Source: Chloroflexota bacterium
Lineage (GTDB): Bacteria > Chloroflexota > Anaerolineae > Anaerolineales > Anaerolineaceae
Length of the DNA stretch: 64,000 bases
Assembly (NCBI GenBank): GCA_016887485.1
Contig: CP069394.1
Coordinates: forward strand, 1,736,001 to 1,800,000
Direction of reading: 5' to 3'
The notes under the pieces were generated by a model. The model saw only the letters and a list, made by a program, of their open reading frames with translations, was not told the origin of the DNA and searched no databases. Both the position numbers and the translations under genes were made by a program. Positions 1 through 64,000 of this stretch are shown piece by piece (the stretch's first letter is position 1; the number at the start of each line of letters is the position of its first letter).

Positions 1-92
1 TGCTGGAATCCACCGGCGAATATGAGATCTGGGCCGGTTCGCCCGCGCGCTGTGTCGGGCAACGGCCCCACCCTGAGGAACCTGCAGCATGA
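1..92 (+). CDS. Acyltransferase C-terminus, left-handed beta-helix type (partial)
   Basis: Only the last 29 codons are in the window, read from base 3 to the TGA at 90-92. The peptide contains EIWAGSPARCVGQ, which resembles the end of hexapeptide-repeat acetyltransferases (WbbJ/maltose-acetyltransferase-like), where a W-x-G-x-PA-(R/K) motif closes the beta-helix. Such enzymes O- or N-acetylate sugars of surface polysaccharides. The stop overlaps the next gene's start (ATGA), so it is probably translationally coupled to the glycosyltransferases that follow. The call rests on a short motif and operon context. Confidence 0.6.
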   Translation, partial: LESTGEYEIWAGSPARCVGQRPHPEEPAA

Positions 93-1111
93 CCCCCAAA
101 ATCTGCCTGGTACCCAAACTGGACGGCCTTGGCGGCATGGTCTCGTTTGAAGCCAAGTTCATCCAGGGCCTTGAAGCCCGGCAAATCCCCTTCACCTTTG
201 ACCTCAACGACCCCGAAATCACTGCTGTACTGGTGATCGGCGGCACAAAGCACGTTTTTCCCCTTTGGGGGGCAAAACGCCTCGGCGCACGGATTGTCCA
301 GCGGTTGAACGGCATGAACTGGTTGCATAAGGTTGAAAAGATCCCGCTGCGGGCTTCCCTGCGTGCTTCCGCCAATAACAGCCTTTTAGCTTTCATCCGG
401 CGTAACCTGGCGGACCGGATCGTCTATCAAAGCGAATTCAGCCAATCCTGGTGGAACCGGGTATATGGCCCGCTCACTATCCCCACTCAGGTGACCCATA
501 ACGGCGTAGACCTGACCCAATACACCCCAGACGGTCCTGGCGAAAGGCCCACGGACCGTTACCGCATCCTGCTGGTGGAAGGGCATCTCACCGGCGGCTA
601 TGCCCGCGGTCTGGAAACAGCCGTAAAAATGTCCGCAGAGGTACAGTCCGAACATAAGCTGCCTGTTGAACTCATGGTCGTCGGCGATGTCAGCCCGGAG
701 ATTCGATTCAAAGCCGAAGCCCTGGCACCCAACTTACCCATCACCTGGCAGGGCGTTGTCCCGCGGGAGACCATTCCCACTCTCGACCGCTCCGCGCATG
801 TGCTCTTCAGCGCAGACCTGAACGCTGCCTGCCCCAACAGTGTGATTGAAGCCCTGGCCTGCGGGCTGCCGGTCGTCGCCTATGACACCGGTGCACTCGC
901 TGAGCTTGTTCTAGGTGGTGCGGGCGAAGTCGTCCCCTATGGCGCGGATTACTGGCGCCTGCAGGACCCCGTCATCCCGCCGTTGGCAGCAGCCTGCGCC
1001 AAAATTCTCAAAGCGAACGATTCCTACCGTCAAAAGGCCCGTCAGTGTGCAGAAGCCTCCTTTGGGCTGGATGCGATGGTGGAAGCCTACCTGAAAGCGT
1101 TGGTGGATTGA
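89..1111 (+). CDS. Glycosyltransferase family 4 (GT-B fold)
   Basis: A 340-residue protein with the two-domain GT-B layout of family GT4. An N-terminal acceptor half carries a Gly-rich loop (GGMVSFEAKFIQGL) near residue 20. A C-terminal nucleotide-sugar half carries the typical PNSVIEALACGLPVVAYDTG segment near residue 250, where the Glu residues of the E-x7-E motif contact the donor. It likely transfers a sugar from a nucleotide donor in the cytoplasm during exopolysaccharide, glycolipid or cell-wall glycan synthesis. It overlaps the upstream acyltransferase (ATGA) and the next glycosyltransferase (TGATG), so the genes form a tight operon. Substrate and linkage cannot be read from the sequence. 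Confidence 0.85.
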   Translation: MTPKICLVPKLDGLGGMVSFEAKFIQGLEARQIPFTFDLNDPEITAVLVIGGTKHVFPLWGAKRLGARIVQRLNGMNWLHKVEKIPLRASLRASANNSLLAFIRRNLADRIVYQSEFSQSWWNRVYGPLTIPTQVTHNGVDLTQYTPDGPGERPTDRYRILLVEGHLTGGYARGLETAVKMSAEVQSEHKLPVELMVVGDVSPEIRFKAEALAPNLPITWQGVVPRETIPTLDRSAHVLFSADLNAACPNSVIEALACGLPVVAYDTGALAELVLGGAGEVVPYGADYWRLQDPVIPPLAAACAKILKANDSYRQKARQCAEASFGLDAMVEAYLKALVD

Positions 1112-2217
1112 TGGACACCTTCTCCGGTAAAGTCGGACTAGTTCAGCGGGTACTGCCGGTCTATCGCGCACCGTTCTTCAACGCGCTGGGCCAGGCTTGC
1201 CCCAATGGCCTGAGCGTCTTCACCGGTCAACCCCGCGCTGAAGAAATGATCAAAACAACGTCCATCCTGGTGGATGCCGCCCTCGTACAGGGAAAGAACT
1301 GGCATTTCTTCCACGGCAACCGCTACCTCTGCTGGCAATCCTGCCTGCATGGCTGGCTGACCCACTGGGAACCGGATGTCCTGATCGTGGAAGCCAACCC
1401 CCGCTACCTGAGCACGCCCGGCGCCATCCGCTGGATGAAAAACCGCCAGCGAACCGTGATCGGCTGGGGTTTGGGCGCGCCACCGCTTTCAGGTGCACTG
1501 GCAGACCTTCGCCGCAACCGCCGCCTGGCCCTCCTGCGCCAGTTGGATGGCATGATCACCTACAGCCAAACCGGCGCGGCGGAATATGCCAGCCTGGGCT
1601 TCCCTGAGGACCGAATCTTCGTGGCCGCCAACGCCGTCACCCCTCCACCTGCCCACCCCCTGCCAATTCGCCCGCCCCTCAAAGGCGGCCAGATACCGCG
1701 CATCCTCTTTGTGGGCCGGTTGCAGGCTCGCAAGAACATCGCCAACCTGCTTCGGGCCTGTGCGGACAGACCCAAAGGGCAGCAACCCGAAGTCGTGATC
1801 GTAGGCGACGGCCCCGAGCGGAACAAACTGGAAGCTCTCGCCGCCGAGATCTACCCCGCTGCCGTTTTCACGGGTGCACTCTATGGTGACGCCCTTGAAG
1901 AACAATTCCGGGCAGCCGATCTCTTCGTCCTCCCTGGCACAGGCGGCCTGGCGATCCAGCAAGCTATGAGCTTTGGACTGCCGGTGATCGCCGCGGAAGC
2001 TGACGGCACTCAGGCCGACCTTGTCCGGCCCACCAACGGCTGGCAGATCCTCGCGGGTGATGTCAGTGCGCTATCCCAGGCTCTTAATGACGCCCTGGCC
2101 GACCCGGACCGTCTGCGCCGGATGGGTGCGGAAAGCTACCGGATCGTTGCCGAGGAGATCAACCTCGACAAAATGGTCAACACCTTCATTCAAGCTCTGA
2201 ACCGGAGCGTGGCATAA
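1111..2217 (+). CDS. Glycosyltransferase family 4/1
   Basis: A 368-residue GT-B glycosyltransferase. I start it at ATG 1111 because that gives the one-base TGATG overlap with the previous gene; a longer reading from 1045 would overlap by 67 bases. N-terminal half: KVGLVQRVLPVYRAPFFNAL, the acceptor-side Rossmann domain. C-terminal half: ILFVGRLQARKNIANLL (near residue 200) and GGLAIQQAMSFGLPVIA (near residue 285), the usual GT4 donor-binding elements. The position normally holding the first donor Glu appears as Gln (AIQQAMSFG), a possible specificity change. It probably acts on the same glycan as its two neighbours. It overlaps the next gene by TAATG. Confidence 0.84.
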   Translation: MDTFSGKVGLVQRVLPVYRAPFFNALGQACPNGLSVFTGQPRAEEMIKTTSILVDAALVQGKNWHFFHGNRYLCWQSCLHGWLTHWEPDVLIVEANPRYLSTPGAIRWMKNRQRTVIGWGLGAPPLSGALADLRRNRRLALLRQLDGMITYSQTGAAEYASLGFPEDRIFVAANAVTPPPAHPLPIRPPLKGGQIPRILFVGRLQARKNIANLLRACADRPKGQQPEVVIVGDGPERNKLEALAAEIYPAAVFTGALYGDALEEQFRAADLFVLPGTGGLAIQQAMSFGLPVIAAEADGTQADLVRPTNGWQILAGDVSALSQALNDALADPDRLRRMGAESYRIVAEEINLDKMVNTFIQALNRSVA

Positions 2218-3440
2218 TGGCAAAAATCCTGCTCATTGCCGACGGCCGCAGCCCCACAACACGCAGTTGGATTGCCCACCTATTCGAACTCGGGTATGAG
2301 ATCAGCCTGGTCTCCACCTATCCCTTCGAACCCATCGAAGGCGTCAATGAGACAATTGTATTCCCCCTGGCCCTCAACCGCTTCCATAACGGCGGAGTAG
2401 TGCAAGGCATGGTGGGTGACAAACAAGGTCTGGTACCCAGCGTAAAGAAATGGGTGAAACATCTGGTTCCTCTTTACCGCAAATTGCGCATCCTGATTGG
2501 CCCGTTCACCGCCCGCGCCTATGCCAGGCGATATCTGGAATTTGTTGCGTCAGTGCAACCGGATCTGGTTCACGCCCTGCGCATCCCCTTTGAAGGCATG
2601 TTAGGCAGTTACACCCCGGAAAGCATTCCCTTCCTGGTGGCGACCTGGGGCAACGACCTCACACTGCACGCGGACAGCACGCCCTGGATGAAAAAGGGGA
2701 CCCGTCACTGCCTGAAACGTGCGGATGGCCTGACCTCAGACACCTCGCGCGATATCCGGCTGGCTCATGACTGGGGCCTGCATCCTGATGCGCCCACCCT
2801 GACAGTCCCAGGCTCCGGCGGCCTTGATCTGGCAGCCTTTGATGAAATACCCCTGGAAAGCTTTGACCCTGCCACATTCAACCTGCCCACGGACAAGCCC
2901 TGGGTAATCAACCCCCGTGGCATTCGACCGGGTTCCATCCATCAGGACATCTTTTTTGAAGCGACCGCCAAAGTGCTGGCAAAAGCACCGAGGACAATCT
3001 TCATCTGCCCAGCCCTGGCTGGTGTGCGGGAAGCTGAAGGGTGGATTCAACAATGGAACCTCGCCGGGCAAGCCTACCTCCTGCCAAAATTATCCCAGGA
3101 GCAGCTTTTTGCCCTGTTCAAGCGGTCACAGATTTTCGTTTCCCCTTCCAGCCACGATGGCACGCCTAATTCCTTGCTCGAAGCAATGGCCTGCGGCTGT
3201 TACCCGGTTTTGGGGCGGATCGAATCACTGGAAGAATGGATCACAGACGGCGTCAATGGGGCTTTGGTTGAACCGCGTGATCCGGATCAACTGGCAGAAG
3301 CCATTCTCGCCGCGCTCCAGTCGCCGAAAATGCGAAAGCAGGCGGCTGAGACCAACCGGCAAATCTTGATTGAGCGCGCTGCCAACCAAACCACCTTGCC
3401 CGCCATCGCCAATTTCTATTCCCAATTCCTCCCCAAATAA
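2217..3440 (+). CDS. Glycosyltransferase family 4
   Basis: A 407-residue GT-B glycosyltransferase and the last gene of the visible polysaccharide operon. The N-terminus ILLIADGRSPTTRSWIAHL is a typical GT4 opening. The donor-binding segment GTPNSLLEAMACGCYPV with its E-x7-E-like pattern lies near residue 325. The middle region (VATWGNDLTL) resembles the conserved H/D-loop region of sugar transferases of this type. It starts within the stop codon of the previous gene. The three consecutive GT4 genes plus an acyltransferase suggest stepwise assembly of an acetylated oligosaccharide. The acceptor is unknown. Confidence 0.85.
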   Translation: MAKILLIADGRSPTTRSWIAHLFELGYEISLVSTYPFEPIEGVNETIVFPLALNRFHNGGVVQGMVGDKQGLVPSVKKWVKHLVPLYRKLRILIGPFTARAYARRYLEFVASVQPDLVHALRIPFEGMLGSYTPESIPFLVATWGNDLTLHADSTPWMKKGTRHCLKRADGLTSDTSRDIRLAHDWGLHPDAPTLTVPGSGGLDLAAFDEIPLESFDPATFNLPTDKPWVINPRGIRPGSIHQDIFFEATAKVLAKAPRTIFICPALAGVREAEGWIQQWNLAGQAYLLPKLSQEQLFALFKRSQIFVSPSSHDGTPNSLLEAMACGCYPVLGRIESLEEWITDGVNGALVEPRDPDQLAEAILAALQSPKMRKQAAETNRQILIERAANQTTLPAIANFYSQFLPK

Positions 3441-3443
3441 AAA

Positions 3444-3467
3444 AACGCCTGGCAATTCCCAGGCGTT
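3444..3467 (-). terminator. Intrinsic terminator for the aldo/keto reductase operon
   Basis: A 9-bp perfect stem (AACGCCTGG / CCAGGCGTT) with a short loop lies between convergent genes. On the minus strand it is followed by a T-rich run (complement of the A run at 3438-3444), so it mainly ends transcription of the leftward genes. The plus-strand side lacks a T run. Confidence 0.75.
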
Positions 3468-3490
3468 CGTCAAATCAGAAATAAGCCACC

Positions 3491-4441
3491 TCAGCGGGTG
3501 ACGATATCCGTGAAATTCAGGAAGTCCATCTGATCGGGGGCGATTTCCACCGCCAGCGCGCCAAGATTCTCCAGCAGGTGCGCTTTTTTACTGGCGGTGG
3601 TGATCGGCAGAACCGCCGGATCCCGATTGAGCATCCAGCCCAGCACAGCCTGGTGTAATGTCACACCCAGGTCATCCGCCACGACCTTCAGCCGTTCCAA
3701 ACGCTGCCGGTTGGCCTGTGTATCGTATGAAGCCCAAAGTGGACGATCCGCCCGGGCATAGGTTCCCTTGAGAAGGGAATAATATGCCAGCAGACGCACA
3801 CCCCGGTTCCGGGCAAAGTCAAAATGTTCCTTGTTCATCACCACATTATCTCCCCAGTCCGCCTCGGGTCGGGGCTGGAGAAAACTATGGTGATTTTGCA
3901 GCGCGACATACTGCGTTAAACCTTCGGATTTGCAGATTTGATAGGCCCCCTCCATCCGCCAGGCGGCGTGGTTGCTGGCCCCCAGCAATCCAACTTTATC
4001 GGAGCGTACTAACGAATCCAGGGTGCGCAGCGTCTCTTCCTGAGGCGTGCTGCGGTCATCCAAGTGAGTGTAATAAAGGTCAATCCGCTCCACCCCCAAA
4101 TTTCGCAGACTCTTTTCACATTCCTGCCGGACCCGATCCGGTGAGGTTCCCAATGGAATATCACGATAATTGAATCCGACCTTGCTGGCGATGAAGATAT
4201 CCTGCCGGACGCCCCGGGCCTGCATCCAGGCCCCAATGGTGCGCTCAGCGTCACCACCGAGCCCCTCCGGCATCCAGCCGGCATAATTATTGGCAGTATC
4301 AATGAACCGGCCGCCCTGTTCATAATAGGTGTCCATCATTTCAAAAGCGGTATTCCGGTCAATCCGGGTGCCGAAATAGGCCGTACCCAGGCAGATCGCG
4401 CTGACCTGGGGGCCATCGTTTCCAAGTGAAAGTGTCTTCAT
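3491..4441 (-). CDS. Aldo/keto reductase
   Basis: A 316-residue NAD(P)H-dependent oxidoreductase of the aldo/keto reductase superfamily (TIM barrel). The catalytic tetrad is visible: Asp and Tyr in FIDTANNYAGW, Lys in FIASKVGF, His in YYTHLDD. The C-terminal cofactor region is AVLPITTASKKAHLLENL. The family reduces sugar aldehydes and other carbonyls in the cytoplasm. A good ribosome site (AAGGA) precedes ATG 4441. It is the last gene of a leftward cluster after phosphoglucomutase and a PAP2 phosphatase, with a 34-base gap to the latter. The physiological substrate is unknown; a sugar-related role is suggested only by context. Confidence 0.9.
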   Translation of the reverse strand: MKTLSLGNDGPQVSAICLGTAYFGTRIDRNTAFEMMDTYYEQGGRFIDTANNYAGWMPEGLGGDAERTIGAWMQARGVRQDIFIASKVGFNYRDIPLGTSPDRVRQECEKSLRNLGVERIDLYYTHLDDRSTPQEETLRTLDSLVRSDKVGLLGASNHAAWRMEGAYQICKSEGLTQYVALQNHHSFLQPRPEADWGDNVVMNKEHFDFARNRGVRLLAYYSLLKGTYARADRPLWASYDTQANRQRLERLKVVADDLGVTLHQAVLGWMLNRDPAVLPITTASKKAHLLENLGALAVEIAPDQMDFLNFTDIVTR

Positions 4442-4475
4442 CGTCGTCCTTCTCTTACTTGCTCGCAGTGATGAG

Positions 4476-5462
4476 CTATGCTTCTGCCGATTTCGGTTCG
4501 TATTCCAACAGCTTCAATTTTTCAAAGACCAGCGGCCCCAGCCAGGCGACCCACAGGCCGATCAGGGTATAGCGGAAGAAACGCAGCGAGAAGCTGAGGA
4601 GATCTCCATTATTTGGAAAGATCGCTCCCAAGCCTAAATAGAGCGCCAAAACGCCCACCAGGCCCACCACAAAGCGAACTAGCCGCCGCCAGCCGCCCTG
4701 GGCCGCCAGGAAATGACCTTTAGTGGCGGTCTGGATCACATAACCGGCCAACATGCCAAACCAGGTGCCAGCCGTGGTGAGCGCGCCTTTCAAGCTGAAA
4801 GGATCCACCTCACCGGCCCGTGCCGCCCAATCAGGCTGAATCACCCATTCATTGGCATTCAGGCTGGCCAGCAAGACCGGCACCAGCAGCAATACCGTGC
4901 TGACCAGGACCCAGAACAGCTTCATGCCCACAGATTGTTTTCCCAGCCAATTGCCAACCGGTTTGCTCAAACCGGCAAAGGCCAACACCAAGAGCCCGCC
5001 CAGCAGCCAGCCCAGGAGCACGTCGCTGAAGAAGTGAACACCCAAATAAAGCCGGGATATACCGATCAGTAAGATCAACACAATCGCCGAGATGGTGAAC
5101 CAGCGTTTCTTCACCTCCACTGCCAGCCAGCCCCAGACCGAGGCCGCAATCTGAGCATGCCCGGAGGGCAAACCAAAAGAAGTCTCATGGGATAAAGGCA
5201 CGACCGTATCGGTGATCCAATAGGGGCGAGGATTGTGAAACAGGAACTTGAAGAAAGTGTTTATGTCCGTACCAAGGAGCAGAACCATCCCCATCCGCAG
5301 CCCGATCGCCTGATCAATGCACCAATAGATCGCCGGTAGTAACAACACAAAAAATTGTTCATACCCGATTGCGGTGATCGCCATCATCGGCCATTTCAGC
5401 CAGATGCCCAGGCTTTGAAAAAATTGATTGACCACAATTTCGAACCCGTTGATAATTTCCAT
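4476..5462 (-). CDS. PAP2-superfamily membrane phosphatase
   Basis: A 328-residue polytopic membrane protein with all three PAP2 signature motifs: K-x6-RP (K72 to RP79-80, KFLFHNPRP), PSGH (99-102), and SR-x5-H-x3-D (S136, R137, H143, D147). The family removes phosphate from lipid phosphates such as phosphatidate or undecaprenyl diphosphate at the outer membrane face. Several hydrophobic helices follow the catalytic core. The C-terminal half (from about residue 160) adds further membrane segments not needed for the PAP2 core, so it is longer than minimal PgpB/BcrC-type enzymes. The ribosome site AAGGAG precedes ATG 5462. Undecaprenyl-diphosphate recycling is a plausible role given the nearby glycan genes, but this is inference. 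Confidence 0.88.
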   Translation of the reverse strand: MEIINGFEIVVNQFFQSLGIWLKWPMMAITAIGYEQFFVLLLPAIYWCIDQAIGLRMGMVLLLGTDINTFFKFLFHNPRPYWITDTVVPLSHETSFGLPSGHAQIAASVWGWLAVEVKKRWFTISAIVLILLIGISRLYLGVHFFSDVLLGWLLGGLLVLAFAGLSKPVGNWLGKQSVGMKLFWVLVSTVLLLVPVLLASLNANEWVIQPDWAARAGEVDPFSLKGALTTAGTWFGMLAGYVIQTATKGHFLAAQGGWRRLVRFVVGLVGVLALYLGLGAIFPNNGDLLSFSLRFFRYTLIGLWVAWLGPLVFEKLKLLEYEPKSAEA

Positions 5463-5526
5463 ACCCTCTCCTTAATCCCTCAGTAGTGATGAAAGATGTC
5501 ATACATCAGATAAGCCATCAACACAA

Positions 5527-5543
5527 GCCACTGGTTCAGTGGC
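5527..5543 (-). terminator. Weak stem-loop after phosphoglucomutase
   Basis: A 7-bp perfect inverted repeat (GCCACTG / CAGTGGC) with a 3-base loop lies just downstream of the phosphoglucomutase stop on the minus strand. It is followed by TTGTGTTG rather than a clean T run, so it may be a partial terminator or an mRNA-stabilising hairpin. Confidence 0.35.
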
Positions 5544-5557
5544 CTATCTGTTAATTC

Positions 5558-7207
5558 CTACAGCTCATTCTCAAAAAGATCCTGAACGATCTCCTGGCCT
5601 TCTTTGAGAACCTTTTCCAGGTGATCTTCGCTCTTGAAGCTCTCTGCGTAGATCTTGTAGATATCTTCTGTGCCGGAGGGCCGAACAGCCACCCAGCCAT
5701 TTTCCGCTACCAGTTTCAGCCCGCCAATCGGGGCATCATTCCCCGGAGCACGGGTCAATTTGGCCTCGATCGGTTCACCCGCCAGGGTATCCGTCATGAC
5801 CATCTCGGGGGTCAATTTCTTAAAGACAGCCCGCTCTTCCAAGGTGGCCGGCGCTTCAAGGCGTTTGTAATAGGATTTGCCAAACTGGTCTTCCAAATCC
5901 TCATAATGAATGGCAGGGTCATCACCCGTCACGGCCAGAATCTCGCAAGCCAACAGGTCCATAATGATGCCATCCTTATCGGTCGTCCAGGTGGTGCCAT
6001 CCATCCGCAGGAATGAAGCCCCCGCACTTTCCTCACCGCCAAAGCCCAGGCTGCCTCTCAGCAGACCGGGGACAAACCATTTGAATCCAACCGGCGTTTC
6101 CGTCACACCCCGCCCCAGTGACCGGGCCACCCGGTCCAGCATCGCGCTGGTGACCACCGTCTTCCCAACCGTGGCGGAGGGCTGCCAGTTTTGCCGGTTG
6201 CTGAAAAGGTACCAGGCAGAAACGGCCAGAAAATGATTGGGATTCATCAAACCGCCTTCGGGTGTGACAATTCCATGCCGGTCATAATCCGGGTCGTTGC
6301 CAAAGGCAACGTCGAATTTATCCTTGAGAGATATCAGTGAAGCCATCGCATAGGGTGACGAACAATCCATGCGTATCTTTCCGTCAAAATCCACGGTCAT
6401 GAATCGGAAGGTTGGATCAACCGCGGGGTTCACCACATCCATATCCAGCCCATACATCGCAGCGATCGGTTCCCAATACTGGATACCCGCGCCGCCCAGA
6501 GGATCCACACCAATTCGCAAGCCCGAAGCAGCAATCGCTTCCAAATTGACCACATTGCGTAGGTCTTCGATATAGGGATGGAGATAATCCTCAAAATGGG
6601 TCGTGTCCGCCTTCAGCGCCTTTTCCCAGAGCATCCGTTTGACAGGCCTTAGTCCCTGGCGCAGGATCTCATTCGCCCGGTCCTGAATCGCCCTGGTCGC
6701 TTCGGTGCCTGCCGGGCCGCCGTTAGGTGGGTTATATTTGAAGCCGCCATTGTTCGGGGGGTTATGGGAGGGTGTGATCACCACACCATCCGCTTCAACG
6801 CCGGAATGATCCCGGTTAAAGATCAGAATCGCCCGTGAGATCACCGGCGTGGGGGTGTAGCCCAGCCCCTCTTGCAGGACAATATCAACGCCATTGCCCG
6901 CGAAGACTTCCACAGCCGTGCGCATCGCCGGTTCTGAGAGAGCGTGGGTATCCATGCCGATATAAAGTGGCCCGGTAATCCCCTGCCCAGCGCGATATTC
7001 GACAATCGCCTGGCTGGTCGCAAGGATATGATCCTCATTAAATGAGCCATTCAGCGAGGTGCCCCGGTGACCAGAGGTCCCAAAACGGACCTGCTGGGTG
7101 ATCTCATCCGGATCGGGGTGTTCAGTATAGTAAGCTGAAATTAATCTAGGGACATCAACCAACAAACTGTTTGGCGCTGGCTTTCCAGCAAGTGGGCTGA
7201 TCTTCAT
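5558..7207 (-). CDS. pgm: Phosphoglucomutase, alpha-D-glucose-phosphate specific
   Basis: A 549-residue enzyme interconverting glucose-1-phosphate and glucose-6-phosphate, linking glycolysis to nucleotide-sugar synthesis. Motifs: GTSGHRG near residue 43, active-site serine S147 in ITPSHNPP, Mg-binding DPDYDRHG near residue 307, sugar-binding GGEESAG near residue 395, phosphate-binding [15 protein letters not shown] near the C-terminus. Length and motifs match the E. coli Pgm-type branch rather than the shorter phosphomannomutases. Ribosome site AAGGAAG upstream of ATG 7207. It is the first gene of the leftward cluster. Its product, glucose-1-phosphate, would feed the UDP-sugar donors used by the glycosyltransferases at 0.1-3.4 kb. 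Confidence 0.95.
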
Positions 7208-7313
7208 ATTTCTTCCTTTTTTATCCTTACTTTGATATTAAGCCGATTATACCTCACCCCTATTGTCCGTTATAATCAGAACCAATGCCGCTAGCGAAAT
7301 AAGGTGAGATTCC

Positions 7314-7823
7314 ATGTCCCGAATGACCCTCAAATTCAAACCCGATTACGATGACTATCTGAATGCTTCCCAGGCCGCCACTTTCAACCGGCCTACGATT
7401 GTGCTCATTGTCCTTATGGGGATTGTCTCCATCGCCACCATCCTGGCCCTCGGGCTGGGCTGGCTCTCTGTGGATAACGAGCGGCTGCTGCTCTATTTGC
7501 TCCCACCAATGATGTTCATCTTCTTCCTGCTCTACACGCCGATCAACCTGCGGCGAGCGGCAAAGAAAGTTGCCAAAGAAGGGCTTGAGTTTGAATGGCG
7601 CGTAAATAACGCCGGGATTTCAGAGATCAAGGGCGAGAAAACAACCAAATATAATTGGGAATCCTTCAGCCTGGCCGAGGAAAGTGATGGTTATTACCTG
7701 CTCTTTTCCCGCACCAATCGCTCAGAATATATTTTCATCCCCAAAGCAGTTTTCACGGAGCCGGAGGAGGAAAAAGCCTTTCGCGAATTGGTCACAGAAC
7801 ACCTGGGGACCTTCAAACGATAA
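7314..7823 (+). CDS. YcxB-like membrane protein
   Basis: A 169-residue protein with two membrane helices (about residues 28-50 and 58-78) and a C-terminal soluble domain. That domain has the pattern of the YcxB family: WRVNNAGISEI, then a short strand and W-x-S-F (KYNWESFSLAEE), then YYLLFSRTNRSEYIFIPKAVF. The YcxB domain is a PH-like fold of unknown function in small bacterial membrane proteins. A TATAAT box lies at 7271-7276 upstream, and AAGGTGAG precedes ATG 7314. It is divergent from phosphoglucomutase. No enzymatic role can be assigned. Confidence 0.7.
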   Translation: MSRMTLKFKPDYDDYLNASQAATFNRPTIVLIVLMGIVSIATILALGLGWLSVDNERLLLYLLPPMMFIFFLLYTPINLRRAAKKVAKEGLEFEWRVNNAGISEIKGEKTTKYNWESFSLAEESDGYYLLFSRTNRSEYIFIPKAVFTEPEEEKAFRELVTEHLGTFKR

Positions 7824-7830
7824 GCGCTGG

Positions 7831-7858
7831 TTGGCCCTCTTGAAGTATGAAGTATAAT
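7831..7858 (+). promoter_or_regulatory. Sigma-70-type promoter for the SlyD-like gene
   Basis: TTGGCC (7831-7836) and TATAAT (7853-7858) are separated by 16 bases, placing transcription start near 7865, about 40 bases before the start codon at 7906. Confidence 0.6.
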
Positions 7859-7905
7859 GAAGCGATTTAAATTACACCCCGCTTATGGGAATGAGGAGTG
7901 AGATA

Positions 7906-8427
7906 ATGGCAGAAGAAAAAGCATTAACCGTCGACAAAGATGTCGCCGTTACCATGGATTACCAATTGGAAGTGGAAGGCCAGGAAGTTGATTCCGGTCC
8001 CATCCAGTTCCTTTATGGACACAGCAATATCATCTCCGGCCTTGAAGATCAAATTAAAGGTATGAAGGTCGGCGATGAAAAGGAAGTTCATGTTGAGGCC
8101 AAGGACGCCTATGGACATTATGATCCCGAACTTGAAATCGATGTCCCGCGGACCAGTTTCCCCGACAATTTCGACATTGAACTTGGCCGCCCCATGCGCA
8201 TGCAGGATGGTCAGGGCCATGTCTTCACAGGCATCGCCATCGCCATCACCGACGAGGTCGTGAAGCTGAACCTGAACCACCCCCTGGCCGGCAAAGATCT
8301 GGTCTTCAAAACCCGGATTGATGACCTGCGCCCCGCAACTGAAACCGAGATCCAGCAAGGCGCAATCGCCAGCTCATGCTCGGGTTGTGGCAGCGGTGAC
8401 TGCGGCTGTGAAAGTGGCTGCTGCTAA
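7906..8427 (+). CDS. slyD: FKBP-type peptidyl-prolyl isomerase, SlyD-like
   Basis: A 173-residue protein. ATG 7906 is preferred over the in-frame ATG 7885 because GAGGAGTGAG sits just before it. The FKBP core is split by an insert-in-flap domain as in SlyD: residues 1-70 with the substrate-binding SGPIQFLYG and GLEDQIKGMKVGDEK, the IF domain (about 70-125), then HPLAGKDLVF. SlyD proteins catalyse proline isomerisation, act as chaperones and bind metal through a C-terminal tail. Here the tail (SCSGCGSGDCGCESGCC) is rich in Cys but has no His, unlike the His-rich tail of E. coli SlyD. It is monocistronic, with its own promoter and terminator. Confidence 0.88.
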   Translation: MAEEKALTVDKDVAVTMDYQLEVEGQEVDSGPIQFLYGHSNIISGLEDQIKGMKVGDEKEVHVEAKDAYGHYDPELEIDVPRTSFPDNFDIELGRPMRMQDGQGHVFTGIAIAITDEVVKLNLNHPLAGKDLVFKTRIDDLRPATETEIQQGAIASSCSGCGSGDCGCESGCC

Positions 8428-8449
8428 GCCTTTGAAGAAATGAAAGTTG

Positions 8450-8480
8450 ACACCGCTGGAGTAATTCAGCGGTGTTTTTT
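8450..8480 (+). terminator. Intrinsic terminator after the SlyD-like gene
   Basis: A 9-bp perfect stem (ACACCGCTG / CAGCGGTGT) with an 8-base loop is directly followed by six T residues. This is a strong canonical rho-independent terminator. Confidence 0.9.
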
Positions 8481-8525
8481 GTATCCTCATCTAGCAAATT
8501 AGGAATTTGTGAGCCGATCAATTGA

Positions 8526-8554
8526 TTGACGCTGGTTGTTGTATGTGTTAGAAT
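8526..8554 (+). promoter_or_regulatory. Strong sigma-70-type promoter for tRNA-Glu
   Basis: TTGACG (8526-8531) and TAGAAT (8549-8554) are separated by exactly 17 bases. The expected start near 8561 is a few bases before the tRNA at 8564, so the precursor would have almost no 5' leader. Confidence 0.75.
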
Positions 8555-8563
8555 TTTTTGCAC

Positions 8564-8636
8564 GCCCCCATCGTCTAGCGGCCTAGGACGTGGCCCTCTC
8601 AAGGCCAAAACCGGGATTCGAATTCCCGTGGGGGCA
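8564..8636 (+). tRNA. tRNA-Glu (anticodon CTC)
   Basis: A full cloverleaf can be drawn: acceptor stem GCCCCCA / TGGGGGC, D-arm TCGTCTAGCGGCCTAGGACG in the usual tRNA-Glu form, anticodon stem TGGCC / GGCCA around loop CTCTCAA (anticodon CTC, reading GAG), and T-arm CCGGGATTCGAATTCCCG. CCA is not encoded. The 3' half of this tRNA recurs in broken form at 8834-8886. Confidence 0.93.
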
Positions 8637-8650
8637 CTTTCCTTTTAATT

Positions 8651-8802
8651 TTGTCATTGCGAGGGAGCCGAAGGCGGACGAAGCAATCTCCGAAGCGAAG
8701 GTGGGCGAGAAATAATCCCCCAAGAAAACAAAAAGAGAAGAATATAGATTGCTTCCCACTCCGCTACGCTCCGGGGACAGTGTCGCAAGCTCGCAATGAC
8801 AA
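8651..8802. repeat. 152-bp palindromic (MITE-like) repeat, copy 1
   Basis: The element begins TTGTCATTGCGAG and ends CTCGCAATGACAA, a perfect 13-bp terminal inverted repeat. Inside, GAAGCAATCT near the left is complemented by AGATTGCTTC toward the right, so most of the element can fold into a long imperfect hairpin. It has no convincing coding capacity. The sequence type (GTCATTGCGAG...GAAGCAATCT) resembles non-coding palindromic repeats scattered in several bacterial phyla. Copy 2 at 8900 differs by a single base. Confidence 0.9.
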
Positions 8803-8833
8803 GATGAAGCATCTGTATATCCATTAAGAGTAC

Positions 8834-8886
8834 AGGCCAAAACCGGGATTCGAACGAAATGCCCCTGTCCATTCCCGTGGGGATAC
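8834..8886 (+). pseudogene. Broken copy of the tRNA-Glu 3' half
   Basis: From 8834 the sequence repeats the tRNA-Glu from its anticodon stem (AGGCCAAAACCGGGATTCGAA). It is then interrupted inside the T-loop by 17 extra bases and resumes with TTCCCGTGGGG followed by ATACTTT. It lacks the 5' half and has a disrupted T-arm, so it cannot be a functional tRNA. The similarity continues past the tRNA into the flank before repeat copy 2. The simplest reading is that one segment (tRNA 3' half plus palindromic repeat) was duplicated in tandem. Confidence 0.85.
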
Positions 8887-8899
8887 TTTTTATTTAATC

Positions 8900-9051
8900 T
8901 TGTCATTGCGAAGGAGCCGAAGGCGGACGAAGCAATCTCCGAAGCGAAGGTGGGCGAGAAATAATCCCCCAAGAAAACAAAAAGAGAAGAATATAGATTG
9001 CTTCCCACTCCGCTACGCTCCGGGGACAGTGTCGCAAGCTCGCAATGACAA
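8900..9051. repeat. 152-bp palindromic (MITE-like) repeat, copy 2
   Basis: Identical to copy 1 at 8651 apart from G to A at the 13th base, in the same orientation and 249 bases downstream. It carries the same terminal inverted repeats and internal hairpin. With the intervening tRNA fragment it forms a recent tandem duplication. Confidence 0.9.
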
Positions 9052-9073
9052 GCAGAATAATTAAAATGGAAAA

Positions 9074-9095
9074 GAGGCGCTGCAAGCAGCGCCTC
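9074..9095 (-). terminator. Intrinsic terminator for the corrinoid protein gene
   Basis: A 9-bp perfect GC-rich stem (GAGGCGCTG / CAGCGCCTC) with a 4-base loop. On the minus strand it is followed by TTTTCCATTTTAA, fitting a terminator 38 bases after the stop of the leftward gene. Confidence 0.8.
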
Positions 9096-9132
9096 CTAAA
9101 GCCTAATCAATTTCAGCGGTAAGAGTGATCTC

Positions 9133-9762
9133 TCACACCAGCGCCTTAGCCAGCTTGACCGCCCGGCTGGCATCCGGCGCATATCCATCAGCACCGATCT
9201 TCTCGGCATAAGCATCTGTGATAGGCGCACCGCCAATCAACACCTTAACCTGATCGCGCACACCGGCAGCCTTTAGCGCTTCAATCGTCGTCTGCATATT
9301 AGGCATCGTGGTAGTCAGCAGCGCTGACATAGCAATGAAATCTGGATGGTGTTCATTGACTGCAGCCACAAAAGCTTCCGGTGAGACGTCCGATCCCAGA
9401 TCCACCACCTGGAATCCTGCCCCTTCCAACATCATGCACACCAGGTTCTTGCCGATGTCATGCAGGTCGCCCTTGACCGTTCCGGCCACGATCTTGCCAG
9501 CCGGCTGGATATCCGCATCCACCAGCTCAGGCTTGAGAATATCCATCCCGGTTTTCATCGCCCGGGCAGCAATCAGCATTTCCGGCACAAAGTATTCCCC
9601 TTCTTCAAAAAGCTGGCCAACAGCCCCCATTGCTTTGACCATCGCATCCAGGATCTCACCAGGATCCACACCATCCGCCAGAGCTTTTTCAACGCTCTCT
9701 TTAGCAACATCGCGCTGACCATCCATCACGGCGTCATAAAGAGTCTTCAAAGTCTCATCCAT
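9133..9762 (-). CDS. Corrinoid (B12-binding) methyl-carrier protein, MtbC-like
   Basis: A 209-residue methyltransferase corrinoid protein. Residues 1-85 form the helical cap (B12-binding-2), with EEGEYFVPEMLIAARAMKTG. Residues 88-209 form the Rossmann-type cobalamin domain with the D-x-H-x-x-G signature (D99, H101, G104 in GDLHDIGKNLV), whose His is the lower axial cobalt ligand. Such proteins shuttle a methyl group from a substrate-specific methyltransferase to a second enzyme (MtaA-type or tetrahydrofolate-dependent). No dedicated methyltransferase is adjacent. The UroD-like protein at 44.3 kb is from the MtaA/CmuA superfamily but far away. Ribosome site AAAGGATGATGAG precedes ATG 9762. Confidence 0.92.
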   Translation of the reverse strand: MDETLKTLYDAVMDGQRDVAKESVEKALADGVDPGEILDAMVKAMGAVGQLFEEGEYFVPEMLIAARAMKTGMDILKPELVDADIQPAGKIVAGTVKGDLHDIGKNLVCMMLEGAGFQVVDLGSDVSPEAFVAAVNEHHPDFIAMSALLTTTMPNMQTTIEALKAAGVRDQVKVLIGGAPITDAYAEKIGADGYAPDASRAVKLAKALV

Positions 9763-9891
9763 CTTCTCATCATCCTTTCAGCAGGGCAATAAGTACGGTC
9801 AATTCGACCTAATCAGTGTCATCGCCGGTTTTTCGGCGTTATGGTCACCCACAAAATTATAATATGGATTCTTTTCTCAACTTGTCTGGAT

Positions 9892-11058
9892 TCATCCCAT
9901 GACATGATCCAAAAGTTTACCGAGAGCCGGTTTTTCCACCGAAATGGCTTCCTCCGGACACATCTCCTGACAGCAATAACAGCGGATGCAGTGGTCATAG
10001 TCATATTGCGGGGGCGTTTGCTTTCCCGAAGTGAAACCTAATGCTTTAGGCTCTGCCGGACAGACTTTTACACAGCGTCCACAGCGGGTACAACGATCCG
10101 AGTTGATGACCGGTCGCGGGGTAATCCAGTTTTTAACAAATTTTGACCAAAATCCTGGCTCACCCGTTGTGCTGACCCGGGATCGATTCACCTTGAAATC
10201 AGGTATTACCATGGCCTCAATCGGGTCGCCCAGTAGGACGATATCATTTGGGACCAATAAACCTCGTGAGGTCGCAACGTTGAGGGTGGGAACCAAGCTC
10301 GGATCAAGGGACATAATCCGGGCAACAACATAATCCAGCGCATGTGGGTTAGCCGAGATCAAAACAACACCCACCTTTCGAGTCATCCCATTTCGCGGGC
10401 CGTTTCCTTCCATCCCAACAATGCCATCCATAATATGCAGCCGTGAGCCAACCAACTCTGCCAGGTCCACCAACATCTCAGAGAACTCGAACTCATTCGA
10501 CAGACGAGCATGAAAACCCGTCTTCTGCACACCCGGCAGGCAACCAAAGTGATTCTTGACTGCACCTGTCAGGCGGGTCAGTGCATGTGTCTTGAATTTC
10601 GGTAAATTGATAACCCCGTCAGCGGCCAATACGCCGTTGGCAAGGTTAAATGATTTGATCAAATTTCCAACCGGATTGCGGATATCAACGCCATTAGCAA
10701 AATCCGCTAATTCAACGGCATTGGCCTCAGCCACATCCGCCAGTCCAGCCCAGCGCGCAGCAGAAGCAACCGGACCAAATCCAGGCGAGTCGCCATATTG
10801 GAGTTTCACCCCTGCTGATTGAAATATATCTATCACTGCTTCAAAGAATTCCGGTCGGGTAGTGGTTCCGTGCTCAGGCTCATCGCCAAATAACAGATTA
10901 GGTTTCAATACAATCCTCTCACCGGGTTTAACGAACTCTCCCACCCCACCTAACAAACCAATACCTGTTTTTACAACCTGTTTGACCCGTTTATAAGAAT
11001 CGCAGTTCAAGGCAACGACACGATGATCCCGATCTGAAACAAATGGTTTCTCAACCAT
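9892..11058 (-). CDS. DUF362 protein with two C-terminal 4Fe-4S clusters
   Basis: A 388-residue protein. The N-terminal DUF362 domain spans about residues 15-290 (GERIVLKPNLL near residue 45; NLPKFKTHALTRLTGAVKN near residue 155). Two ferredoxin-type motifs follow: CTRCGRCVKVCP and CIRCYCCQEMCP, each CxxCxxCxxxCP and able to hold a 4Fe-4S cluster. DUF362 proteins are common in anaerobes, often with corrinoid or other redox enzymes, and their reaction is not firmly known. Here it lies 129 bases upstream of the corrinoid protein on the same strand. A role in reductive reactivation or electron supply for corrinoid chemistry is possible, but inferred from position only. Confidence 0.85.
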   Translation of the reverse strand: MVEKPFVSDRDHRVVALNCDSYKRVKQVVKTGIGLLGGVGEFVKPGERIVLKPNLLFGDEPEHGTTTRPEFFEAVIDIFQSAGVKLQYGDSPGFGPVASAARWAGLADVAEANAVELADFANGVDIRNPVGNLIKSFNLANGVLAADGVINLPKFKTHALTRLTGAVKNHFGCLPGVQKTGFHARLSNEFEFSEMLVDLAELVGSRLHIMDGIVGMEGNGPRNGMTRKVGVVLISANPHALDYVVARIMSLDPSLVPTLNVATSRGLLVPNDIVLLGDPIEAMVIPDFKVNRSRVSTTGEPGFWSKFVKNWITPRPVINSDRCTRCGRCVKVCPAEPKALGFTSGKQTPPQYDYDHCIRCYCCQEMCPEEAISVEKPALGKLLDHVMG

Positions 11059-11167
11059 TAATCAACCCTTTCATCTAAAAATTTGTCTTATCAATATTAT
11101 TCTTCAATTGTAACCCTGCTACACGCCTTCTGTTTCAGTTCCAGAAATAAATATATTTTCACAAGGG

Positions 11168-11173
11168 TATAAT
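11168..11173 (+). promoter_or_regulatory. -10 box of rph, predicting a nearly leaderless mRNA
   Basis: A perfect TATAAT ends only six bases before ATG 11180. Transcription would normally start about 7 bases after the -10 box, that is, at or near the start codon. No Shine-Dalgarno sequence is visible between them and no clear -35 box was recognised. Confidence 0.5.
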
Positions 11174-11179
11174 CAATTT

Positions 11180-11911
11180 ATGAACAATGAATTTTCTCGC
11201 CCCGATGGGCGCAAATTTGATGAACTGAGGTCGCTGGCTTTCACCCCCAATTATGTCAGTGTGGCAGAGGGCTCCGTTCTCGTGACCTGGGGAGAGACCC
11301 GCGTACTCTGCAACCTGACCATTCAGGATGGCGTCAAACCCTGGATGGCTGGCAAAGGCACCGGCTGGATCACAGCCGAATATGCCCTGCTTCCTCGCAG
11401 CACCCAGACCCGAACCTCCCGTGAAACAAACGGCCTGAAAGGACGTACCCAGGAGATCCGTCGTTTGATCGGCCGGTCATTACGGATGGCCGTTGATCTG
11501 GATCTGATTGGCGAGCGCACCCTGCTGTTGGATTGCGACGTGCTCCAGGCCGATGGCGGCACACGGGTAGCCTCGATCACCGGAGGTTACCTCGCGCTGG
11601 CTTTAGGCCTCAGACCGCTGATCGCCTCCGGCGCCATCCCCGAAAACGCCCTGCGCCCGCCAATTGGTGCAGTCAGTGTGGGCATGGTGGAGGGCAATCC
11701 AGTGCTCGATCTCAACTATGCCGAGGATAGCCTGGCGGATGTGGACCTGAACGTAGTCATGGCACATGACGGCCGGTTCATTGAAGTGCAGGGCACAGCT
11801 GAAGGTGAGCCTTTTACCAAAGATGAATTGGAATCAATGCTCTCTCTCGCCCAAAAAGGCATCAAGGAAATCAACACCTTTCAACAAGAACTGCTAGATT
11901 CCCTCAGCTAA
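11180..11911 (+). CDS. rph: Ribonuclease PH
   Basis: A 243-residue phosphate-dependent 3'-5' exoribonuclease that trims tRNA 3' ends using inorganic phosphate. Typical features: RPDGRKFDELR at the N-terminus, the core segment TRTSRETNGLKGRTQEIRRL with the phosphate-binding Arg residues, DCDVLQADGGTRVASITGGY with the catalytic Asp region, and FIEVQGTAEGEPF near residue 205. Length matches the family (about 240). Its promoter and lack of a visible ribosome site suggest leaderless translation. It is a single gene ended by a good terminator, with no RdgB/HAM1 partner downstream. Confidence 0.96.
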   Translation: MNNEFSRPDGRKFDELRSLAFTPNYVSVAEGSVLVTWGETRVLCNLTIQDGVKPWMAGKGTGWITAEYALLPRSTQTRTSRETNGLKGRTQEIRRLIGRSLRMAVDLDLIGERTLLLDCDVLQADGGTRVASITGGYLALALGLRPLIASGAIPENALRPPIGAVSVGMVEGNPVLDLNYAEDSLADVDLNVVMAHDGRFIEVQGTAEGEPFTKDELESMLSLAQKGIKEINTFQQELLDSLS

Positions 11912-11937
11912 TCGCCGTTTATTCATTTAAACATCAA

Positions 11938-11963
11938 AGGGCTGCCCCTAGGTGGGCAGCCCT
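11938..11963 (+). terminator. Intrinsic terminator after rph
   Basis: A 10-bp perfect stem (AGGGCTGCCC / GGGCAGCCCT) with a 6-base loop, followed by CTTTATTATTG on the plus strand. It lies between the convergent rph and the membrane protein at 11985. Confidence 0.85.
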
Positions 11964-11984
11964 CTTTATTATTGTCTTCTCAAT

Positions 11985-12620
11985 TTATTTTCTTAAAGCA
12001 TACGCCAGGATTCCCCCACCAACTGCCAGTAGGGCAGCGGGCCAGAAGTAGGCAATCAGGCTGGTTGAACCTAACAGGAACAATATCCCCAGAACAAACA
12101 GGATCCCCGCCGGGAACAATGCCCAGACAAGCTTGCCAACCGGTTTTGGAAGAATATAAACCAGCCAAAAGGTCAATGCAAGCCCCAGGAAGAATATCCC
12201 TCCGGAAAGCCCGCCACTTGCAGGTAAAAGGCTGACAACTGCGAGAGTAAAAAGGGCGCCGCTGGGGATAATGGCCCACCAATGAACTGGGTGGAAGAAA
12301 TAGACTAAAAGGTAAGAAAGGCTCAACATACCCAGGAATAAAGCCCCCACCCAGCCATTCTCAAAATCGCTCTGCCCCATGAAAATGATCAACCCAAGGC
12401 TGATCAGCGCCATCCCAGGGAGCAAAGCCCACCAGTCATCAGTATTGACTATAAAAACCAACAAGAAGATCAAACCACCCAATCCGAACAATGGACCCAT
12501 CAAAAAATCCCAATCAAGGGTTATGATATCAAAATTATTCAATAAAAATATAACGCCAGTGGCAATTAATAAAGCCCCCAAAATGAGTGACATCCCCCCC
12601 TTTGATTTGGGCTTTTCCAT
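11985..12620 (-). CDS. Small polytopic membrane protein, LiaF/DUF5668-like
   Basis: A 211-residue protein made almost entirely of paired hydrophobic helices (about seven to eight), each pair separated by a short polar turn with Trp or Asp (NNFDIITLDW, NTDDWWALLPG, HPVHWWAIIPSG). The N-terminal unit GALLIATGVIFLLNNFDII resembles the LiaF/DUF5668 transmembrane repeat found in envelope-stress and membrane-domain proteins. The regular recurrence of W-x-x-(L/I)-P-x-G suggests internal repeats. Ribosome site AAGGAG precedes ATG 12620. It is alone on its strand. No function is assigned. Confidence 0.6.
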   Translation of the reverse strand: MEKPKSKGGMSLILGALLIATGVIFLLNNFDIITLDWDFLMGPLFGLGGLIFLLVFIVNTDDWWALLPGMALISLGLIIFMGQSDFENGWVGALFLGMLSLSYLLVYFFHPVHWWAIIPSGALFTLAVVSLLPASGGLSGGIFFLGLALTFWLVYILPKPVGKLVWALFPAGILFVLGILFLLGSTSLIAYFWPAALLAVGGGILAYALRK

Positions 12621-12780
12621 AGAATTCTCCTTGAGAGTGCAATGTGTCCAGTAATTAATCTAATTATAATGTAAAGTGGACTCGATATATAATCATTTTT
12701 AAGTGAATTTAATCAATTCCTCACTCTCCTTCCAAAATTGCTCAGAGTTGATTCATGCTATAATCAGATTCTGGGATCTC

Positions 12781-13950
12781 ATGAGTAAACAACGTATGAA
12801 ATATCGTCAACGGGCGTGGATTGCGCTGGCTGTCATCACCATCATCCTAACGAGTCTTGGGGTAGCAAGCTGCCAGCAGCGTGTTGTGGATATAACCGGA
12901 CCGACAGTGGCAACCAACCCGGAAACCGCCATTTCTCCAACCTTGCTGCCCAACACCGCACCCCTCACGTCAACCGAAGCAGGTCCTACAGCCGAAACAA
13001 TCTATGCGCTGCCGGAATTCGACTCAGCGACGGCCATTCCGGACCCGATGAGCGATATAACGCTCTCCGATGAGGTACAGGTTTGGGTATTACTGGGCTC
13101 TGATTCCGAACCTCCCTTCACCGGGCGAATCCAGGCCATCCACTTACTCCTGATCCATCCCAGGTTTTCCAAGGCAAGCCTGATCTCGATTCCAGGCAAC
13201 CTGTACGTTTACATCCCCGGTTTCGGCATGCAGAGGCTCAACACCGCCTATGCATTGGGCGGTATCGAGACAATGCTCGAAACCCTTTCCTACAACCTCG
13301 GCCTCAATGTGGATCGCTTTGTCCTGGCCCACCCCGGCGATTTTCAATGGCTGGTAGATGATCTCGACTCCATTGATGTGACCATCTTCTACCCTATCGC
13401 CGGTCAATGTGGCGGCATCCGGGCCGGACTGGTCGAAATGGACGGCGCTCTGGCCCTCTGTTACGCCTCCTATCTGGACGGCATCGACGAAGTGGACCGG
13501 ATGGAGCGCCAGCAGCAGCTTCTAAGGGTGATCTTCAAGAAATTCACCCATGAGAGTTACCTCACAAAATTGCCGCTGCTCTATTCAAGCTATCAGGGCT
13601 GGGTCAAGACGGACATTTCGCTGACCGAACTGATGGACATGGTTCCACTTTCACTCCGTCTGGCCGATACCGATCGAATTGGTTACTACATGATCGGGCG
13701 GGATGCCTTCACAATCTGGGAAGTGCCAGGTTACAGCCAGGCACAGGTCTTGCTACCCAATCAGAACGCCATACGCGCGATCCTCCTGCAGGCCATTGAC
13801 GACATCATGCAGCCGGCCCCGTTGACCGGCCTGGTGCAGACGCTCGAGGCACAGCTAACCGAACAATACGAAAAAACACGCCAACCCTCACCAACCTACA
13901 CGCCCACACCGACCCCGATAGGCACACCAACACCGCCGGGGTACCCTTAA
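12781..13950 (+). CDS. LytR-CpsA-Psr (LCP) family lipoprotein
   Basis: A 389-residue exported protein. ATG 12781 is chosen because it yields a proper signal sequence (RQRAWIALAVITIILTSLG) with a lipobox ending VASC. A GTG at 12703 would add 26 residues and lies upstream of the TATAAT box at 12759-12764. After a Thr/Pro-rich linker, the LCP domain (about residues 105-330) shows HLLLIHPRFSKASLISIPGNLYVYIP, the A-Y-A-x-GG segment, and DRMERQQQLL matching the D-R-x-x-R core. LCP proteins attach undecaprenyl-linked glycopolymers to peptidoglycan. The C-terminus is a TPTPTP tail. A 10-base gap links it to the next secreted protein. Confidence 0.82.
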   Translation: MSKQRMKYRQRAWIALAVITIILTSLGVASCQQRVVDITGPTVATNPETAISPTLLPNTAPLTSTEAGPTAETIYALPEFDSATAIPDPMSDITLSDEVQVWVLLGSDSEPPFTGRIQAIHLLLIHPRFSKASLISIPGNLYVYIPGFGMQRLNTAYALGGIETMLETLSYNLGLNVDRFVLAHPGDFQWLVDDLDSIDVTIFYPIAGQCGGIRAGLVEMDGALALCYASYLDGIDEVDRMERQQQLLRVIFKKFTHESYLTKLPLLYSSYQGWVKTDISLTELMDMVPLSLRLADTDRIGYYMIGRDAFTIWEVPGYSQAQVLLPNQNAIRAILLQAIDDIMQPAPLTGLVQTLEAQLTEQYEKTRQPSPTYTPTPTPIGTPTPPGYP

Positions 13951-13960
13951 AGGGAATTTG

Positions 13961-15796
13961 ATGATGGTGAACAATAGTCTAAAGCCTAACTGGATCCTTA
14001 TACTCGTCATGTTCACCGTGGCGAGCATTGTCCTGGGCGCGTTCACCATCAACACCAACCCTGTGGATGCCACCAGCCTAAAGGCGGATGGCCCCCAGCG
14101 CAAAGCAACCATCACCGTCTCATACACAACCTACGAATGGTGGCTGCTCACCTGGAGCAACTCTCAGGTGGTTTGCCAAATCTACGTGGAACATGAAGGC
14201 TGGCCGGAAACTGAAGAGGTTCAATATTATTGCGGGGATAAGGTCCTGAACGACTGGCTGCAAACCTCCCCCTGTGTTTTTGATGACGACATCACGGCAG
14301 CAGAACAATGTCCCGGCCTCTACCTATATCAGGTCAGCGTCACTCCCGGTGAACGTCAGATTGAAGTGGACCTACAAGCGCCGGAAGTCTATGTGGACAT
14401 CTCCGATTGTGACCCCCAGGCCCCTGAAAACCGCTGTAACACCCTGCCCAGCCTGCATTTCATGGCTGAAGAACCCCTCCCTAATGAAATGATCATCAAT
14501 ATCCAGGGCTATATCGGCGCTGAGGCCTTCAACTGCGAAGGCAATGAATGCTCCGTCCCGCTGCCTGCCACGGGGCTCTCTGGTGTTGCTGTATCTTTCT
14601 GGGCCGAATCAAGTTATGGCGATTCATCCGAAACCTACACCGCTCAGGTCCGCGTGATCCCCTGGGGAGATTTCGTTGAGCCGGATGGCATAAGCAACGA
14701 CCCGCCTCAGTGGTATGTAGATATCATCAGCAGCCAATATTTGGGCGATATCGAATCGACCTGCTCTCAAATCTGGTCCTCCTTCCCGCCTGTCGGCGGT
14801 GCACCCGCGTGGCTCACCTCACCGGATAATCCGGAGGGGCTGGTCTCCACTGTCCCCTATTATTACCTGGCTGCATCACTGATCAATCAGGGCATCGTGG
14901 ATGCCAGCGCTTGTGCTGATGGCGGCCTGGAAAACACCCAGGTGGCTAACCAATGCGGTTTGGAAACCGCTCGTGAAGAACTAAACACCTGGCAAAACCA
15001 ATTCGACAGCGAGATCGTTCAGGTTGCTCAGGATACCGGTGTTCCGGCCCAGCTGCTCAAAAATATCTTCAGCCGGGAGAGCCAGTTCTGGCCTGGATAT
15101 TCCGCCAATTACTATGAAGCAGGTTTGGGCCACTTAAGTGACCTTGGTGCAGATACGGTGCTGCTCTGGAATCCCAGCTTCTTTAGCCAATTCTGCCCCC
15201 TGATTCTGGATACGGAAGTCTGTCAGAGGGGCTTTGGAAACCTGGATCAGGCAGAACAGGAAATGTTACGGGGCGCGTTGGTCCAAAAAGTGAATGCCGC
15301 CTGCCCGGATTGTCCCCTGGGAATTGATCTGACCCAGGCGAATTTCAGCATCAGCATCTTCGCCCGTTCATTGCTGGCTAACTGTGAGCAGGTGGGGCAA
15401 ATCATCTATAACACCACCCGCCAAAAAGCCGGCGAGGTCAGTTTTTATGAAGATCTCTGGAAGTTCACCCTGGTTAACTATAACGCCGGACCAGGCTGCC
15501 TGACCAACGCCATCCAGGAAGCCTACAATCGTAACCTCCCGCTCAACTGGGAAAATGTATCTCGCTATCTTGAACCTGCCTGCCAGGCCAGCATCAACTA
15601 TGTGAAAGATATTTCCTACATGCCCGAAGCATCGCTGGTTGATGTGACGCCGACCGCCACACCGGATGTCAACCAGGCGCCGACCCCCACACCCCAGCCC
15701 ACGCCCACCCCCATGCCGCAGCCGACCCAGGAGCCCACCTCCTACCCGGTGGATGACGGCTATCCCTGGTACGAGCCTACCCAATCCTATCCATAG
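13961..15796 (+). CDS. Secreted protein with lytic-transglycosylase-like domain
   Basis: A roughly 611-residue protein with an N-terminal membrane/signal segment (ILILVMFTVASIVLGAF). Residues 50-260 are a Cys-rich extracellular region of unknown type. Residues 300-560 form an SLT-like fold: VPAQLLKNIFSRESQFWP holds the candidate catalytic Glu, and AGLGHLSD and VNYNAGPGC match later SLT motifs (goose-lysozyme type). The tail is Pro/Thr/Gln-rich. Three start codons lie in a row (TTG 13958, ATG 13961, ATG 13964); AGGGA at 13951 fits the ATGs. It follows the LCP gene by 10 bases. A clear paralogue (326 aa) sits in the tad locus at 35.4 kb. Peptidoglycan cutting is inferred. Confidence 0.75.
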   Translation: MMVNNSLKPNWILILVMFTVASIVLGAFTINTNPVDATSLKADGPQRKATITVSYTTYEWWLLTWSNSQVVCQIYVEHEGWPETEEVQYYCGDKVLNDWLQTSPCVFDDDITAAEQCPGLYLYQVSVTPGERQIEVDLQAPEVYVDISDCDPQAPENRCNTLPSLHFMAEEPLPNEMIINIQGYIGAEAFNCEGNECSVPLPATGLSGVAVSFWAESSYGDSSETYTAQVRVIPWGDFVEPDGISNDPPQWYVDIISSQYLGDIESTCSQIWSSFPPVGGAPAWLTSPDNPEGLVSTVPYYYLAASLINQGIVDASACADGGLENTQVANQCGLETAREELNTWQNQFDSEIVQVAQDTGVPAQLLKNIFSRESQFWPGYSANYYEAGLGHLSDLGADTVLLWNPSFFSQFCPLILDTEVCQRGFGNLDQAEQEMLRGALVQKVNAACPDCPLGIDLTQANFSISIFARSLLANCEQVGQIIYNTTRQKAGEVSFYEDLWKFTLVNYNAGPGCLTNAIQEAYNRNLPLNWENVSRYLEPACQASINYVKDISYMPEASLVDVTPTATPDVNQAPTPTPQPTPTPMPQPTQEPTSYPVDDGYPWYEPTQSYP

Positions 15797-15855
15797 GCTG
15801 GTCTAAAAAGTCCGGTAGAATCCCCATCCCCCACAACTCTGAATTAACAAAAAAA

Positions 15856-15880
15856 CACCCCTCGCATGATGCGAGGGGTG
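15856..15880 (-). terminator. Intrinsic terminator for the YtxH gene
   Basis: A 10-bp perfect stem (CACCCCTCGC / GCGAGGGGTG) with a 5-base loop. The A run at 15849-15855 becomes a T run on the minus strand, marking the end of the leftward YtxH gene. It may also serve the convergent transglycosylase gene. Confidence 0.85.
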
Positions 15881-15909
15881 ATCAATACCATTTTGCTTAA
15901 GCTCTCAGT

Positions 15910-16149
15910 TTAAGCTTGCTTTTCTTCAATCGTAACTTGTTTTCCGGACTGCAAGGCGTGAAGTTGGGCTTCCAACTCAACACGTTTCTCATCTGCAGCC
16001 TTTTGAACCTCATCTTTCAGATGACCAAAGTAGCTCACAATCTCCTGTTGGGTCTGCTTGCCGGAAGCAGGGGCCAAAAGCAATGCCACACCGCTACCGA
16101 TCAACCCGCCCAGCATAGCGCCGAATAAGAATTTGCCAAATTTTTTCAT
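15910..16149 (-). CDS. YtxH-domain small membrane protein
   Basis: A 79-residue protein from ATG 16149, chosen because GGAGG lies 7 bases upstream; the longer reading from 16185 has no good ribosome site. It has one N-terminal membrane helix with the YtxH signature (FGAMLGGLIGSGVALLLAPASGKQT) followed by a charged amphipathic helix. YtxH proteins are general-stress-associated in Bacilli, function unknown. Single gene with its own terminator. Confidence 0.85.
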   Translation of the reverse strand: MKKFGKFLFGAMLGGLIGSGVALLLAPASGKQTQQEIVSYFGHLKDEVQKAADEKRVELEAQLHALQSGKQVTIEEKQA

Positions 16150-16377
16150 TCCAGCCTCCATGTATTGTTTCACGTTCCTATCCATTAATTATAGCGTATC
16201 TGAATAGGATTTGAAACAAATCAGGTCTGGATCTCTTGACAACCCAAACATCGGATGCGTATGCAGAGATTCGAGGAACGATTCAAGAATTATTGACTTG
16301 TTAAGTTGCGCTATTCATCATTGACAGTGGGCCGCCAGAGCGACACAGTCTGTCAGAAAGCAGATCAATGTGCTATC

Positions 16378-16599
16378 CTAGAGTTCAGATAATTGTGTAG
16401 CAAATTCTGCCAGGTTATTCGCCCGGATGCTTGAAACACGCTGAACAACATCCGCACCAAGGTTGAAGGCTTCACCACCGAACCCGGAGGAAATGGCCTT
16501 GCCAGGGTTATTTAACAATGCCTTGCGGAAAGAGCCATTGATGACAGCTGCCGTCAATAATCGGCTAAATTCCTGTTGTATATGAAAATTCTTAGTCAT
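16378..16599 (-). CDS. 73-residue leader-like small protein
   Basis: A 73-residue protein with a good ribosome site (AGGAG) before ATG 16599. The pattern F-x-R-L-L-T-A-A-V, then FRKALLNNPGKAISSGFGGEAFNL, then LAEFATQLSEL, resembles helical leader regions of Nif11/NHLP- or Franean1_4349-type peptides (FR-x-x-LL-x-x-P-x-x-A). There is no Cys-rich core and no adjacent modification enzyme, so a standard RiPP precursor is doubtful. It could instead be a signalling or regulatory peptide. It lies 27 bases after the DUF5317 gene in one operon. Existence as a gene is well supported; function is unknown. Confidence 0.65.
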   Translation of the reverse strand: MTKNFHIQQEFSRLLTAAVINGSFRKALLNNPGKAISSGFGGEAFNLGADVVQRVSSIRANNLAEFATQLSEL

Positions 16600-16626
16600 C
16601 GTCAGTTCTCCTGTTGAACGACTGTC

Positions 16627-17193
16627 CTACTTTTTGTCTTCTGAATGATTGTTCTGTAATAAGAGGAAAAACACTCCAGCTGCAACAACGACATCGCCTA
16701 TGCTAAATGCAACCCGATAAGGGATCCATTTGGGAAGGGTCAGGATATCTGAGAGGAACCACAAACGGGTGGTTTCCTTCATCAGGACCATGTCCTTGCT
16801 GAAAGCATGTCTGGCGCCAAGTTGCCAGGTATCCGCCGGTACACCCAATTTGTTGAGGGTATCCGGTGAGATCGGCATCCATCCGCCATTCAGGGCGATC
16901 ACCACCAGGTTCAGGAGAAGTCCCAAACCCAAAATCCATATACCGGGCTGTTTGCGGTTTAGCCAGACAAACACGACCAAGATAAGCTGGGAGGTGATCA
17001 GAATGACAGGAATCCACTGGTCCGGTATCTTATCCCGGGTGCCCGAGATAAAGAAGGCAAGCATCTGTGGCGTTGCGGCGACCAGTATGAGCCAGATGTA
17101 TTTCAGATCAATCGGTTGGTAAGGTTCTTTTCTAAAACTTGCGTTTAACAAACCCGCTGCCAAACCAAGGGCAACGGCAAAGACCAGGATCAT
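16627..17193 (-). CDS. DUF5317 membrane protein
   Basis: A 188-residue protein with about five to six membrane helices. The DUF5317 pattern is visible: an NGGWMPIS motif near the middle, followed after a variable loop by LWFLSDILTLPKWIPYRVAFSIGDVVVAAGVFFLL. I use ATG 17193 because it gives an ATGA overlap with the small peptide gene upstream; an ATG at 17214 would make a 25-base overlap. The family is widespread in Chloroflexota and Firmicutes with no proven role. Its place between two tiny genes suggests a transporter or processing partner for a peptide, which is inference. Confidence 0.8.
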   Translation of the reverse strand: MILVFAVALGLAAGLLNASFRKEPYQPIDLKYIWLILVAATPQMLAFFISGTRDKIPDQWIPVILITSQLILVVFVWLNRKQPGIWILGLGLLLNLVVIALNGGWMPISPDTLNKLGVPADTWQLGARHAFSKDMVLMKETTRLWFLSDILTLPKWIPYRVAFSIGDVVVAAGVFFLLLQNNHSEDKK

Positions 17194-17336
17194 TGCATTC
17201 CGATGCCACCGCATCCATCAGGAGCGCCAGCGGCCAAAACGAACATAACGAGGCTTGCAACAGTGACAACTAAACGGACGGTGCGGGAATCGAAACGGGT
17301 TGCAATAGAGGTGATTTTGCTTGAGAGCTTGGACAT
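17190..17336 (-). CDS. 48-residue membrane-anchored peptide upstream of DUF5317
   Basis: A small gene with a clear ribosome site (AAAGGAA, 5 bases before ATG 17336) and a stop overlapping the DUF5317 start (ATGA). The peptide has a basic N-terminus (MSKLSSKITSIATRFDSRTV), one hydrophobic helix (RLVVTVASLVMFVLAAGAPD) and a short Gly-rich exported tail, GCGGIGMQ. It looks like a secreted or membrane-anchored peptide whose C-terminus could be released. Translational coupling and the ribosome site make it likely real. I know no named family. Confidence 0.65.
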   Translation of the reverse strand: MSKLSSKITSIATRFDSRTVRLVVTVASLVMFVLAAGAPDGCGGIGMQ

Positions 17337-17533
17337 GGTAATTCCTTTCAAAGAATACATCTAGGTTGGTGTTTGGTGAAAGTCACATGGTGTGGTCTTT
17401 CAAATTTCTACTCCATTATTATTGCCGAGTGGCTTCAAACTACTCTGCAAAACAGGCTCAAGTACGCAAATATAACAGGATTGATATACTTTAATCCTGC
17501 ACCAACCTATCAAGTGCCTGTTAGACGCAAAAA

Positions 17534-17559
17534 ACACCGGATAGATACCTATCCGGTGT
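17534..17559 (-). terminator. Intrinsic terminator of the MalT/BTAD regulator gene
   Basis: An 11-bp perfect stem (ACACCGGATAG / CTATCCGGTGT) with a 4-base loop. The A run immediately upstream (17529-17534) gives a T run on the minus strand, 30 bases after the regulator's stop. It separates the regulator transcript from the peptide/DUF5317 operon. Confidence 0.85.
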
Positions 17560-17589
17560 GCAATTTCAGTGCCGAATTGTTATACTTCG

Positions 17590-20500
17590 CTACTTTTGGA
17601 TCAGTGTTTCATAGAGTTCACGGGTCTGACGGGAGGGCGGCGCGTTGATTTCTTTGACCAAAGCGACCCGGCAGCGCTCATATTGGCGGACGATTGCGGC
17701 CCGATTTCCAGTTGCAGCATGGATCCGCATGGCTAAGCGATGGGCATCTTCTAGGCAGGCATCTTCAGTGAGCGCCTGATAGCAATACCGCAACGCGGTC
17801 TTATATGACTTACGCTCCATATACATATTGGCCAGCCGCATCAGCACATCCAGATACATCTGGTAATAACGCTGTCGGTCGGTGATCGCCCAAATTTCCT
17901 CGATCTCGGAAAGGTAATCCCCTTTATAGCTTTCCACCGCAGTCTTTAAATAATTGATCTTATCCCGCGGATCCTTCGCCTTTTGGGCACGATCAACTGC
18001 GCTGGTGAAGGATTCCACGTCATATTCATAATCCAATGACCAGTTGAACTGGTAATAGTCATCCTGCAATAAAACGCTTTGGCGACCCACGGCGCGCCGG
18101 AGCCGATAGAGCGTATTCTTGAAACGCAGCTTCAATTCGTCAGGCGTCGCATCAGGCCAGAAATACAACCCCACCTGCTCTTTGGTCAGCCCTTCCGGGT
18201 GGGCCAGGAACAGAAAGAACATATCTCGGGAGGTCTGAGTCTGCCAATCGCTGCTGCTCACCAAGCGGCTGTTGATATGCACCTGAGCTTTCCCGAAGCT
18301 TTGAATGATCATCTTCGGTGGAGCGAAGGGCATGATGGTTGCCTGTCGGCGGATCTTGCGCCTGGTGACGGGGAGTTTCTCCTCAAACGAATCCACCCGT
18401 TCCAGGATCCTGGCGTATTGGCGTTTGACCTCATGCTTGCCTTTCACGGCGGTCAGGAGGTCCTTGAATTCACGAGCCTGAATGATCAGAGGCGTGGCAT
18501 AGTTGTTTTCCAACAGAGCAGGCAGTACCTTTTCCAGATAGACCAGGGCCTCATCTTTGTCCTCCTGGGCAGCAAGCCCCAGTGAACAGCTGAATGCTGC
18601 CCGCAAGGCCTCACTCTGGTTGCCCTCCGCCTCAAAATAATCATAAGCTTTCTTAGCAGAAGACAGACCAAGTGCATACTGGTCCTGGCGAAGGTGATAA
18701 ATCGCCAGCTCCAGTTCCAACAGGTTCAGGTTATACGATGATTGACTTTCAAGCGCCTTTTCTTTGGCATTCGCAAAGACCACTTCCGCCTTGGGAAATG
18801 TGCCTGAAATCCGGTTGAGGATTCCTTCAGCCAACGTCAGATAGAAGAGCATAAAGTAATCATTGGTCCGCTTTGCAATAGTCTCAGCTTGTCTATAGAC
18901 ATCTAATGATTCTTCATACGCATCTAAATCTTTATAAAGGTCACCCAAGCTTGTCAAACTCAGAGTTTCAGTTCTTGGAGAATTGCTAATTTTGGAATAT
19001 TCAATTGCTTTTTCAAAATTCGCTGCAGCTTTTTCGAAATCACCGCGTAGTTGTTGAAGAACACCCAAGTTATTTAATAACTCTGCAGTCCAGGACATGT
19101 TGCCGCCTGTACTCCAAATATCCAGCGCCTCCTGATACATCATTTCAGCCCGGACGTAGTCACCCAAGACCTTGTGCATCAGACCGATGTTGAACAAAAC
19201 CTTCGGGACGTTCTGATGGTCGTCATAACTCTCAAACAGTCGGAGGGATTCCTTAAGGATATTGATCGCTTCCTTAACTTCACCCTTATAGTAGAGCGTC
19301 ACCCCAATGTTGCGGAGGGCTTCAGCCTTGATCAGGCCATATTCCGGGAATGCGTCCAGAATCTCAATAGCGTTTCTATTGTCCGCCAGCGATTTTTGAA
19401 GGTCGCCTTGAATCTGCATGGCCACCGCTCTGCGGATCAGGCTCAGAGCCAATACCTCGATATTCGCCGGGTCATTATCTTCCAGAAGGCGATCAATGAC
19501 CTTGGTAAAAAGCTGAATGCCCTGATCCACTTCGCCGCCATTGACCAAAATCGCCGCCTGCAAAGACAGTAACGAAGGACGCGAAGTAGCGATATCCGGT
19601 GGCAGAGCTGCCATCCACTCCTTCAAGGTCAGCAGCTTACCGCCTGTGACCATCGCAGGGCCGGCTTTTTCCACCAGGCTGAGCATCTTATCAACCGCGC
19701 GAACCTGCTTATACAGAATAAAAGCCTGTTCCCAGTCCTGGTGTTCTGCGAAATCATCCGCTAAAGCAATTGTGATCAAGACTGTCTCTTCGGGGCGCTC
19801 TTTGCGCATCCTGACTTGAAGGAAATCCCGGAAGAGATGATGATATCGCAGCCACAGGTCATCCGAATCCCCCACCGGCAGCACAAAGAGGTTCCGAATC
19901 ATCACCTGGTCAATTGACGACTGCCAGGATTCGGTGATTTTCAATGCCTTTCCAATCACCCGCTTACAACGCTGGACATCATATTCCTCAAGAATGGATG
20001 TTCGCAGCAGGAAAAGCTTGATATCTTCCGGCTGCTGCTCAAAGACCTGTTGGGCCATATAGTCATACAGGTTCACACCCGAAACTCTGGCCGTCCTAAT
20101 CCGCTCTCCAATTTCATCTTCCAAGAGCTGCGTGGAGAGCAATAACCCCGTGATCCACCCTTCCGTCTGCTGGGTGATCTCTTCAGCGGATTTATCGGTA
20201 ATGGTAATGTGATAATTTTTCAGGAGCAGTTCCTGAATTTCTTGCGAAGTGAATGATATTTCCTCAAATGACAGACCACCGACCTGATTTCGGGCCACCA
20301 ACAAGGGCATATCCGAAAGGGTCAGCAACCGCCGTGATGAAACCATCAGGTGGACGTTTTCATCCGCTGCCTGGAGGAAGCTGTTGATAAATTGATTCAC
20401 CAACTCCCCATCTTCAACAAGCTGATAGTCATCCAGCATGAAGATGAAGTGCTCTGTGATGTGCTCGTAGATATCATTGGCAATCGTTGAGACGATTGCA

Positions 20501-20898
20501 GGGATATCCAATTGAGATTGGGGGATACTATTCAGTACAGAGAGGGAGTTTTTGCCAAATTCCGGGAAACGAGCCTGAATGGCGGCGATAAAATGCGAAA
20601 TAAATCGGAAGGGGTCCTGATCCAGCGGATCAAGCGTTAACCAACTAATGGGCCATTCGGTATGGGTGGCAAAATCAATCAGTAGGGAGGTCTTGCCATA
20701 GCCAGCGGGCGCAGCAATAATGATCAGTTTGAGGTCAAGCAGGTCATTTAAAATCGATAACAGTCGCTGACGTGTGACGATTTCGTCACGCCGACGCGGA
20801 ATAATTAATTTTGTCCTCGTGATCGGGTATTTACTATCCACAGCCGCCTTCTGCTCTTCTTCCCTGTTGCCGCACCGATAAACAGAAGTCATTTTCAT
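17590..20898 (-). CDS. Large MalT-like ATPase regulator with BTAD (SARP) C-terminus
   Basis: About 1,102 residues. N-terminus: the MalT-type opening ITRTKLIIPRRRDEIVTRQRLL, then a STAND/NB-ARC ATPase with Walker A APAGYGKTSLL near residue 65 and Walker B FMLDDYQLV. The middle (about 360-820) is helical TPR-type repeats (GLIKAEALRNIGVTLYYKGE, TAELLNNLGVLQQLRGDFEK). The C-terminus is not a LuxR helix-turn-helix. It is an OmpR-like winged helix (FLFLAHPEGLTKEQVGLYFW) followed by a bacterial transcriptional activation domain (BTAD). Such proteins are ligand-gated activators; the TPR region senses a small molecule or peptide. Start choice is uncertain (TTG 20922, ATG 20898 or 20892). The target could be the adjacent peptide/DUF5317 operon. 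Confidence 0.85.
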   Translation of the reverse strand: MKMTSVYRCGNREEEQKAAVDSKYPITRTKLIIPRRRDEIVTRQRLLSILNDLLDLKLIIIAAPAGYGKTSLLIDFATHTEWPISWLTLDPLDQDPFRFISHFIAAIQARFPEFGKNSLSVLNSIPQSQLDIPAIVSTIANDIYEHITEHFIFMLDDYQLVEDGELVNQFINSFLQAADENVHLMVSSRRLLTLSDMPLLVARNQVGGLSFEEISFTSQEIQELLLKNYHITITDKSAEEITQQTEGWITGLLLSTQLLEDEIGERIRTARVSGVNLYDYMAQQVFEQQPEDIKLFLLRTSILEEYDVQRCKRVIGKALKITESWQSSIDQVMIRNLFVLPVGDSDDLWLRYHHLFRDFLQVRMRKERPEETVLITIALADDFAEHQDWEQAFILYKQVRAVDKMLSLVEKAGPAMVTGGKLLTLKEWMAALPPDIATSRPSLLSLQAAILVNGGEVDQGIQLFTKVIDRLLEDNDPANIEVLALSLIRRAVAMQIQGDLQKSLADNRNAIEILDAFPEYGLIKAEALRNIGVTLYYKGEVKEAINILKESLRLFESYDDHQNVPKVLFNIGLMHKVLGDYVRAEMMYQEALDIWSTGGNMSWTAELLNNLGVLQQLRGDFEKAAANFEKAIEYSKISNSPRTETLSLTSLGDLYKDLDAYEESLDVYRQAETIAKRTNDYFMLFYLTLAEGILNRISGTFPKAEVVFANAKEKALESQSSYNLNLLELELAIYHLRQDQYALGLSSAKKAYDYFEAEGNQSEALRAAFSCSLGLAAQEDKDEALVYLEKVLPALLENNYATPLIIQAREFKDLLTAVKGKHEVKRQYARILERVDSFEEKLPVTRRKIRRQATIMPFAPPKMIIQSFGKAQVHINSRLVSSSDWQTQTSRDMFFLFLAHPEGLTKEQVGLYFWPDATPDELKLRFKNTLYRLRRAVGRQSVLLQDDYYQFNWSLDYEYDVESFTSAVDRAQKAKDPRDKINYLKTAVESYKGDYLSEIEEIWAITDRQRYYQMYLDVLMRLANMYMERKSYKTALRYCYQALTEDACLEDAHRLAMRIHAATGNRAAIVRQYERCRVALVKEINAPPSRQTRELYETLIQK

Positions 20899-21113
20899 CC
20901 AACAATTGATAATGAATGGCAATCACTCCATGTATTCATTCCAAATCAATATTTGTTAATCTTATCAGACAAAACACATTTTGTGAATAACTCTACTTAT
21001 TCAAGACAAGTAAACCGTATAAACAGCACCTTAATCAAAAATTTTTATTGACATATAATCGATTTAATGCCTTGAAAAATGTATAATAGTGTTTAAGATA
21101 AAGGATTATTCGT

Positions 21114-21539
21114 ATGCAGTGGTTCAAATCAATATTGTTTATCAAAACATCTGGCAAAGGCTTCTACAATTTTACAGACGCAATCAATAGCCAGCTCCGC
21201 CAGTGGGAAATCGAAGAGGGAATGGCTTTCCTCTTTGTTCAGCATACCAGTGCGTCTCTGGTTATAAACGAAAATTATGCCCCGTCCGCCCAAACCGATA
21301 TGGAGAACTTTTTAGAGCATATCGCACCGGAAGGGGAACTCTGGTACGCTCACACCCTGGAAGGCAAAGATGATACCCCCGCCCATCTACGCACCATGGT
21401 CACCAACATCAGCCTTGAAATACCAGTGGATAATGGAATCCTCAGTTTAGGAACCTGGCAAGGCATCTACCTGGCTGAACATCGGAATTCAGCCCACCAA
21501 AGGCGAGTGCTTCTACGGGTACTTTCAACCACCCCTTAA
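21114..21539 (+). CDS. YjbQ/UPF0047 family protein
   Basis: A 141-residue protein of the YjbQ family, conserved across bacteria and archaea. Seen: FVQHTSASLVINENYAP near residue 42, HTLEGKDDTPAHLRTM near residue 82, and LGTWQGIYLAEHR near the end, with conserved His and Asp/Glu residues probably binding metal. E. coli YjbQ has weak thiamine-phosphate synthase activity, but the physiological role is unsettled. A TATAAT at 21082-21087 and AAAGGA before ATG 21114 support the start. It is divergent from the MalT-like regulator. Confidence 0.92.
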   Translation: MQWFKSILFIKTSGKGFYNFTDAINSQLRQWEIEEGMAFLFVQHTSASLVINENYAPSAQTDMENFLEHIAPEGELWYAHTLEGKDDTPAHLRTMVTNISLEIPVDNGILSLGTWQGIYLAEHRNSAHQRRVLLRVLSTTP

Positions 21540-21616
21540 CCAATCCAGCGAGAAAGCAACTTTGACTTACTCAACCCTAATCAAAGTTTGTCAATCCAAA
21601 ATTTAAAGGAGTAGCA

Positions 21617-22300
21617 ATGAATATCGAACTCAAATATCAACCCTCCTACACCCTGGGGATCGTTACCCTCGGACCAAGTGAAGAAATCCAGGTGGAAGGC
21701 GGCTCAATGGTCAGCATGTCCCCGGATGTTGCCATCGAAACCAAGGCGCGCGGTGGCCTGCTCAAATCACTGGGCCGGGCGATGCTGGGCGGCGAATCCT
21801 TTTTTCAGAACACCTTCCGCGCCGGCCCAAAAGGCGGAGAGATCACGGTTGCCCCCGCATTACCGGGCGATATGCACATCGTTCAATTAAACAATGATGC
21901 CATGGTCGTGCAATCCGGCTCATATGTGGCCTCGGAAAACGGCGTCACTGTTGACACCAAATGGGGCGGCGCGAAAACCTTCTTTGCCTCCGAAGGGCTG
22001 ATTATGCTGCAGGTCTCCGGCACGGGTAAAGCCGTCCTTTCCTCCTATGGCGCCATCCACGAGTTGGACCTGGCTGCCGGCCAACGTTACACCGTTGATA
22101 CCGGCCATTTGGTCGCTTTTAGCCATAACATGGGCTTCAATGTCCGGGCCGTTGGTGGCATCAAGTCCACCCTCTTCAGTGGTGAGGGCTTGGTGGTGGA
22201 TCTGACTGGCCCCGGAAAAGTCCTGCTGCAGACCCGCTCAACGGACGCATTCCTTTCCTGGCTGCTCCCCAAGCTACCAAAAGACCATAGCAACCACTAA
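21617..22300 (+). CDS. TIGR00266/AIM24-family protein
   Basis: A 227-residue protein of the TIGR00266 family (AIM24-like beta-helix/TRAP-like fold). Typical pieces: EIQVEGGSMVSMSPDV near residue 25, GGLLKSLGRAMLGGESFFQNTF near residue 50, GSYVASENGVTVDTKWGG near residue 100, and GEGLVVDLTGPGKVLLQTRS near residue 195. The function in bacteria is unknown; the yeast homologue is a mitochondrial inner-membrane organiser. It lies 77 bases after the yjbQ-like gene with AAAGGAG before its ATG, and may be co-transcribed. A strong terminator follows. Confidence 0.92.
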   Translation: MNIELKYQPSYTLGIVTLGPSEEIQVEGGSMVSMSPDVAIETKARGGLLKSLGRAMLGGESFFQNTFRAGPKGGEITVAPALPGDMHIVQLNNDAMVVQSGSYVASENGVTVDTKWGGAKTFFASEGLIMLQVSGTGKAVLSSYGAIHELDLAAGQRYTVDTGHLVAFSHNMGFNVRAVGGIKSTLFSGEGLVVDLTGPGKVLLQTRSTDAFLSWLLPKLPKDHSNH

Positions 22301-22375
22301 ATTGGTAATTACGACTAATTATCTGGTTACGGCCCTCTCCGGCCCTCCCTGAGGGCCTACACATGGATAATACAT

Positions 22376-22404
22376 AAGCCCCATCCGAAGTTCGGATGGG
22401 GCTT
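22376..22404 (+). terminator. Intrinsic terminator after the AIM24-family gene
   Basis: A 14-bp perfect stem (AAGCCCCATCCGAA / TTCGGATGGGGCTT) with a single-base loop, followed by TTATTTTT. Very strong, and probably shared with the convergent gene at 22436. Confidence 0.92.
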
Positions 22405-22435
22405 TTATTTTTGGTAAGAATATCGAGTATATCAA

Positions 22436-22999
22436 CTAATAGATAAACGGAATCAGCGCCCAGGTGCGTTCCTTATAGGCCGCATAGTCGGGAACATGGC
22501 GTTGCATGAAAGACTCTTCAATTGAGATGCGCAGCATGACGCCCAGAACACCCACCAGAGCAGGAATCCAAGATGGCCCAGCCGCCAAAAAAAGCGGACA
22601 GGCAACCAGGAAAAGAATATTTCCCAGGGAAACGGGATGCCGAATAGTCTTATAGAGGCCGGTAATCACCAGCTGGGTATCGTCGCGTTCTATGGCCTGG
22701 CTGAAGCCCTCTTCCAGGTTCAAATATCCTTTGACAGAGAAAAACACCGCCCCAGCAAATAGCGCTCCACCAGAAACCATCTCCCAGATGGAAGGTTGGG
22801 TGTGAAGGAAAATAAACTCAGCCACGGGTCCAACCAGCACCAGCCACATCGGGGCCAGGATCAGCCACACAGTCCAATCCCCCCAACCTTTACGAATGTT
22901 GTTTCCGGGACGCCGCAGGACAGCTCGTTCACTGATCTTGAGTCCCGCAAAAAGTAGAGCATAAATGATTAATGGGTAATAATCTAAAATAATCTTCAT
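22436..22999 (-). CDS. Isoprenylcysteine carboxyl-methyltransferase-like membrane protein
   Basis: A 187-residue protein with about five membrane helices. The C-terminal ICMT/PEMT-type motif is GLYKTIRHPVSLGNILF (G-L-Y-x-x-x-R-H-P) near residue 112, ending with ISIEESFMQRHVPDYAAYKERTWALIPF (E-E then Y-x-x-Y). This is the cofactor-binding pattern of membrane methyltransferases of the ICMT family, which methylate lipids or small hydrophobic substrates using S-adenosylmethionine. The bacterial substrate is unknown. GGAAAG precedes ATG 22999. Single gene. Confidence 0.8.
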   Translation of the reverse strand: MKIILDYYPLIIYALLFAGLKISERAVLRRPGNNIRKGWGDWTVWLILAPMWLVLVGPVAEFIFLHTQPSIWEMVSGGALFAGAVFFSVKGYLNLEEGFSQAIERDDTQLVITGLYKTIRHPVSLGNILFLVACPLFLAAGPSWIPALVGVLGVMLRISIEESFMQRHVPDYAAYKERTWALIPFIY

Positions 23000-23174
23000 A
23001 TAACTTTCCAGGGCCGTTTAAATTATTCTATCCTTTTTGGTAAAAAGGCCCAACCTATAAAATATAACACAACCTCCATCATATGGTAAATGTTATCCTC
23101 ATAATATGTGATTTATAATCAACCCATCCTCATCAACCATAAACCTTCTAACAGGAATTTCGGACCCAACTCAA

Positions 23175-24179
23175 ATGGATAAAAGCATTCGAAAACTTTT
23201 CACTGACGAACTATTGGCACAAGCCTTGGCTGCCTACGGCATAAAACCCGCAGAGGCTGAGATTCTGGACGGCTTTGAGAGCTTCATCTACCAGGTCACA
23301 ATGGGCGACGAGGAATATATCCTCCGTATTGGTCACGACCATCGACGCGGTGCTGACCTGGTTTATGCCGAAGCGAATTTTCTGAATTACCTTTCACTAT
23401 GCGGGTTGTCGGTCCCCGCCGTCCACCCGACGCGTGAGGGCACATTGGTCAGTGCTATTCCGGCCGCTGATGGGTCACATTTCATCACAGCCTTATTCAC
23501 AAAAGCACTAGGTCATCCCCCCAAGCGCAAGGACCGGACCCCCGAGCTGTTCAAGCGGATGGGCGCCTTTCTGGGCCGGCTTCACACATTCAGCGCAGCC
23601 TATCAGCCAGACGAGAATACCCCAAAGCGATACACCTTCGATGTGGATTCTAAGGCGATGATTGCTGAGGCAGAAAAATCCCTCCCAAAGGGCGACGAAG
23701 TCATCAAAGCGCTCTATCGGGAGACGATTGATAAAATCTTGGCCCTCCCAAGGGACAATGGCGGTTTTGGCCTCTGCCATAGCGATTTTCACAGTGGCAA
23801 TTTCTTCATAACGGACAAAGGCCAAATCACCCTATTCGACTTTGATGATTGCCAATATGCCTGGTATATCTATGACATTGCGATGGCGTTGTTTTATGCC
23901 ATTTCCATGGACTGCCAGAGCCAGGAGGAACTGGAAGCCGCCCAGACCTTTCTAAGCAGCTTCCTGAGCGGTTACCGGCAGGAATTCACACTTGATCCAG
24001 GCTGGTTACTTCAAATCCCTCTTTTTCTCAAATTGCGGGAAATGGACCTTTACATCATCATCCACCGGAGCATGGATATGAACAACCTGGATGCCTGGTG
24101 CGAGAGGTATATGGATCACCGCCGCGAGAAAATCTTGAACAACACGCCATATTGTGCGCTTGACTATGCCAGGCCCTGA
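23175..24179 (+). CDS. Phosphotransferase of the APH/choline-kinase-like fold
   Basis: A 334-residue kinase-fold enzyme. N-lobe: GFESFIYQVTMGDEEYILRIG, holding the Gly-containing loop and ATP-binding region, with the Arg/Lys near residue 54. Catalytic loop: LCHSDFHSGNFFI (H-x-D-x-H-x-x-N) near residue 200, followed by ITLFDFDDCQYAWYIYDIA with the metal-binding Asp. The protein-kinase-like fold is shared with aminoglycoside and homoserine kinases; the C-terminus resembles members annotated simply as phosphotransferases. The substrate cannot be told, and resistance to aminoglycosides should not be assumed. It is alone between terminators. Confidence 0.85.
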   Translation: MDKSIRKLFTDELLAQALAAYGIKPAEAEILDGFESFIYQVTMGDEEYILRIGHDHRRGADLVYAEANFLNYLSLCGLSVPAVHPTREGTLVSAIPAADGSHFITALFTKALGHPPKRKDRTPELFKRMGAFLGRLHTFSAAYQPDENTPKRYTFDVDSKAMIAEAEKSLPKGDEVIKALYRETIDKILALPRDNGGFGLCHSDFHSGNFFITDKGQITLFDFDDCQYAWYIYDIAMALFYAISMDCQSQEELEAAQTFLSSFLSGYRQEFTLDPGWLLQIPLFLKLREMDLYIIIHRSMDMNNLDAWCERYMDHRREKILNNTPYCALDYARP

Positions 24180-24218
24180 TAACATAACTTTTTATCCTTC
24201 TCCCATTAATGACAAAAG

Positions 24219-24239
24219 CGCCCCCACGTTGTGGGGGCG
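24219..24239. terminator. Bidirectional intrinsic terminator between convergent genes
   Basis: A 9-bp perfect stem (CGCCCCCAC / GTGGGGGCG) with a 3-base loop, T-rich on the plus side (TTTATC) and with TTTTG on the minus side. It ends both the phosphotransferase gene and the long leftward tad operon. Confidence 0.85.
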
Positions 24240-24259
24240 TTTATCATCTTAGGTGCTAC

Positions 24260-25588
24260 TTACCGTTCAAACACGCTATCAGGCAGTCTAATCCCAGCGG
24301 CAACCAGTTTCGGGGTGAACCCTGGGCGCAAACCTGTGGGCTTATGCGTGCCCTGGATCATACCGTTCTTGATGCCGGCATGTTCAAAGGCATAGAGGTC
24401 CTGCATAACGACCGTGTCACTCTCCATGCCCTGCACCTCAGCCACCTTCACGATCTTACGGGTACCATCCTTCATTCTTTCAAGGTGCACAATCAATTCC
24501 ATGGAGGAGGCCACCTGTTCACGGATAGCCCGCAGGGGCAGATCCATCCCGGCCATCATCACCATGGTTTCAATACGTCGTAAGGCATCCCGAGGACCGT
24601 TAGAGTGGATGGTGGTCATAGAGCCGTCATGACCAGTGTTCATGGCCTGAAGCATGTCAACCGCTTCACCACCACGGCACTCACCGACGACAATGCGGTC
24701 AGGGCGCATACGCAGGGCATTGATCACCAATTGGCGAATGGTAATTTCGCCTTTCCCTTCAATGTTCGGTGGGCGTTTCTCAAGCCGGACCACATGCGAC
24801 TGGCGCAGCTGAAGCTCCGCTGTATCCTCAATGGTGATCACCCGTTCACCCTCAGGGATGAACGAGGAAAGCACGTTGAGGAAGGTGGTTTTACCGGTAC
24901 CGGTACCACCGGAGACCACCATGTTAACCCTGGCCTCAACGCAAGCCTTGAGGAAGTTGGCCAAACTGATGTTCAACGTCCCATTCGAGATCAAGTCCTG
25001 CACTTGGAACGGCCGGGTGGCAAATTTACGGATAGTCAGTACAGCGCCGTTCAGTGAAAGCGGTGGAATGGTTGCGTTCACACGGAAACCACTGGGCAAG
25101 CGGGCATCCACCATTGGCGAGGATTCATCCACACGCCTGCCGATGGGCGATACAATCCGGTCAATGACCCGCATCAGGTGCCCTTCGCTTTCAAACTTCA
25201 CATTAGTCGGTTTGATAAGACCAAATCGTTCAACATAGACCTTATCATAGCCATTGACCATGATTTCTGTAATGTCGTTATCTTTCAACAAAGGTTCAAT
25301 TGGGCCATACCCCACAATATCCGCAACAACCAATTCCAAAAGCTGATTACGGGTGTCATGGTTATAAAGAAAATGCTCTTCTTCCAGAACTTTATTGAAG
25401 ACTTCTTCAATCAATACCTTCAGCTTTTCAGGATTGACCGACGAGTCAGATTTGCTGTTTTCAAGCAGTTCCTTTTGGACTGCATCCCGAATGGCAATAA
25501 AATCGTTATGATGCTCTGAAGCAATGGTTTGGCTTTGTTGAACGGGAGTTGAACTCTCCTTATTCATCGCTGGTCGATTTGAAAACAT
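24260..25588 (-). CDS. tadA: Tad pilus assembly ATPase TadA (CpaF)
   Basis: A 442-residue secretion ATPase. An N-terminal helical domain (about 30-130, including [25 protein letters not shown]) precedes the RecA-like core with Walker [12 protein letters not shown], the Asp box [11 protein letters not shown], Walker [24 protein letters not shown], and the His box [17 protein letters not shown]. This is the CpaF/TadA branch, which powers both extension and retraction of Flp pili at the cytoplasmic membrane. It starts at ATG 25588 behind GGAGGG. It is the last gene of the leftward tad operon, after the TPR gene. Confidence 0.95.
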
Positions 25589-25623
25589 GAGCCCTCCTAC
25601 AAGGTCCTACAGATAAATCCTTT

Positions 25624-27420
25624 TTATTGTTGAATGCTGGGAACAATCAATTGTCTCCCAAAATTGATCACCGTGCTCTTAGGCAAATTATTCGCCTCAA
25701 GAATAGCATCAATGGTCGATAGGTTGTCATCTGCGAAGAAGGCCAAACAAGCCCCATCGCTGATCTCAATTTCAGTATTAATATATATGCCGCCGATTCC
25801 TTGAAGCACTTCCTGCAGCGCTGAATAGGCCGAATCATAATCACCGGTTGCATCCCAGTAACTGGCCTGAGCCATCAAATTATTGACGGACCCCAGCTCA
25901 GTATAGGAGGTGATCTCAATCGAATTCAAAGCATAGAGATAATATGACACAGCATTCTCATAATCTCTAAGCTTCCCATAAGTGTCGCCGATATATAGCT
26001 GAATCTGGAACAACTTCAAATCATTTTCTCTATCGTCCCAAGCTACCAATTCCGCCTGCTCAAAATTGTTGAGCGCATCGGAATAGAATCCTGCTGAGTA
26101 ATACTGCTCGCCCAGGGCAGAATACGCCTCATAAAGCAAGGTAGCGCTGTTTCCACCAGCGAAGTTGGGATCTGATTCCATGATCTTCGTCAAATTTGTA
26201 ATCGCAGGCGCCCAATCCATATCCAGGAAATCCTGAAACGCCACTTGATAATACTCAGCGTTGTTCAGGTCTCTTTGTAACGCCGAATTCTTCGGGTCAA
26301 TACTTGCGGCTTTGGATAGATAGGTGACTGCTTTCTTGACCGAAGTGATCGTCTGATTGCTGTCCGAAAGCATTTCCTTCGCCGTCTGAACAAATTTTAA
26401 TTGCAGAAGGTTGCTGCTGGCTTCCTGCAGGTTTTCGCGCTCATTCGCATATTGCTTACTCTGCGGAATCAGGGCAACGGCTTTACGATAATATTGTTCC
26501 GCTGCCTCAATGTCTTCAATGGTAGCCCCATCATCCTCAAGCATACTAATGATCTTTTTCAGATAGCCCTGAAGCAACTGCTCTGTGATCAGGGGATCAT
26601 TCAGCTGAGAGTCTAATGCGAGTGCACTTTCATAAGAACCGATGACGGTATCCCAGTCTTCGTTCTCATAAGCTGTATTGCCATCAGCCAACAAAATGGC
26701 TATTTGATTTTCCGTCTCGATGGCTTCAATCTGCTGGGATACGTCCCATAATCCAGGGCTTTCTACCTGGATATCATAGAACAAAACTAACGCATCTTCC
26801 AGATTGCCAGCCTCCAGAAGAGATTCGGCTTCCTGATATTTAGACTCCATGCGCAAGAGCAGCTCGACTTCCGTTGTCAAATTGGATAACCGTTCATAAT
26901 CCGGATTGATTTCACGAATATTATCGATAATGGCGGCAGCAGGCTGGGGATTGCCAACCAGCAAGAGCTGTTCCGCCTGATTGGCCATATTGTCCAACGT
27001 ATAGGATTGTTGAATGCGTTGTTTCTCAGCGATCTGATTATTGAAATATTTAAAGGAAAAATAGAAAACGGTAGCGACGATCAGAATGACGGCAACAATC
27101 ATTATGATAAAGCCAAAGGAGTTTTTGACTTTTGTTCTTTTTTCAACCTTCTTATTTTTATCCTCCATTGTCTTAATCATCAGCTTCATCTGGAGGTTTT
27201 CTTTAAACTTTAATAATGCCGGGTGTTCCGGATAACGCTCTTCAATCTTTTCAAGGGCTTCATTGCATTCAGAGAAGTCGCCGTTTTGAAATAGCTTGAT
27301 TATATTAATGTACTCAGGATCATTCGAAAGATCGATCGGTATCACGATCTTTTCGTCTATTCCTTCAAACTTGGAATCCTCATTTTTTGATCTTCCAAAA
27401 TTCGGTCGTAGTGATCCCAT
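25624..27420 (-). CDS. TPR-rich membrane protein with LysM-like C-terminus (tad locus)
   Basis: A 598-residue protein. Cytoplasmic residues 1-95 are charged; one membrane helix lies at about 103-125 (FGFIIMIVAVILIVATVFYF). The rest is a long helical region of TPR-like repeats (YENEDWDTVIGSYESALALD, DALNNFEQAELVAWDDREND, ISYLYALNS-type units). The last 45 residues (DNLSTIDAILEANNLPKS, then GRQLIVP) match the LysM pattern, which binds peptidoglycan. Most of the protein would be outside the cell. It lies between TadC and TadA, so it may replace the TadD pilotin-like TPR protein and anchor the pilus machine to the wall. That role is inferred. Confidence 0.7.
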   Translation of the reverse strand: MGSLRPNFGRSKNEDSKFEGIDEKIVIPIDLSNDPEYINIIKLFQNGDFSECNEALEKIEERYPEHPALLKFKENLQMKLMIKTMEDKNKKVEKRTKVKNSFGFIIMIVAVILIVATVFYFSFKYFNNQIAEKQRIQQSYTLDNMANQAEQLLLVGNPQPAAAIIDNIREINPDYERLSNLTTEVELLLRMESKYQEAESLLEAGNLEDALVLFYDIQVESPGLWDVSQQIEAIETENQIAILLADGNTAYENEDWDTVIGSYESALALDSQLNDPLITEQLLQGYLKKIISMLEDDGATIEDIEAAEQYYRKAVALIPQSKQYANERENLQEASSNLLQLKFVQTAKEMLSDSNQTITSVKKAVTYLSKAASIDPKNSALQRDLNNAEYYQVAFQDFLDMDWAPAITNLTKIMESDPNFAGGNSATLLYEAYSALGEQYYSAGFYSDALNNFEQAELVAWDDRENDLKLFQIQLYIGDTYGKLRDYENAVSYYLYALNSIEITSYTELGSVNNLMAQASYWDATGDYDSAYSALQEVLQGIGGIYINTEIEISDGACLAFFADDNLSTIDAILEANNLPKSTVINFGRQLIVPSIQQ

Positions 27421-27449
27421 TTTCTTCCGCTCTTACCTAATAAATCAAT

Positions 27450-28427
27450 CTATAAAGTGCTAAAGAGGTCCATAATGGCTGGGATGGATGGGCCCAGAAT
27501 GACTGCAAGCATGGCCGGGAAGATTAACAAAGCAATTGGGAACAACATCTTCCCTGGGAGTTTATTTGCAATTTCTCTGGCCCTAAACTGGCGCTGAACA
27601 CGCATCTGTAAAGCCTGACTGTGCAAAACATCCGCATAGCTCATACCGACTTTTTCTGCCTGGATGATAATTGCGACGAAACGGGAAAGGTCATCCACAT
27701 CCAACCGGTTGCTCATATTCCTCAGCGCGGTCGCCCGGGAGATACCCATTTCCATCTCTTTGGTCACCCGTTTGATCTCATGCCCAAGATCGGTATCCCA
27801 ATAACCACTGATCTTCAACAAGGATTGATCAAACGCCAAACCGGCGCTGGCGCAAACTGAAAGCATATCCAAGGCATCCGGCAGCCCTCGCTGAATTTCA
27901 TCCTGCCGGACCCTGACTTTGCCATTCAGCCAGACCGTTGGGTACATATAGCAGAGTAGGACGATAATTACACCTATGCCCAACATCTTCAAGTCAATAT
28001 TCTTAAAATCGCGATTTAGAATGAATGCGACCACAATGCCAGCCACAAAGGCCAGGAAACGGATAGCATAAAATTCACCCGCGTGCATATTGCGTGGATT
28101 CCCCGCAATCGTCAATTTGTGTTCCAGATCAACAACCAGCTTTTCAGGCGTAAATCGCCCCAGAAACTGGAGGATCTTTTTAAACCAATTGACGATGGTC
28201 CGATTGAAGAGCGACCCACTGATTTCACGCTGGACGATCATTGGGCGCTTTGGGCCGCCCTCCGACACAATTGGCTCAGCGTTGACGAACTGTTCGATCC
28301 GGTTCGAGACCTTCTTCCCCGACTTAAGCCAGGAGACGATACCATAAATAATCGTCCCCAAACCAAGGAAGACGACCACCACCCCTACGCCAACAAATAA
28401 TAAATCGCTATCCAGAAGATTTTCCAT
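27450..28427 (-). CDS. tadC: Tad pilus inner-membrane platform protein TadC
   Basis: A 325-residue type II secretion F-domain protein. An N-terminal membrane helix is followed by two further helices (AIRFLAFVAGIVVAFIL, MLGIGVIIVLLCYMYPTVW), the GspF domain (RGLPDALDMLSVCASAGLAFDQSLLKI), and the C-terminal helix (LFPIALLIFPAMLAVILGPSI). With TadB it forms the membrane platform that couples TadA ATP hydrolysis to pilin polymerisation. It follows TadB by 12 bases. A ribosome site (AAGGG) precedes ATG 28427. Confidence 0.9.
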   Translation of the reverse strand: MENLLDSDLLFVGVGVVVVFLGLGTIIYGIVSWLKSGKKVSNRIEQFVNAEPIVSEGGPKRPMIVQREISGSLFNRTIVNWFKKILQFLGRFTPEKLVVDLEHKLTIAGNPRNMHAGEFYAIRFLAFVAGIVVAFILNRDFKNIDLKMLGIGVIIVLLCYMYPTVWLNGKVRVRQDEIQRGLPDALDMLSVCASAGLAFDQSLLKISGYWDTDLGHEIKRVTKEMEMGISRATALRNMSNRLDVDDLSRFVAIIIQAEKVGMSYADVLHSQALQMRVQRQFRAREIANKLPGKMLFPIALLIFPAMLAVILGPSIPAIMDLFSTL

Positions 28428-28439
28428 AGAAAATAACCC

Positions 28440-29435
28440 TTAAACTTTAATCTGAATGAGTTTTCGGATCCAAACATTGCCGATGATCACCAACACCAGA
28501 GCACCTAAGAAAATCCCTTGGGTGATAATCGATGTCGCCACGGCGTCAAAATAACTGGGGGACAACATGAAAATCGCTAAACCTGTGATAAATGGCATTA
28601 ATGACAAAAAGTTGCCAACATAGCGCGAATACGATGTCAGTGATCGAATTTCAGCAAACAACTGCATCCTGTCACGGATGGTGTCAATCGTGGATTCAAG
28701 AACGGTTGAAAGATTGCCACCCACCTGCGTGTTGATGATGATCGCTGTGACAACAATCTGCAGGTCATCGCTTGCCATACGCTCGGAAAGGTTCAACAGA
28801 GCATCCTCCGTTGAAATACCTAGGCGAACCTCATGAAGCACCCGTCCGAACTCCTCAGATGCCGGCGCAGGCACCTCATTAACCGCAAGGTCGAGAGCCT
28901 GCATCAAGCTGTAACCGGATTGAACCGCGCCCTTGACCAGAACCAGAACATCCAGGAGCTGATCCTGGAATTTATTCTGCCTGCGGATGATCGCCCTATC
29001 TAACAAGATCGGCGGAATCATAATCGCAACCACGCTAATAAACAATCCTGCTAACATTGAACCAAAAATCAACCAGGAAGCTGCGAAAGTCAATATTGTG
29101 AGCGAGACACGAATAAGGATGTATTCAATATCCGTGATCTCCCAATACGCACTGGAAATCTTTATTTGAAGTTTTTCAGAAGATATATTCGAGAGAGATG
29201 AATTGATCCATTCCCGAAAATTGCTGATATCTTCCACGGAAGGCAAAGGCACAGTCCTGCGGGACGGCTTACGCTGGTCCTCAACTTCTTCTTCCTGAGT
29301 GACAAACTGTGAGATCCGGCCTTGCTTCTTTGCCGACAGTCTGTTTCGATATAGCCAAACAGCGATCCCGATTAGCCCAAGAAAGCTAACGCCAAAAACC
29401 GCAACTAGGATGCCGGTGATTAATGTCTGACTCAA
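28440..29435 (-). CDS. tadB: Tad pilus inner-membrane platform protein TadB
   Basis: A 331-residue GspF-domain protein. Order: N-terminal helix (ITGILVAVFGVSFLGLIGIAV), charged cytoplasmic stretch, two helices near 110-150, the F domain (DQLLDVLVLVKGAVQSGYSLMQAL, then LGISTEDALLNLSERMASDD), and two C-terminal helices. The conserved NTQVGGNLSTVLESTIDTIR is typical of TadB. The start is a TTG at 29435 behind GCGAGGA. Partner of TadC immediately downstream in the same operon. Confidence 0.9.
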   Translation of the reverse strand: MSQTLITGILVAVFGVSFLGLIGIAVWLYRNRLSAKKQGRISQFVTQEEEVEDQRKPSRRTVPLPSVEDISNFREWINSSLSNISSEKLQIKISSAYWEITDIEYILIRVSLTILTFAASWLIFGSMLAGLFISVVAIMIPPILLDRAIIRRQNKFQDQLLDVLVLVKGAVQSGYSLMQALDLAVNEVPAPASEEFGRVLHEVRLGISTEDALLNLSERMASDDLQIVVTAIIINTQVGGNLSTVLESTIDTIRDRMQLFAEIRSLTSYSRYVGNFLSLMPFITGLAIFMLSPSYFDAVATSIITQGIFLGALVLVIIGNVWIRKLIQIKV

Positions 29436-29490
29436 AAGATCCTCGCTTATTATTCCTTCCAGAACCTAAATAAAGAAATATCCTTATTGA

Positions 29491-30675
29491 CTATTTACCT
29501 TCAGGGCTCTGGATCAACTTCAGCAAATCTTTCGTAATATCGGTATAGGCCCGACTGATCGGATGGCGGCCCTTCTTCATCACAATCGGAACGCCCTCAT
29601 TCAAACAACTGAGTGCCAGATTTTCATCAGCAGGAATTTTGCCAAATACCTTCATCTTCAAGATGCTCTCAATCTCATCGCTCTTCACATCGGCTTTTCT
29701 GCCGACCATATTGAGGAGGAACAGCATCTTTTCTTTCGGATAAGAGAGCGTTGAGGCAATTTCAAGGAATTGCCTGGCATCGCGCATGGAGGCAAGATCA
29801 GGATTCAGGACGAGCAGGATCTTATCCGATGAATCCATGTAAGTGACCGTGTTTTCATCCAAGTAATTGCCGCCATCAATAATGATATTCGGGAAGACTT
29901 CTTGTAGGCTTTGAACGACAGTGAAAAGGTTCTCGGGTTTGATCCCTTGGGCCTGAGAAATCGAATTTGGACTGGGCAGCACATAAACACCGGATGCATG
30001 CTGCTCCACAACTTGTTTGATCAATTGCTGGTCCAACTTTCCGGCATGAGCAATCAAATCGGTGATCGAGTTGCCAGTGAACAGGTTCAAGAACAGTGCG
30101 ACATGCCCAAACAAATGCTTACCATCAATCAATAAGACGTCCTCGTTAAGCGCCTTATTCAGGCTGATTGCCAGGTTAATGGCAACTGTTGTTGTTCCTG
30201 CCCCACCTTTAGGACTAAATACAGTATATGTGTTTTTCGCGTTGATAATATTCTCCATAAGGGTACCTTCAGTCGGTGTGGTTTGATTGCGTTCTAAAAG
30301 TTCCAATACTCGCTTGATGATGATCACTAATTTTTCCGATTGGAAAGGGTACTGCAGAAATGCTCTGGCACCTGACAAAACAACCCGATCCAAATTAACC
30401 ATTTCCGCTTCTGAAAGTAACGCAACTACGGCGCTCTTAGGAAAATCAGAGGCAAGTTTATCTACCAAATAAAATGGATGATGTTGAAAACCAAAGTCGA
30501 GGAGGACAACATCTGGTTTCAATTGTGAAATCACACTCAGTAAGTTCTCCTGTGTGATTTCCTTTTCAAGCAGTTTCAACTCATCTTGTTCTGCCAGAGT
30601 GGTTCTGGTTGCCTCAATGACTGATGGATTCTTCGAAACCAGGAGTATTGTTGCGGATTCGTTGTTTTTCGCCAT
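29491..30675 (-). CDS. cpaE: CpaE/TadZ-like pilus localisation ATPase
   Basis: A 394-residue protein. Residues 1-125 form a receiver-like (pseudo-receiver) domain (ATILLVSKNPSVIEATR, then DVVLLDFG). Residues 145-385 form a MinD/ParA-type ATPase with the deviant Walker A SPKGGAGTTTVAINLA and the switch region IIIDGGNYLDEN. CpaE/TadZ places the Tad machine at its site on the membrane, often a cell pole. The C-terminal GVPIVMKKGRHPISRAYTDI is usual for the family. It lies between CpaB and TadB. Confidence 0.9.
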   Translation of the reverse strand: MAKNNESATILLVSKNPSVIEATRTTLAEQDELKLLEKEITQENLLSVISQLKPDVVLLDFGFQHHPFYLVDKLASDFPKSAVVALLSEAEMVNLDRVVLSGARAFLQYPFQSEKLVIIIKRVLELLERNQTTPTEGTLMENIINAKNTYTVFSPKGGAGTTTVAINLAISLNKALNEDVLLIDGKHLFGHVALFLNLFTGNSITDLIAHAGKLDQQLIKQVVEQHASGVYVLPSPNSISQAQGIKPENLFTVVQSLQEVFPNIIIDGGNYLDENTVTYMDSSDKILLVLNPDLASMRDARQFLEIASTLSYPKEKMLFLLNMVGRKADVKSDEIESILKMKVFGKIPADENLALSCLNEGVPIVMKKGRHPISRAYTDITKDLLKLIQSPEGK

Positions 30676-30695
30676 TATTAGAGTTCCTTATACAA

Positions 30696-31547
30696 TCAAG
30701 GTAAGATCTCAAGACCATAAAATTCAATAATGTATTCAGCGGTAACGGGTGTCAGTTCAAATTGCATGGTTGATGTGGGCGCACGAAGTACAATATCGAA
30801 GATGGCATTTGTATCTTTAAGGTGCTTCAGAATCAGAGCGTCCTGGGGGGATAAAGCGAAGAGATAGGCTTCAATCGTCCCTTTCACAGCCGTCGACTGT
30901 TGATTATTGGTGTTCAACATATTCTCTTCTGTGTTGGTATTTGATGCTTCGATCACATCTACCACAAGCGCCGTAACACTGATCCGTTGCATGGTGTCAA
31001 CCGTGAATGTCCTCGTCTGAGGCTCATTTTCCTCATCAGTCGCCGCGGGGGTATCGCCAACAGTCTCAACCTCTTCGTCAAAGGTGGCAAAGATATCAAC
31101 GATGTCACCCCGCTGGACCATGCTGTTGCGGCTCATCAAGTCATTGGCTGGGAAGGCCATCAGGATATGATCCTCACTTAAAATAAAGCTGATATCGCCG
31201 ATGTTGTTGGTCGGATCAGCTAAATTATGGAGGAGCACCATCTCACCCTGGATCATATCAGTTTTGACCATCTTGCCCACAGCGGCATCCAGTGTGGAAA
31301 GCACATCGCGGGGGGCGATTTCCACTGGCACACTCGCCAGTTCGACATCGCCGGTCTCAATTCGGTCACCAAGAGAAAGATCACGTGTCAATACGACAAC
31401 AGTGGTTTTGACTGTCTCTTCCTCAACATTAACGGGGGTTTGGGCTGCCTGGTAACGTTGGACCAATAATATACTGGCAAAAACACCCACAGCGACGAGG
31501 ATCAACCCCGCAATAACTATCAAGAATACTTTAGCTTTGTTTGACAA
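30696..31547 (-). CDS. cpaB: Flp pilus assembly protein CpaB/RcpC
   Basis: A 283-residue protein. An N-terminal membrane helix (VFLIVIAGLILVAVGVFASILLV) is followed by a SAF domain (VVVLTRDLSLGDRIETGDVEL), then the RcpC region (DHILMAFPANDLMSRNSMVQRGDIVDIFATF). In Gram-negatives CpaB/RcpC sits in the periplasm and helps the secretin; here there is no secretin, so it may guide the pilus through the wall. The start is TTG 31547 behind GGAGG. It is 33 bases downstream of a TadG-like gene. Confidence 0.88.
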   Translation of the reverse strand: MSNKAKVFLIVIAGLILVAVGVFASILLVQRYQAAQTPVNVEEETVKTTVVVLTRDLSLGDRIETGDVELASVPVEIAPRDVLSTLDAAVGKMVKTDMIQGEMVLLHNLADPTNNIGDISFILSEDHILMAFPANDLMSRNSMVQRGDIVDIFATFDEEVETVGDTPAATDEENEPQTRTFTVDTMQRISVTALVVDVIEASNTNTEENMLNTNNQQSTAVKGTIEAYLFALSPQDALILKHLKDTNAIFDIVLRAPTSTMQFELTPVTAEYIIEFYGLEILP

Positions 31548-31580
31548 AGGAAACCTCCAATGATCGTATAAGATCTATAT

Positions 31581-32864
31581 CTAGTTACCTAATGAAATCG
31601 TACAATTGCCAAGGTTAATTTCACAGCCTTGGGTAATATCCGGTATAACGCCAACATCCGAGAGGAAAAACCCCTCAATCACAGGTTCGTTATCGGAGAG
31701 GTCTACATTATTCGGTAGGGTCTGAGCGTACCGATAGCCCGGGCAATCCCCGTTACTAGCCACACAAGTGATATAGAAAGGTTCAAATGTCAGGATATGG
31801 TAATAGGGTCCGGAATTCTTCATCTCTGAAAAATCATCCACTCCAGAGTATGCTGGCCATGGGGGTGAAGCATGAGCGTCATTAACACAGGTCTGAGGAC
31901 TCTGAATCTGAGGGTTCTCATCACAGATCACGTTATAAACCGGGATCAGTACAACCTCGCCTGCAAATCCGTGGGTTTCCATCAAATTAAGTACAGCAAC
32001 CACAACACCACTCTTGCCCGAAAGCCAGGTATGCGAATCAATGGTGATATTCGGGTGTGGTCCCTCATCCACCCAGTCCCCGATGTTGGAGGTGTCAGCC
32101 GTCAGATAGAGCCAGCCCCGATCGCCAGCAACCTGGAGGTCCTTCTTACCATCGCCATCAAGGTCACATTGAATCGCACCAAGTAAAGGGTCGTCCTCCA
32201 TGCAAATCTTATCGGAATCGAAAATAATATAGATCTGCTCAGGTGGTTGATTGGATGCATTAACAACATTCGTCCCATCCATATGATAGGAGTCAACATT
32301 ACCATCATAATCACTGATATCTAGATTAGGGACATCGCCATTGACCAATGTCTTGAGCTCATCCCAATCCATGGTTTGCATCTGGCAGCCATAATCATCG
32401 GGGAAGGGCATATCTGGCAACTCGCCGCCCACAGAAGGCGCTCGACAGTTCCAGGCCAAGGGGATAACGGACTTCCCCATCGGGCCAAAGCATCCCGAGG
32501 AGGCATCGGCTGTGGCTGTCAAAGTATCCATGCCAAAGAGTTTCGCAAAAAACGACTCACTTTGAACTGTAGCCTCAACATAGACAACAGAATCAACAAT
32601 GGAAACATTTACAGAAGTTGCTCCATTTTTTTCCATGGCATAATGGGTCGCAACAGCTTCACCATCTGAAAATCCATAGCAAACCCGTTGCGCACCAGCC
32701 AGCGCGCCTGCATCCGCTGCAGCCTGTGCAGTGCGCCGGTTGGACATGATAGCTCCCCCATCCAGAATCAGCACAATCATCGCAGCAATGGCAAATATCA
32801 TGAAGACGACCAAAACCATCATCTGACCGTGCTCAAGTTTTCGTACCTTATTTGTCACTTTCAT
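31581..32864 (-). CDS. TadG-like secreted/membrane pilus-associated protein (copy 1)
   Basis: A 427-residue protein with a short basic N-terminus, one membrane helix (GQMMVLVVFMIFAIAAMIVLILDGG) and the TadG-like segment ISNRRTAQAAADAGALAGAQRVC-type (pilin-like N-terminal domain). The large external part has many Cys and Asp/Asn/Gly residues (FDSDKICMEDDPLLGAIQCD, DLDGDGKKDLQVAGDRGW), the latter reminiscent of calcium-binding loops. It is closely related to the 415-residue product upstream (32915-34162), suggesting tandem duplication. Probable minor pilin or adhesive tip component; role inferred. Confidence 0.75.
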   Translation of the reverse strand: MKVTNKVRKLEHGQMMVLVVFMIFAIAAMIVLILDGGAIMSNRRTAQAAADAGALAGAQRVCYGFSDGEAVATHYAMEKNGATSVNVSIVDSVVYVEATVQSESFFAKLFGMDTLTATADASSGCFGPMGKSVIPLAWNCRAPSVGGELPDMPFPDDYGCQMQTMDWDELKTLVNGDVPNLDISDYDGNVDSYHMDGTNVVNASNQPPEQIYIIFDSDKICMEDDPLLGAIQCDLDGDGKKDLQVAGDRGWLYLTADTSNIGDWVDEGPHPNITIDSHTWLSGKSGVVVAVLNLMETHGFAGEVVLIPVYNVICDENPQIQSPQTCVNDAHASPPWPAYSGVDDFSEMKNSGPYYHILTFEPFYITCVASNGDCPGYRYAQTLPNNVDLSDNEPVIEGFFLSDVGVIPDITQGCEINLGNCTISLGN

Positions 32865-32914
32865 CTCCGCCTCCAGATTAGTTGGTTTTATCTGGAATTA
32901 TTACTTCATCCATA

Positions 32915-34162
32915 CTAGTGAATAATTGATACTGTGCAGTTGCCGAGGTTGACATCACATTCGAGCGCAATATCCAAACCAAGATCGATATTTTCAAGGA
33001 AAAATCCTTCAATTGTTCTGGCCTTATTTGTTTTCAGACTGGGGTTTAATGCTTTGGCGAGTGCCAATCCTGAACATATGGGATCACCAGGTACGGCATG
33101 AACACAAGTCACATAAAATGGGGCCAGGGTGATGACACGGTAGTATTTTTGATCGCCTGTGCCTGGACTGACATCTTCTCCGGCAGTGGAACAGCTGCCA
33201 ATTGTCTGGTTGCCAGCATTATATTTCCCTTCACAGAGTTGATTGTATACAGGGACCAGGACAACAGTGCCGACTACATAATCTTTGGCAGCCTCAAAAG
33301 CCACGGTCATATTACCGTTATCAGAAGGCAGCCAGATAACTGGTGAAAGGGTTCCATCAAACCCATCCGACAAAGCGTCCTGAGGTTTGAGTTTGTCCTC
33401 CAAATAGAGCCATCCCCGCGCCCCGCCAAAGCGGAAATCACTTTGTCCATCCCCATCATGGTCACAAACAAGTGCACCAGGATAGGTGGGATTATCTTCA
33501 ATACAGGTTACATCATCGACAGTTTTTTCCTCATCCATCAAGATATAGATTTGGCTGGGTGGATCACCGGTAACCCTATTTATGATCTCATCCCCATCCA
33601 TCTTAAAAGTCCCATCATTACCTGGGATGGAGATGGACGACACCTCTCCGTTGACCAGAGGTTCAAGCAAGCCATCCCAATCCAAGGAATTGATCTGACA
33701 ATCTTTGCCCTCATCAAACCCTGCACCGCCTACTGAAGGTCGACAACTCCATGCCACCGGCATAACAGCACCCGCGCCTTTAAGGGGATAGCAACCTGCC
33801 GTCGCATCTGCCAAAGCGGTCAATGTTTCTCGGCCAAAAATCTTAGCAAAAAAGGAAGGGTTTTCTACCGTCGCCTCAACACTGACGGTTGAGCCTGTGA
33901 CAGTTACAGAAGTCGATGTTGCACCATTATTCGTGGCATAGGCTTCTGCAACTGCCTCAGCATCATAATAACCATAACAAGCCCGATTAGCGCCTGCCAT
34001 CGCACCGGAGTCAGCGGCAACCTGAGCCGTACGCCTGTTCGCCATCACAGATCCGCCATCCAAAACCAATGCCACCATCCCAATAATCACAAACAGCATC
34101 AACACAATGAAGGGTAAAGTCTGACCTATTTCAAATTTTTCATTAACGCGGAACTTCTTCAT
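32915..34162 (-). CDS. TadG-like secreted/membrane pilus-associated protein (copy 2)
   Basis: A 415-residue paralogue of the preceding feature with the same order: basic start, membrane helix (FIVLMLFVIIGMVALVLDGG), RRTAQVAADSGAMAGANRAC, then a Cys-rich external domain with VMPVAWSCRPSVGG, the D-x-D-G-D-G-like CDHDGDGQSDFRFGGARGWL, and a C-terminal ECDVNLGNCTV. Both end with nearly the same (E/D)-x-N-L-GNCT motif. Ribosome site AGGAGGG before ATG 34162. It is 11 bases after the TadE-like gene. Conserved Cys suggest disulfides outside the cell. Confidence 0.75.
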   Translation of the reverse strand: MKKFRVNEKFEIGQTLPFIVLMLFVIIGMVALVLDGGSVMANRRTAQVAADSGAMAGANRACYGYYDAEAVAEAYATNNGATSTSVTVTGSTVSVEATVENPSFFAKIFGRETLTALADATAGCYPLKGAGAVMPVAWSCRPSVGGAGFDEGKDCQINSLDWDGLLEPLVNGEVSSISIPGNDGTFKMDGDEIINRVTGDPPSQIYILMDEEKTVDDVTCIEDNPTYPGALVCDHDGDGQSDFRFGGARGWLYLEDKLKPQDALSDGFDGTLSPVIWLPSDNGNMTVAFEAAKDYVVGTVVLVPVYNQLCEGKYNAGNQTIGSCSTAGEDVSPGTGDQKYYRVITLAPFYVTCVHAVPGDPICSGLALAKALNPSLKTNKARTIEGFFLENIDLGLDIALECDVNLGNCTVSIIH

Positions 34163-34173
34163 TGTATTCCCTC

Positions 34174-34662
34174 CTAAAATGGAATGGCGACTGCGGTCCG
34201 CAGCATCTGTGATTGAACGTGCATATTTAAATCGCCAAATAACGCTATTCCAGGCGTCAATGGCTCAAACAAAAAATCAATTTCTATTTCAATCAACGGC
34301 TCACCATCAGCGTTATTTAGATGGTTAATCGTGATCACGGTGTCTGAAAGTTCATTGACATCAAACAACTTTGAACGTACCTCATTGCAAATGTTGACAT
34401 TGCCCACCGAAATGGCATCGGCGCAGTTGAGGGGATAACTTTCCCAATAACCGCCATCACATGAACCGGTGTTAACTCGATAGTCACAGTCCGATTGCAC
34501 AATGGCATAACGGGTTCCTTCACGAACTGCGGTGTTGAGTACGGCGTAATAAAATATGGCTCGGCCAAGATCAAACAAGCCCATGATGAGCAACATCAAT
34601 AGGGGCAAAAGTAGAGCAAATTCGACCAGAGATTGGCCTGCCTTTGAATGCGAAATTTTCAT
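34174..34662 (-). CDS. tadE: TadE-family pseudopilin (copy 2)
   Basis: A 162-residue TadE-like protein: basic start then the TadE motif GQSLVEFALLLPLLMLLIMGLFDLG with the conserved Glu, followed by FYYAVLNTAVREGTRYA (the N-x-A-x-R-E-G/A motif). The C-terminal globular part contains two Cys pairs. TadE/TadF pseudopilins are processed by the prepilin peptidase and are needed for Flp pilus formation. It overlaps the upstream TadE gene by 4 bases (ATGA). Confidence 0.88.
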   Translation of the reverse strand: MKISHSKAGQSLVEFALLLPLLMLLIMGLFDLGRAIFYYAVLNTAVREGTRYAIVQSDCDYRVNTGSCDGGYWESYPLNCADAISVGNVNICNEVRSKLFDVNELSDTVITINHLNNADGEPLIEIEIDFLFEPLTPGIALFGDLNMHVQSQMLRTAVAIPF

Positions 34663-35117
34663 TGAACCATCATCTCCACTGACGCAGTCAGATGAAAAGC
34701 GCCATCTCTTAGGAGGGTGACATTAAAAATGTCACCAAAAAAACCTAATATTGGCACGTCATCCACATCCGTCTCAACTGTCACCTCAACACTATACAAG
34801 CCGAAGGTACAGCAGTTATGCTGGGTGATCGTAACGGTAATATCCGAGACCCCGGAATTTGCCGCCTCAGCTTGCGCTGCTAATACTGCCTTAGGTGCAT
34901 TTCCTGTGCCAGAATCATAATCTTCAGGATGTGTAGAAAGGTAGAACGCCCCTTCCCTGGCAGCATTCGTGATCACAATATGCGTAAAGAACAGGCGTCC
35001 GAACTCCAAAGCGCCAATGATCAACACCAATAATAGCGGCAATAACAACGCCATTTCGATCATGGATTGACCTTTGGAACGTTTATTTCTCCGTTTAAAA
35101 TTCAGGTCGCTAGACAT
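34659..35117 (-). CDS. tadE: TadE-family pseudopilin (copy 1)
   Basis: A 152-residue TadE-like protein and the first gene of the long leftward assembly operon. Basic N-terminus (KRRNKRSKGQSMIEMALLLP), helix to about residue 40, then FFTHIVITNAAREGAFYLS matching the N-A-A-R-E-G motif. AAGGAA precedes ATG 35117. It overlaps the next TadE gene by 4 bases. A candidate promoter lies upstream at 35282-35287. Confidence 0.88.
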   Translation of the reverse strand: MSSDLNFKRRNKRSKGQSMIEMALLLPLLLVLIIGALEFGRLFFTHIVITNAAREGAFYLSTHPEDYDSGTGNAPKAVLAAQAEAANSGVSDITVTITQHNCCTFGLYSVEVTVETDVDDVPILGFFGDIFNVTLLRDGAFHLTASVEMMVQ

Positions 35118-35248
35118 ACTTTCCTTATTCTCACCCCCAAGTTGTCATATCCGCTTAATCCGTCCTCTTCAAAGGAGTCTCATTAACCTTAGCAATGATC
35201 CCCCAGGACATAAAAGTGCGAATATTTCAATTGGGGAAGCTCTCTTCC

Positions 35249-35280
35249 TTCATCACAAGAAGCTTATCCTTTGTGATGAA
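35249..35280. promoter_or_regulatory. Inverted repeat upstream of the tad assembly operon
   Basis: A 10-bp perfect inverted repeat (TTCATCACAA / TTGTGATGAA) with a 12-base spacer. It lies between the transglycosylase-like gene and the first TadE gene, next to the minus-strand TATAAT at 35282-35287. It has no T run, so it looks more like an operator or mRNA hairpin than a terminator. Confidence 0.4.
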
Positions 35281-35281
35281 A

Positions 35282-35287
35282 ATTATA
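35282..35287 (-). promoter_or_regulatory. Candidate -10 box of the tad assembly operon
   Basis: On the minus strand this reads TATAAT, about 165 bases before the TadE start at 35117. No clear -35 box was found at 16-18 bases spacing, so it may need an activator. The region 35118-35388 holds no gene. Confidence 0.35.
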
Positions 35288-35388
35288 CTCTGACGCAGTT
35301 TAACCCTCGGGTACCCAAAACTGAAAGTCCGTTCACCGAACTTCCTTTTAATACTGCATTGCTCTATCAAAAACCCTGGAGATCGATG

Positions 35389-36369
35389 CTAGTCCTCAGT
35401 CGGTGGAAAATCGAAATACCTCGATGTGATGGTGTTGGCATAATTCCAGCCACGAATACAGAGATCACCGGATACATGAGCAGAGATATCAGACCACCGC
35501 ATTGGACCCTGCGTATAATCAAATGTAGATTCAAGTGTGTTATAAACGCACTGCGAACCTGCGTTGTAATCCATTAATGTCAGCTTCCAGATCGTTGCAT
35601 AATCCACTGCATAACCTGAATACCAGCCGGTTGCGTTATAAATCAATTGTTCCGTTTGATAACAATAACCAAGCAGTGATTCAGCCAAAACATTGACGCT
35701 CCGGCTGGCCTTGGTAGTATCAATGCCATATTCACATGTTGGGCAGGTATCCACCAGGGAAGCCAGGATCTGGTCGGCAATGCTGTAGCTTGCCACACAA
35801 TCCGTCCCGGAAGGACAGACCTGGTTATAAAGGTCGGAATTCCATTGGACAGCATTCCGAATGCCCATATTGGTCAGATGTCCATAGCCAAAATGGATCG
35901 AGTTGATCGATGATGGCCAGAACTGGCTCTCTGTACCAATCAATAGTTTTAAAATAACTGGGGGAACGCCCACATCATCATAAGCCTGCAAAATAGGTTC
36001 GTTTAATAGATTCTGCACAATAATGACTGTTGGCAAAGCCTCTGACATACCACAGGCATTTGCATAACCGGTGGACATCAAACCATTAGAAGGACAAGTG
36101 CTTGCGTCAACAACGCCGTTGGCAATCAACTGTCCAGCCAAGTAATAGTATTTTTCTTCAGTGTAGAGCTGGTCCGCAGTCTCAGGTACATAAGCCCAGT
36201 GCAGATCAGATGTGGGTATGTTGACCCGATTAAGACAGGTAGAAACAGTCTGCGCTTCAACCACCTGAGGTTGAACAGACGGGAATACGATCCCTCCAAA
36301 TAAAAAGATAAAAATGATAGCGGCGATGAAGAGAAGGGAATATGAATTTAAATGTTTTAAAGTCCGCAT
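35389..36369 (-). CDS. Tad-locus lytic-transglycosylase-like secreted protein
   Basis: A 326-residue exported protein with a signal segment (LLFIAAIIFIFLFGGIVF) and an SLT-like fold: GVPPVILKLLIGTESQFWPS has the candidate catalytic Glu, then FGYGHLTNMGIRNAVQW and MDYNAGSQCVYN. It matches the C-terminal half of the 612-residue protein at 14 kb segment by segment (YYYLA..LI..G.VDAS, E-SQFWP, GHL..MG/LG, CP.C..GID, YNAG), so they are paralogues. It lies between the pilin genes and the tad assembly operon. It probably opens peptidoglycan for the pilus; this is inferred. Confidence 0.75.
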   Translation of the reverse strand: MRTLKHLNSYSLLFIAAIIFIFLFGGIVFPSVQPQVVEAQTVSTCLNRVNIPTSDLHWAYVPETADQLYTEEKYYYLAGQLIANGVVDASTCPSNGLMSTGYANACGMSEALPTVIIVQNLLNEPILQAYDDVGVPPVILKLLIGTESQFWPSSINSIHFGYGHLTNMGIRNAVQWNSDLYNQVCPSGTDCVASYSIADQILASLVDTCPTCEYGIDTTKASRSVNVLAESLLGYCYQTEQLIYNATGWYSGYAVDYATIWKLTLMDYNAGSQCVYNTLESTFDYTQGPMRWSDISAHVSGDLCIRGWNYANTITSRYFDFPPTED

Positions 36370-36532
36370 AGACAGTTATCTCCCAGAACTGAGCGGAATT
36401 GACAATAATTATTATAGCATAGAGTCAATGGAAAATAAAAAGAGGGTGTAAACTCTAATACCCAATTTTAATGCTAAATTAATATGTAAATTTTGCACAA
36501 GAAGCCCCGACAAAAGAACGCAAACATACCAT

Positions 36533-36576
36533 GAAAAGCATATAAGGTCTCTTTTCAGAGACCTTATATGCTTTTC
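36533..36576 (-). terminator. 20-bp perfect hairpin after a pilin gene (terminator/attenuator)
   Basis: A 20-bp perfect inverted repeat with a 4-base loop begins 27 bases after the pilin stop at 36603. Arms read GAAAAGCATATAAGGTCTCT and its complement. On the minus strand the right arm ends in GCTTTTC, giving a modest T run. Its likely job is to end most pilin transcripts and protect pilin mRNA from 3' decay, making pilin far more abundant than the downstream machinery. Confidence 0.75.
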
Positions 36577-36602
36577 GTAAAGAATTGACAAGCTGTTAGT
36601 GA

Positions 36603-36785
36603 TTACGTGCCGGCGCCACTGAGTTCGTTGGAAATATCAGAGAATACGCCGTTGATTTCACCACCAACTGCGGTAAGGACAACGATCACGACAATAGCGA
36701 TGAGGAGTACGATCAAAGCATACTCGATCAACCCCTGTCCTTCATCATGCTGTTTGAGCTGTGCTAACAACATTTGCAAAAACAT
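36603..36785 (-). CDS. flp: Flp family type IVb pilin (copy 1)
   Basis: A 60-residue class IVb prepilin. Leader MFLQMLLAQLKQHDEG, then QGLIEYALIVLLIAIVVIVV: cleavage after Gly16 leaves Glu at position +5 and Tyr at +6, as in Flp pilins. One hydrophobic helix and a short hydrophilic tail follow (EINGVFSDISNELSGAG). It would be processed by the prepilin peptidase at 37470. It is one of two pilin genes in tandem, followed by a strong hairpin. Confidence 0.92.
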   Translation of the reverse strand: MFLQMLLAQLKQHDEGQGLIEYALIVLLIAIVVIVVLTAVGGEINGVFSDISNELSGAGT

Positions 36786-36990
36786 CGTTCATCTCCCTTT
36801 CTAAAAAGTGTATAAAACATTATAAACAGATATACCAAGTTGTCAATTACGATTCGCATAATAATGGATATCAGTTTAAATCCAGTGTAATATAACCATT
36901 ATTATATAATTTGGTCCTTTCAACTATCCAGCGACGGTAAAAAAATTCCAAGTATCAATTAATCACCCGGAAGCGTTTTATGCCCGCGAA

Positions 36991-37185
36991 TTAAGTACTG
37001 AGCCCATTCACAATATCCTGGAACAACCCATTAAGCTCGCCGCCCACCAGGCCTAAAACAATAATCACCACGATTGAGATCAAGACAACAATTAATGCGT
37101 ATTCAATCAAACCTTGTCCCTCTTCTTTTTCGTGCTTTTCCAATATCGCACTTTTTCTGGGCCGCAATACTAAGTTTTCTATCAT
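36991..37185 (-). CDS. flp: Flp family type IVb pilin (copy 2)
   Basis: A 64-residue class IVb prepilin with a longer basic leader (MIENLVLRPRKSAILEKHEK) and the processing site EEG/QGLIEYALIVV, with Glu at +5 and Tyr at +6 after cleavage at Gly23. The tail GGELNGLFQDIVNGLST is similar to the first copy. The two are separated by 205 AT-rich bases and probably have separate promoters. They may be major and minor pilins or alternatives. Confidence 0.92.
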   Translation of the reverse strand: MIENLVLRPRKSAILEKHEKEEGQGLIEYALIVVLISIVVIIVLGLVGGELNGLFQDIVNGLST

Positions 37186-37469
37186 AGCTACCCCTTTTGA
37201 ATAAATTTGATTGATATCACTTATTAATCATTCAAAAAGCTTTCAAGATAATCTCACAACGTCACTAACTAGATGCTAATATAACTGAATTAATAAGAAC
37301 TGTTTACTTTGGAGAAGATATTTCAAAATCGACGCTATGGCAAATCTCGAATATATACTCTTTTCGTGTATAATTTATTTCGAGTGATAGATTAATTTTA
37401 CATTAATTTTCCAAAAAATCAAATACAATATCGTAACAATAAAATAAACCATGCAAGTTCGGAGCCAAA

Positions 37470-38207
37470 ATGGAATATATACTTACTGCGGTCATCGGAA
37501 TTCTCCTGGGAATCATCATCAACTTTTTTGCCGATATCCTTCCGAGTGACTCAGGGCTGTCCATGCCCGCTTGCGCATCCTGTCAGCGCCCTTTATCCCT
37601 GAAAGATTACCTTTACGAATATAAGTGTTCGCACTGCGGCACCAGGCTGCCTGCCAGGAACCTGCTGGTCATTCTCGTCTCAGCCGCCATCAGCTTCCTG
37701 CTCAAGTTCTTCCCGCCGGCCCTATTGGGTTATTGGGCCGCACTGCCCGTCACGGCTCTGTTAGGCATCATCTTCGTCATTGATATCGAACATCATGCTG
37801 TCCTGCTGGAGACCACCGGTGCCGGCTTCATTCTCTTTCTCACCTATGGTCTTATCTTTCTGGGTTGGAAGAAATCCCTCTTGGGTGCTTTAGGTGGGCT
37901 GCTCATCACCCTGGCGTTCTACTTCCTCGGGATCCTGGTTTCAAAGATCGTGGGGGCCATACGCAAGAAGAAATTATCGGAGGTTGCTTTTGGCCTCGGG
38001 GATGTCATGGCCACGACAATCTTCGGCTTGCTGGTTGGCTGGCCGGCCATTGTGGGCGTCATCATCATCGCCATTGTCTCATTCGCTCTGGTTTCCGTGA
38101 TCGCCCTGATTGTGCTCATCCTGACAAAAAAATATAGCGCCTTCTCCAATGCGCTCCCGTTTGCCCCCTTCCTGATTTTTGGGATCATCATGATCTTTTA
38201 TATCTAA
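37470..38207 (+). CDS. Prepilin peptidase (A24 family)
   Basis: A 245-residue polytopic aspartic protease. Catalytic Asp residues are D105 (FVIDIEHH) and D178 (FGLGDVMA, the GxGD motif). Between helix 1 and helix 2 there are two CxxC pairs (C35/C38 and C53/C56), as in PilD-type enzymes that bind zinc, though the methyltransferase domain is shortened. It cleaves Flp and TadE leader peptides at the membrane. It is divergent from the pilin genes, with 284 AT-rich bases between holding a TATAAT box at 37369-37374 but no clear -35. Confidence 0.9.
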   Translation: MEYILTAVIGILLGIIINFFADILPSDSGLSMPACASCQRPLSLKDYLYEYKCSHCGTRLPARNLLVILVSAAISFLLKFFPPALLGYWAALPVTALLGIIFVIDIEHHAVLLETTGAGFILFLTYGLIFLGWKKSLLGALGGLLITLAFYFLGILVSKIVGAIRKKKLSEVAFGLGDVMATTIFGLLVGWPAIVGVIIIAIVSFALVSVIALIVLILTKKYSAFSNALPFAPFLIFGIIMIFYI

Positions 38208-38389
38208 TCCCTAAATCAATAACCCATCCCCTCTAAAAACTTATCACTCAGCTGGCAACTGACTATTCAGTTCCTCCTGCGCGCCATTCGTGCTAGCCAG
38301 CTTCCGCCGCCCACCGTCCCCTGCCAACAGGATCATAAGGAAGGTTTTACTTTTCTTTCATGAAACCATTTCCAACTAAAGCATCCGAA

Positions 38390-39916
38390 CTACTGGTGAA
38401 CAATCACCGCCACGTCGTCCCGATAGACTTCTTCCCAGCCAAGGTCAACCACCATCAAATGCGTCACAATCTCATTCGGCGGCAGGATCGCCCAGGTGAC
38501 ATCATAGCTTTCGAAAATATCCGCCCAGCCATCCTCAGCGGAGAGCACCTCGAGATATTGCCGGGTTAGCGCCTCGCCATAGAAGTCCGTCTGGCCATCA
38601 ATGAAGACCAGATCATCCGGCCATTCCTCATAAAGCAGATAGCCGCCCCAGATGAAATAGTTGAACATATTCCCTTCCTGGGGGTGATCCTCCATCCAGG
38701 CCACCGCATCCACCGGGAAGATATCAGGGTCATAGGCATACCCTTCCTGCTGGGCATCAAAGGTAAATCCCAGGCTCAGGCCAATCACCGCCAGCAGGAC
38801 AATCAACACCGGCCAGACATACCCCTTCAACTGGCCGTCCAGACTCAAGTAACGGTCATCCGACTTCTTCAATCGAGCCACCCATTTGAACTTCTCCGTT
38901 GCCTGAATAAACAACATATCCAGTTCAGCAGCAAGCAGCGGGGCGGAGATGATCGCAAATAAGGGGACATTCCTGGCGCTATAAAGCCCCATCGCCAGCC
39001 AGGCGATGGCGGGAACCAGGTCACGGAATTTCCGGTCCCGCTTATTGACCGCAAAGAGAACCAAAAGCAGGACAACGAATAACAGGAACGGCCACATGCG
39101 GTAGAGGTGGAAATTCGGCGATTGATATTCAATCGTCATATCCACCAGGAAACTTTCACCCAAATACCCTACGCTGGTACCCCAAATGCCCAGCCCAGCA
39201 GGGTTGATGAACGAAGCCAACAGGGACGCACCGCCGCCCAATAGATAGGACTGCCAGAATTTTGCCGGCAAGCCCTCCCGCAAGGGACGCTTCGCCCAAA
39301 TTTGGTCCAGTAACGTGCCGAAGCCAAACAGAAACCAGGTCATAAATCCGGCAATGAAGGCCCCGTGGAAATTAGCCCACAAGACCATCAGCAGCGGCAG
39401 CTGCCACCAGCTCTTCACCTTTCCCTGCACCATCCGGTTCAACACCACCGCCCACAACGCCAGAAAAAGGAAAGTGAAGATATGCGGCCTGGAAAGCCAA
39501 TGCAGTGCAGAGGTCGTCATCGCCAGAAAAGCCACCAACAACGCGATCAGCATTGAATTAGTGTTCAGCCGGATCCGCCGGTAGACCAACCAGAAGGTGG
39601 TGGCGATCAACAGAGCACAAACCAGGATCACACCGGTGAAACCGGCCAGGTTATGCGCCTGGGCAAAGACCACCTGTGAAAGCCATTCATGCGGCGTGAC
39701 TGGATCACCCAGCATGGTGTGTGAAAAAAGGTCAAAGCGGGGAATGGTCAGGTTTTGGAGGATATATTTACCAATGGTCAGGTGCCGTCCGAGGTCCCCA
39801 TCGAGGTTCATCATCTTATGACCGCGCGCCAGGACGCCAATGAAAGCAACGATCCAGACCAGATCGTTGAAGTTAGGAAGAAGGTAACCGAGCAGTGGGC
39901 TTTTTCGTTCTCTCAT
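38390..39916 (-). CDS. GT-C-like polytopic membrane protein
   Basis: A 508-residue membrane protein with about ten helices. ATG 39916 is preferred over 39934 because AAGGAATGAG precedes it. The first external loop has MNLDGDLGRHLTIGKYIL, then PRFDLFSHTMLGDPVTPHEWLSQVVFA. The D-x-x-x-H...P-R-x-D-x-F-S pattern and H-E-W are typical of uncharacterised GT-C-type (lipid-linked sugar) glycosyltransferase-like proteins. The C-terminal domain (about 410-508) is soluble and extracellular. It may move a sugar from a polyprenyl phosphate to an acceptor outside. Single gene. Confidence 0.6.
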   Translation of the reverse strand: MRERKSPLLGYLLPNFNDLVWIVAFIGVLARGHKMMNLDGDLGRHLTIGKYILQNLTIPRFDLFSHTMLGDPVTPHEWLSQVVFAQAHNLAGFTGVILVCALLIATTFWLVYRRIRLNTNSMLIALLVAFLAMTTSALHWLSRPHIFTFLFLALWAVVLNRMVQGKVKSWWQLPLLMVLWANFHGAFIAGFMTWFLFGFGTLLDQIWAKRPLREGLPAKFWQSYLLGGGASLLASFINPAGLGIWGTSVGYLGESFLVDMTIEYQSPNFHLYRMWPFLLFVVLLLVLFAVNKRDRKFRDLVPAIAWLAMGLYSARNVPLFAIISAPLLAAELDMLFIQATEKFKWVARLKKSDDRYLSLDGQLKGYVWPVLIVLLAVIGLSLGFTFDAQQEGYAYDPDIFPVDAVAWMEDHPQEGNMFNYFIWGGYLLYEEWPDDLVFIDGQTDFYGEALTRQYLEVLSAEDGWADIFESYDVTWAILPPNEIVTHLMVVDLGWEEVYRDDVAVIVHQ

Positions 39917-40066
39917 CTCATTCCTTTTTCTCATTGGTCAAACCTTATAAACATCAAGCCATCCTGTTGGTGCTGGGGAAAAGGAACCCTTCCACTCAAC
40001 ACTCAGCAGGAGCCTGACATTTCTACTTTAATTCTAACTGGAAATTACACCCTTGAACGAGGTAAT

Positions 40067-40432
40067 TCAGCTGCCCTCACCCACCAGTTCTATCCGGTCC
40101 CCTTCAGCGAAATCATCCAACCGGGATGGGTGCAGTTCGATCACATATCTGGCGGCCACCTTGGGCAGATAGGCTAAAGCCCACGGTTTTGCCAGCACCT
40201 TATCCACCACAACCAGGTCCCTATCCAACCAGATCACGGCGATGGCATAGTTCATAAAGAGCATATGGATTGATGCATTCATCCGGGAGGGGACTTTCTC
40301 GTCCATGATGATCCCGCCCTCTGGGTTGATCTCCTTGGTAAACATCAAACCCCGCAGCCGGCTGAAAAAGGATTCGCACACCTTCACCTGGATTTCTCCG
40401 GTTGGAGAAGTCTGATTGACAATCGATACCAT
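40067..40432 (-). CDS. DUF192-family protein
   Basis: A 121-residue protein from ATG 40432; a GTG at 40450 is an alternative. DUF192 pattern: SFFSRLRGLMFTKEI near residue 15, then MNASIHMLFMNYAIAVIWLDRDLVVV (the M-x-M-x-F-V/M region) and AARYVIELHPSRLDDFAEGDRIEL. The family forms a small beta-barrel of unknown function, often exported in other bacteria; no signal peptide is evident here. Single gene between two leftward genes. Confidence 0.85.
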   Translation of the reverse strand: MVSIVNQTSPTGEIQVKVCESFFSRLRGLMFTKEINPEGGIIMDEKVPSRMNASIHMLFMNYAIAVIWLDRDLVVVDKVLAKPWALAYLPKVAARYVIELHPSRLDDFAEGDRIELVGEGS

Positions 40433-40528
40433 CTTCAACACACACCTCACCTTTCCTCCAGTTGGACTATACCAGAGTGTAACATAGCTCTCCCTTCAAT
40501 TGGATATAACTGCTTTGGGAATATAAAA

Positions 40529-40553
40529 ATGCCTGGGACTTTGTCCCAGGCAT
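40529..40553 (-). terminator. Intrinsic terminator of the E1-E2 dehydrogenase operon
   Basis: An 11-bp perfect stem (ATGCCTGGGAC / GTCCCAGGCAT) with a 3-base loop. The AATATAAAAA upstream becomes a T-rich run on the minus strand, 27 bases after the E2 stop. Confidence 0.85.
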
Positions 40554-40579
40554 TAAGCAATATTGAATTTATTTCTTGC

Positions 40580-41986
40580 TTACACAAAGATCATAATCGG
40601 ATCTTCGAGCAATTCCCTGACAGTCTGCAGGAATTTCGCTGCCGGAGCGCCATCTACCAGGCGGTGATCAAAGACCAAACTCAGGGTCATCATCTTGCGG
40701 ATCTCGGCCTGACCGTTCACAGGTACGATCTTCTCTTGAATTCGACCCAAGCCCAGAATAGCCAGTTCAGGCAGGTTGATCACAGGGGTGAAGGCATCAA
40801 CGCCGTAGCTACCCAGGTTGGTGATGGTGAACGTGCCACCCACCAGGTCATCGGGGGAAATTCGGCCTGATTTGGCGGCATCCACCAGGTGATGGAACCG
40901 GGCACCCAGGTCTTTCAACTCCATCTGGTCAGCTTTCTTGACCACCGGGACCAAAAGTCCGCGGTCAGTATCCACAGCAAATGCCACATTGATATCTTCC
41001 AGGATTTCGATCTTGGTGCCGTCCTGGCTCAGCCGGGCATTCATATAAGGTGTTTCCTTGAGAGCATGGGCCACGATCAGGCCTATCATCTCATTGAAAC
41101 CGGGTTTATAACCCCAGGCCTCGGATTTCTCCGCTTTCAACTTTGTGCGGAAGCGAACCAGTTCAGTCACATCAACTTCTGTCACCAGGGTCACACGGGC
41201 GGTCAATTGGTCGCTCATGCCCATCCGGTCGAAGATGATCTTGCGGACGCCGGAGACCGGTTTGGTGTTCAGAGCCTTGTTATAGGCATAGGGAATTTCG
41301 GCTGCAACAGCGGCGGCTGGTGCGGCTGATGCCACAGGGCCGGCTGCCATTCGCTGGCGGATTGCTTCTTCAACATCTTCACGGGTGATCGTGCCTTTGG
41401 GGCCGGTACCGGTCACACCGGAGAGGTCGAGATTCATTTCCGCAGCCAATTTCGCTGCAATAGGTGTTGCCGATTTGGCGTTCTTTTCAAGATAAGCCGT
41501 TACGTCGCTCTCGGTCACCCGAACGCCTTCACCGCCGGTCGGAGCCACTTTGGAGAGATCAACGCCCTTGGCCGCAGCCAATTTCTTGGCGCGAGGGGAA
41601 GCGAAAACCTTAGCGCGTGAGGCAGCAACTGCCATTTCGGCTGGCTTTTCTTCTTCAACTGGCTCTTCTGCTTTTGGCGCTTCTTCTTCCGCCTTAGCAG
41701 CTTCACCATCAGGTGAAATCACAGATACACTGGGGGAGAAGGAGTCATCCTTCTTGCCAATGGTGGCAATAACGCTTAGGACAGGCACCACCTGGCCCTT
41801 TTCAAAGGGTCCAAAATGGACATAGCCCTTGCCATTGGCTTCCACCGTGAAGATAGCTTTATCCGTCTCAACTTCCATCACTGGATCGCCGAAGTCAACT
41901 TTGTCGCCTTCTTGGATCAGCCAGTTGATAAGAGTCACTTCTTCAACAGTCTGCCCCATTTTAGGGATGAATAAATCAGTTGCCAT
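40580..41986 (-). CDS. 2-oxoacid dehydrogenase E2 (dihydrolipoamide acyltransferase)
   Basis: A 468-residue E2 component. An N-terminal lipoyl domain (residues 1-78) carries the lipoyl lysine K43 in METDKAIFTVEA. After an Ala/Glu/Lys-rich linker come two peripheral-subunit-binding-type segments (SPRAKKLAAAKGVDLSKVAPTG and TPIAAKLAAEMNLDLSGVTG), then the catalytic domain with SFVFDHRLVDG-type H-x-x-x-D-G (SLVFDHRLVDGAPAAKFL) at the end. It transfers the acyl group to CoA. Two binding segments are more than most E2 proteins have. It follows the fused E1 gene with no gap. Pyruvate or acetoin is the likely substrate; no E3 gene is in the window. Confidence 0.92.
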   Translation of the reverse strand: MATDLFIPKMGQTVEEVTLINWLIQEGDKVDFGDPVMEVETDKAIFTVEANGKGYVHFGPFEKGQVVPVLSVIATIGKKDDSFSPSVSVISPDGEAAKAEEEAPKAEEPVEEEKPAEMAVAASRAKVFASPRAKKLAAAKGVDLSKVAPTGGEGVRVTESDVTAYLEKNAKSATPIAAKLAAEMNLDLSGVTGTGPKGTITREDVEEAIRQRMAAGPVASAAPAAAVAAEIPYAYNKALNTKPVSGVRKIIFDRMGMSDQLTARVTLVTEVDVTELVRFRTKLKAEKSEAWGYKPGFNEMIGLIVAHALKETPYMNARLSQDGTKIEILEDINVAFAVDTDRGLLVPVVKKADQMELKDLGARFHHLVDAAKSGRISPDDLVGGTFTITNLGSYGVDAFTPVINLPELAILGLGRIQEKIVPVNGQAEIRKMMTLSLVFDHRLVDGAPAAKFLQTVRELLEDPIMIFV

Positions 41987-41988
41987 TA

Positions 41989-44079
41989 TTAGCTCATCAC
42001 CTTCCTGCAGGCATCAATAATGCGCTGCGTATTCGGGATGGTCAGATCTTCAAGAACCTCGGCCCGTGGAACGGGAATGTTCAGGGAAGCAACCCGGACC
42101 ATCGGAGCATCCAGATAATCGAAAGCTTCTTCATTGACTCGAGCCATAATTTCGTTGATGAAGCTGGTGTTTTCATAAGCTTCAGTGACGCCCACCAAAC
42201 GACCGGTCTTCTTCACTGATTCTATCACTGTGTCCATATCGAGGGGCATCAGGGTCCGCAGGTCAACCACTTCCACATCATAGCCTTCCTTCGCCAGGAC
42301 TTCAGCAGCTTCCAGGGCACGCAGCACCATGCGAGAATAGGTCACGATGGTCAGGTCTTTACCTTCGCGTTTCACATCGGCCACACCAAAGGGGATCTTG
42401 TATTCACCTTCGGGGACGGGGCCCTTTTCCTTATAGAGCATCTTGTGCTCAATGAACATGACTGGGTTGTCGTTTTCAATAGCGGTTGTGAGCAAACCCT
42501 TGGCATCATAAGGAGTCGCGGGCATCACAACGTATACACCAGGGTGATGGGTCCAAAGGGCCTCAAGGCTCTGGGAGTGGTGGGCTGCTATCGCCCGGCC
42601 GGCACCACCTTCAGTCCGCAGGGTGACGGGCACGGAAGTCTTACCGCCGAACATATAACGGTTCTTGCCGCCAACGTTCGCCAACTGGTCGATGATCAAG
42701 GGTGTGAAGTCAACATACATGATCTCAGCCACAGGACGCATACCGCACATCGCTGCACCAACGGCTGCACCAGCGATGGTCGCCTCGGAGATGGGTGTAT
42801 CGCGAACACGTTCCTCACCAAATTCATCCACCAGGCCGCGGGTCGCACCATACGCACCACCATACAGACCAATATCCTCACCCATCAGGAAGACGGAGGG
42901 ATCTTTGATCAGTTCTTCACGCATAGCTTCGTTCAGAGCCTGGGAATAGGTGATCTGGCGCATATCTTTGTCATTGCGAACCTGTTCGCGCAGTTTCTTC
43001 TCAGCGGCAATGTCAGCATCGGTCCAGTTATCAGGTGCATAGACATCCGTCATCAGGAGGTCAGCACTTGGGGGTGGTGAGGCTTTACTGAAATCCATCG
43101 CGGCATCGAGTTTCTCATCGACGGTCTCGTCCATCTTTTCGATCTCAGCCTCTTTGGCCATACCAATTTCTTCCAATTCAGCGGAAAGACGTTTGATGGG
43201 ATCTTTGGCTTTGTATTCCGCTTCTTCCTCACGGGTGCGGTAAGCACGCGGGTCAGAGTGGGAATGGCCATAGTAGCGGTAGGTTTCACATTCAACAATG
43301 GAAGGACCTTCGCCCTTGCGAGCGCGGGCCACAGCTTCGGAAACGGCCTTGCGGACTTTCAAAACGTCCATGCCGTCCACGATCACGCCGGGGATGCCAT
43401 AGGCACAAGCCCTGTCAGCAACATGGTCCAGCTTGCTGGCTTTGACGAAGGGTGTGGACATGGCGTATTTGTTGTTCTCAACCACGAAAATAACCGGCAG
43501 GTCCCATTCGGAAGCCATGTTGAGGGCCTCATGGAAGTTACCGGTGTTAGAAGCGCCGTCACCAAAGAAACAAAGTACTACAGAATCAGTACCTTTGATC
43601 TTTTGAGCCAGACCAGCACCAACGGCAATCGGCAGGTTACCGCCAACGATACCGGTGGCACCCAGGTTACCATGGGCCACATCAGCGATGTGCATGGAAC
43701 CGCCCTTACCCTTACAATAACCACCGGATTTACCAAGAACCTCGGCCATCATCTTGTTGTAATGTTCCTGCTTGGCCTCGGGGGTCTTGGCTGCCATGTC
43801 GCCATGCGCATGGGCATGACCATGACCGCGGTGGGTACTGGTGATAAAGTCACGATCATCAATCGCACCAACGGCACCAACAGCAACAGCCTCTTCACCG
43901 GCATAGAGGTGGGAAGCGCCCTTCAATACCGCTGTCCCCAATAGACTGGCAATATTGTTCTCCAGGGCTCGGATTTCCATCATTTGCCGCAAATAAGTCA
44001 TCAATTGCTCTTTAGTGAGCGATTGTTCCTCAATTAATGCGGTCACTTCTTCAATCGTATGGATCTTCTTTTCTGTCAT
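41989..44079 (-). CDS. Fused E1 alpha-beta subunit of a 2-oxoacid (pyruvate/acetoin) dehydrogenase
   Basis: A 696-residue thiamine-diphosphate enzyme. Residues 1-330 are E1-alpha: the ThDP motif GDGASNTGNFHEALNMASEW through VVENN (GDG-x-NN), and YRYYGHSHSDPRAYRT. Residues 370-696 are E1-beta: ITYSQALNEAMREEL, FLMGEDIGLYGGAYGATRGL, the active-site AAHHSQSLEALWTHHPG, and the C-terminal VVDLRTLMPLDMDTVIESV. It decarboxylates a 2-oxoacid and acylates the E2 lipoyl group. The subunits are usually two genes; here one. GGAG lies before ATG 44079. Whether pyruvate, branched-chain acids or acetoin is used is not settled by sequence. Confidence 0.9.
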   Translation of the reverse strand: MTEKKIHTIEEVTALIEEQSLTKEQLMTYLRQMMEIRALENNIASLLGTAVLKGASHLYAGEEAVAVGAVGAIDDRDFITSTHRGHGHAHAHGDMAAKTPEAKQEHYNKMMAEVLGKSGGYCKGKGGSMHIADVAHGNLGATGIVGGNLPIAVGAGLAQKIKGTDSVVLCFFGDGASNTGNFHEALNMASEWDLPVIFVVENNKYAMSTPFVKASKLDHVADRACAYGIPGVIVDGMDVLKVRKAVSEAVARARKGEGPSIVECETYRYYGHSHSDPRAYRTREEEAEYKAKDPIKRLSAELEEIGMAKEAEIEKMDETVDEKLDAAMDFSKASPPPSADLLMTDVYAPDNWTDADIAAEKKLREQVRNDKDMRQITYSQALNEAMREELIKDPSVFLMGEDIGLYGGAYGATRGLVDEFGEERVRDTPISEATIAGAAVGAAMCGMRPVAEIMYVDFTPLIIDQLANVGGKNRYMFGGKTSVPVTLRTEGGAGRAIAAHHSQSLEALWTHHPGVYVVMPATPYDAKGLLTTAIENDNPVMFIEHKMLYKEKGPVPEGEYKIPFGVADVKREGKDLTIVTYSRMVLRALEAAEVLAKEGYDVEVVDLRTLMPLDMDTVIESVKKTGRLVGVTEAYENTSFINEIMARVNEEAFDYLDAPMVRVASLNIPVPRAEVLEDLTIPNTQRIIDACRKVMS

Positions 44080-44316
44080 TAATACACTCCACTTCTAAAT
44101 TTGTAAATCGAACTCATTTTATAGCCGCCATTCCATTTTCTGGGCAGGCGGCCTTCAAGGGCTACATAACATAACTCTAAACACCGTTAATTATAGGTCA
44201 ATCACCCAGATTAGACACCCTTCCAGACCAAGTTAGGATATTCATCCAATTAATCATGAACAAATTACCAAAAAATCATATGACATTATGCTAATAAGTG
44301 GACTGGTAAATTGTCA

Positions 44317-45564
44317 TTATCTTGCTTGATGTAATTCAAACGCCCGGGCGGCGTCGTACATGGCCACAACATTCTCCGGGGGGACATTGGCCTGGATATT
44401 GTGCACCTGGTTGAAGACATAACCACCACCCGGCATGAAGATCTGCAGCCGCTCCGTCACATGCGCCCGAATTTCATCCGGGCTGACATTGGATAGGACC
44501 GATTGGGTATCACACCCGCCGCCCCAAAAGACCAACTGCTCACCGAATTCAGCTTTGAGCTTCTCCGGCGCCATATTATTCGCACTGGTCTGAACGGGGT
44601 TGAGGATATCCACACCGCATTCGATCAGGTCAGGGATCAGCGGGGTGATGCTGCCACAGGAATGCAGGAAGACCTTGCATTGTGAATGGTCATGAACGAA
44701 GTGATAAAGTTGTTTATGTCCGGGCTTAATGGTCCTTTGATACATTCGGCGGGACATCTGTGGGCGGTCCTGAGCGCCAAGGTCATCGCCAAACTGGACG
44801 ATCTGAACATGGTCGCCAACCGCTTCCAGATATAGGGCCAGATTTTTCAGATGCTTCTCCACCATGCCCTGAATCAGGTCCTCTGTGAAGGCGCCGCCCT
44901 CGGCCAAGTCTTCCATGAAGCGCTCCCAGCCCCGCAGCTTCTGCCCCATCTCCAGAATACTGCCGCCAAAAGCCGCCATGATGGCGTAATCGGTGGTCTC
45001 ATCAAGCAGTTTTGCCCGGTCTGCCAGGGCTTTCAGTTGTTCATCGGTCAGGAGGGGAATGGGAATGTCTTTCAGGTCCGCTGATGACGTTGCATCACGC
45101 AGCGGTGGATTGACGCGGGTGAAATAGAGGCTGTCCGGTGACATTCGGCGAACCGGAATGCCCTTCTCCCAGACCAGCCAGCCGCCATCCGACTCATTTG
45201 GCCGCAGGTCCAGCCCCGCAGAGACCCAACACCCCACCCCATTGGGCAGCGTCCAGGGTTTCCACTTACCGGTCTGAGCTTCACCCAGCGAATGCGTCAG
45301 AGGAATCACGTCACCGCCAAATCGCTCCAGTACTTCCAGCTCCACTTCCGCAAGCTGCTGCCCAATGTCGATGATGCGGATCTGGCCGCTCTCGATCCCT
45401 AGGTGTTTTTTCAGCTTGTCATACGCAATTGCCATAATCCCGGTGGAAGCCATTCCGCCCAGGTCAATTGGGACCCGGCGGGTGGGCTCATGGCGCAGCG
45501 CTTTCATAATCCTCTCGCGGGAGGTTTCCGAAGCATGGTAATTTGCTTGCATTTGAGTTGTCAA
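44317..45564 (-). CDS. Uroporphyrinogen-decarboxylase-family (MtaA/CmuA-like) protein
   Basis: A 415-residue TIM-barrel protein of the UroD superfamily. The start is TTG 45564 with AGAGGA 7 bases upstream; ATG 45552 is the alternative. N-terminus SRERIMKALRHEPTRRVPIDLGG is typical of non-heme UroD-like methyltransferases. VFLHSCGSITPLIPDLIECGVDILNPVQ carries the H-x-C zinc-type ligands, and VFWGGGCDTQSVL the third Cys. These residues are the zinc site of MtaA/MtbA/CmuA-type corrinoid methyltransferases and are absent from haem-pathway HemE. It may use the corrinoid protein at 9.1 kb or another carrier. It is separate from the sugar operon upstream, whose terminator lies at 45797. Confidence 0.85.
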   Translation of the reverse strand: MTTQMQANYHASETSRERIMKALRHEPTRRVPIDLGGMASTGIMAIAYDKLKKHLGIESGQIRIIDIGQQLAEVELEVLERFGGDVIPLTHSLGEAQTGKWKPWTLPNGVGCWVSAGLDLRPNESDGGWLVWEKGIPVRRMSPDSLYFTRVNPPLRDATSSADLKDIPIPLLTDEQLKALADRAKLLDETTDYAIMAAFGGSILEMGQKLRGWERFMEDLAEGGAFTEDLIQGMVEKHLKNLALYLEAVGDHVQIVQFGDDLGAQDRPQMSRRMYQRTIKPGHKQLYHFVHDHSQCKVFLHSCGSITPLIPDLIECGVDILNPVQTSANNMAPEKLKAEFGEQLVFWGGGCDTQSVLSNVSPDEIRAHVTERLQIFMPGGGYVFNQVHNIQANVPPENVVAMYDAARAFELHQAR

Positions 45565-45796
45565 AGAGGGTTCCTCTTATGATATGGAGAAATTTTGGTG
45601 AATGGTCTCAGCCGAAAGCCAGAAAATACTCGGCGAATAACTCAATTTTGGTAGGAGTAATTATATGGCATATCATTTAATAAATTAGGGGATTCTCTGT
45701 TAATTAACAAAACGATAACCTAATCCAGTCAAAACCCGGTTGATAGATGCCTGGGTTAAATTGTCACAAAACAATAAGGGGAAAATGCCCAGTGCA

Positions 45797-45823
45797 CCCC
45801 TGGCCGGATAAACCGGCCAGGGG
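45797..45823 (-). terminator. Strong stem-loop terminating the sugar operon
   Basis: An 11-bp perfect GC-rich stem (CCCCTGGCCGG / CCGGCCAGGGG) with a 5-base loop, plus an outer GTGC/GCAC pairing. It lies 29 bases after the last operon gene on the minus strand. The following TGCACTGGGCATTTTCC has only a short T run. The rest of 45565-45796 holds no gene. Confidence 0.7.
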
Positions 45824-45851
45824 TTGGGAGCACTAATAATTTATAACAACT

Positions 45852-46409
45852 CTAAAACAAATTTTCATCCAACCATTGATGCAAATCATTAAAATCAATC
45901 GTTGAAAAGTCACCAGTATCAATGTCATACATCGGGCAAAAATCCATCGGGACCACGGTCTTGGAACGCTCGGCCAGTTCATCGCCAAATTCCGCACCGG
46001 GGTGTGCAGAGTGGCGCAGCCCAACGCGAGAAATATAACGCTCTTTCAGAATTTCCCCTGCTGCATGGCACCAGATCTCAACTGCCTTATCAGCGCCAAC
46101 GCTCTCCAGTCCTGCCTTCACATCCTCATTGGGCGGCAAGCCAAACCATGCATCCAACACGACAATGGCATCCTTAGGGAAATCGCGAATCTCCGCCCAG
46201 ATGATTTTCTTACAGGTCCTGCTCAGTGTCCGGTTATATTCACGGTCACCGACGCCTAGTTCATCAAACATGGGTTCCTTGAGCATATCCAGAGTGATCA
46301 AAGGGGCATGGTAATATTCGGCGATATCCCGTCCAATCGAGGTTTTACCTGTCGCAGGCAAACCATTCACCATTATTATTTTTCGTTGGGTCTTATTCTC
46401 ATTATTCAT
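45852..46409 (-). CDS. P-loop kinase-like ATPase of the sugar operon
   Basis: A 185-residue P-loop protein: Walker A MVNGLPATGKTSIGRDIAEYY near residue 20, a strand-Asp VVLDAWFGLP near residue 92, and a conserved Arg-containing lid RYISRVGLRHSAHP near residue 128. Size and motifs are like small-molecule kinases of the gluconokinase/zeta-toxin/AAA_33 fold, not an AAA+ ring ATPase. It is the last gene of the sugar operon, 10 bases after the ROK gene, so phosphorylation of a sugar or sugar derivative is likely. The substrate is unknown. ROK and this protein together would give two kinases in one pathway. Confidence 0.7.
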   Translation of the reverse strand: MNNENKTQRKIIMVNGLPATGKTSIGRDIAEYYHAPLITLDMLKEPMFDELGVGDREYNRTLSRTCKKIIWAEIRDFPKDAIVVLDAWFGLPPNEDVKAGLESVGADKAVEIWCHAAGEILKERYISRVGLRHSAHPGAEFGDELAERSKTVVPMDFCPMYDIDTGDFSTIDFNDLHQWLDENLF

Positions 46410-46419
46410 TTGTCATAAC

Positions 46420-47328
46420 CTAATTTCGCAGCTGGCTGACTTTATGCCTGGCATATAAACCGGCACCAATCACGCCGGCATCATCCCCAAGCTGACAATG
46501 CTTTACATCGTAAACAAACCATTCGGATTCGGCAGTTGTAAGCTCTTTGACGAGTTGGCAAGCCGCCTCTCCCAATCCTCCGCCAATCAGGATCAGATCA
46601 GAGCCCAAAGTGGCACAAATCGAATCCATTGCACGACGTAAGGGACTGACCCACTTCAGCAGCAATTCTTTTGCTTCAAGGTGCCCTTGCCCGGCCATCT
46701 TCGCTAGCGTTTGGACCTTGATATCCTTGGTGAAACTTGAATTCAGAATTATTTTATGAAGAGCGGTCCCTGAACTGGTCGTTTCGACACAACCTCGTCG
46801 GCCGCAATTACAGAGATCGCCATTCATCTTGACGGTGATATGTCCTAACTGGGCAGAGCAGCCATTGCCATAGAACAACTCGCCATCTGAGGCGATTGCG
46901 CCCCCAATGCCGGTCCCAATAGTCAGTAAGGCAATTTCCTGATGGCTCTTGGCGGCACCAATTTGGATTTCAGCGAATAAGGCCATATTGGGGTCTGTAC
47001 CCAGGAAAAATGGGAGGTCCGTCCAACTTGCAAAAACATCGACAAGATTCACATTAGCAAAATCCAGAAAGCCCGCCGACAAGACCAGTCCGGTTTCATG
47101 ATCCACCCGACCCGGGAAGCCAAAGCCAATACCCAACACATCCGGATCCAACATACCCTGAACAGCTTCGTGGATCAAATCCAGCAGTTCTTCCCGTGTT
47201 TTGGGAACTCGGGACTTAACAAACTCCAGAATGGTTCCATCCGCTGTGATTTTCCCAATGCGGACATTCGTCCCGCCCAGGTCAATCCCGATCGTCGTTT
47301 GTGTTTCTTCCATCGGTACTTTATTCAT
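46420..47328 (-). CDS. ROK-family sugar kinase
   Basis: A 302-residue ROK protein from ATG 47328 (TTG 47343 and ATG 47313 are alternatives; no start has a strong ribosome site). Phosphate 1 motif: IGIDLGGTNVRIGKI near the N-terminus; sugar-binding GFGFPGRVDHETG; IGTGIGGAI phosphate region; the zinc motif CNCGRRGCVETTSSG (C-x-C-G-x-x-G-C-x-E). There is no N-terminal helix-turn-helix, so it is a kinase rather than a repressor. It phosphorylates a hexose or N-acetylhexosamine with ATP. It starts 15 bases after the aldolase stop, probably translationally coupled. Confidence 0.88.
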   Translation of the reverse strand: MNKVPMEETQTTIGIDLGGTNVRIGKITADGTILEFVKSRVPKTREELLDLIHEAVQGMLDPDVLGIGFGFPGRVDHETGLVLSAGFLDFANVNLVDVFASWTDLPFFLGTDPNMALFAEIQIGAAKSHQEIALLTIGTGIGGAIASDGELFYGNGCSAQLGHITVKMNGDLCNCGRRGCVETTSSGTALHKIILNSSFTKDIKVQTLAKMAGQGHLEAKELLLKWVSPLRRAMDSICATLGSDLILIGGGLGEAACQLVKELTTAESEWFVYDVKHCQLGDDAGVIGAGLYARHKVSQLRN

Positions 47329-47343
47329 CCTGTTATTGTACAA

Positions 47344-48255
47344 CTAGCCCAACAGATTAAGGATCTCATTCAAGCGGGGTTGGCCTTTTTCCTTAAGGTC
47401 TGCCTTCATTTTCTCAGCATCCAATGCAACACAGTCTTTCCACAATGACCGGCCGGCGATAGCGCCAATGGCGCCGTTATCCATCGCAGCCTTCAATTGT
47501 TCGATAAAGACCTCATGGTCAACGCCCTGTGAAAGCACAGCCCAAGGCACGCCTTTCATGGCAGCCGTGACCTTTGCAGAGGCTTCTCCAGAACCAGGAT
47601 ACTGCAATTTCAGGAATTTTGCGCCATTCTCAACCGCCAGTTTCGCTGAATTTAGGATCAATTCAGGTTTGAGTTTGAGATAATCCTCTTCCGTCTCGTT
47701 TTCCAGGCGGTAAACCAGGATCTCAACCACCAGCAGGACATTTTCCTTTTCAAATTCTTCTACAGTTTTCTTAATCAGGCTCTGGGCAAAGGAATCGCCA
47801 TCATCCTTGTCCGGCCGCATGAAAACCAACAATTTACCAGCGTCACCGCCTAAATCTCTCACTTTTCGGGCATTGACACCTTCGACAACCCGAGATTCTC
47901 TCAACCCGGAATTATCACCGCGATCATAGCCGGAAGCGTCCAGGCTGACGATGAGGGCGGTATCTCTGGATAAAACACCGGTATCAACTGCTTTGGGCAG
48001 CGCACATTCAGGATCCAATAATAGTGCAGGGGCAAAATTACCCAGGCCTTCAACCAACCGGCATTTCACATCCCCAAGGTCATCATTTGAAATTTCATCT
48101 GCCTGGTCACCATTATTTCTCATAGCAGCTCGCATGCTGTTGCGTTGATCCATTGCAACCACCAGCATTTTCCCACTGTCAGAACATATTCGTTGGAATG
48201 CCCGAAGCTCTGATGTTGTCATTAATGAAGCTAGTTCTGTCTTTTGGTTACTCAT
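47344..48255 (-). CDS. LacD/YihT-type class I aldolase
   Basis: A 303-residue class I aldolase of the tagatose-1,6-bisphosphate/sulfofructose-phosphate (LacD/YihT) family. Seen: MLVVAMDQRNSMRAAM near residue 30, LLDPECALPKAV near residue 80, the probable Schiff-base lysine in GAKFLKLQYPG near residue 205, and the phosphate-binding C-terminal AVLSQGVDHEVFIEQLKAAM followed by GAIAGRSLWKD. It would split a ketose phosphate or bisphosphate to dihydroxyacetone phosphate and an aldehyde. It lies between the ABC ATPase and the ROK kinase. Tagatose or a modified ketohexose is possible; the sulfosugar variant is not demonstrated. Confidence 0.82.
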   Translation of the reverse strand: MSNQKTELASLMTTSELRAFQRICSDSGKMLVVAMDQRNSMRAAMRNNGDQADEISNDDLGDVKCRLVEGLGNFAPALLLDPECALPKAVDTGVLSRDTALIVSLDASGYDRGDNSGLRESRVVEGVNARKVRDLGGDAGKLLVFMRPDKDDGDSFAQSLIKKTVEEFEKENVLLVVEILVYRLENETEEDYLKLKPELILNSAKLAVENGAKFLKLQYPGSGEASAKVTAAMKGVPWAVLSQGVDHEVFIEQLKAAMDNGAIGAIAGRSLWKDCVALDAEKMKADLKEKGQPRLNEILNLLG

Positions 48256-48298
48256 AAAAATATCCTCTAATCTTTATTCTTTGAGGTTTTTGTCTTTT

Positions 48299-49096
48299 CT
48301 ATTCGTTCTCGTTGCCAACCATAAACGACACAATTTCCTTATCATTGGTTGTGTGCGCTTCAATATCCGCCACCTTGACGCCGCGCCGCAAAACAATGAT
48401 CCGGTCTGCGATTGCGAAGACATCGCGCATGTTGTGGCTAATAAGGATGATTGGCATCCCCCGTTCCTTCAGCTTGTTGACAAGCTCATAAACTTTTCTT
48501 TGTTCCGGAACGCCCAGGGCTGCTGTAGGCTCATCCATAATCAGTAGTTTTGCATTCCAATAGATGGACCGTGAAATGGCAACTGCCTGACGCTGACCGC
48601 CGGAGAGTTCTCTAATTGGCCGAGTCAACCCGGGGATTTTGATATCCAATTCTTTCAGAATATTTCTGGCTTCTTCCTGCATTTTTCGCTTATTTAATGT
48701 AGGGAAGATACCCAGCTTCTTCGTGGATACTTCTTTCCCCAGGAAAATATTATCCGCCGCATTCAGGTTCGTCGCGAGGGCCAAGTCCTGATAAATAGTT
48801 TCAATCCCTGCATTCCTTGCATCCAGGGGCGTTGAAAAAGAGACCTTTTTCCCATCAACGTACATCTCGCCTTCATCCGGCGAATAGACACCTGAAATCA
48901 TTTGGATCATAGTCGATTTACCAGCGCCATTATCACCGACGAGTCCAACAACCTCGCCAGGATTGATATGGAAGCTGACACGGTTAACCGCCACCAGGCC
49001 GCCAAAATGCTTGGTTAGCCCAACGCATTTGAGAACCGGAGCCTGTTCATTCTCGGAAGGAGCGCTCATTGTATTTTTTATCTTCTGCTCTTTCAT
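48299..49096 (-). CDS. Sugar ABC transporter ATPase
   Basis: A 265-residue single-domain ABC ATPase of the FrcA/RbsA-like carbohydrate-uptake type. Walker A GLVGDNGAGKSTMIQMI; Q-loop YQDLALATN; signature LSGGQRQAVAISRSI; Walker B LLIMDEPTAALG; H-switch ILISHNMRDV. Unlike RbsA/MglA (about 500 residues with two ATPase domains), there is only one domain, as in FrcA, so a homodimer is expected. Its start overlaps the permease stop by 4 bases (ATGA). Confidence 0.92.
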   Translation of the reverse strand: MKEQKIKNTMSAPSENEQAPVLKCVGLTKHFGGLVAVNRVSFHINPGEVVGLVGDNGAGKSTMIQMISGVYSPDEGEMYVDGKKVSFSTPLDARNAGIETIYQDLALATNLNAADNIFLGKEVSTKKLGIFPTLNKRKMQEEARNILKELDIKIPGLTRPIRELSGGQRQAVAISRSIYWNAKLLIMDEPTAALGVPEQRKVYELVNKLKERGMPIILISHNMRDVFAIADRIIVLRRGVKVADIEAHTTNDKEIVSFMVGNENE

Positions 49097-50235
49097 TTGA
49101 CCGCCTGCTTCTTTAATTGGTCAATAATGACCGCGAATATGATGATCACCCCAACCGCCACATATTGATAGAAGGGATCGATGCCAACAATGATCAGCCC
49201 GTTTTGAATGAAGGCAATGATCAGGGTCCCCAGGAGGGTGCCAATCAAGGTCCCTTCGCCACCTAACAGGGACGCGCCGCCCACGACCACGGCAGCCACC
49301 GAGTTCAGGTTGAGCGCATCTCCCGCTGCGGCAACACCGCCTGAATAGCGCATGACATAAAAGAAACCAGCGATACCGGCCATCAGCCCGGAGAAGATGT
49401 AGACCTTCTGCAAAATTTTATTGACGGGAATGCCTGCCCGTAATGCAGCCCGCACATTCCCACCCACAGCATAAACATGCTGACCAAATTTTGTTTTGGA
49501 GAGCACCCAGTGGGAAATCAGGATGATGATCACAAAGTAGATGATCAGGAATGGGATCAGCTTGATGGTGTTTCTCAGATCCATCCCGGTCAATCCTTCA
49601 GGAAGATTAAAGAACGAAAAGCCTGCGGTAGGATGGATATAGATCAGATAACCGTTGGCAAAATGACCCACATCAGGGAAATTGATGCTCACGGGTGGCC
49701 CACCGGAGAGGATATAACCAAGCCCTCTCGCAATGCCGTACATACCCAATGTCGCAATAAATGGCGGTACTTTAAGTTTCGAGATGACGACCCCATTGAC
49801 CAAACCGGCCAGGATCCCAATGATAGCCGCCGTAAAAAAGCCTGTCGCAATCACGTAAATCAGGTTGGCATCCAAAGCGAACTGGCGCATCACCAGTGAA
49901 GCAACAACGCTGGCCAAGCCCATCACCCAACCTGTCGAGAGGTCAATCCCCCCGGTAATAATGACTAATGTCTGCCCAATCGCCAGGACCAAAAGCATGG
50001 CATTATTGGCAAGAACTGCTTGAAAGTTATCCAGGCTCAGAAAGCCTGGGGCAAAAGAAAACCCAGTCAGAAGCAGAACCAGAAAAACAAGTACCCAATA
50101 TTTACCGATGAGAAGAAGCGTCTTCGATCCAATGCCCGATTTCGCAACATAGCTGCCGGATTCCACACCCTGCTTCTGATCCTGTGGTGAGGAAATCGCT
50201 GATGATGATTCATTACTCTTCTTAAATAATTTCAT
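49093..50235 (-). CDS. Sugar ABC transporter permease (RbsC/FrcC type)
   Basis: A 380-residue permease with about ten membrane helices and an extended hydrophilic N-terminus of about 40 residues. The BPD_transp_2 pattern is clear: ITGGIDLSTGWVMGLASVV near residue 95, VPPFIATLGMYGIARGLGYILSG near residue 155, and the ATPase-coupling loop YAVGGNVRAALRAGIPVNK near residue 255. It moves a monosaccharide inward using the ATPase encoded downstream. It lies 72 bases after the binding protein with an intercistronic hairpin between them. Confidence 0.92.
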   Translation of the reverse strand: MKLFKKSNESSSAISSPQDQKQGVESGSYVAKSGIGSKTLLLIGKYWVLVFLVLLLTGFSFAPGFLSLDNFQAVLANNAMLLVLAIGQTLVIITGGIDLSTGWVMGLASVVASLVMRQFALDANLIYVIATGFFTAAIIGILAGLVNGVVISKLKVPPFIATLGMYGIARGLGYILSGGPPVSINFPDVGHFANGYLIYIHPTAGFSFFNLPEGLTGMDLRNTIKLIPFLIIYFVIIILISHWVLSKTKFGQHVYAVGGNVRAALRAGIPVNKILQKVYIFSGLMAGIAGFFYVMRYSGGVAAAGDALNLNSVAAVVVGGASLLGGEGTLIGTLLGTLIIAFIQNGLIIVGIDPFYQYVAVGVIIIFAVIIDQLKKQAVK

Positions 50236-50251
50236 GCGAATAAATACTCCT

Positions 50252-50284
50252 AATACCTTCCTGAGAAGATCTCAGGAAGGTATT
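50252..50284 (-). promoter_or_regulatory. Intercistronic hairpin between binding-protein and permease genes
   Basis: A 15-bp perfect inverted repeat with a 3-base loop (left arm AATACCTTCCTGAGA) lies in the 72-base gap, between the binding-protein stop and the permease ribosome site (AGGAG). No T run follows on the minus strand, so it is more likely an mRNA-stability element that raises binding-protein level over membrane parts than a full terminator. Confidence 0.7.
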
Positions 50285-50307
50285 TTAGGTTGAAAATTAT
50301 GTTGAGA

Positions 50308-51369
50308 TTATTCTGACTTGTAGATCGCGTTCTGAGCTTCATCAGTATCGACGTTGTCACGGGTGATGACGACAAAGGGTGTGTTGACCCGTGCCGGAAT
50401 GTCATCCGTGTTGCCCATCAGTGCATCATAAGCATATTGTACAGCCAGTTCGCCGATCAGAGCGGGTTGCTGGGCGATGACCATGTCGATCACGCCGTTG
50501 CGCAGGTCAACAATGGCCTGTTCGGGAGCATCAAAGGAGGCAATCTTCACGATACCTTCGAGGCCGGCGCTCTTGATGGCAGCGGCAGCGCCCTGGGCAC
50601 TGAAGAGGTTGGCACCAAAGATGGCGCTTAGTTCAGGTTCTTTTTCCAGCATAGCCTGGGTCTGGGTTGTTGCAATCGGGGCACTGCTTTCGGTGTAGTC
50701 CACACCAGCGAGGGTCACGGTGTCAACAGCGTCGATGGCGGCAATACAACCATCACGGCGGGCGATGTCAGAAGGAACATTGGCGGTTGAGGTCAAAATA
50801 TAGATGGAGCCTTCCCCACCGATTTCTTCGATCAGAGCTTCGCAGGCGATCTTTCCGCCCTCGTAGTTGTCAGAGGCAATCACGGAGTAGGGGAATGTCA
50901 CGGAACCATTGGCATAGTCGCCATCGCCGATGTATTGGTCGGTGGTGATGACGGGAATACCGGATTCATAGGCCCGTTGCAGGGGAGCAATCATAGCCTG
51001 AGGATCATTGGGGACAGCGATCAGAGCATCAATACCGCGGGCCAGCATAGCATCAATGATGGGGGTCTGCACAGCAGGATCCCATTTTGAGGGGCCATCA
51101 GCGATAAAGTTCACGCCCAATTCTTCAGCTTTCGCCCGGGCGCCTTTTTCCATGGTGATATAGAAGGCATCGCCCTGAATACCATAGACCAATGCAATGG
51201 TCAGGTCTTCGGGATTCACAGCTTCTTCAACCTCTTCGGTTTCTTCAACGACAGCCGCTTCGGTCTCATCGACAACCGCATCGGTGGGTTCAGCAGCAGA
51301 CTGGCAGCCAGCTACCAACATCGAGAAGATGACAAGTAAAACACTAACAACCAACAAACTCTTTTTCAT
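50308..51369 (-). CDS. Sugar-binding lipoprotein of the ABC transporter
   Basis: A 353-residue periplasmic-binding-protein-like lipoprotein. Signal and lipobox MKKSLLVVSVLLVIFSMLVAGC, so Cys22 becomes lipidated and the protein is tethered outside the cell. After an acidic linker the type I (RbsB-like) fold begins: LTIALVYGIQGDAFYITMEKGARAKAEELG, then DALIAVPNDPQAMIAPLQRAYESGIPVITTD and a C-terminal ILTSTANVPSDIARRDG. Pentose/hexose is likely given the family. First gene of a six-gene operon, AAGGAG before ATG 51369. Confidence 0.93.
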   Translation of the reverse strand: MKKSLLVVSVLLVIFSMLVAGCQSAAEPTDAVVDETEAAVVEETEEVEEAVNPEDLTIALVYGIQGDAFYITMEKGARAKAEELGVNFIADGPSKWDPAVQTPIIDAMLARGIDALIAVPNDPQAMIAPLQRAYESGIPVITTDQYIGDGDYANGSVTFPYSVIASDNYEGGKIACEALIEEIGGEGSIYILTSTANVPSDIARRDGCIAAIDAVDTVTLAGVDYTESSAPIATTQTQAMLEKEPELSAIFGANLFSAQGAAAAIKSAGLEGIVKIASFDAPEQAIVDLRNGVIDMVIAQQPALIGELAVQYAYDALMGNTDDIPARVNTPFVVITRDNVDTDEAQNAIYKSE

Positions 51370-51428
51370 TTTTTCTAAAACTCCTTAAATGGATAGATCT
51401 GGTGATTTCTTCCCCAAAAAGTGACAAA

Positions 51429-51475
51429 ATTCTAAAGTTAGATTTCTCCTCCTTCCATAGGATAACGCTCTAGAC
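51429..51475 (-). promoter_or_regulatory. Candidate promoter and operator of the sugar operon
   Basis: On the minus strand TAGAAT (51429-51434) is a possible -10 box; the -35 position has only TGGAAG, a weak match. Further upstream, TCTAGAC at 51469-51475 contains the CTAGAC core seen in sites of some GntR/HutC-type regulators such as DasR. Both assignments are tentative. Confidence 0.3.
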
Positions 51476-51504
51476 ATAACCACTAAAAAATCGTTTACTA
51501 ATTT

Positions 51505-51533
51505 TTGACTAGAACATATAATCAATTTAGAAT
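51505..51533 (+). promoter_or_regulatory. Plus-strand promoter candidate upstream of the GntR gene (distal)
   Basis: TTGACT (51505-51510) and TAGAAT (51528-51533) with a 17-base spacer. It is a better consensus than the proximal one but lies about 129 bases from the GntR start, so it would leave a long leader. The whole 51370-51661 gap is AT-rich and regulatory. Confidence 0.5.
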
Positions 51534-51587
51534 TATTCCTATAACTTCTGTTAACGTACGAGGTGTTTCATTACTGCGAGGTTAAGG

Positions 51588-51617
51588 TTGCATTAACTGA
51601 TATTATCATATTATAAT
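51588..51617 (+). promoter_or_regulatory. Proximal promoter of the GntR regulator gene
   Basis: TTGCAT (51588-51593) and TATAAT (51612-51617) with an 18-base spacer. Expected start near 51624, followed by ribosome site GGAGAG (51651-51656) and ATG 51662. Confidence 0.6.
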
Positions 51618-51661
51618 AAGATTATAAGAAAGGATTATCGTTTTGTCAATGGAGAGAATAC

Positions 51662-52417
51662 ATGAATGAGGTTATGAATAAAATTGATTTTTCAAGTTCT
51701 GTCCCCTACTACGCCCAATTGAAAGAACTTATTAAGTCAGAAATCACTGATGGGATTTGGCGAAACGAAGAAAACCTCCCTAGCCATTCGGAAATTTGTG
51801 ACCTTTATGACGTCAGTAAGTCTGTCGTACGGCAGGCATTAAGGGAACTGGAGCTGGAGGGGTTCATTGTCCAGCGTCGCGGGAAACTCACTGAAATTCT
51901 TAACAAGAAAATTTCGGGTGATCTCCTGCAGAAATTATCCGGCACCTACCAAAACATGACCCGGTTGGGCATCAACCCCGTCACTAAAGTACTCTTAAAC
52001 GAAGTGGTCATAGCGCCCACCTCCGTTTGTGACCGCCTGGGCCTGGAACCCGGCAGCAAGGCCGTCAAACTGCACCGCCTGCGTTTCGTCGAGAACGAAC
52101 CCTTTGCCTTCATGCGCTCCTATGTCCCCTTTGACCTCTGCCCAAAGATTGCCGAGATCGACCTGACCGGCAAATCCCTTCTGGAAGAGATCCGCAGGGA
52201 ATACGGCTATGAGATCGATTCCAGCCGCCGCTCCATTGAGGCCGTGCTCGCAAACGAAGACGAGGCACGCCTTTTGGAAGTCCCGATTGGGTCCGCCTTA
52301 TTACTCTATAAATCTGTTTCCTACCTAAAGAATGGACGGGGGATTGGCTCCACCAAAGTCCTCTTCCGGGGTGACCGGACTAAATTCGAAGTTGAGATTG
52401 GGAATTTTAGGGATTAA
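51662..52417 (+). CDS. GntR-family repressor with UTRA sensor domain
   Basis: A 251-residue regulator of the HutC subfamily. The winged helix (residues 8-75) has VPYYAQLKELIKSEITDGIW, then LPSHSEICDLYDVSKSVVRQALRELELEGFI. The UTRA ligand domain (about 95-245) has VCDRLGLEPGSKAVKLHRLRFVENEPFAFMRSYVP and ends with TKVLFRGDRTKFEVEI. Such proteins bind a sugar phosphate and leave the operator. It is divergent from the sugar operon and probably its local repressor. Its ligand may be an intermediate of that pathway. Confidence 0.9.
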   Translation: MNEVMNKIDFSSSVPYYAQLKELIKSEITDGIWRNEENLPSHSEICDLYDVSKSVVRQALRELELEGFIVQRRGKLTEILNKKISGDLLQKLSGTYQNMTRLGINPVTKVLLNEVVIAPTSVCDRLGLEPGSKAVKLHRLRFVENEPFAFMRSYVPFDLCPKIAEIDLTGKSLLEEIRREYGYEIDSSRRSIEAVLANEDEARLLEVPIGSALLLYKSVSYLKNGRGIGSTKVLFRGDRTKFEVEIGNFRD

Positions 52418-52529
52418 GTCCTTTTGTCCCAGCAAACTGAATAAAGTAAGTGAACAACGCCGACCCAGGGATCCTTGGAGGTCGGAATGGGCCATTTATT
52501 GTGGAAACTAATGAAATAGGGTGGATTTG

Positions 52530-52556
52530 CTTTGACCGGTGGGTCAGGGACCAACG
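52530..52556. repeat. Degenerate GGTGGGTC repeat, copy 1
   Basis: The segment reads TTTGACCGGTGGGTCAGGGACC and closely matches TTTGACTGGTGGGTCAGCGACC at 53060-53090. The second palindromic arm is decayed here. Probably a dispersed intergenic repeat. Confidence 0.55.
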
Positions 52557-52577
52557 CTATGGACTCAGGAGACTGGA

Positions 52578-52862
52578 ATGAATAATTATTTACCAATAAT
52601 TTCTATGATAATTTTTATCCTCGTTGCTTGCGGTTCAATGATTATGAATGTTTATCTATTGAGGTACTCGAAAGATAAATGGATAAACACACTTTTGAGA
52701 GCATTATTAATATTTAACTCCCTTTTCTTTCTAGCTTCTATCCCAACTCTATTTGGGACGACTATAGGATATGTAGTGGCACTTATTCCAGTGATATTAG
52801 TTATTAGTCTCTTCATTTCTTTTGGAAGTTTCCTATATATGGAACTTCTTAAAAAATGTTAA
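52578..52862 (+). CDS. Small hypothetical membrane protein
   Basis: A 94-residue protein from ATG 52578 behind AGGAGACTG; an upstream in-frame ATG at 52539 falls in repeat sequence. It has three hydrophobic helices (YLPIISMIIFILVACGSMIM, LLIFNSLFFLASIPTLFG, VALIPVILVISLFISFGSF) and short polar turns. AT-rich compared with its surroundings. No family recognised. It lies in a gene-poor region with repeats. Confidence 0.5.
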   Translation: MNNYLPIISMIIFILVACGSMIMNVYLLRYSKDKWINTLLRALLIFNSLFFLASIPTLFGTTIGYVVALIPVILVISLFISFGSFLYMELLKKC

Positions 52863-52961
52863 GTGGTAAGAATGGTAATAATAAAGATAAACAATAATTG
52901 CCATTCACGATTCATAATCTCAACCAGCCAAACCTGGTCGAGTAATAATGGCGGGGAAAAT

Positions 52962-52978
52962 TGGCTGGAAGCCAGCCA
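52962..52978. repeat. Short perfect inverted repeat in gene-poor region
   Basis: A 7-bp perfect inverted repeat (TGGCTGG / CCAGCCA) with a 3-base loop, between the small membrane protein and the gene at 53124. The 52863-53123 stretch has no supported gene. Confidence 0.4.
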
Positions 52979-53059
52979 TAACAGTTTATTGTCTCAGCCC
53001 TATGCTAAAGATCGACCAAACCTGGCCATTGGGAAATTATTGCAAGTGGTTGATTTTCC

Positions 53060-53090
53060 TTTGACTGGTGGGTCAGCGACCCACCCTACA
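53060..53090. repeat. GGTGGGTC palindromic repeat, copy 2
   Basis: A perfect 8-bp inverted repeat GGTGGGTC / GACCCACC with a 3-base loop at 53067-53085. It is preceded by TTTGACT and followed by CTACATT. It shares about 20 bases with copy 1 at 52530 and probably belongs to a dispersed family. Confidence 0.6.
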
Positions 53091-53123
53091 TTCTTTTCTC
53101 TCTCTTGAGCAAACAATTTTCAA

Positions 53124-53579
53124 TTATTTCCCGATCTTCCAAAATGGTTTCTTCTTGCCCGCATCAGTGACCTCCGGCCAATCCGTCCAGATGAGCCCAC
53201 CACCGCCCTTTTCCTGAAGAGCGATCGCGAATTTGGCAGCAACATCCGGCAAATATTGGTCATTGACACCCGGGTCAATATAACGGCCAAACGTGGAAAT
53301 AACCTCTCTAGCCTGTTTTTTAGTAAATTTCCCCATCAAGTACACCAAAACGATGCGGTTCAGATCTGTCATCAGGTGCAGCTTGGCGATAACACCATCA
53401 GGCATCTTAATCCCGCGGTTATCCACAATTGAAAAGGATAAATTTTCAAAAGCCTTCATCGTACTCTCTTGCGTCTTGAAATAGGTAATGAAATTAATCC
53501 ACATTTTGTTATCTTCACGGACCTTCATCCCCCAAAAATTATCCAGTGCCTCATACGATTGTTTTAAATTTTCATCCAT
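53124..53579 (-). CDS. Hypothetical cytoplasmic protein
   Basis: A 151-residue soluble protein with a good ribosome site (AAAAAGGAG) before ATG 53579. No signal peptide or membrane helix; moderately rich in Lys, Asp and aromatic residues (NFWGMKVREDNKMWINFITYF, DPGVNDQYLPDVAAKFAIAL). No known family recognised. It is bounded by low-gene-density DNA on both sides. The ribosome site and normal composition make it likely real. Confidence 0.55.
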   Translation of the reverse strand: MDENLKQSYEALDNFWGMKVREDNKMWINFITYFKTQESTMKAFENLSFSIVDNRGIKMPDGVIAKLHLMTDLNRIVLVYLMGKFTKKQAREVISTFGRYIDPGVNDQYLPDVAAKFAIALQEKGGGGLIWTDWPEVTDAGKKKPFWKIGK

Positions 53580-54171
53580 TACTATCTCCTTTTTCAGATA
53601 TAAGGTTATTACACCTATTGGCTGATAACAACAATAAAAAAGGCACCAGTAAAATCGTGTCAGGTCGAAACGGGGCTCCGTTAAACAGATCCATCAGGTC
53701 ACAACACCACCAAATATACGGTGGATATTTGATCCTCATTTAATATTTTATAGGATTGTTCGATATTAAACAAATTTGCGTCCTTATCCCCAATAAACCG
53801 ATTTGGATACTATAATAATATTTGGAGGGATTGGGAGGATTATTGGCAGAGGGGCAAGGAAATGCCCCGGCACCAAGTATTACCGAATTACACAAGGCTT
53901 AGATCTAGAAGGAAATTGAAGACTTCGAGAGACTTGGGTGTGGAACATCGAATCTACTTACCATTTGGCAATTGCCTGAATGGATTCGAGCCGCATCAGG
54001 CGTATGCCAGTGTTCGGGAGGTCCCTACTTACCGATGTTTCCTTTAAACCGATACCATTGTACCGTGAAGGGAAATATAAGATCCTGGACCCGAGAAGAA
54101 CACGATAAATGTTTTTTATTATCCATTACTGATCCAGTGGAGCATTTGATAAATGAAAGGAATCTGTAGAA
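53580..54171. other. 592-base stretch without a convincing gene
   Basis: Short reading frames (53862-54047 and 53972-54169, plus) exist but lack ribosome sites and family likeness. A stem GGGGCA (53851-53856) / TGCCCC (53863-53868) and a TATAAT-like box near 53813 are visible. It may be degraded sequence. Nothing else was found. Confidence 0.4.
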
Positions 54172-54438
54172 ATGAAATTAACTGATGTCGGGATAACCCT
54201 TATTATTATGACGTTGTTCTTCTTTTATGAATACATGTTCAGAGGGTTAAAAGTTTTAATCAAAGATAAAGAATTAACCTTATTCCCTGATAATTTCTAC
54301 AGGTTAATCACTAGGATATTTTTAAAAATTGAAATACCATACAGACTTAAAAGAGAGAAAATGGTAGCGTATGTGGGAGTCTTTCTATCTGGTGTGTCTT
54401 ATACTTTGCTATCATTTTATTTTATTAGTATAACTTAA
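54172..54438 (+). CDS. Small hypothetical membrane protein
   Basis: An 88-residue protein with AAAGGA 9 bases before ATG 54172. One helix at about 8-25 (ITLIIMTLFFFYEYMF), a Lys-rich loop (VLIKDKELTLF, IPYRLKREKM), and a second helix at about 66-86 (VGVFLSGVSYTLLSFYFI). AT-rich. No family recognised; perhaps part of mobile or accessory DNA given the location. Confidence 0.5.
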   Translation: MKLTDVGITLIIMTLFFFYEYMFRGLKVLIKDKELTLFPDNFYRLITRIFLKIEIPYRLKREKMVAYVGVFLSGVSYTLLSFYFISIT

Positions 54439-54567
54439 TCAGCAAGATAGCTCTCATAAGGGCTCTGTACTTTGTAACTCCTCAATCCTTATCGGGCCCA
54501 TTACCAGCAAATCACCACTCTCAATGAGACCGTGACTCTTCGGTTTATCTCACGATTAAAACAAAAA

Positions 54568-54639
54568 AGCGGGCGACCGGATTCGAACCGGCGAATGTCA
54601 GCTTGGAAGGCTGATGCCTTACCACTTGGCGACGCCCGC
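54568..54639 (-). tRNA. tRNA-Gly (anticodon TCC)
   Basis: On the minus strand: acceptor GCGGGCG / CGCCCGC, D-arm TCGCCAAGTGGTAAGGC, anticodon stem TCAGC / GCTGA around loop CTTCCAA (anticodon TCC, reading GGA), T-arm GCCGGTTCGAATCCGGT. CCA is not encoded. Confidence 0.95.
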
Positions 54640-54654
54640 AAATAGTGCCACTCT

Positions 54655-54683
54655 ATTTTACGCGAATCGGACTATTCGGTCAA
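54655..54683 (-). promoter_or_regulatory. Strong promoter of tRNA-Gly
   Basis: On the minus strand TTGACC (54678-54683) and TAAAAT (54655-54660) are 17 bases apart, placing the start about 9 bases before the tRNA. The -35 lies within three bases of the gatB stop codon. Confidence 0.75.
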
Positions 54684-54685
54684 CC

Positions 54686-56122
54686 TTAGCCCTTCAACGC
54701 TTTTTGCAGCAGCTCCCGGCTTGCTTTCGGGTCAGCTTTCCCGCGGGTTTCCCGCATCACCTGCCCCATGAACCAACCAAACAGTCCTTCCTTACCGCTG
54801 CGATAGTTGGCAACTTCATCCGGATTCTCGGCCAGGATCTTGTCAATCACCACCAGCAGCGCGGAATCATCGCTGACCTGCGCCAGGCCTTCTGCTTCCA
54901 CAATGACTACCGGGGACTTACCAGTCTCCTGCACCTTACCTAACAGCGCCTTGCCGGTAGCGTTATTGATCGTGCCGCCTTCGACCAGTTTGATCACTGC
55001 CGCCAGGTCTTCCGGCTTCAGCACCAGTTCATCGGCGCTCACGCCCAGGTCATTCTGCATCCGCAAAACTTCATTCATGATCCAGTTCGAGACCACTTTC
55101 GGGTCGCCGCCATAGGCTTTAATCGCGGCCTCCGTATATTCCGAGATCGGCCGGTCAGCCGTCAGGATGTCGGCGTCATATTCCGGCAGGTCAAATTCGC
55201 TCATGAACCGCGCCAGGCGTGTCAGCGGCAGTTCCGGCAGTGAGGCCACCACCTCATCCCGCCATTCGTCGGTCAGCTCCAGCGGGAGCAGATCAGGTTC
55301 GCGGAAATAACGGTAATCCGCCTCGGTCTCTTTTGAACGCATCTTGGTCAGCTTACCCTTGGCATCATCCCAATCCAGTGTCCAGGCTTCAATTTTGCCG
55401 CCCGCTTCAACCACTTCGATCTGGCGTTCAACTTCCTTGTTGATCGCGGCCCGCACGGCCTCAATCGAGTTCACGTTCTTGATCTCGGTCTTGGTGTTCA
55501 GATGCATGCTGCCCACCGGACGGATCGAAACGTTGGCATCACAGCGCAGGTGGCCCTTTTCCATGTTCGCTTCTGAGATGCCGATCCAGCGCAATAACTG
55601 GCGCAAGCGGATCAGATATTCCGCGGCCTCATCCGCTGAGCGCAGGTCCGGGCCGGTGACCATTTCCACCAGGGGCACGCCGCAGCGATTAAAGTCCACA
55701 TACCTCACGCCGTGTTCATATTTGGTCTTGCCGGCGTCTTCTTCCAGATGCAGCTTTTCAATATTCACCTTACGCTCGCTGCCATCCGGCATCGGCAGGT
55801 CGAGGTAACCGCCTTTACCCAGCGATAGATCAAATTGGGAAATCTGGTATCCCTTGGGCAGGTCCGGGTAGAAGTAATTCTTGCGATCAAAGAAAGAGGT
55901 CAGCCGGATCTCGGAGTGCATGGCGGCAGCCAGCAGTGCGCCCTTCTCAACCGCAGCCTCATTCAGCACAGGCAGCACACCTGGCAGCCCGGTGCAGACC
56001 GGGCAGATATTGGTGTTGGGTTCATCCTCCCAGGAGTCCGCTTTGCAGGAGCAGAAAATCTTGGTAGTGGTGTTCAGTTGGATATGGGTCTCTAACCCAA
56101 TAATTACTTCATAATCGGTCAT
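54686..56122 (-). CDS. gatB: Asp/Glu-tRNA amidotransferase subunit B
   Basis: A 478-residue GatB from ATG 56122; an in-frame upstream start at 56191 would overlap gatA and add a poorly conserved tail. The opening TDYEVIIGLETHIQLNTTTKIFCSC is the family signature; CPVCTGLPGVLP provides the zinc Cys with the earlier C-x-C; FFDRKNYFYPDLPKGYQISQ is the GatB motif. C-terminal YqeY-like domain (about 330-478). It phosphorylates the misacylated Glu/Asp on tRNA before transfer of ammonia from GatA. Presence of GatCAB implies indirect Gln-tRNA and/or Asn-tRNA synthesis. Confidence 0.95.
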   Translation of the reverse strand: MTDYEVIIGLETHIQLNTTTKIFCSCKADSWEDEPNTNICPVCTGLPGVLPVLNEAAVEKGALLAAAMHSEIRLTSFFDRKNYFYPDLPKGYQISQFDLSLGKGGYLDLPMPDGSERKVNIEKLHLEEDAGKTKYEHGVRYVDFNRCGVPLVEMVTGPDLRSADEAAEYLIRLRQLLRWIGISEANMEKGHLRCDANVSIRPVGSMHLNTKTEIKNVNSIEAVRAAINKEVERQIEVVEAGGKIEAWTLDWDDAKGKLTKMRSKETEADYRYFREPDLLPLELTDEWRDEVVASLPELPLTRLARFMSEFDLPEYDADILTADRPISEYTEAAIKAYGGDPKVVSNWIMNEVLRMQNDLGVSADELVLKPEDLAAVIKLVEGGTINNATGKALLGKVQETGKSPVVIVEAEGLAQVSDDSALLVVIDKILAENPDEVANYRSGKEGLFGWFMGQVMRETRGKADPKASRELLQKALKG

Positions 56123-56157
56123 CGTGTTGTCCTTCACGTTATCCGGAGAGTTCTTCT

Positions 56158-57744
56158 TTACCGCAACACTGCGGGTTTGATTTTTCGCCAATCCTCATCC
56201 GCCGTAGCATCCTCAAAAGCCTGTCCCGCCTGGAAGAGCGTCTCTTCAGCGAAATCAGGCGCCAGGAACTGCACGCCGATTGGCAGTCCATCCGAGGCGA
56301 TCCCACCGGGCAGCGAGATGCCGGGGATGCCGGCATGGTTGGCGGGTACGGTAAGTTGGTCAGCATACTGCATCAGGACCGAGTCGCCGTAGACATCCGC
56401 CATCTTGAACGCGGTGGTGGGCGTGGTGGGTGTGAGCAAGGCGTCCAGCTTATAATCGCCATCCGGTGCAAAGACGGCGTCAAAATCCGAGCGGATCAGG
56501 CTGCGGATTCGCAGCGCACGGGCGTAATATTGTTCAGCATATTGTGCAGCGCTGACATACATTCCCATCAGGATGCGCAGTTTGGGCTGCAGGCCAAAAC
56601 CTTCCGCCCGGGTCAGCCGGTACATCTCCTTGAGGTCACGGTAATCACTCTGGGTCCGGTAGCCATATTTCACGCCGTCAAAGCGGTGCAGGTTGGAAGC
56701 GGCTTCCACCCGGCTGATCACGAAATAGGCCGGGATGCCATAAGCTGTATTGGGCATCGGGACGTCTTCCACAATCTCCGCGCCCATTTTCGCCAGCACA
56801 TCTGCGGCATGCAAGGTGGCGGATTTGATCTCTTCCGGCAGATCCTGCACAACCAGGTCACCCGTTTCCGGGTCCGGGAAGGTGATCTGCATATAATCCG
56901 GCGAAAGCCCAATCCGCATCCCCTTCACACCTTTACCCAGATTGGCCAGGTAGTCTGGCACAAGCACAGTCGCGGCGGTGCTGTCATGCGGGTCAGCGCC
57001 TGCCATAGCACCCAGCATCAGAGCAGCATCACGTACATTGTTCGCCACCGGGCCGGGGCAATCCAGCGAAGAGCCAAAAGCGATCAGCCCATAACGGGAG
57101 ACACGGCCATAGGTCGGTTTGAGCCCGACCACACCGCAAAAAGCGGCCGGTTGACGGATCGAACCCGCGGTATCCGTCCCGAGGGAGAGCATCGCCTCTC
57201 CCGCGGCCACAGAAGCCGTGGAGCCACCGGAAGACCCGCCGGGCACATGATCGGTGTCCCAGGGGTTGCGGGTGGAGGGTTGGAAAGCGGATGATTCGCT
57301 TGAAGAGCCATAGGTGAACTCATCCAGGTTCACCTTGCCCAGGTTGATCGCTCCTGCCGCTTCCAGCCGCTGCACAGCAGTGGCCGTGTAGGGCGCAGTA
57401 AAGTTCGCCAGAATGCGGGAGGCCGCAGTCGAGGGTGTTCCCTTGACGGTGAAGATGTCCTTCACGGACAGCGGCACACCGGCCAGCGGGCCAACTTCCT
57501 CACCCGCTTTTACCTTCGCATCCACTACTTCGGCCTGCTTGATGGCCGTCTTGGCAGTGAGTGTGATGAACGCGTGGACCTTCTCCCGGTCCTCATCGGT
57601 CAGCTCACCGTAATCGAGGGTGCCGGGCTGACCGTCCACAGCGGCGATCCGCTCCAGAGCAGCTTCCAGCACTTCCATCGCTGAGAGCTCACCGGATTTG
57701 ACCTTTTGAGCCGTTTCAAATGCAGTTAATTCAGTCAATGCCAT
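56158..57744 (-). CDS. gatA: Asp/Glu-tRNA amidotransferase subunit A
   Basis: A 528-residue amidase-signature enzyme. ATG 57744, 4 bases after the gatC stop, is preferred over a start 117 bases further upstream inside gatC. The catalytic triad is visible: K95 (VPLSVKDIF), cis-Ser S171 (PGGSSGGS) and nucleophile S195 (TDTAGSIRQPA). It releases ammonia from glutamine. It is about 40 residues longer than usual (485), with an acidic insert near residues 40-60 (TLDYGELTDEDREK) and a long C-terminal stretch. It is the middle gene of the gatCAB operon. Confidence 0.95.
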   Translation of the reverse strand: MALTELTAFETAQKVKSGELSAMEVLEAALERIAAVDGQPGTLDYGELTDEDREKVHAFITLTAKTAIKQAEVVDAKVKAGEEVGPLAGVPLSVKDIFTVKGTPSTAASRILANFTAPYTATAVQRLEAAGAINLGKVNLDEFTYGSSSESSAFQPSTRNPWDTDHVPGGSSGGSTASVAAGEAMLSLGTDTAGSIRQPAAFCGVVGLKPTYGRVSRYGLIAFGSSLDCPGPVANNVRDAALMLGAMAGADPHDSTAATVLVPDYLANLGKGVKGMRIGLSPDYMQITFPDPETGDLVVQDLPEEIKSATLHAADVLAKMGAEIVEDVPMPNTAYGIPAYFVISRVEAASNLHRFDGVKYGYRTQSDYRDLKEMYRLTRAEGFGLQPKLRILMGMYVSAAQYAEQYYARALRIRSLIRSDFDAVFAPDGDYKLDALLTPTTPTTAFKMADVYGDSVLMQYADQLTVPANHAGIPGISLPGGIASDGLPIGVQFLAPDFAEETLFQAGQAFEDATADEDWRKIKPAVLR

Positions 57745-57748
57745 AGTG

Positions 57749-58069
57749 TCAGTCCAGTTTCGTATGGGGAATATCCGGGACGATAATGTAGCGGTTCTCG
57801 ACCTGAGGCGCCTGAGACAGGATCTCATCCGGGTTCTCACAGGGTTCCCATTCATCGGCACGCAGGCCGGTGCGGGTCTCAGCGGTGTAGGTCACGCCGT
57901 GCGAGGCCAAGGGCACGTCCTCCGGCAGGGGGACGCTGGTCAGGTGGTGGACCGCTTTCAATTGGTTATTGAGCTGCTTGCGCAGATATTCCGCCTCGTC
58001 CGGGTCAAAGGCAAAAGCCGCCAGGTCAACCAGATGTTCAAAAAGTTCAGGGGTTATTTCATCAGTCAT
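57749..58069 (-). CDS. gatC: Asp/Glu-tRNA amidotransferase subunit C
   Basis: A 106-residue GatC with the family start ITPELFEHLVDLAAFAFDPDEAEYLRKQLNNQL and the C-terminal segment VENRYIIVPDIP. It is the small scaffold clamping GatA to GatB. First gene of the leftward gatCAB operon, four bases before gatA. Confidence 0.92.
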   Translation of the reverse strand: MTDEITPELFEHLVDLAAFAFDPDEAEYLRKQLNNQLKAVHHLTSVPLPEDVPLASHGVTYTAETRTGLRADEWEPCENPDEILSQAPQVENRYIIVPDIPHTKLD

Positions 58070-58133
58070 TGTTTTTTCCAGTGCTTAGTTTTTGCGTTAA
58101 CTACATGCTGGATTGTCTAAAATTACCGTATTC

Positions 58134-58195
58134 TGGATCACAGCATTCTGATGATATATGATACCTTAAACTCACTCGCTGAAGGGCACCGGTTT
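58134..58195. repeat. About 61-bp duplicated segment, copy 1
   Basis: This segment, including GATACCTTAAACTCACTCGC and the GAAGGGCACCG after it, reappears with few changes at 59555-59615. Together with the truncated methyltransferase copy just downstream it shows that DNA flanking the C45/methyltransferase genes was duplicated upstream of the AT-rich gene. Confidence 0.8.
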
Positions 58196-58273
58196 GAAAG
58201 GATATCCCCTCAGCCACCCTTCTGTTAGAATTAAAATACCGATTCAGATCCAATTTGCGTCCAAGGGAGGACC

Positions 58274-58372
58274 ATGCCAACCATCATCCTGCGCCCCAAG
58301 ACTACGGGCTTTTATAAATTCCTGAGCCCATTCCTTAGTAATAGCAGGTTGGGAAATCAGCCTACAATTTAG
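58274..58372 (+). pseudogene. Truncated methyltransferase start (remnant)
   Basis: Begins CAAGGGAGGACCATG, as at the intact methyltransferase (60753-60767), and the first 19 codons (MPTIILRPKTTGFYKFLSP) match the intact protein's start (MSNIILRPN, then YRFLST). Similarity then stops, and the frame ends at TAG 58370 after 32 codons. The ribosome site is intact but the methyltransferase domain is missing, so it is a fossil of a duplicated gene start. Confidence 0.75.
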
Positions 58373-58470
58373 ATCAGGGAGAACCCCATAATTAATCTTC
58401 ATAACATAGAAAATTGTTATTTTAGACCTAATGTGATAATAGTAAATCGAATTGGAAGGATTGAAAATTC

Positions 58471-59478
58471 TTGAACGGGCAAATTCATGAATATGACGGA
58501 TTGTTATTTGGTAATGGGCTGTCATTAAATTTAATTTCCCAATTGCAGCCTTTAATAAAACCAGATAAACATTATTTGCTTCATATTGATGGTTTCTTAA
58601 AAGCCTTTATTACCAATCAATTAAGTCCAAGAGAAGAGTCGCTCATTTTTAAATTGTTTTACGATAAAAAAGACACAACAAACTTACTCTTTTTCAAGAA
58701 ACTGAAAGAAACTTTCAAACAATATTACACCGCCCATGATTCAAATATTGAATATTGGTTTGGAGCAGATTTATTTACAAAAGAAGAAGAGTGTGATTAT
58801 GACTACCCGACCATAAGAACTTCTTTCCCATTCTTATACAATATTTGGCATGAAATAATGGTGGATTATTTAACTTATCTGAACTTTACTCAAAAGCTTG
58901 AAAATTTTGAAGAATCTATCAAATCATTTGTGAGAAGAGATGCTCGTATATTTACAACGAATTTTGATAGACTATTTGAGGGTTTAAAACCCGACCATAT
59001 ACATGGGTCTTTCGTGAAGGGCATTAAGAAAAAAGAGGAATTAATTTTTACTTTAAGATCGAATAAAACCTTCGATTATAAATGCCTGTGGGGATGGAAT
59101 GGCATTGGGAAACTAGAAGAAATTTCTAAAATTAGAAAGATTCCCGGTTATGACACATTTTTTGATTTTGACTTCTTCTTTGATGAAAATTTATCTTTGA
59201 GAAATCTATTGGTTTATGGTGTTGGGTTTCAAATTTCTGGATATGAGGAAAGACTATCTGCCAGTATCCCTAAATATAAGGAGCCTACAATAGGTGGAAT
59301 AGTCGATGAGCACCTATTTATTAGGCTAAATGGGATGCAAAACCAGAGACAACTGAAAAAGATTACATTTGCATATTATTCAGATAGTGATTTACGACAT
59401 TATGAGTATCTATCAGACTATTTTGGTTTGAGTGATGTAGACTTTATAAAATCTTCATCATTGTTGTTTTCCATATAG
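58471..59478 (+). CDS. AbiH/SIR2-like putative phage-defence protein
   Basis: A 335-residue protein starting at TTG 58471 with AAGGA 10 bases upstream. The N-terminus DGLLFGNGLSLNLI resembles the nucleotide-binding start of AbiH and SIR2-like proteins (x-GNG-x-x-L/D). Mid-protein, RRDARIFTTNFDRLFE followed by HIHGSF matches their F-T-x-N-(F/Y)-D...HG pattern. C-terminal DLRHYEYLSDYFGLSD region is similar to the NAD-site side of such proteins. It is strongly AT-rich against neighbours of about 50-55% GC, a sign of lateral transfer. AbiH/SIR2-like proteins act in abortive infection, often by NAD depletion. The assignment is by pattern, not by alignment. Confidence 0.5.
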   Translation: MNGQIHEYDGLLFGNGLSLNLISQLQPLIKPDKHYLLHIDGFLKAFITNQLSPREESLIFKLFYDKKDTTNLLFFKKLKETFKQYYTAHDSNIEYWFGADLFTKEEECDYDYPTIRTSFPFLYNIWHEIMVDYLTYLNFTQKLENFEESIKSFVRRDARIFTTNFDRLFEGLKPDHIHGSFVKGIKKKEELIFTLRSNKTFDYKCLWGWNGIGKLEEISKIRKIPGYDTFFDFDFFFDENLSLRNLLVYGVGFQISGYEERLSASIPKYKEPTIGGIVDEHLFIRLNGMQNQRQLKKITFAYYSDSDLRHYEYLSDYFGLSDVDFIKSSSLLFSI

Positions 59479-59554
59479 ACATTGATTCAATAACTTCAGT
59501 ATTCACCAATAACTTTTACATTCCATAAACATATAGTAGTAATCTAAATGCCCC

Positions 59555-59615
59555 AGATCATAGAATTCTGTTGATATCAGATACCTTAAACTCACTCGCT
59601 GGAGGGCACCGTTTT
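59555..59615. repeat. About 61-bp duplicated segment, copy 2
   Basis: Counterpart of the segment at 58134-58195. It lies between the AT-rich gene and the C45-family gene, so the two copies bracket the AbiH/SIR2-like gene in the same orientation. Confidence 0.8.
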
Positions 59616-59689
59616 CAATCAAACACTTGCAAAAGGCTTCTGCCTTATAATGAACTCAATCGAAAACATACATAAAGGGAGTTCTCATT

Positions 59690-60709
59690 GTGACTGCTCT
59701 CGCTGAAAACCGTTATATCAGCCTCGAAGGTTCGCCTTATCAGGTCGGATACCAACTTGGTGAACACATGCAGAAAAGCCTGGCAAATAACATCTCACAA
59801 TATCTGAATGCCGGCCCCCTGCAGGCAGGCGAAATCACGGCTGAACAACTCTCAGCAGGCGCTTTGGAATGGGCCCATTCCCTCCCCCAACGATTTCTTT
59901 TGGAAATGGAGGGATTAGCAGATGGTTCCGGTGTGCCCCTCAAGCGAATTGCTGAGTGGGGTTATGCCGACTCCGGAGGCAAAACAGGCTGCAGTGCTTT
60001 CCTCCTCCGAACCCGTGATGCGCTCTGGGTCGGGCGGAACAATGACCTCTGGGTGCCTGACCTTTGGGGCTATACCATCCATCGCCAGGTGAACGGAAGA
60101 TTGGGCACCGTGACCTTTGGGATGCGTGGTGAACTCTACGCCGCAACGGGCGTGAACTCAAGTGGATTATGGCTGCATTACAACTGGCTGCCTGCCCTGG
60201 ATCAACCTGAAGCGCACGCCTGGACACCCTTCGTCCTCCTGACAGACATCCTTGAAACCTGTGACTCCATTGATGCGGTTGAAGCCAGACTGCGGTCCGA
60301 AACCCGGCAGGGCGGTATGTTAATATTCTCAGCCAGTCCCAACGGGAAAGCTGCCATTTTGGAATGTTCCTGCCGCCGGGTTGCCCGCTGCGATCTTGAT
60401 TCAGGCTTTCTGGTGGGCACAAATCATTACCAATTCATCCCCGAAATGAAAGATGCAATGACGGCCAATCAGAGTTCTCTCCATCGGGCGGAAGCCATGA
60501 CAACGAAATTGGACGCGTTACCGGAAAATCCGCAACTGAAGGATCTGATCGCTGTCCTGGCGGACCCCAATGTGGAACAACACAGGGAAGATTACGGCAC
60601 GGTCTATGCCAATCTCTACAATCCAATGAGTCATGACCTTTGGTTCACTTTTGGCGGCTATCCGGCAGCCAGTCATGGAAATTGGCAGCCAGTCCCCGGC
60701 CCATTCTGA
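59690..60709 (+). CDS. C45-family autoproteolytic acyltransferase/hydrolase
   Basis: A 339-residue Ntn-fold enzyme of the acyl-CoA:6-aminopenicillanate acyltransferase-like (peptidase C45) family. Cys101 in GKTGCSAFLLR is the expected self-cleavage site and nucleophile, preceded by AEWGYADSGGKTG. WVGRNNDLW and GLWLHYNWLP follow as substrate-pocket motifs. Family members hydrolyse or transfer amide-linked acyl groups. The start is GTG 59690 behind AGGGAG, with TATAAT-like box at 59648. It ends 55 bases before the methyltransferase start, so the two may be co-transcribed. Substrate unknown. Confidence 0.85.
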   Translation: MTALAENRYISLEGSPYQVGYQLGEHMQKSLANNISQYLNAGPLQAGEITAEQLSAGALEWAHSLPQRFLLEMEGLADGSGVPLKRIAEWGYADSGGKTGCSAFLLRTRDALWVGRNNDLWVPDLWGYTIHRQVNGRLGTVTFGMRGELYAATGVNSSGLWLHYNWLPALDQPEAHAWTPFVLLTDILETCDSIDAVEARLRSETRQGGMLIFSASPNGKAAILECSCRRVARCDLDSGFLVGTNHYQFIPEMKDAMTANQSSLHRAEAMTTKLDALPENPQLKDLIAVLADPNVEQHREDYGTVYANLYNPMSHDLWFTFGGYPAASHGNWQPVPGPF

Positions 60710-60764
60710 TATAAAATTAAAGGATCTTATCTCTAATATTGACCAGTTATTTCAAGGGAGGACC

Positions 60765-61385
60765 ATGTCAAATATCATCCTGCGCCCTAACGCTGCACCT
60801 GTTTACCGATTCCTGAGCACCATCCTGTCGCGTGATCTTGCCCCCGGCAAGATTTTGGATTGCGGCGCAGGTGGCCCGCTGCCACCCCTGGCGATTTTCG
60901 CCCAGCAGGGTTTTGATTGCTGGGGCATCGACATCTCGGACCAGCAGCTCGAAAAGGCCAAATCCTATGCCGAAGAGCAGGATTTGACAATCCACCTCCA
61001 AAAAGGCGATATGCGCCGGATGCCCTTTGAGAACGCAGATTTTGATTTCGTCTATGAACATTTCGCCATGTGCCACATGAGCAAAGCAGACACCGCCCAA
61101 TCCATCCGGGAGATGCACCGGGTGTTGAAGCCGGGTGGGTTGTGCTTCCTGGGCTTCATCTCCGATGAATGCTTCCCCAAGAGCGGCTTCGGGGTCGAAC
61201 AGGCCCCAGGCGAGTATTATGGACAGGAAGGCGACAAGATGACCCTGCACAGCATGTTTTCCGTACCGGAGGCTGAGGGGTTGCTGACCGATTGGAAAAT
61301 CCTCTCCAAGCAGAAATGGACCTCGTATCAATTAGACGAAGAATCGCAGTATGTGCATCTATACTACATATTGCAGAAAGCCTGA
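60765..61385 (+). CDS. Class I SAM-dependent methyltransferase
   Basis: A 206-residue methyltransferase starting at ATG 60765 behind GGGAGG; a reading from 60633 would overlap the C45 gene and lacks a ribosome site. Motif I ILDCGAGGPLPPLAIFAQQG near residue 32; acidic residue after beta-2 in WGIDIS; MRRMPFENADFDFVYEHF (motif post II) near residue 83; HRVLKPGGLCFLGFIS near residue 120. Substrate unknown. The first 20 codons have a broken copy upstream (58274). Confidence 0.88.
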   Translation: MSNIILRPNAAPVYRFLSTILSRDLAPGKILDCGAGGPLPPLAIFAQQGFDCWGIDISDQQLEKAKSYAEEQDLTIHLQKGDMRRMPFENADFDFVYEHFAMCHMSKADTAQSIREMHRVLKPGGLCFLGFISDECFPKSGFGVEQAPGEYYGQEGDKMTLHSMFSVPEAEGLLTDWKILSKQKWTSYQLDEESQYVHLYYILQKA

Positions 61386-61397
61386 ACCGGCCCGGAA

Positions 61398-63506
61398 ATG
61401 TCCGATAGCCCAACCTCACCCGTGAGCACTAAGAGCGCCAGCAGCCGCTTGGCCGTCTGGTTGTTCCTGCTGGGGATCGCGGTCTATCTGCTCACCCGGT
61501 TGATCGGTCTGGCGGATTTCCCAATATACTTCTTCACCGATGAAGCCATCCAGACCCAGCAAGCCACTGACCTCGTCTCCCGCGGCTTTCGGGACGGCGC
61601 AGGGGTCTTCCTGCCTACCTATTTCGAAAACGGCGGGCAGTTCAACCTAAGCCTGTCGGTTTATGCCCAATTGATTCCCACCCTGATCTTTGGCAAGCAT
61701 GTGTGGGTCACCCGCGGTACCGCCGTGCTGCTCACCTTAGTGGCCGCGGCCAGCCTGGGACTGACGTTCAAAGATGCCTTCAAGAGCCGTACCTGGTGGC
61801 TGGCCCCACTGCTGCTGGCGGCCGTCCCCGCGTGGTTCCTGCATTCCCGCACGGCTTTCGAGACCACCCTGATGGTCTCCTTTTACGCCGCCTTTCTCGC
61901 CTTCTACCTCCGTTACCGGAGCGATCACCCAGAATTCCTCTACCCAGCATTGATCGCCGGTGCGCTGGCTTTCTATAGTTACAGCCCCGGGCAGGTGATC
62001 GTAGTGGTCACCGGGTTGATGCTGCTAGCCGCTGATGCCCGCTATCACTGGCAGCATCGCAAAGCCGCGCTCAAGGGGCTGGCTCTGATCATCCTCCTGG
62101 CCCTGCCCTACTTGCGGTTCACACTCACCGAGGGCGGCGCACAGTTCCAACACCTGACGCTGTTAAATTCCTACTGGGTCAAGCCATTCTCCTTTTGGGA
62201 GAAGATCGGGATGTACTTCGTCCGCTATCTCAAAGGGCTCAACCCCTTCTATTGGTTCTGGCCCAATCCCTCGTTGATTGAAAGAATCTGGCCTGGTGTC
62301 ACCCTGCCCACCTGGCTTTTCTCAACCCAGTTCGACCTGGCACGGCACACGATGTTTGGCTACGGGCACATCTTCTGGGCGACCTTCCCCTTCTGGCTGG
62401 CAGGGCTGATCCGCTGCATCCGCCGCTTCCGGGACCCTGCCCACCGCACCTTGATCCTTGCCACCCTGGCTGCCCCATCCGGGGCGGCACTTGTCGATTG
62501 GGGGATCACCCGCGGGCTGGTCTTCATCATCCCGGCCACGCTGATGATCGCTCTTGGCCTGGAAATGGCCGCGACCTGGCTGCGGTCGAAGTGGCTCCGG
62601 CTGAGCCGGACGCTGATCTGGCTGGCTGTGTTCGCGGTTCTCACCGGCTTCAGCTTCTGGATGATGACGGACGCTCTGACCAACGGACCCACCTGGACGG
62701 ATAATTACGGCCTGGACGGGATGCAGTACGGCGCGCGGCAGGTCTTCCCTCGGGCGGCTGAGATCGCCAAATCCGAAGCGGATACCACCGTCTATGTCAG
62801 CTCCACCTGGGCCAACGGCTCGGATGTGCTCCTGCGCTACTTTGCAGACGGCATCCCCAACCTGCAGATGGGAAATATCAACGCCTGGGCGCTGGATTAC
62901 CGCCCTTTGGATGACAGCATACTGTTCGTGATGACCGAAGATGACCTGGACTTCATCTACTCTTGCGGTAAGTTCACGGATATCAACATAGAAGAAACGC
63001 TCGCCTATCCGGATGGCAGCCCAGGATTTTATTTCGTCCGCCTGGCATATGTCCCGGAGATCCTCGATATTCTGGCGCAAGAACGCGAGGCGCGACAGGC
63101 CCTGATCACCACCGAGATGCTGCTGGACGGCCGGCAGGTCACCGTGGCGCATTCCGCACTGGACACCAACGAGATCGCCCACGCCTTCGATGGTGACCCC
63201 ACTACCCTGATCCGCACCCTCGAGGCCAACCCGCTGAAGATCGTCCTGAGTTATCCTGAACCGGTCCAGCTCCAATCCGCCACCCTGCTGATCGGCGGTC
63301 CGCCCACCCGGGTCACTGTGGCAGCCTACCTTGCGGGGGACCAGGTCGCCAGCCAAACCCAGGAAGTCGGGCAATCACCGGTCACCCGGGAGCTCACCCT
63401 GACCTTTGATGAGCAAGTGACCGTGGACGAAATCCAAATCGAGGTGCTCAGCGTTTACGATGGCGAGATTGCCCACGTGCACCTCTGGGAAATCACGCTG
63501 AAATAA
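61398..63506 (+). CDS. GT39-like (ArnT/PMT-type) membrane glycosyltransferase
   Basis: A 702-residue protein with about ten to twelve membrane helices in residues 15-430 and a soluble extracellular C-terminal domain. The first loop has YFFTDEAIQTQQATDL with the Asp-Glu that binds the lipid-linked sugar in GT-C enzymes of the ArnT/GT39 type, and HSRTAFETTLMVSFYAAF in a later loop is also typical. It would transfer a sugar from polyprenyl phosphate to an outside acceptor. The C-terminal domain (about 590-702) is beta-rich and may bind glycan. It starts 12 bases after the methyltransferase stop. Confidence 0.8.
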   Translation: MSDSPTSPVSTKSASSRLAVWLFLLGIAVYLLTRLIGLADFPIYFFTDEAIQTQQATDLVSRGFRDGAGVFLPTYFENGGQFNLSLSVYAQLIPTLIFGKHVWVTRGTAVLLTLVAAASLGLTFKDAFKSRTWWLAPLLLAAVPAWFLHSRTAFETTLMVSFYAAFLAFYLRYRSDHPEFLYPALIAGALAFYSYSPGQVIVVVTGLMLLAADARYHWQHRKAALKGLALIILLALPYLRFTLTEGGAQFQHLTLLNSYWVKPFSFWEKIGMYFVRYLKGLNPFYWFWPNPSLIERIWPGVTLPTWLFSTQFDLARHTMFGYGHIFWATFPFWLAGLIRCIRRFRDPAHRTLILATLAAPSGAALVDWGITRGLVFIIPATLMIALGLEMAATWLRSKWLRLSRTLIWLAVFAVLTGFSFWMMTDALTNGPTWTDNYGLDGMQYGARQVFPRAAEIAKSEADTTVYVSSTWANGSDVLLRYFADGIPNLQMGNINAWALDYRPLDDSILFVMTEDDLDFIYSCGKFTDINIEETLAYPDGSPGFYFVRLAYVPEILDILAQEREARQALITTEMLLDGRQVTVAHSALDTNEIAHAFDGDPTTLIRTLEANPLKIVLSYPEPVQLQSATLLIGGPPTRVTVAAYLAGDQVASQTQEVGQSPVTRELTLTFDEQVTVDEIQIEVLSVYDGEIAHVHLWEITLK

Positions 63507-63814
63507 AATCTCTTCTCCAAAATATGCATCCAGACCTTTTGGTATAGAAAATGGTCATCAACCTGCTTTCTCATTTATATGAGAACCCCTTTCTGCCTGC
63601 CACACTCCGTTTGCAGGCATCCTTCCCCTGGGATCAGGGGAAGGAATGAGGATAGGGTCGTTTATTGGTTTTATAAGATCATTTCAACGTGACCTTTACT
63701 CACGGATTATATTGAATTACATTTTGTTTCACCCTCAAAGCGCCGTTTCACCAGAGAACAAAAGGTATAATAGTCTCAGAATTTTTTACCCACTCACCAT
63801 AATCAGAGGGAGCC
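63507..63814. other. 308-base intergenic region with three stem-loops
   Basis: Contains TCTCAT / ATGAGA (near 63579-63594), TGCCTGC / GCAGGCA (63594-63619), and a 10-bp perfect stem CCTTCCCCTG / CAGGGGAAGG (63621-63644), in a row. The last may terminate the GT39-like gene although no T run follows. A TATAAT box at 63766-63771 probably drives the next gene. Confidence 0.5.
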
Positions 63815-64000
63815 ATGTCAACCAAATTAAACTGGATTGATGAGGAACTTGAAAACCTGAAGGATTCAGGCCTGTATAACCGGATTCGCACACTCAGCTC
63901 ACCGCAGGGTGCCTGGTTGGTCGTTGACGGCAAGCGAGTCCTCAATTTCTGCTCGAACAACTACCTGGGGCTGGCCAATCACCCCAAACTGGTCCAGGCT
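63815..64000 (+). CDS. kbl: 2-amino-3-ketobutyrate CoA ligase / AONS-type enzyme (partial)
   Basis: The first 62 codons of a PLP-dependent alpha-oxoamine synthase, cut by the window end. ATG 63815 follows AGAGGGAG. The peptide contains [20 protein letters not shown] and the strongly conserved [18 protein letters not shown] (F-x-S-N-N-Y-L-G-L), shared by glycine C-acetyltransferase (Kbl) and 8-amino-7-oxononanoate synthase (BioF). The [14 protein letters not shown] segment fits Kbl better, but the catalytic Lys is outside the window. Confidence 0.85.

Follow-up and report, generated by a model that had tools for sequence, protein, structure and literature searches.

The question raised by this locus is what two very small genes and a gene for a DUF5317 membrane protein make together in a window of 64,000 nucleotides (the whole stretch of DNA analyzed) from a member of the Anaerolineaceae. 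The initial annotation had read them as a three-gene unit of peptide production and export. The genes are real, and the unit drawn in this way is too small, since a regulator gene (17590–20922) and a DNA motif (17436–17459) also belong to it. The upstream regulator, the motif and the tandem-repeat versions of the peptide in relatives, all missed in that annotation, suggest signalling as the purpose of the unit. The reading favored here, with somewhat more confidence than doubt, is that the cassette both produces a short peptide and senses it: DUF5317 would cut the precursor at AxG|AP, a signal of about 10 aa would be freed, and the regulator would sense it.

The cassette and its conservation

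All genes of the cassette lie on the minus strand. In the order of transcription, the features are as follows.

17590..20922, minus strand: regulator gene; MalT-like NTPase region, TPR repeats and C-terminal BTAD (SARP-type) domain
17534..17559, minus strand: terminator-like hairpin 3' of the regulator gene; 11 pairs, then a T-run
17436..17459, minus strand: proposed operator, 24-bp direct-repeat motif; two 12-bp direct repeats GAGCCTGTTTTG CAGAGTAGTTTG
17190..17336, minus strand: 48-aa peptide precursor; basic N-terminus, one helix, FVLAAG|APDGCGGIGMQ
16627..17193, minus strand: DUF5317, 188 aa; PF17248 match, five long predicted helices
16378..16599, minus strand: 73-aa Os1348/NHLP-related protein; matches to NF038399 and PF14407, both below cut-off

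The three genes of the initial annotation were confirmed at their positions, DUF5317 with 140.7 bits to PF17248 (cut-off 25). Its ATGA overlap was found at 17193–17190 (DUF5317 ATG 17193–17191, peptide-gene TGA 17192–17190), and the ribosome sites that it had noted for both tiny genes are present as Shine-Dalgarno-like GAAAGGA and CAGGAGA. A longer DUF5317 start at 17214 is non-conserved, and the majority of the family begins with M/V-ILL. The hairpin at 17534–17559 is weak on its own, since the region has three comparable sites where shuffles average 1.5. The nearest named records among DUF5317 loci were an Anaerolineaceae MAG (85% identity), another Anaerolineaceae MAG and Brevefilum sp. (63–66%). 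In addition, a YtxH-like gene (PF12732; 15910–16185, minus strand) lies about 190 bp 3' of the 73-aa gene, and comparable genes stand there in several relatives of the genus. Elsewhere in the window (8583–9064), frames with an internal repeat contain LYSSLFVFLGDYFSPTFASEIASSAFGS twice, which is probably a dispersed DNA repeat and not a gene.

DUF5317 was present in 22 of 61 related genomes. The peptide profile matched at E < 1e-9 in 21 of these 22 and in none of the 39 others; in the 22nd (G030), the peptide was found at E 2.5e-3, as four identical 28-aa copies around the Os1348-like (Os-like) gene. Weaker profile matches (E 1e-3 to 0.05) in nine of the 39 genomes without DUF5317 lie nearly all within long frames and were counted as chance. 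A regulator ortholog (E < 1e-150) was detected in 22/22 genomes with DUF5317 and 2/39 without it (G024; a fragment in G001), and a relative of the 73-aa protein (E < 1e-20) in 22/22 and 1/39 (G024), respectively, with weak matches in three more. Codon comparison of near relatives reveals purifying selection on the genes of the peptide (dN 0.115, dS 0.69 against the nearest relative), DUF5317 (dN 0.08, dS 0.63) and the 73-aa protein (dN 0.045, dS 1.10). The peptide gene and the 73-aa gene are real genes, not chance ORFs.

The surroundings of DUF5317 were counted at 67 loci. Since the patterns used to find these loci came from the nearest DUF5317s, the counts apply to one DUF5317 subfamily, and only loci with enough flank were included. 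The peptide was present at 54 of 62 loci, the Os-like protein at 58 of 65 and the regulator at 50 of 57; all four genes occurred together at 44 of 55 testable loci, which bears out the conservation of the small genes beside DUF5317 that the initial annotation had named as its own test. At five of the eight loci missed by the peptide profile, Dehalococcoidia included, a short helix peptide was seen by eye before DUF5317, with tails such as AGAPIPWSGSGGG, AAAPAIWR and AAPVRWG, and L214–L216 lack both the peptide and the Os-like protein. The regulator is non-adjacent at seven of 57 loci; G034 (locus L182) and G030 have an ortholog elsewhere in the genome. A conserved four-gene cassette of regulator, peptide, DUF5317 and Os1348-like protein is thus almost certain in Chloroflexota. 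An HD[IV]GK motif, also possible in other proteins than HD-GYP, follows downstream at 35 of 59 DUF5317 loci, and HD_5 and GAF domains were confirmed in the two such proteins checked; in many relatives the operon is thus followed by an HD-GYP (c-di-GMP type) gene. According to the ORF list of the window, no HD-GYP-type gene lies beside its cassette.

Of 400 genomes sampled evenly across the phylum, 119 contained DUF5317. Among control genomes, DUF5317 matches occurred in Thermus and Thermotoga. The peptide profile matched in 15/15 DUF5317 genomes of the same order and in 2/104 outside it (G408, beside DUF5317, and G352); the one match in a genome without DUF5317 (G075) lies within a longer frame. 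Twenty loci outside the order were inspected by eye, and a short helix peptide with another tail precedes DUF5317 at six of them (L102, L105, L113, L114, L115, L120). The DUF5317 family is broader than the cassette, since loci outside the order show M20-like neighbors and fusions. At L103, L106, L107, L109, L111 and L112, DUF5317 lies directly 3' of an M20-like peptidase gene, named from its sequence, and no small helix peptide is listed before DUF5317 at these six loci. At L116, L117 and L118, it is fused to a C-terminal part that reads as MFS-like (~640–720 aa), behind an overlapping gene of ~465 aa. Locus L115 (minus strand) carries two successive DUF5317 genes, each of them immediately preceded by a short helix peptide of its own. 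In three further stretches (L256:1948-4371, L293:4720-7594, L294:4784-7016), DUF5317 is followed by interleaved copies of peptide and Os-like genes and, at the end, by a conserved gene of ~205 aa with a sequence suggestive of a ParA-type ATPase. A search of plasmids for DUF5317 gave no match.

Peptide precursors and DUF5317

Most of the peptides start with basic residues and continue with a single helix, and their tail follows [AGSTVI][AGS]AP. The tail from AP onward has a median of 10 residues, is often Gly-rich and depends on the lineage; in the window, the AxG|AP motif gives the predicted product APDGCGGIGMQ. For the cultured Leptolinea tardivitalis, Ornatilinea apprima and Anaerolinea thermolimosa, the tails predicted are APAATGG, APFCVGGVGG and APEDTGGFYH. 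The single helix and Gly-rich tail noted in the initial annotation hold, and the Cys to which it also pointed varies among relatives. In 45 of 47 peptides, the part before the helix has a higher net charge than the tail. According to the positive-inside rule, which relates charge to membrane topology, the tail is therefore predicted to lie outside, and the exported tail of the initial annotation fits this topology. Tandem peptide copies were found by profile at some loci (two copies in 7/62, four in 1/62), and three were seen by eye at L198.

As for relatives without DUF5317, 34 stretches were taken around relatives of the regulator, the Os-like protein or DUF5317. They contained 19 cassettes with regulator and Os-like protein and without DUF5317; L257, which has the same composition (candidate MRRINSRQTIRFTCPPGAPPPGGGGWF), stayed outside the set of 68 cassettes by the E-value limit. 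PF17248 was absent genome-wide in 20/20 genomes of DUF5317-less cassettes, the 20th being that of L257. In all 19 cassettes, the space between the regulator gene and the Os-like gene holds an ATG ORF that follows, by a loose rule, a ribosome-site-like 4-mer. The encoded peptides are soluble tandem repeats, a short unit, or a helix without AxGAP. Seven of the 19 are tandem repeats, in which no signal sequence was seen:

L291: xPQASGDISR(R), four times, x = M, A, S, S
L282: [TS]PSDGG[VA]GGR(R), three times
L284: [TS]PADGCTGGR(R), three times
L288: KPGASGGIGGG(Y), four times in each of two genes
L289: [KM]PGASGGFGG, six times
L251: SYPIGGGIGSGP, four times
L252: NQPRGGGIGTGP, four times

Single units without a helix were found in L245 and L246, and other peptides of this group have a helix and no AxGAP, for example, QGPTDGSIGPVR, TKAPSDGGGGPF and INGPSDDPGGFGGG.

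By one rule applied to the 68 cassettes, an AxGAP-like motif with a helix was present in 47 of the 49 with DUF5317 and in 0 of the 19 without it; the remaining two of the 49 (L194, L212) have the motif by profile. The Fisher value of this association (6e-15) ignores kinship and includes two pairs of identical rows, the 68 cassettes having 66 distinct regulators. In the regulator tree, DUF5317 changes six times, and the AxGAP motif follows in 6/6 independent pairs (sign test p 0.031), with the motif labels of L194 and L212, where no ATG with a ribosome site was found, set by hand from the profile matches.

Some units of the DUF5317-less peptides are also similar to tails of the helix type. The L291 unit SPQASGDISR aligns ungapped with the tail APGATGDIGH of its sister L290, the best of 47 tails; GP[TL]DGSIGPVR of L279 and L280 resembles the L186 tail APVDGGISPH, and KAPSDGGGGPF of L281 the L207 tail APSDGGGISR. 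Over the 19 rows, unit–tail likeness was compared with regulator identity, using the last 16 residues of each DUF5317-less peptide and, for L253, a candidate chosen by hand from two. The mean rank correlation was 0.39 against 0.31 in shuffles (p 0.0008, 5000 permutations), a modest effect in which near-copies such as L279/L280 count twice. The units of L246, L247, L253 and L295 bear only a loose resemblance to the rest. Units and tails share the start [AS]P, which supports a cut at AxG|AP.

Taken with this co-variation, DUF5317 quite probably acts on the AxGAP peptide, and its role would be processing rather than export. Of the production/export unit of the initial annotation, the production part is strongly supported by conservation, and the exporter role of DUF5317 is not supported, since the co-variation points to processing. 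3D modeling of DUF5317 in AlphaFold2 (pLDDT 92.9, pTM 0.86) gives five long helices and an ordered stretch, 102–163, before the last of them; by the positive-inside rule, this stretch is predicted to lie outside. Residues N102, G104, M106, P107, K133, D149 and D167 are invariant in 57 cassette-type rows. In a broader set of 120 domain rows, G91, N95, M106 and P107 are invariant, D149 is kept in 119/119 and D167 in 118/118, and K133 (57/57 cassette-type rows) in 86/120.

The two invariant Asp, D149 and D167, stand 18 residues apart, similar to the Asp pair of LspA, and the DUF5317 consensus FSxGDxxIxxG is comparable with FNxADxxIxxG of LspA. In the P. aeruginosa LspA chain, the pair is D124 and D143 by our alignment, which we take to be the catalytic residues. 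Further likenesses are the predicted membrane location with conserved residues outside and the AxG|A site of the peptide, which resembles a Cys-less lipobox; the lipobox of lipoprotein precursors contains Cys. The differences are that DUF5317 has extra N-terminal helices and that the genome of the window has a separate true LspA elsewhere. No PF01252 (Peptidase_A8) match was found for the window DUF5317 at E <= 1. Three comparisons of DUF5317 and LspA profiles agreed in giving slight support to the likeness. They scored 27.0 (both Asp paired with the LspA Asp; hhalign probability 9%), 31.6, where 60 shuffles reached 26.9 at most (only the second Asp within the alignment; 25%), and 26.5, where the maximum of 100 shuffles was 23.6 (both Asp paired; 9%). 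The DUF5317 profile reached a best E of 0.7 against PDB sequences. In structural re-alignment, LspA (5dir_A) was second (Z 5.4, rmsd 3.0, 93 aligned), level with unrelated helical proteins; the end points of 5dir put D167 of DUF5317 on D143 of LspA if the last helix is ungapped. With a second DUF5317 model, LspA was not among the chains aligned. Foldseek analysis against solved structures gave other folds for the DUF5317 model (best E 3.3) and for a distant family member (best E 4.4), and LspA was listed for neither. DUF5317 was not filed as an LspA, given the Foldseek matches to other folds and an LspA row that was not repeated with the second model. Kinship of DUF5317 and LspA is weakly supported, and that DUF5317 works like a signal peptidase is held more firmly than that it is an LspA. 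An aspartyl peptidase is an evenly balanced assignment for this protein.

Among the other explanations, the one that survives best makes DUF5317 a membrane receptor, anchor or exporter of the peptide, with another enzyme cutting, or none. It would agree with the weak LspA match and with the DUF5317 genes that other members of the phylum have in the absence of the peptide, some of them in fusion with an MFS-like part; the AxGAP site and the membrane anchoring, however, change with DUF5317 while a similar tail stays, and two invariant Asp lie on the predicted outer side, which makes this explanation unlikely.

The regulator, its DNA motif and the 73-aa protein

In the regulator, the BTAD domain (residues 968–1107) was detected with 63.4 bits, above the cut-off of 22.1, and several TPR models exceeded their cut-offs in the middle of the protein. 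The MalT model gave 212.9 bits, below its cut-off of 537, and the MalT-like region spans residues 36–571. With BTAD, a MalT-like region, TPR and a direct-repeat motif nearby, the regulator is similar to SARP/LAL and MalT-type regulators. The inducers of MalT-type regulators are small molecules; the difference here is that the constant partner is the neighboring peptide gene.

The operators of SARP regulators are direct repeats with an 11-bp period. A direct repeat of about GAGCCTGTTTTG AAGCCTGTTTTG, with a period of 12 bp, was found in cassettes that have DUF5317 as well as in those that lack it, mostly 60–145 bp before the peptide gene. In the window, it starts 123 bp before the peptide start and is the sole match with at most three mismatches to the pattern built from that site (0.03 expected). 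In a first motif test, with the unit read from few loci and a period of 11 bp, the mean score was 14.0, compared with 11.5 for shuffles and 12.0 for the reverse strand. With the 12-bp period, 42 of 68 loci were above the 99th percentile of random pieces of the same locus, and the core [CG]C[CT][GC]TTTTG was present at 35 of 68 loci against 45 of 2720 control pieces, two figures that are not independent, because period and core were settled after viewing the listing of all 68. The 11-bp period was rejected as the poorer fit (10 of 68 over the same percentile). A genome-wide scan found 11 places (4 forward, 7 reverse) against two for a control pattern, one of them that of the cassette itself. 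Of nine others inspected, eight lie inside ORFs of at least 90 aa, and the ninth (L304) has no start within reach; with ten of the 11 places accounted for, the genome has no convincing further motif sites, and no regulon is claimed. Since BTAD regulators bind direct repeats, self-regulation through them is likely. That it senses the peptide tail is probable.

A purely internal circuit, in which the peptide stays within the cell and serves the membrane protein or the regulator as a small regulatory subunit, would accord with the missing signal sequence of the repeat-type precursors. It is disfavored by the helix type, whose short tail is predicted outside, and by the lineage-specific tails and tandem copies, which are known from pheromones (PMC11343458). 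This circuit is rated unlikely, a little below the receptor, anchor or exporter role.

As for the 73-aa protein, it matched NF038399 with 33.8 bits (cut-off 40, E 2.6e-8) and PF14407 with 26.2 bits (cut-off 48), and five of its homologs gave 24.9–34.6 bits with NF038399. It is thus related, below the curated cut-off, to the Os1348/NHLP clan (NF038399) of cluster OS3 of Pseudomonas sp. Os17. The Os-like profile reached a best E of 0.32 against PDB, with nitrile hydratase alpha chains at 0.74–1. A second Os1348-like gene is located elsewhere in the genome of the window (L248:3111-3362, minus strand, equal to G000:C1:2246616-2246831), and the 6.5 kb read around it contain neither regulator nor peptide nor DUF5317; the relatives G003 and G009 also have a second copy.

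These matches, to the NHLP/Os1348 and Frankia_peptide models, and the resemblance of repeat-bearing precursors to multi-core RiPP precursors would suit a RiPP pathway, in which the Os1348-like protein would help, as a detached leader or as a partner, in modifying the Gly-rich peptide. In the Os17 cluster, modifying genes, namely, a SagB-type dehydrogenase and others, are predicted (PMC7726476). Beside the cassette, however, no such gene was recognized. Clustering of 67 loci gave the cassette genes and the HD-GYP-type gene as frequent close neighbors and no recognized modifying enzyme, the clusters present in 5–8 loci each being identified in part; around the repeat-type cassettes, about 8 kb were read. 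The initial annotation had compared the 73-aa product to a RiPP leader; a role as the leader of this peptide is not supported, since it is a separate protein kept beside peptides of quite different build. A RiPP pathway is improbable. Still marginally less probable is that the peptide is a small membrane-active toxin or bacteriocin and DUF5317 its immunity or exporter protein, an idea which the short hydrophobic peptide, its tandem copies, the adjoining multi-pass membrane protein and the translational overlap might suggest, and against which stand the peptide genes kept in DUF5317-less relatives (7/19 as soluble repeats unlike a membrane toxin), the regulator as the constant partner and the many invariant polar residues of DUF5317.

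A possible peptide signal of Chloroflexota

According to the favored reading, in which the cassette makes and senses its own peptide, the precursor would be inserted in the membrane, the basic N-terminus inside and the Gly-rich tail outside, as charge and hydrophobicity indicate. DUF5317, with its conserved residues predicted outside near the membrane, would cut at AxG|AP, as the observed co-variation suggests, and free a tail about 10 residues long, which in the window would be APDGCGGIGMQ. The free peptide may be taken up by the same or a neighboring cell and bind the TPR region of the regulator. The regulator would then bind the observed 12-bp direct repeats 5' of the peptide gene and raise expression of the peptide/DUF5317/Os1348-like operon. 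In lineages without DUF5317, the peptide would be made as soluble units, often in tandem repeats, for which its cut is not needed. Passage of the signal between cells is put forward tentatively, with doubt slightly prevailing.

In the Rgg/SHP and leaderless (LCP) systems of Bacillota, members of the RRNPP(A) family, a small peptide gene lies beside a TPR regulator; the SHP precursor is short, hydrophobic and matured by the membrane peptidase Eep, some SHPs end in GG, and leaderless variants exist (PMC13361665, PMC9765709). Several pheromones in one precursor are also known (PMC11343458). The cassette precursor, membrane-anchored or leaderless and with several units per precursor, is similar to those of Rgg/SHP and leaderless systems. 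In most cassettes, a regulator with TPR repeats adjoins a small propeptide gene, as in RRNPP(A). An RRNPP(A) receptor consists of an HTH, if any, followed by TPR, without an NTPase, whereas the cassette regulator has a MalT-like NTPase region, TPR and BTAD. In addition, the proposed peptidase is DUF5317 and not Eep, the cassette adds the Os1348-like protein and often HD-GYP, and the host belongs to Chloroflexota. Since its parts differ, the cassette is not a member of RRNPP, though the logic is alike.

"Chloroflex" is unmentioned in the main texts of PMC9765709, PMC10075063 and PMC13361665. The literature search found no paper naming DUF5317, and the matches listed contained nothing on peptide signalling in Chloroflexota. 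It is conceivable, at just under an even chance, that the cassette is a pheromone system native to Chloroflexota and built from non-RRNPP parts. These would be an NTPase-TPR-BTAD receptor, DUF5317 as a new membrane aspartyl peptidase that cuts a lipobox-like site lacking Cys, and a precursor in either of two interchangeable designs that deliver similar decapeptides: anchored in the membrane with a single tail, or leaderless and built of tandem repeats, in some cases with dibasic joints.

Chloroflexota are common in digesters and sediments. If the proposed reading is true, they would gain a peptide signalling system of their own, a function would be offered for DUF5317, and the cassette would exemplify a change of precursor in which the signal is retained. 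Short as they are, the predicted peptides can be purchased for tests with cultured isolates.
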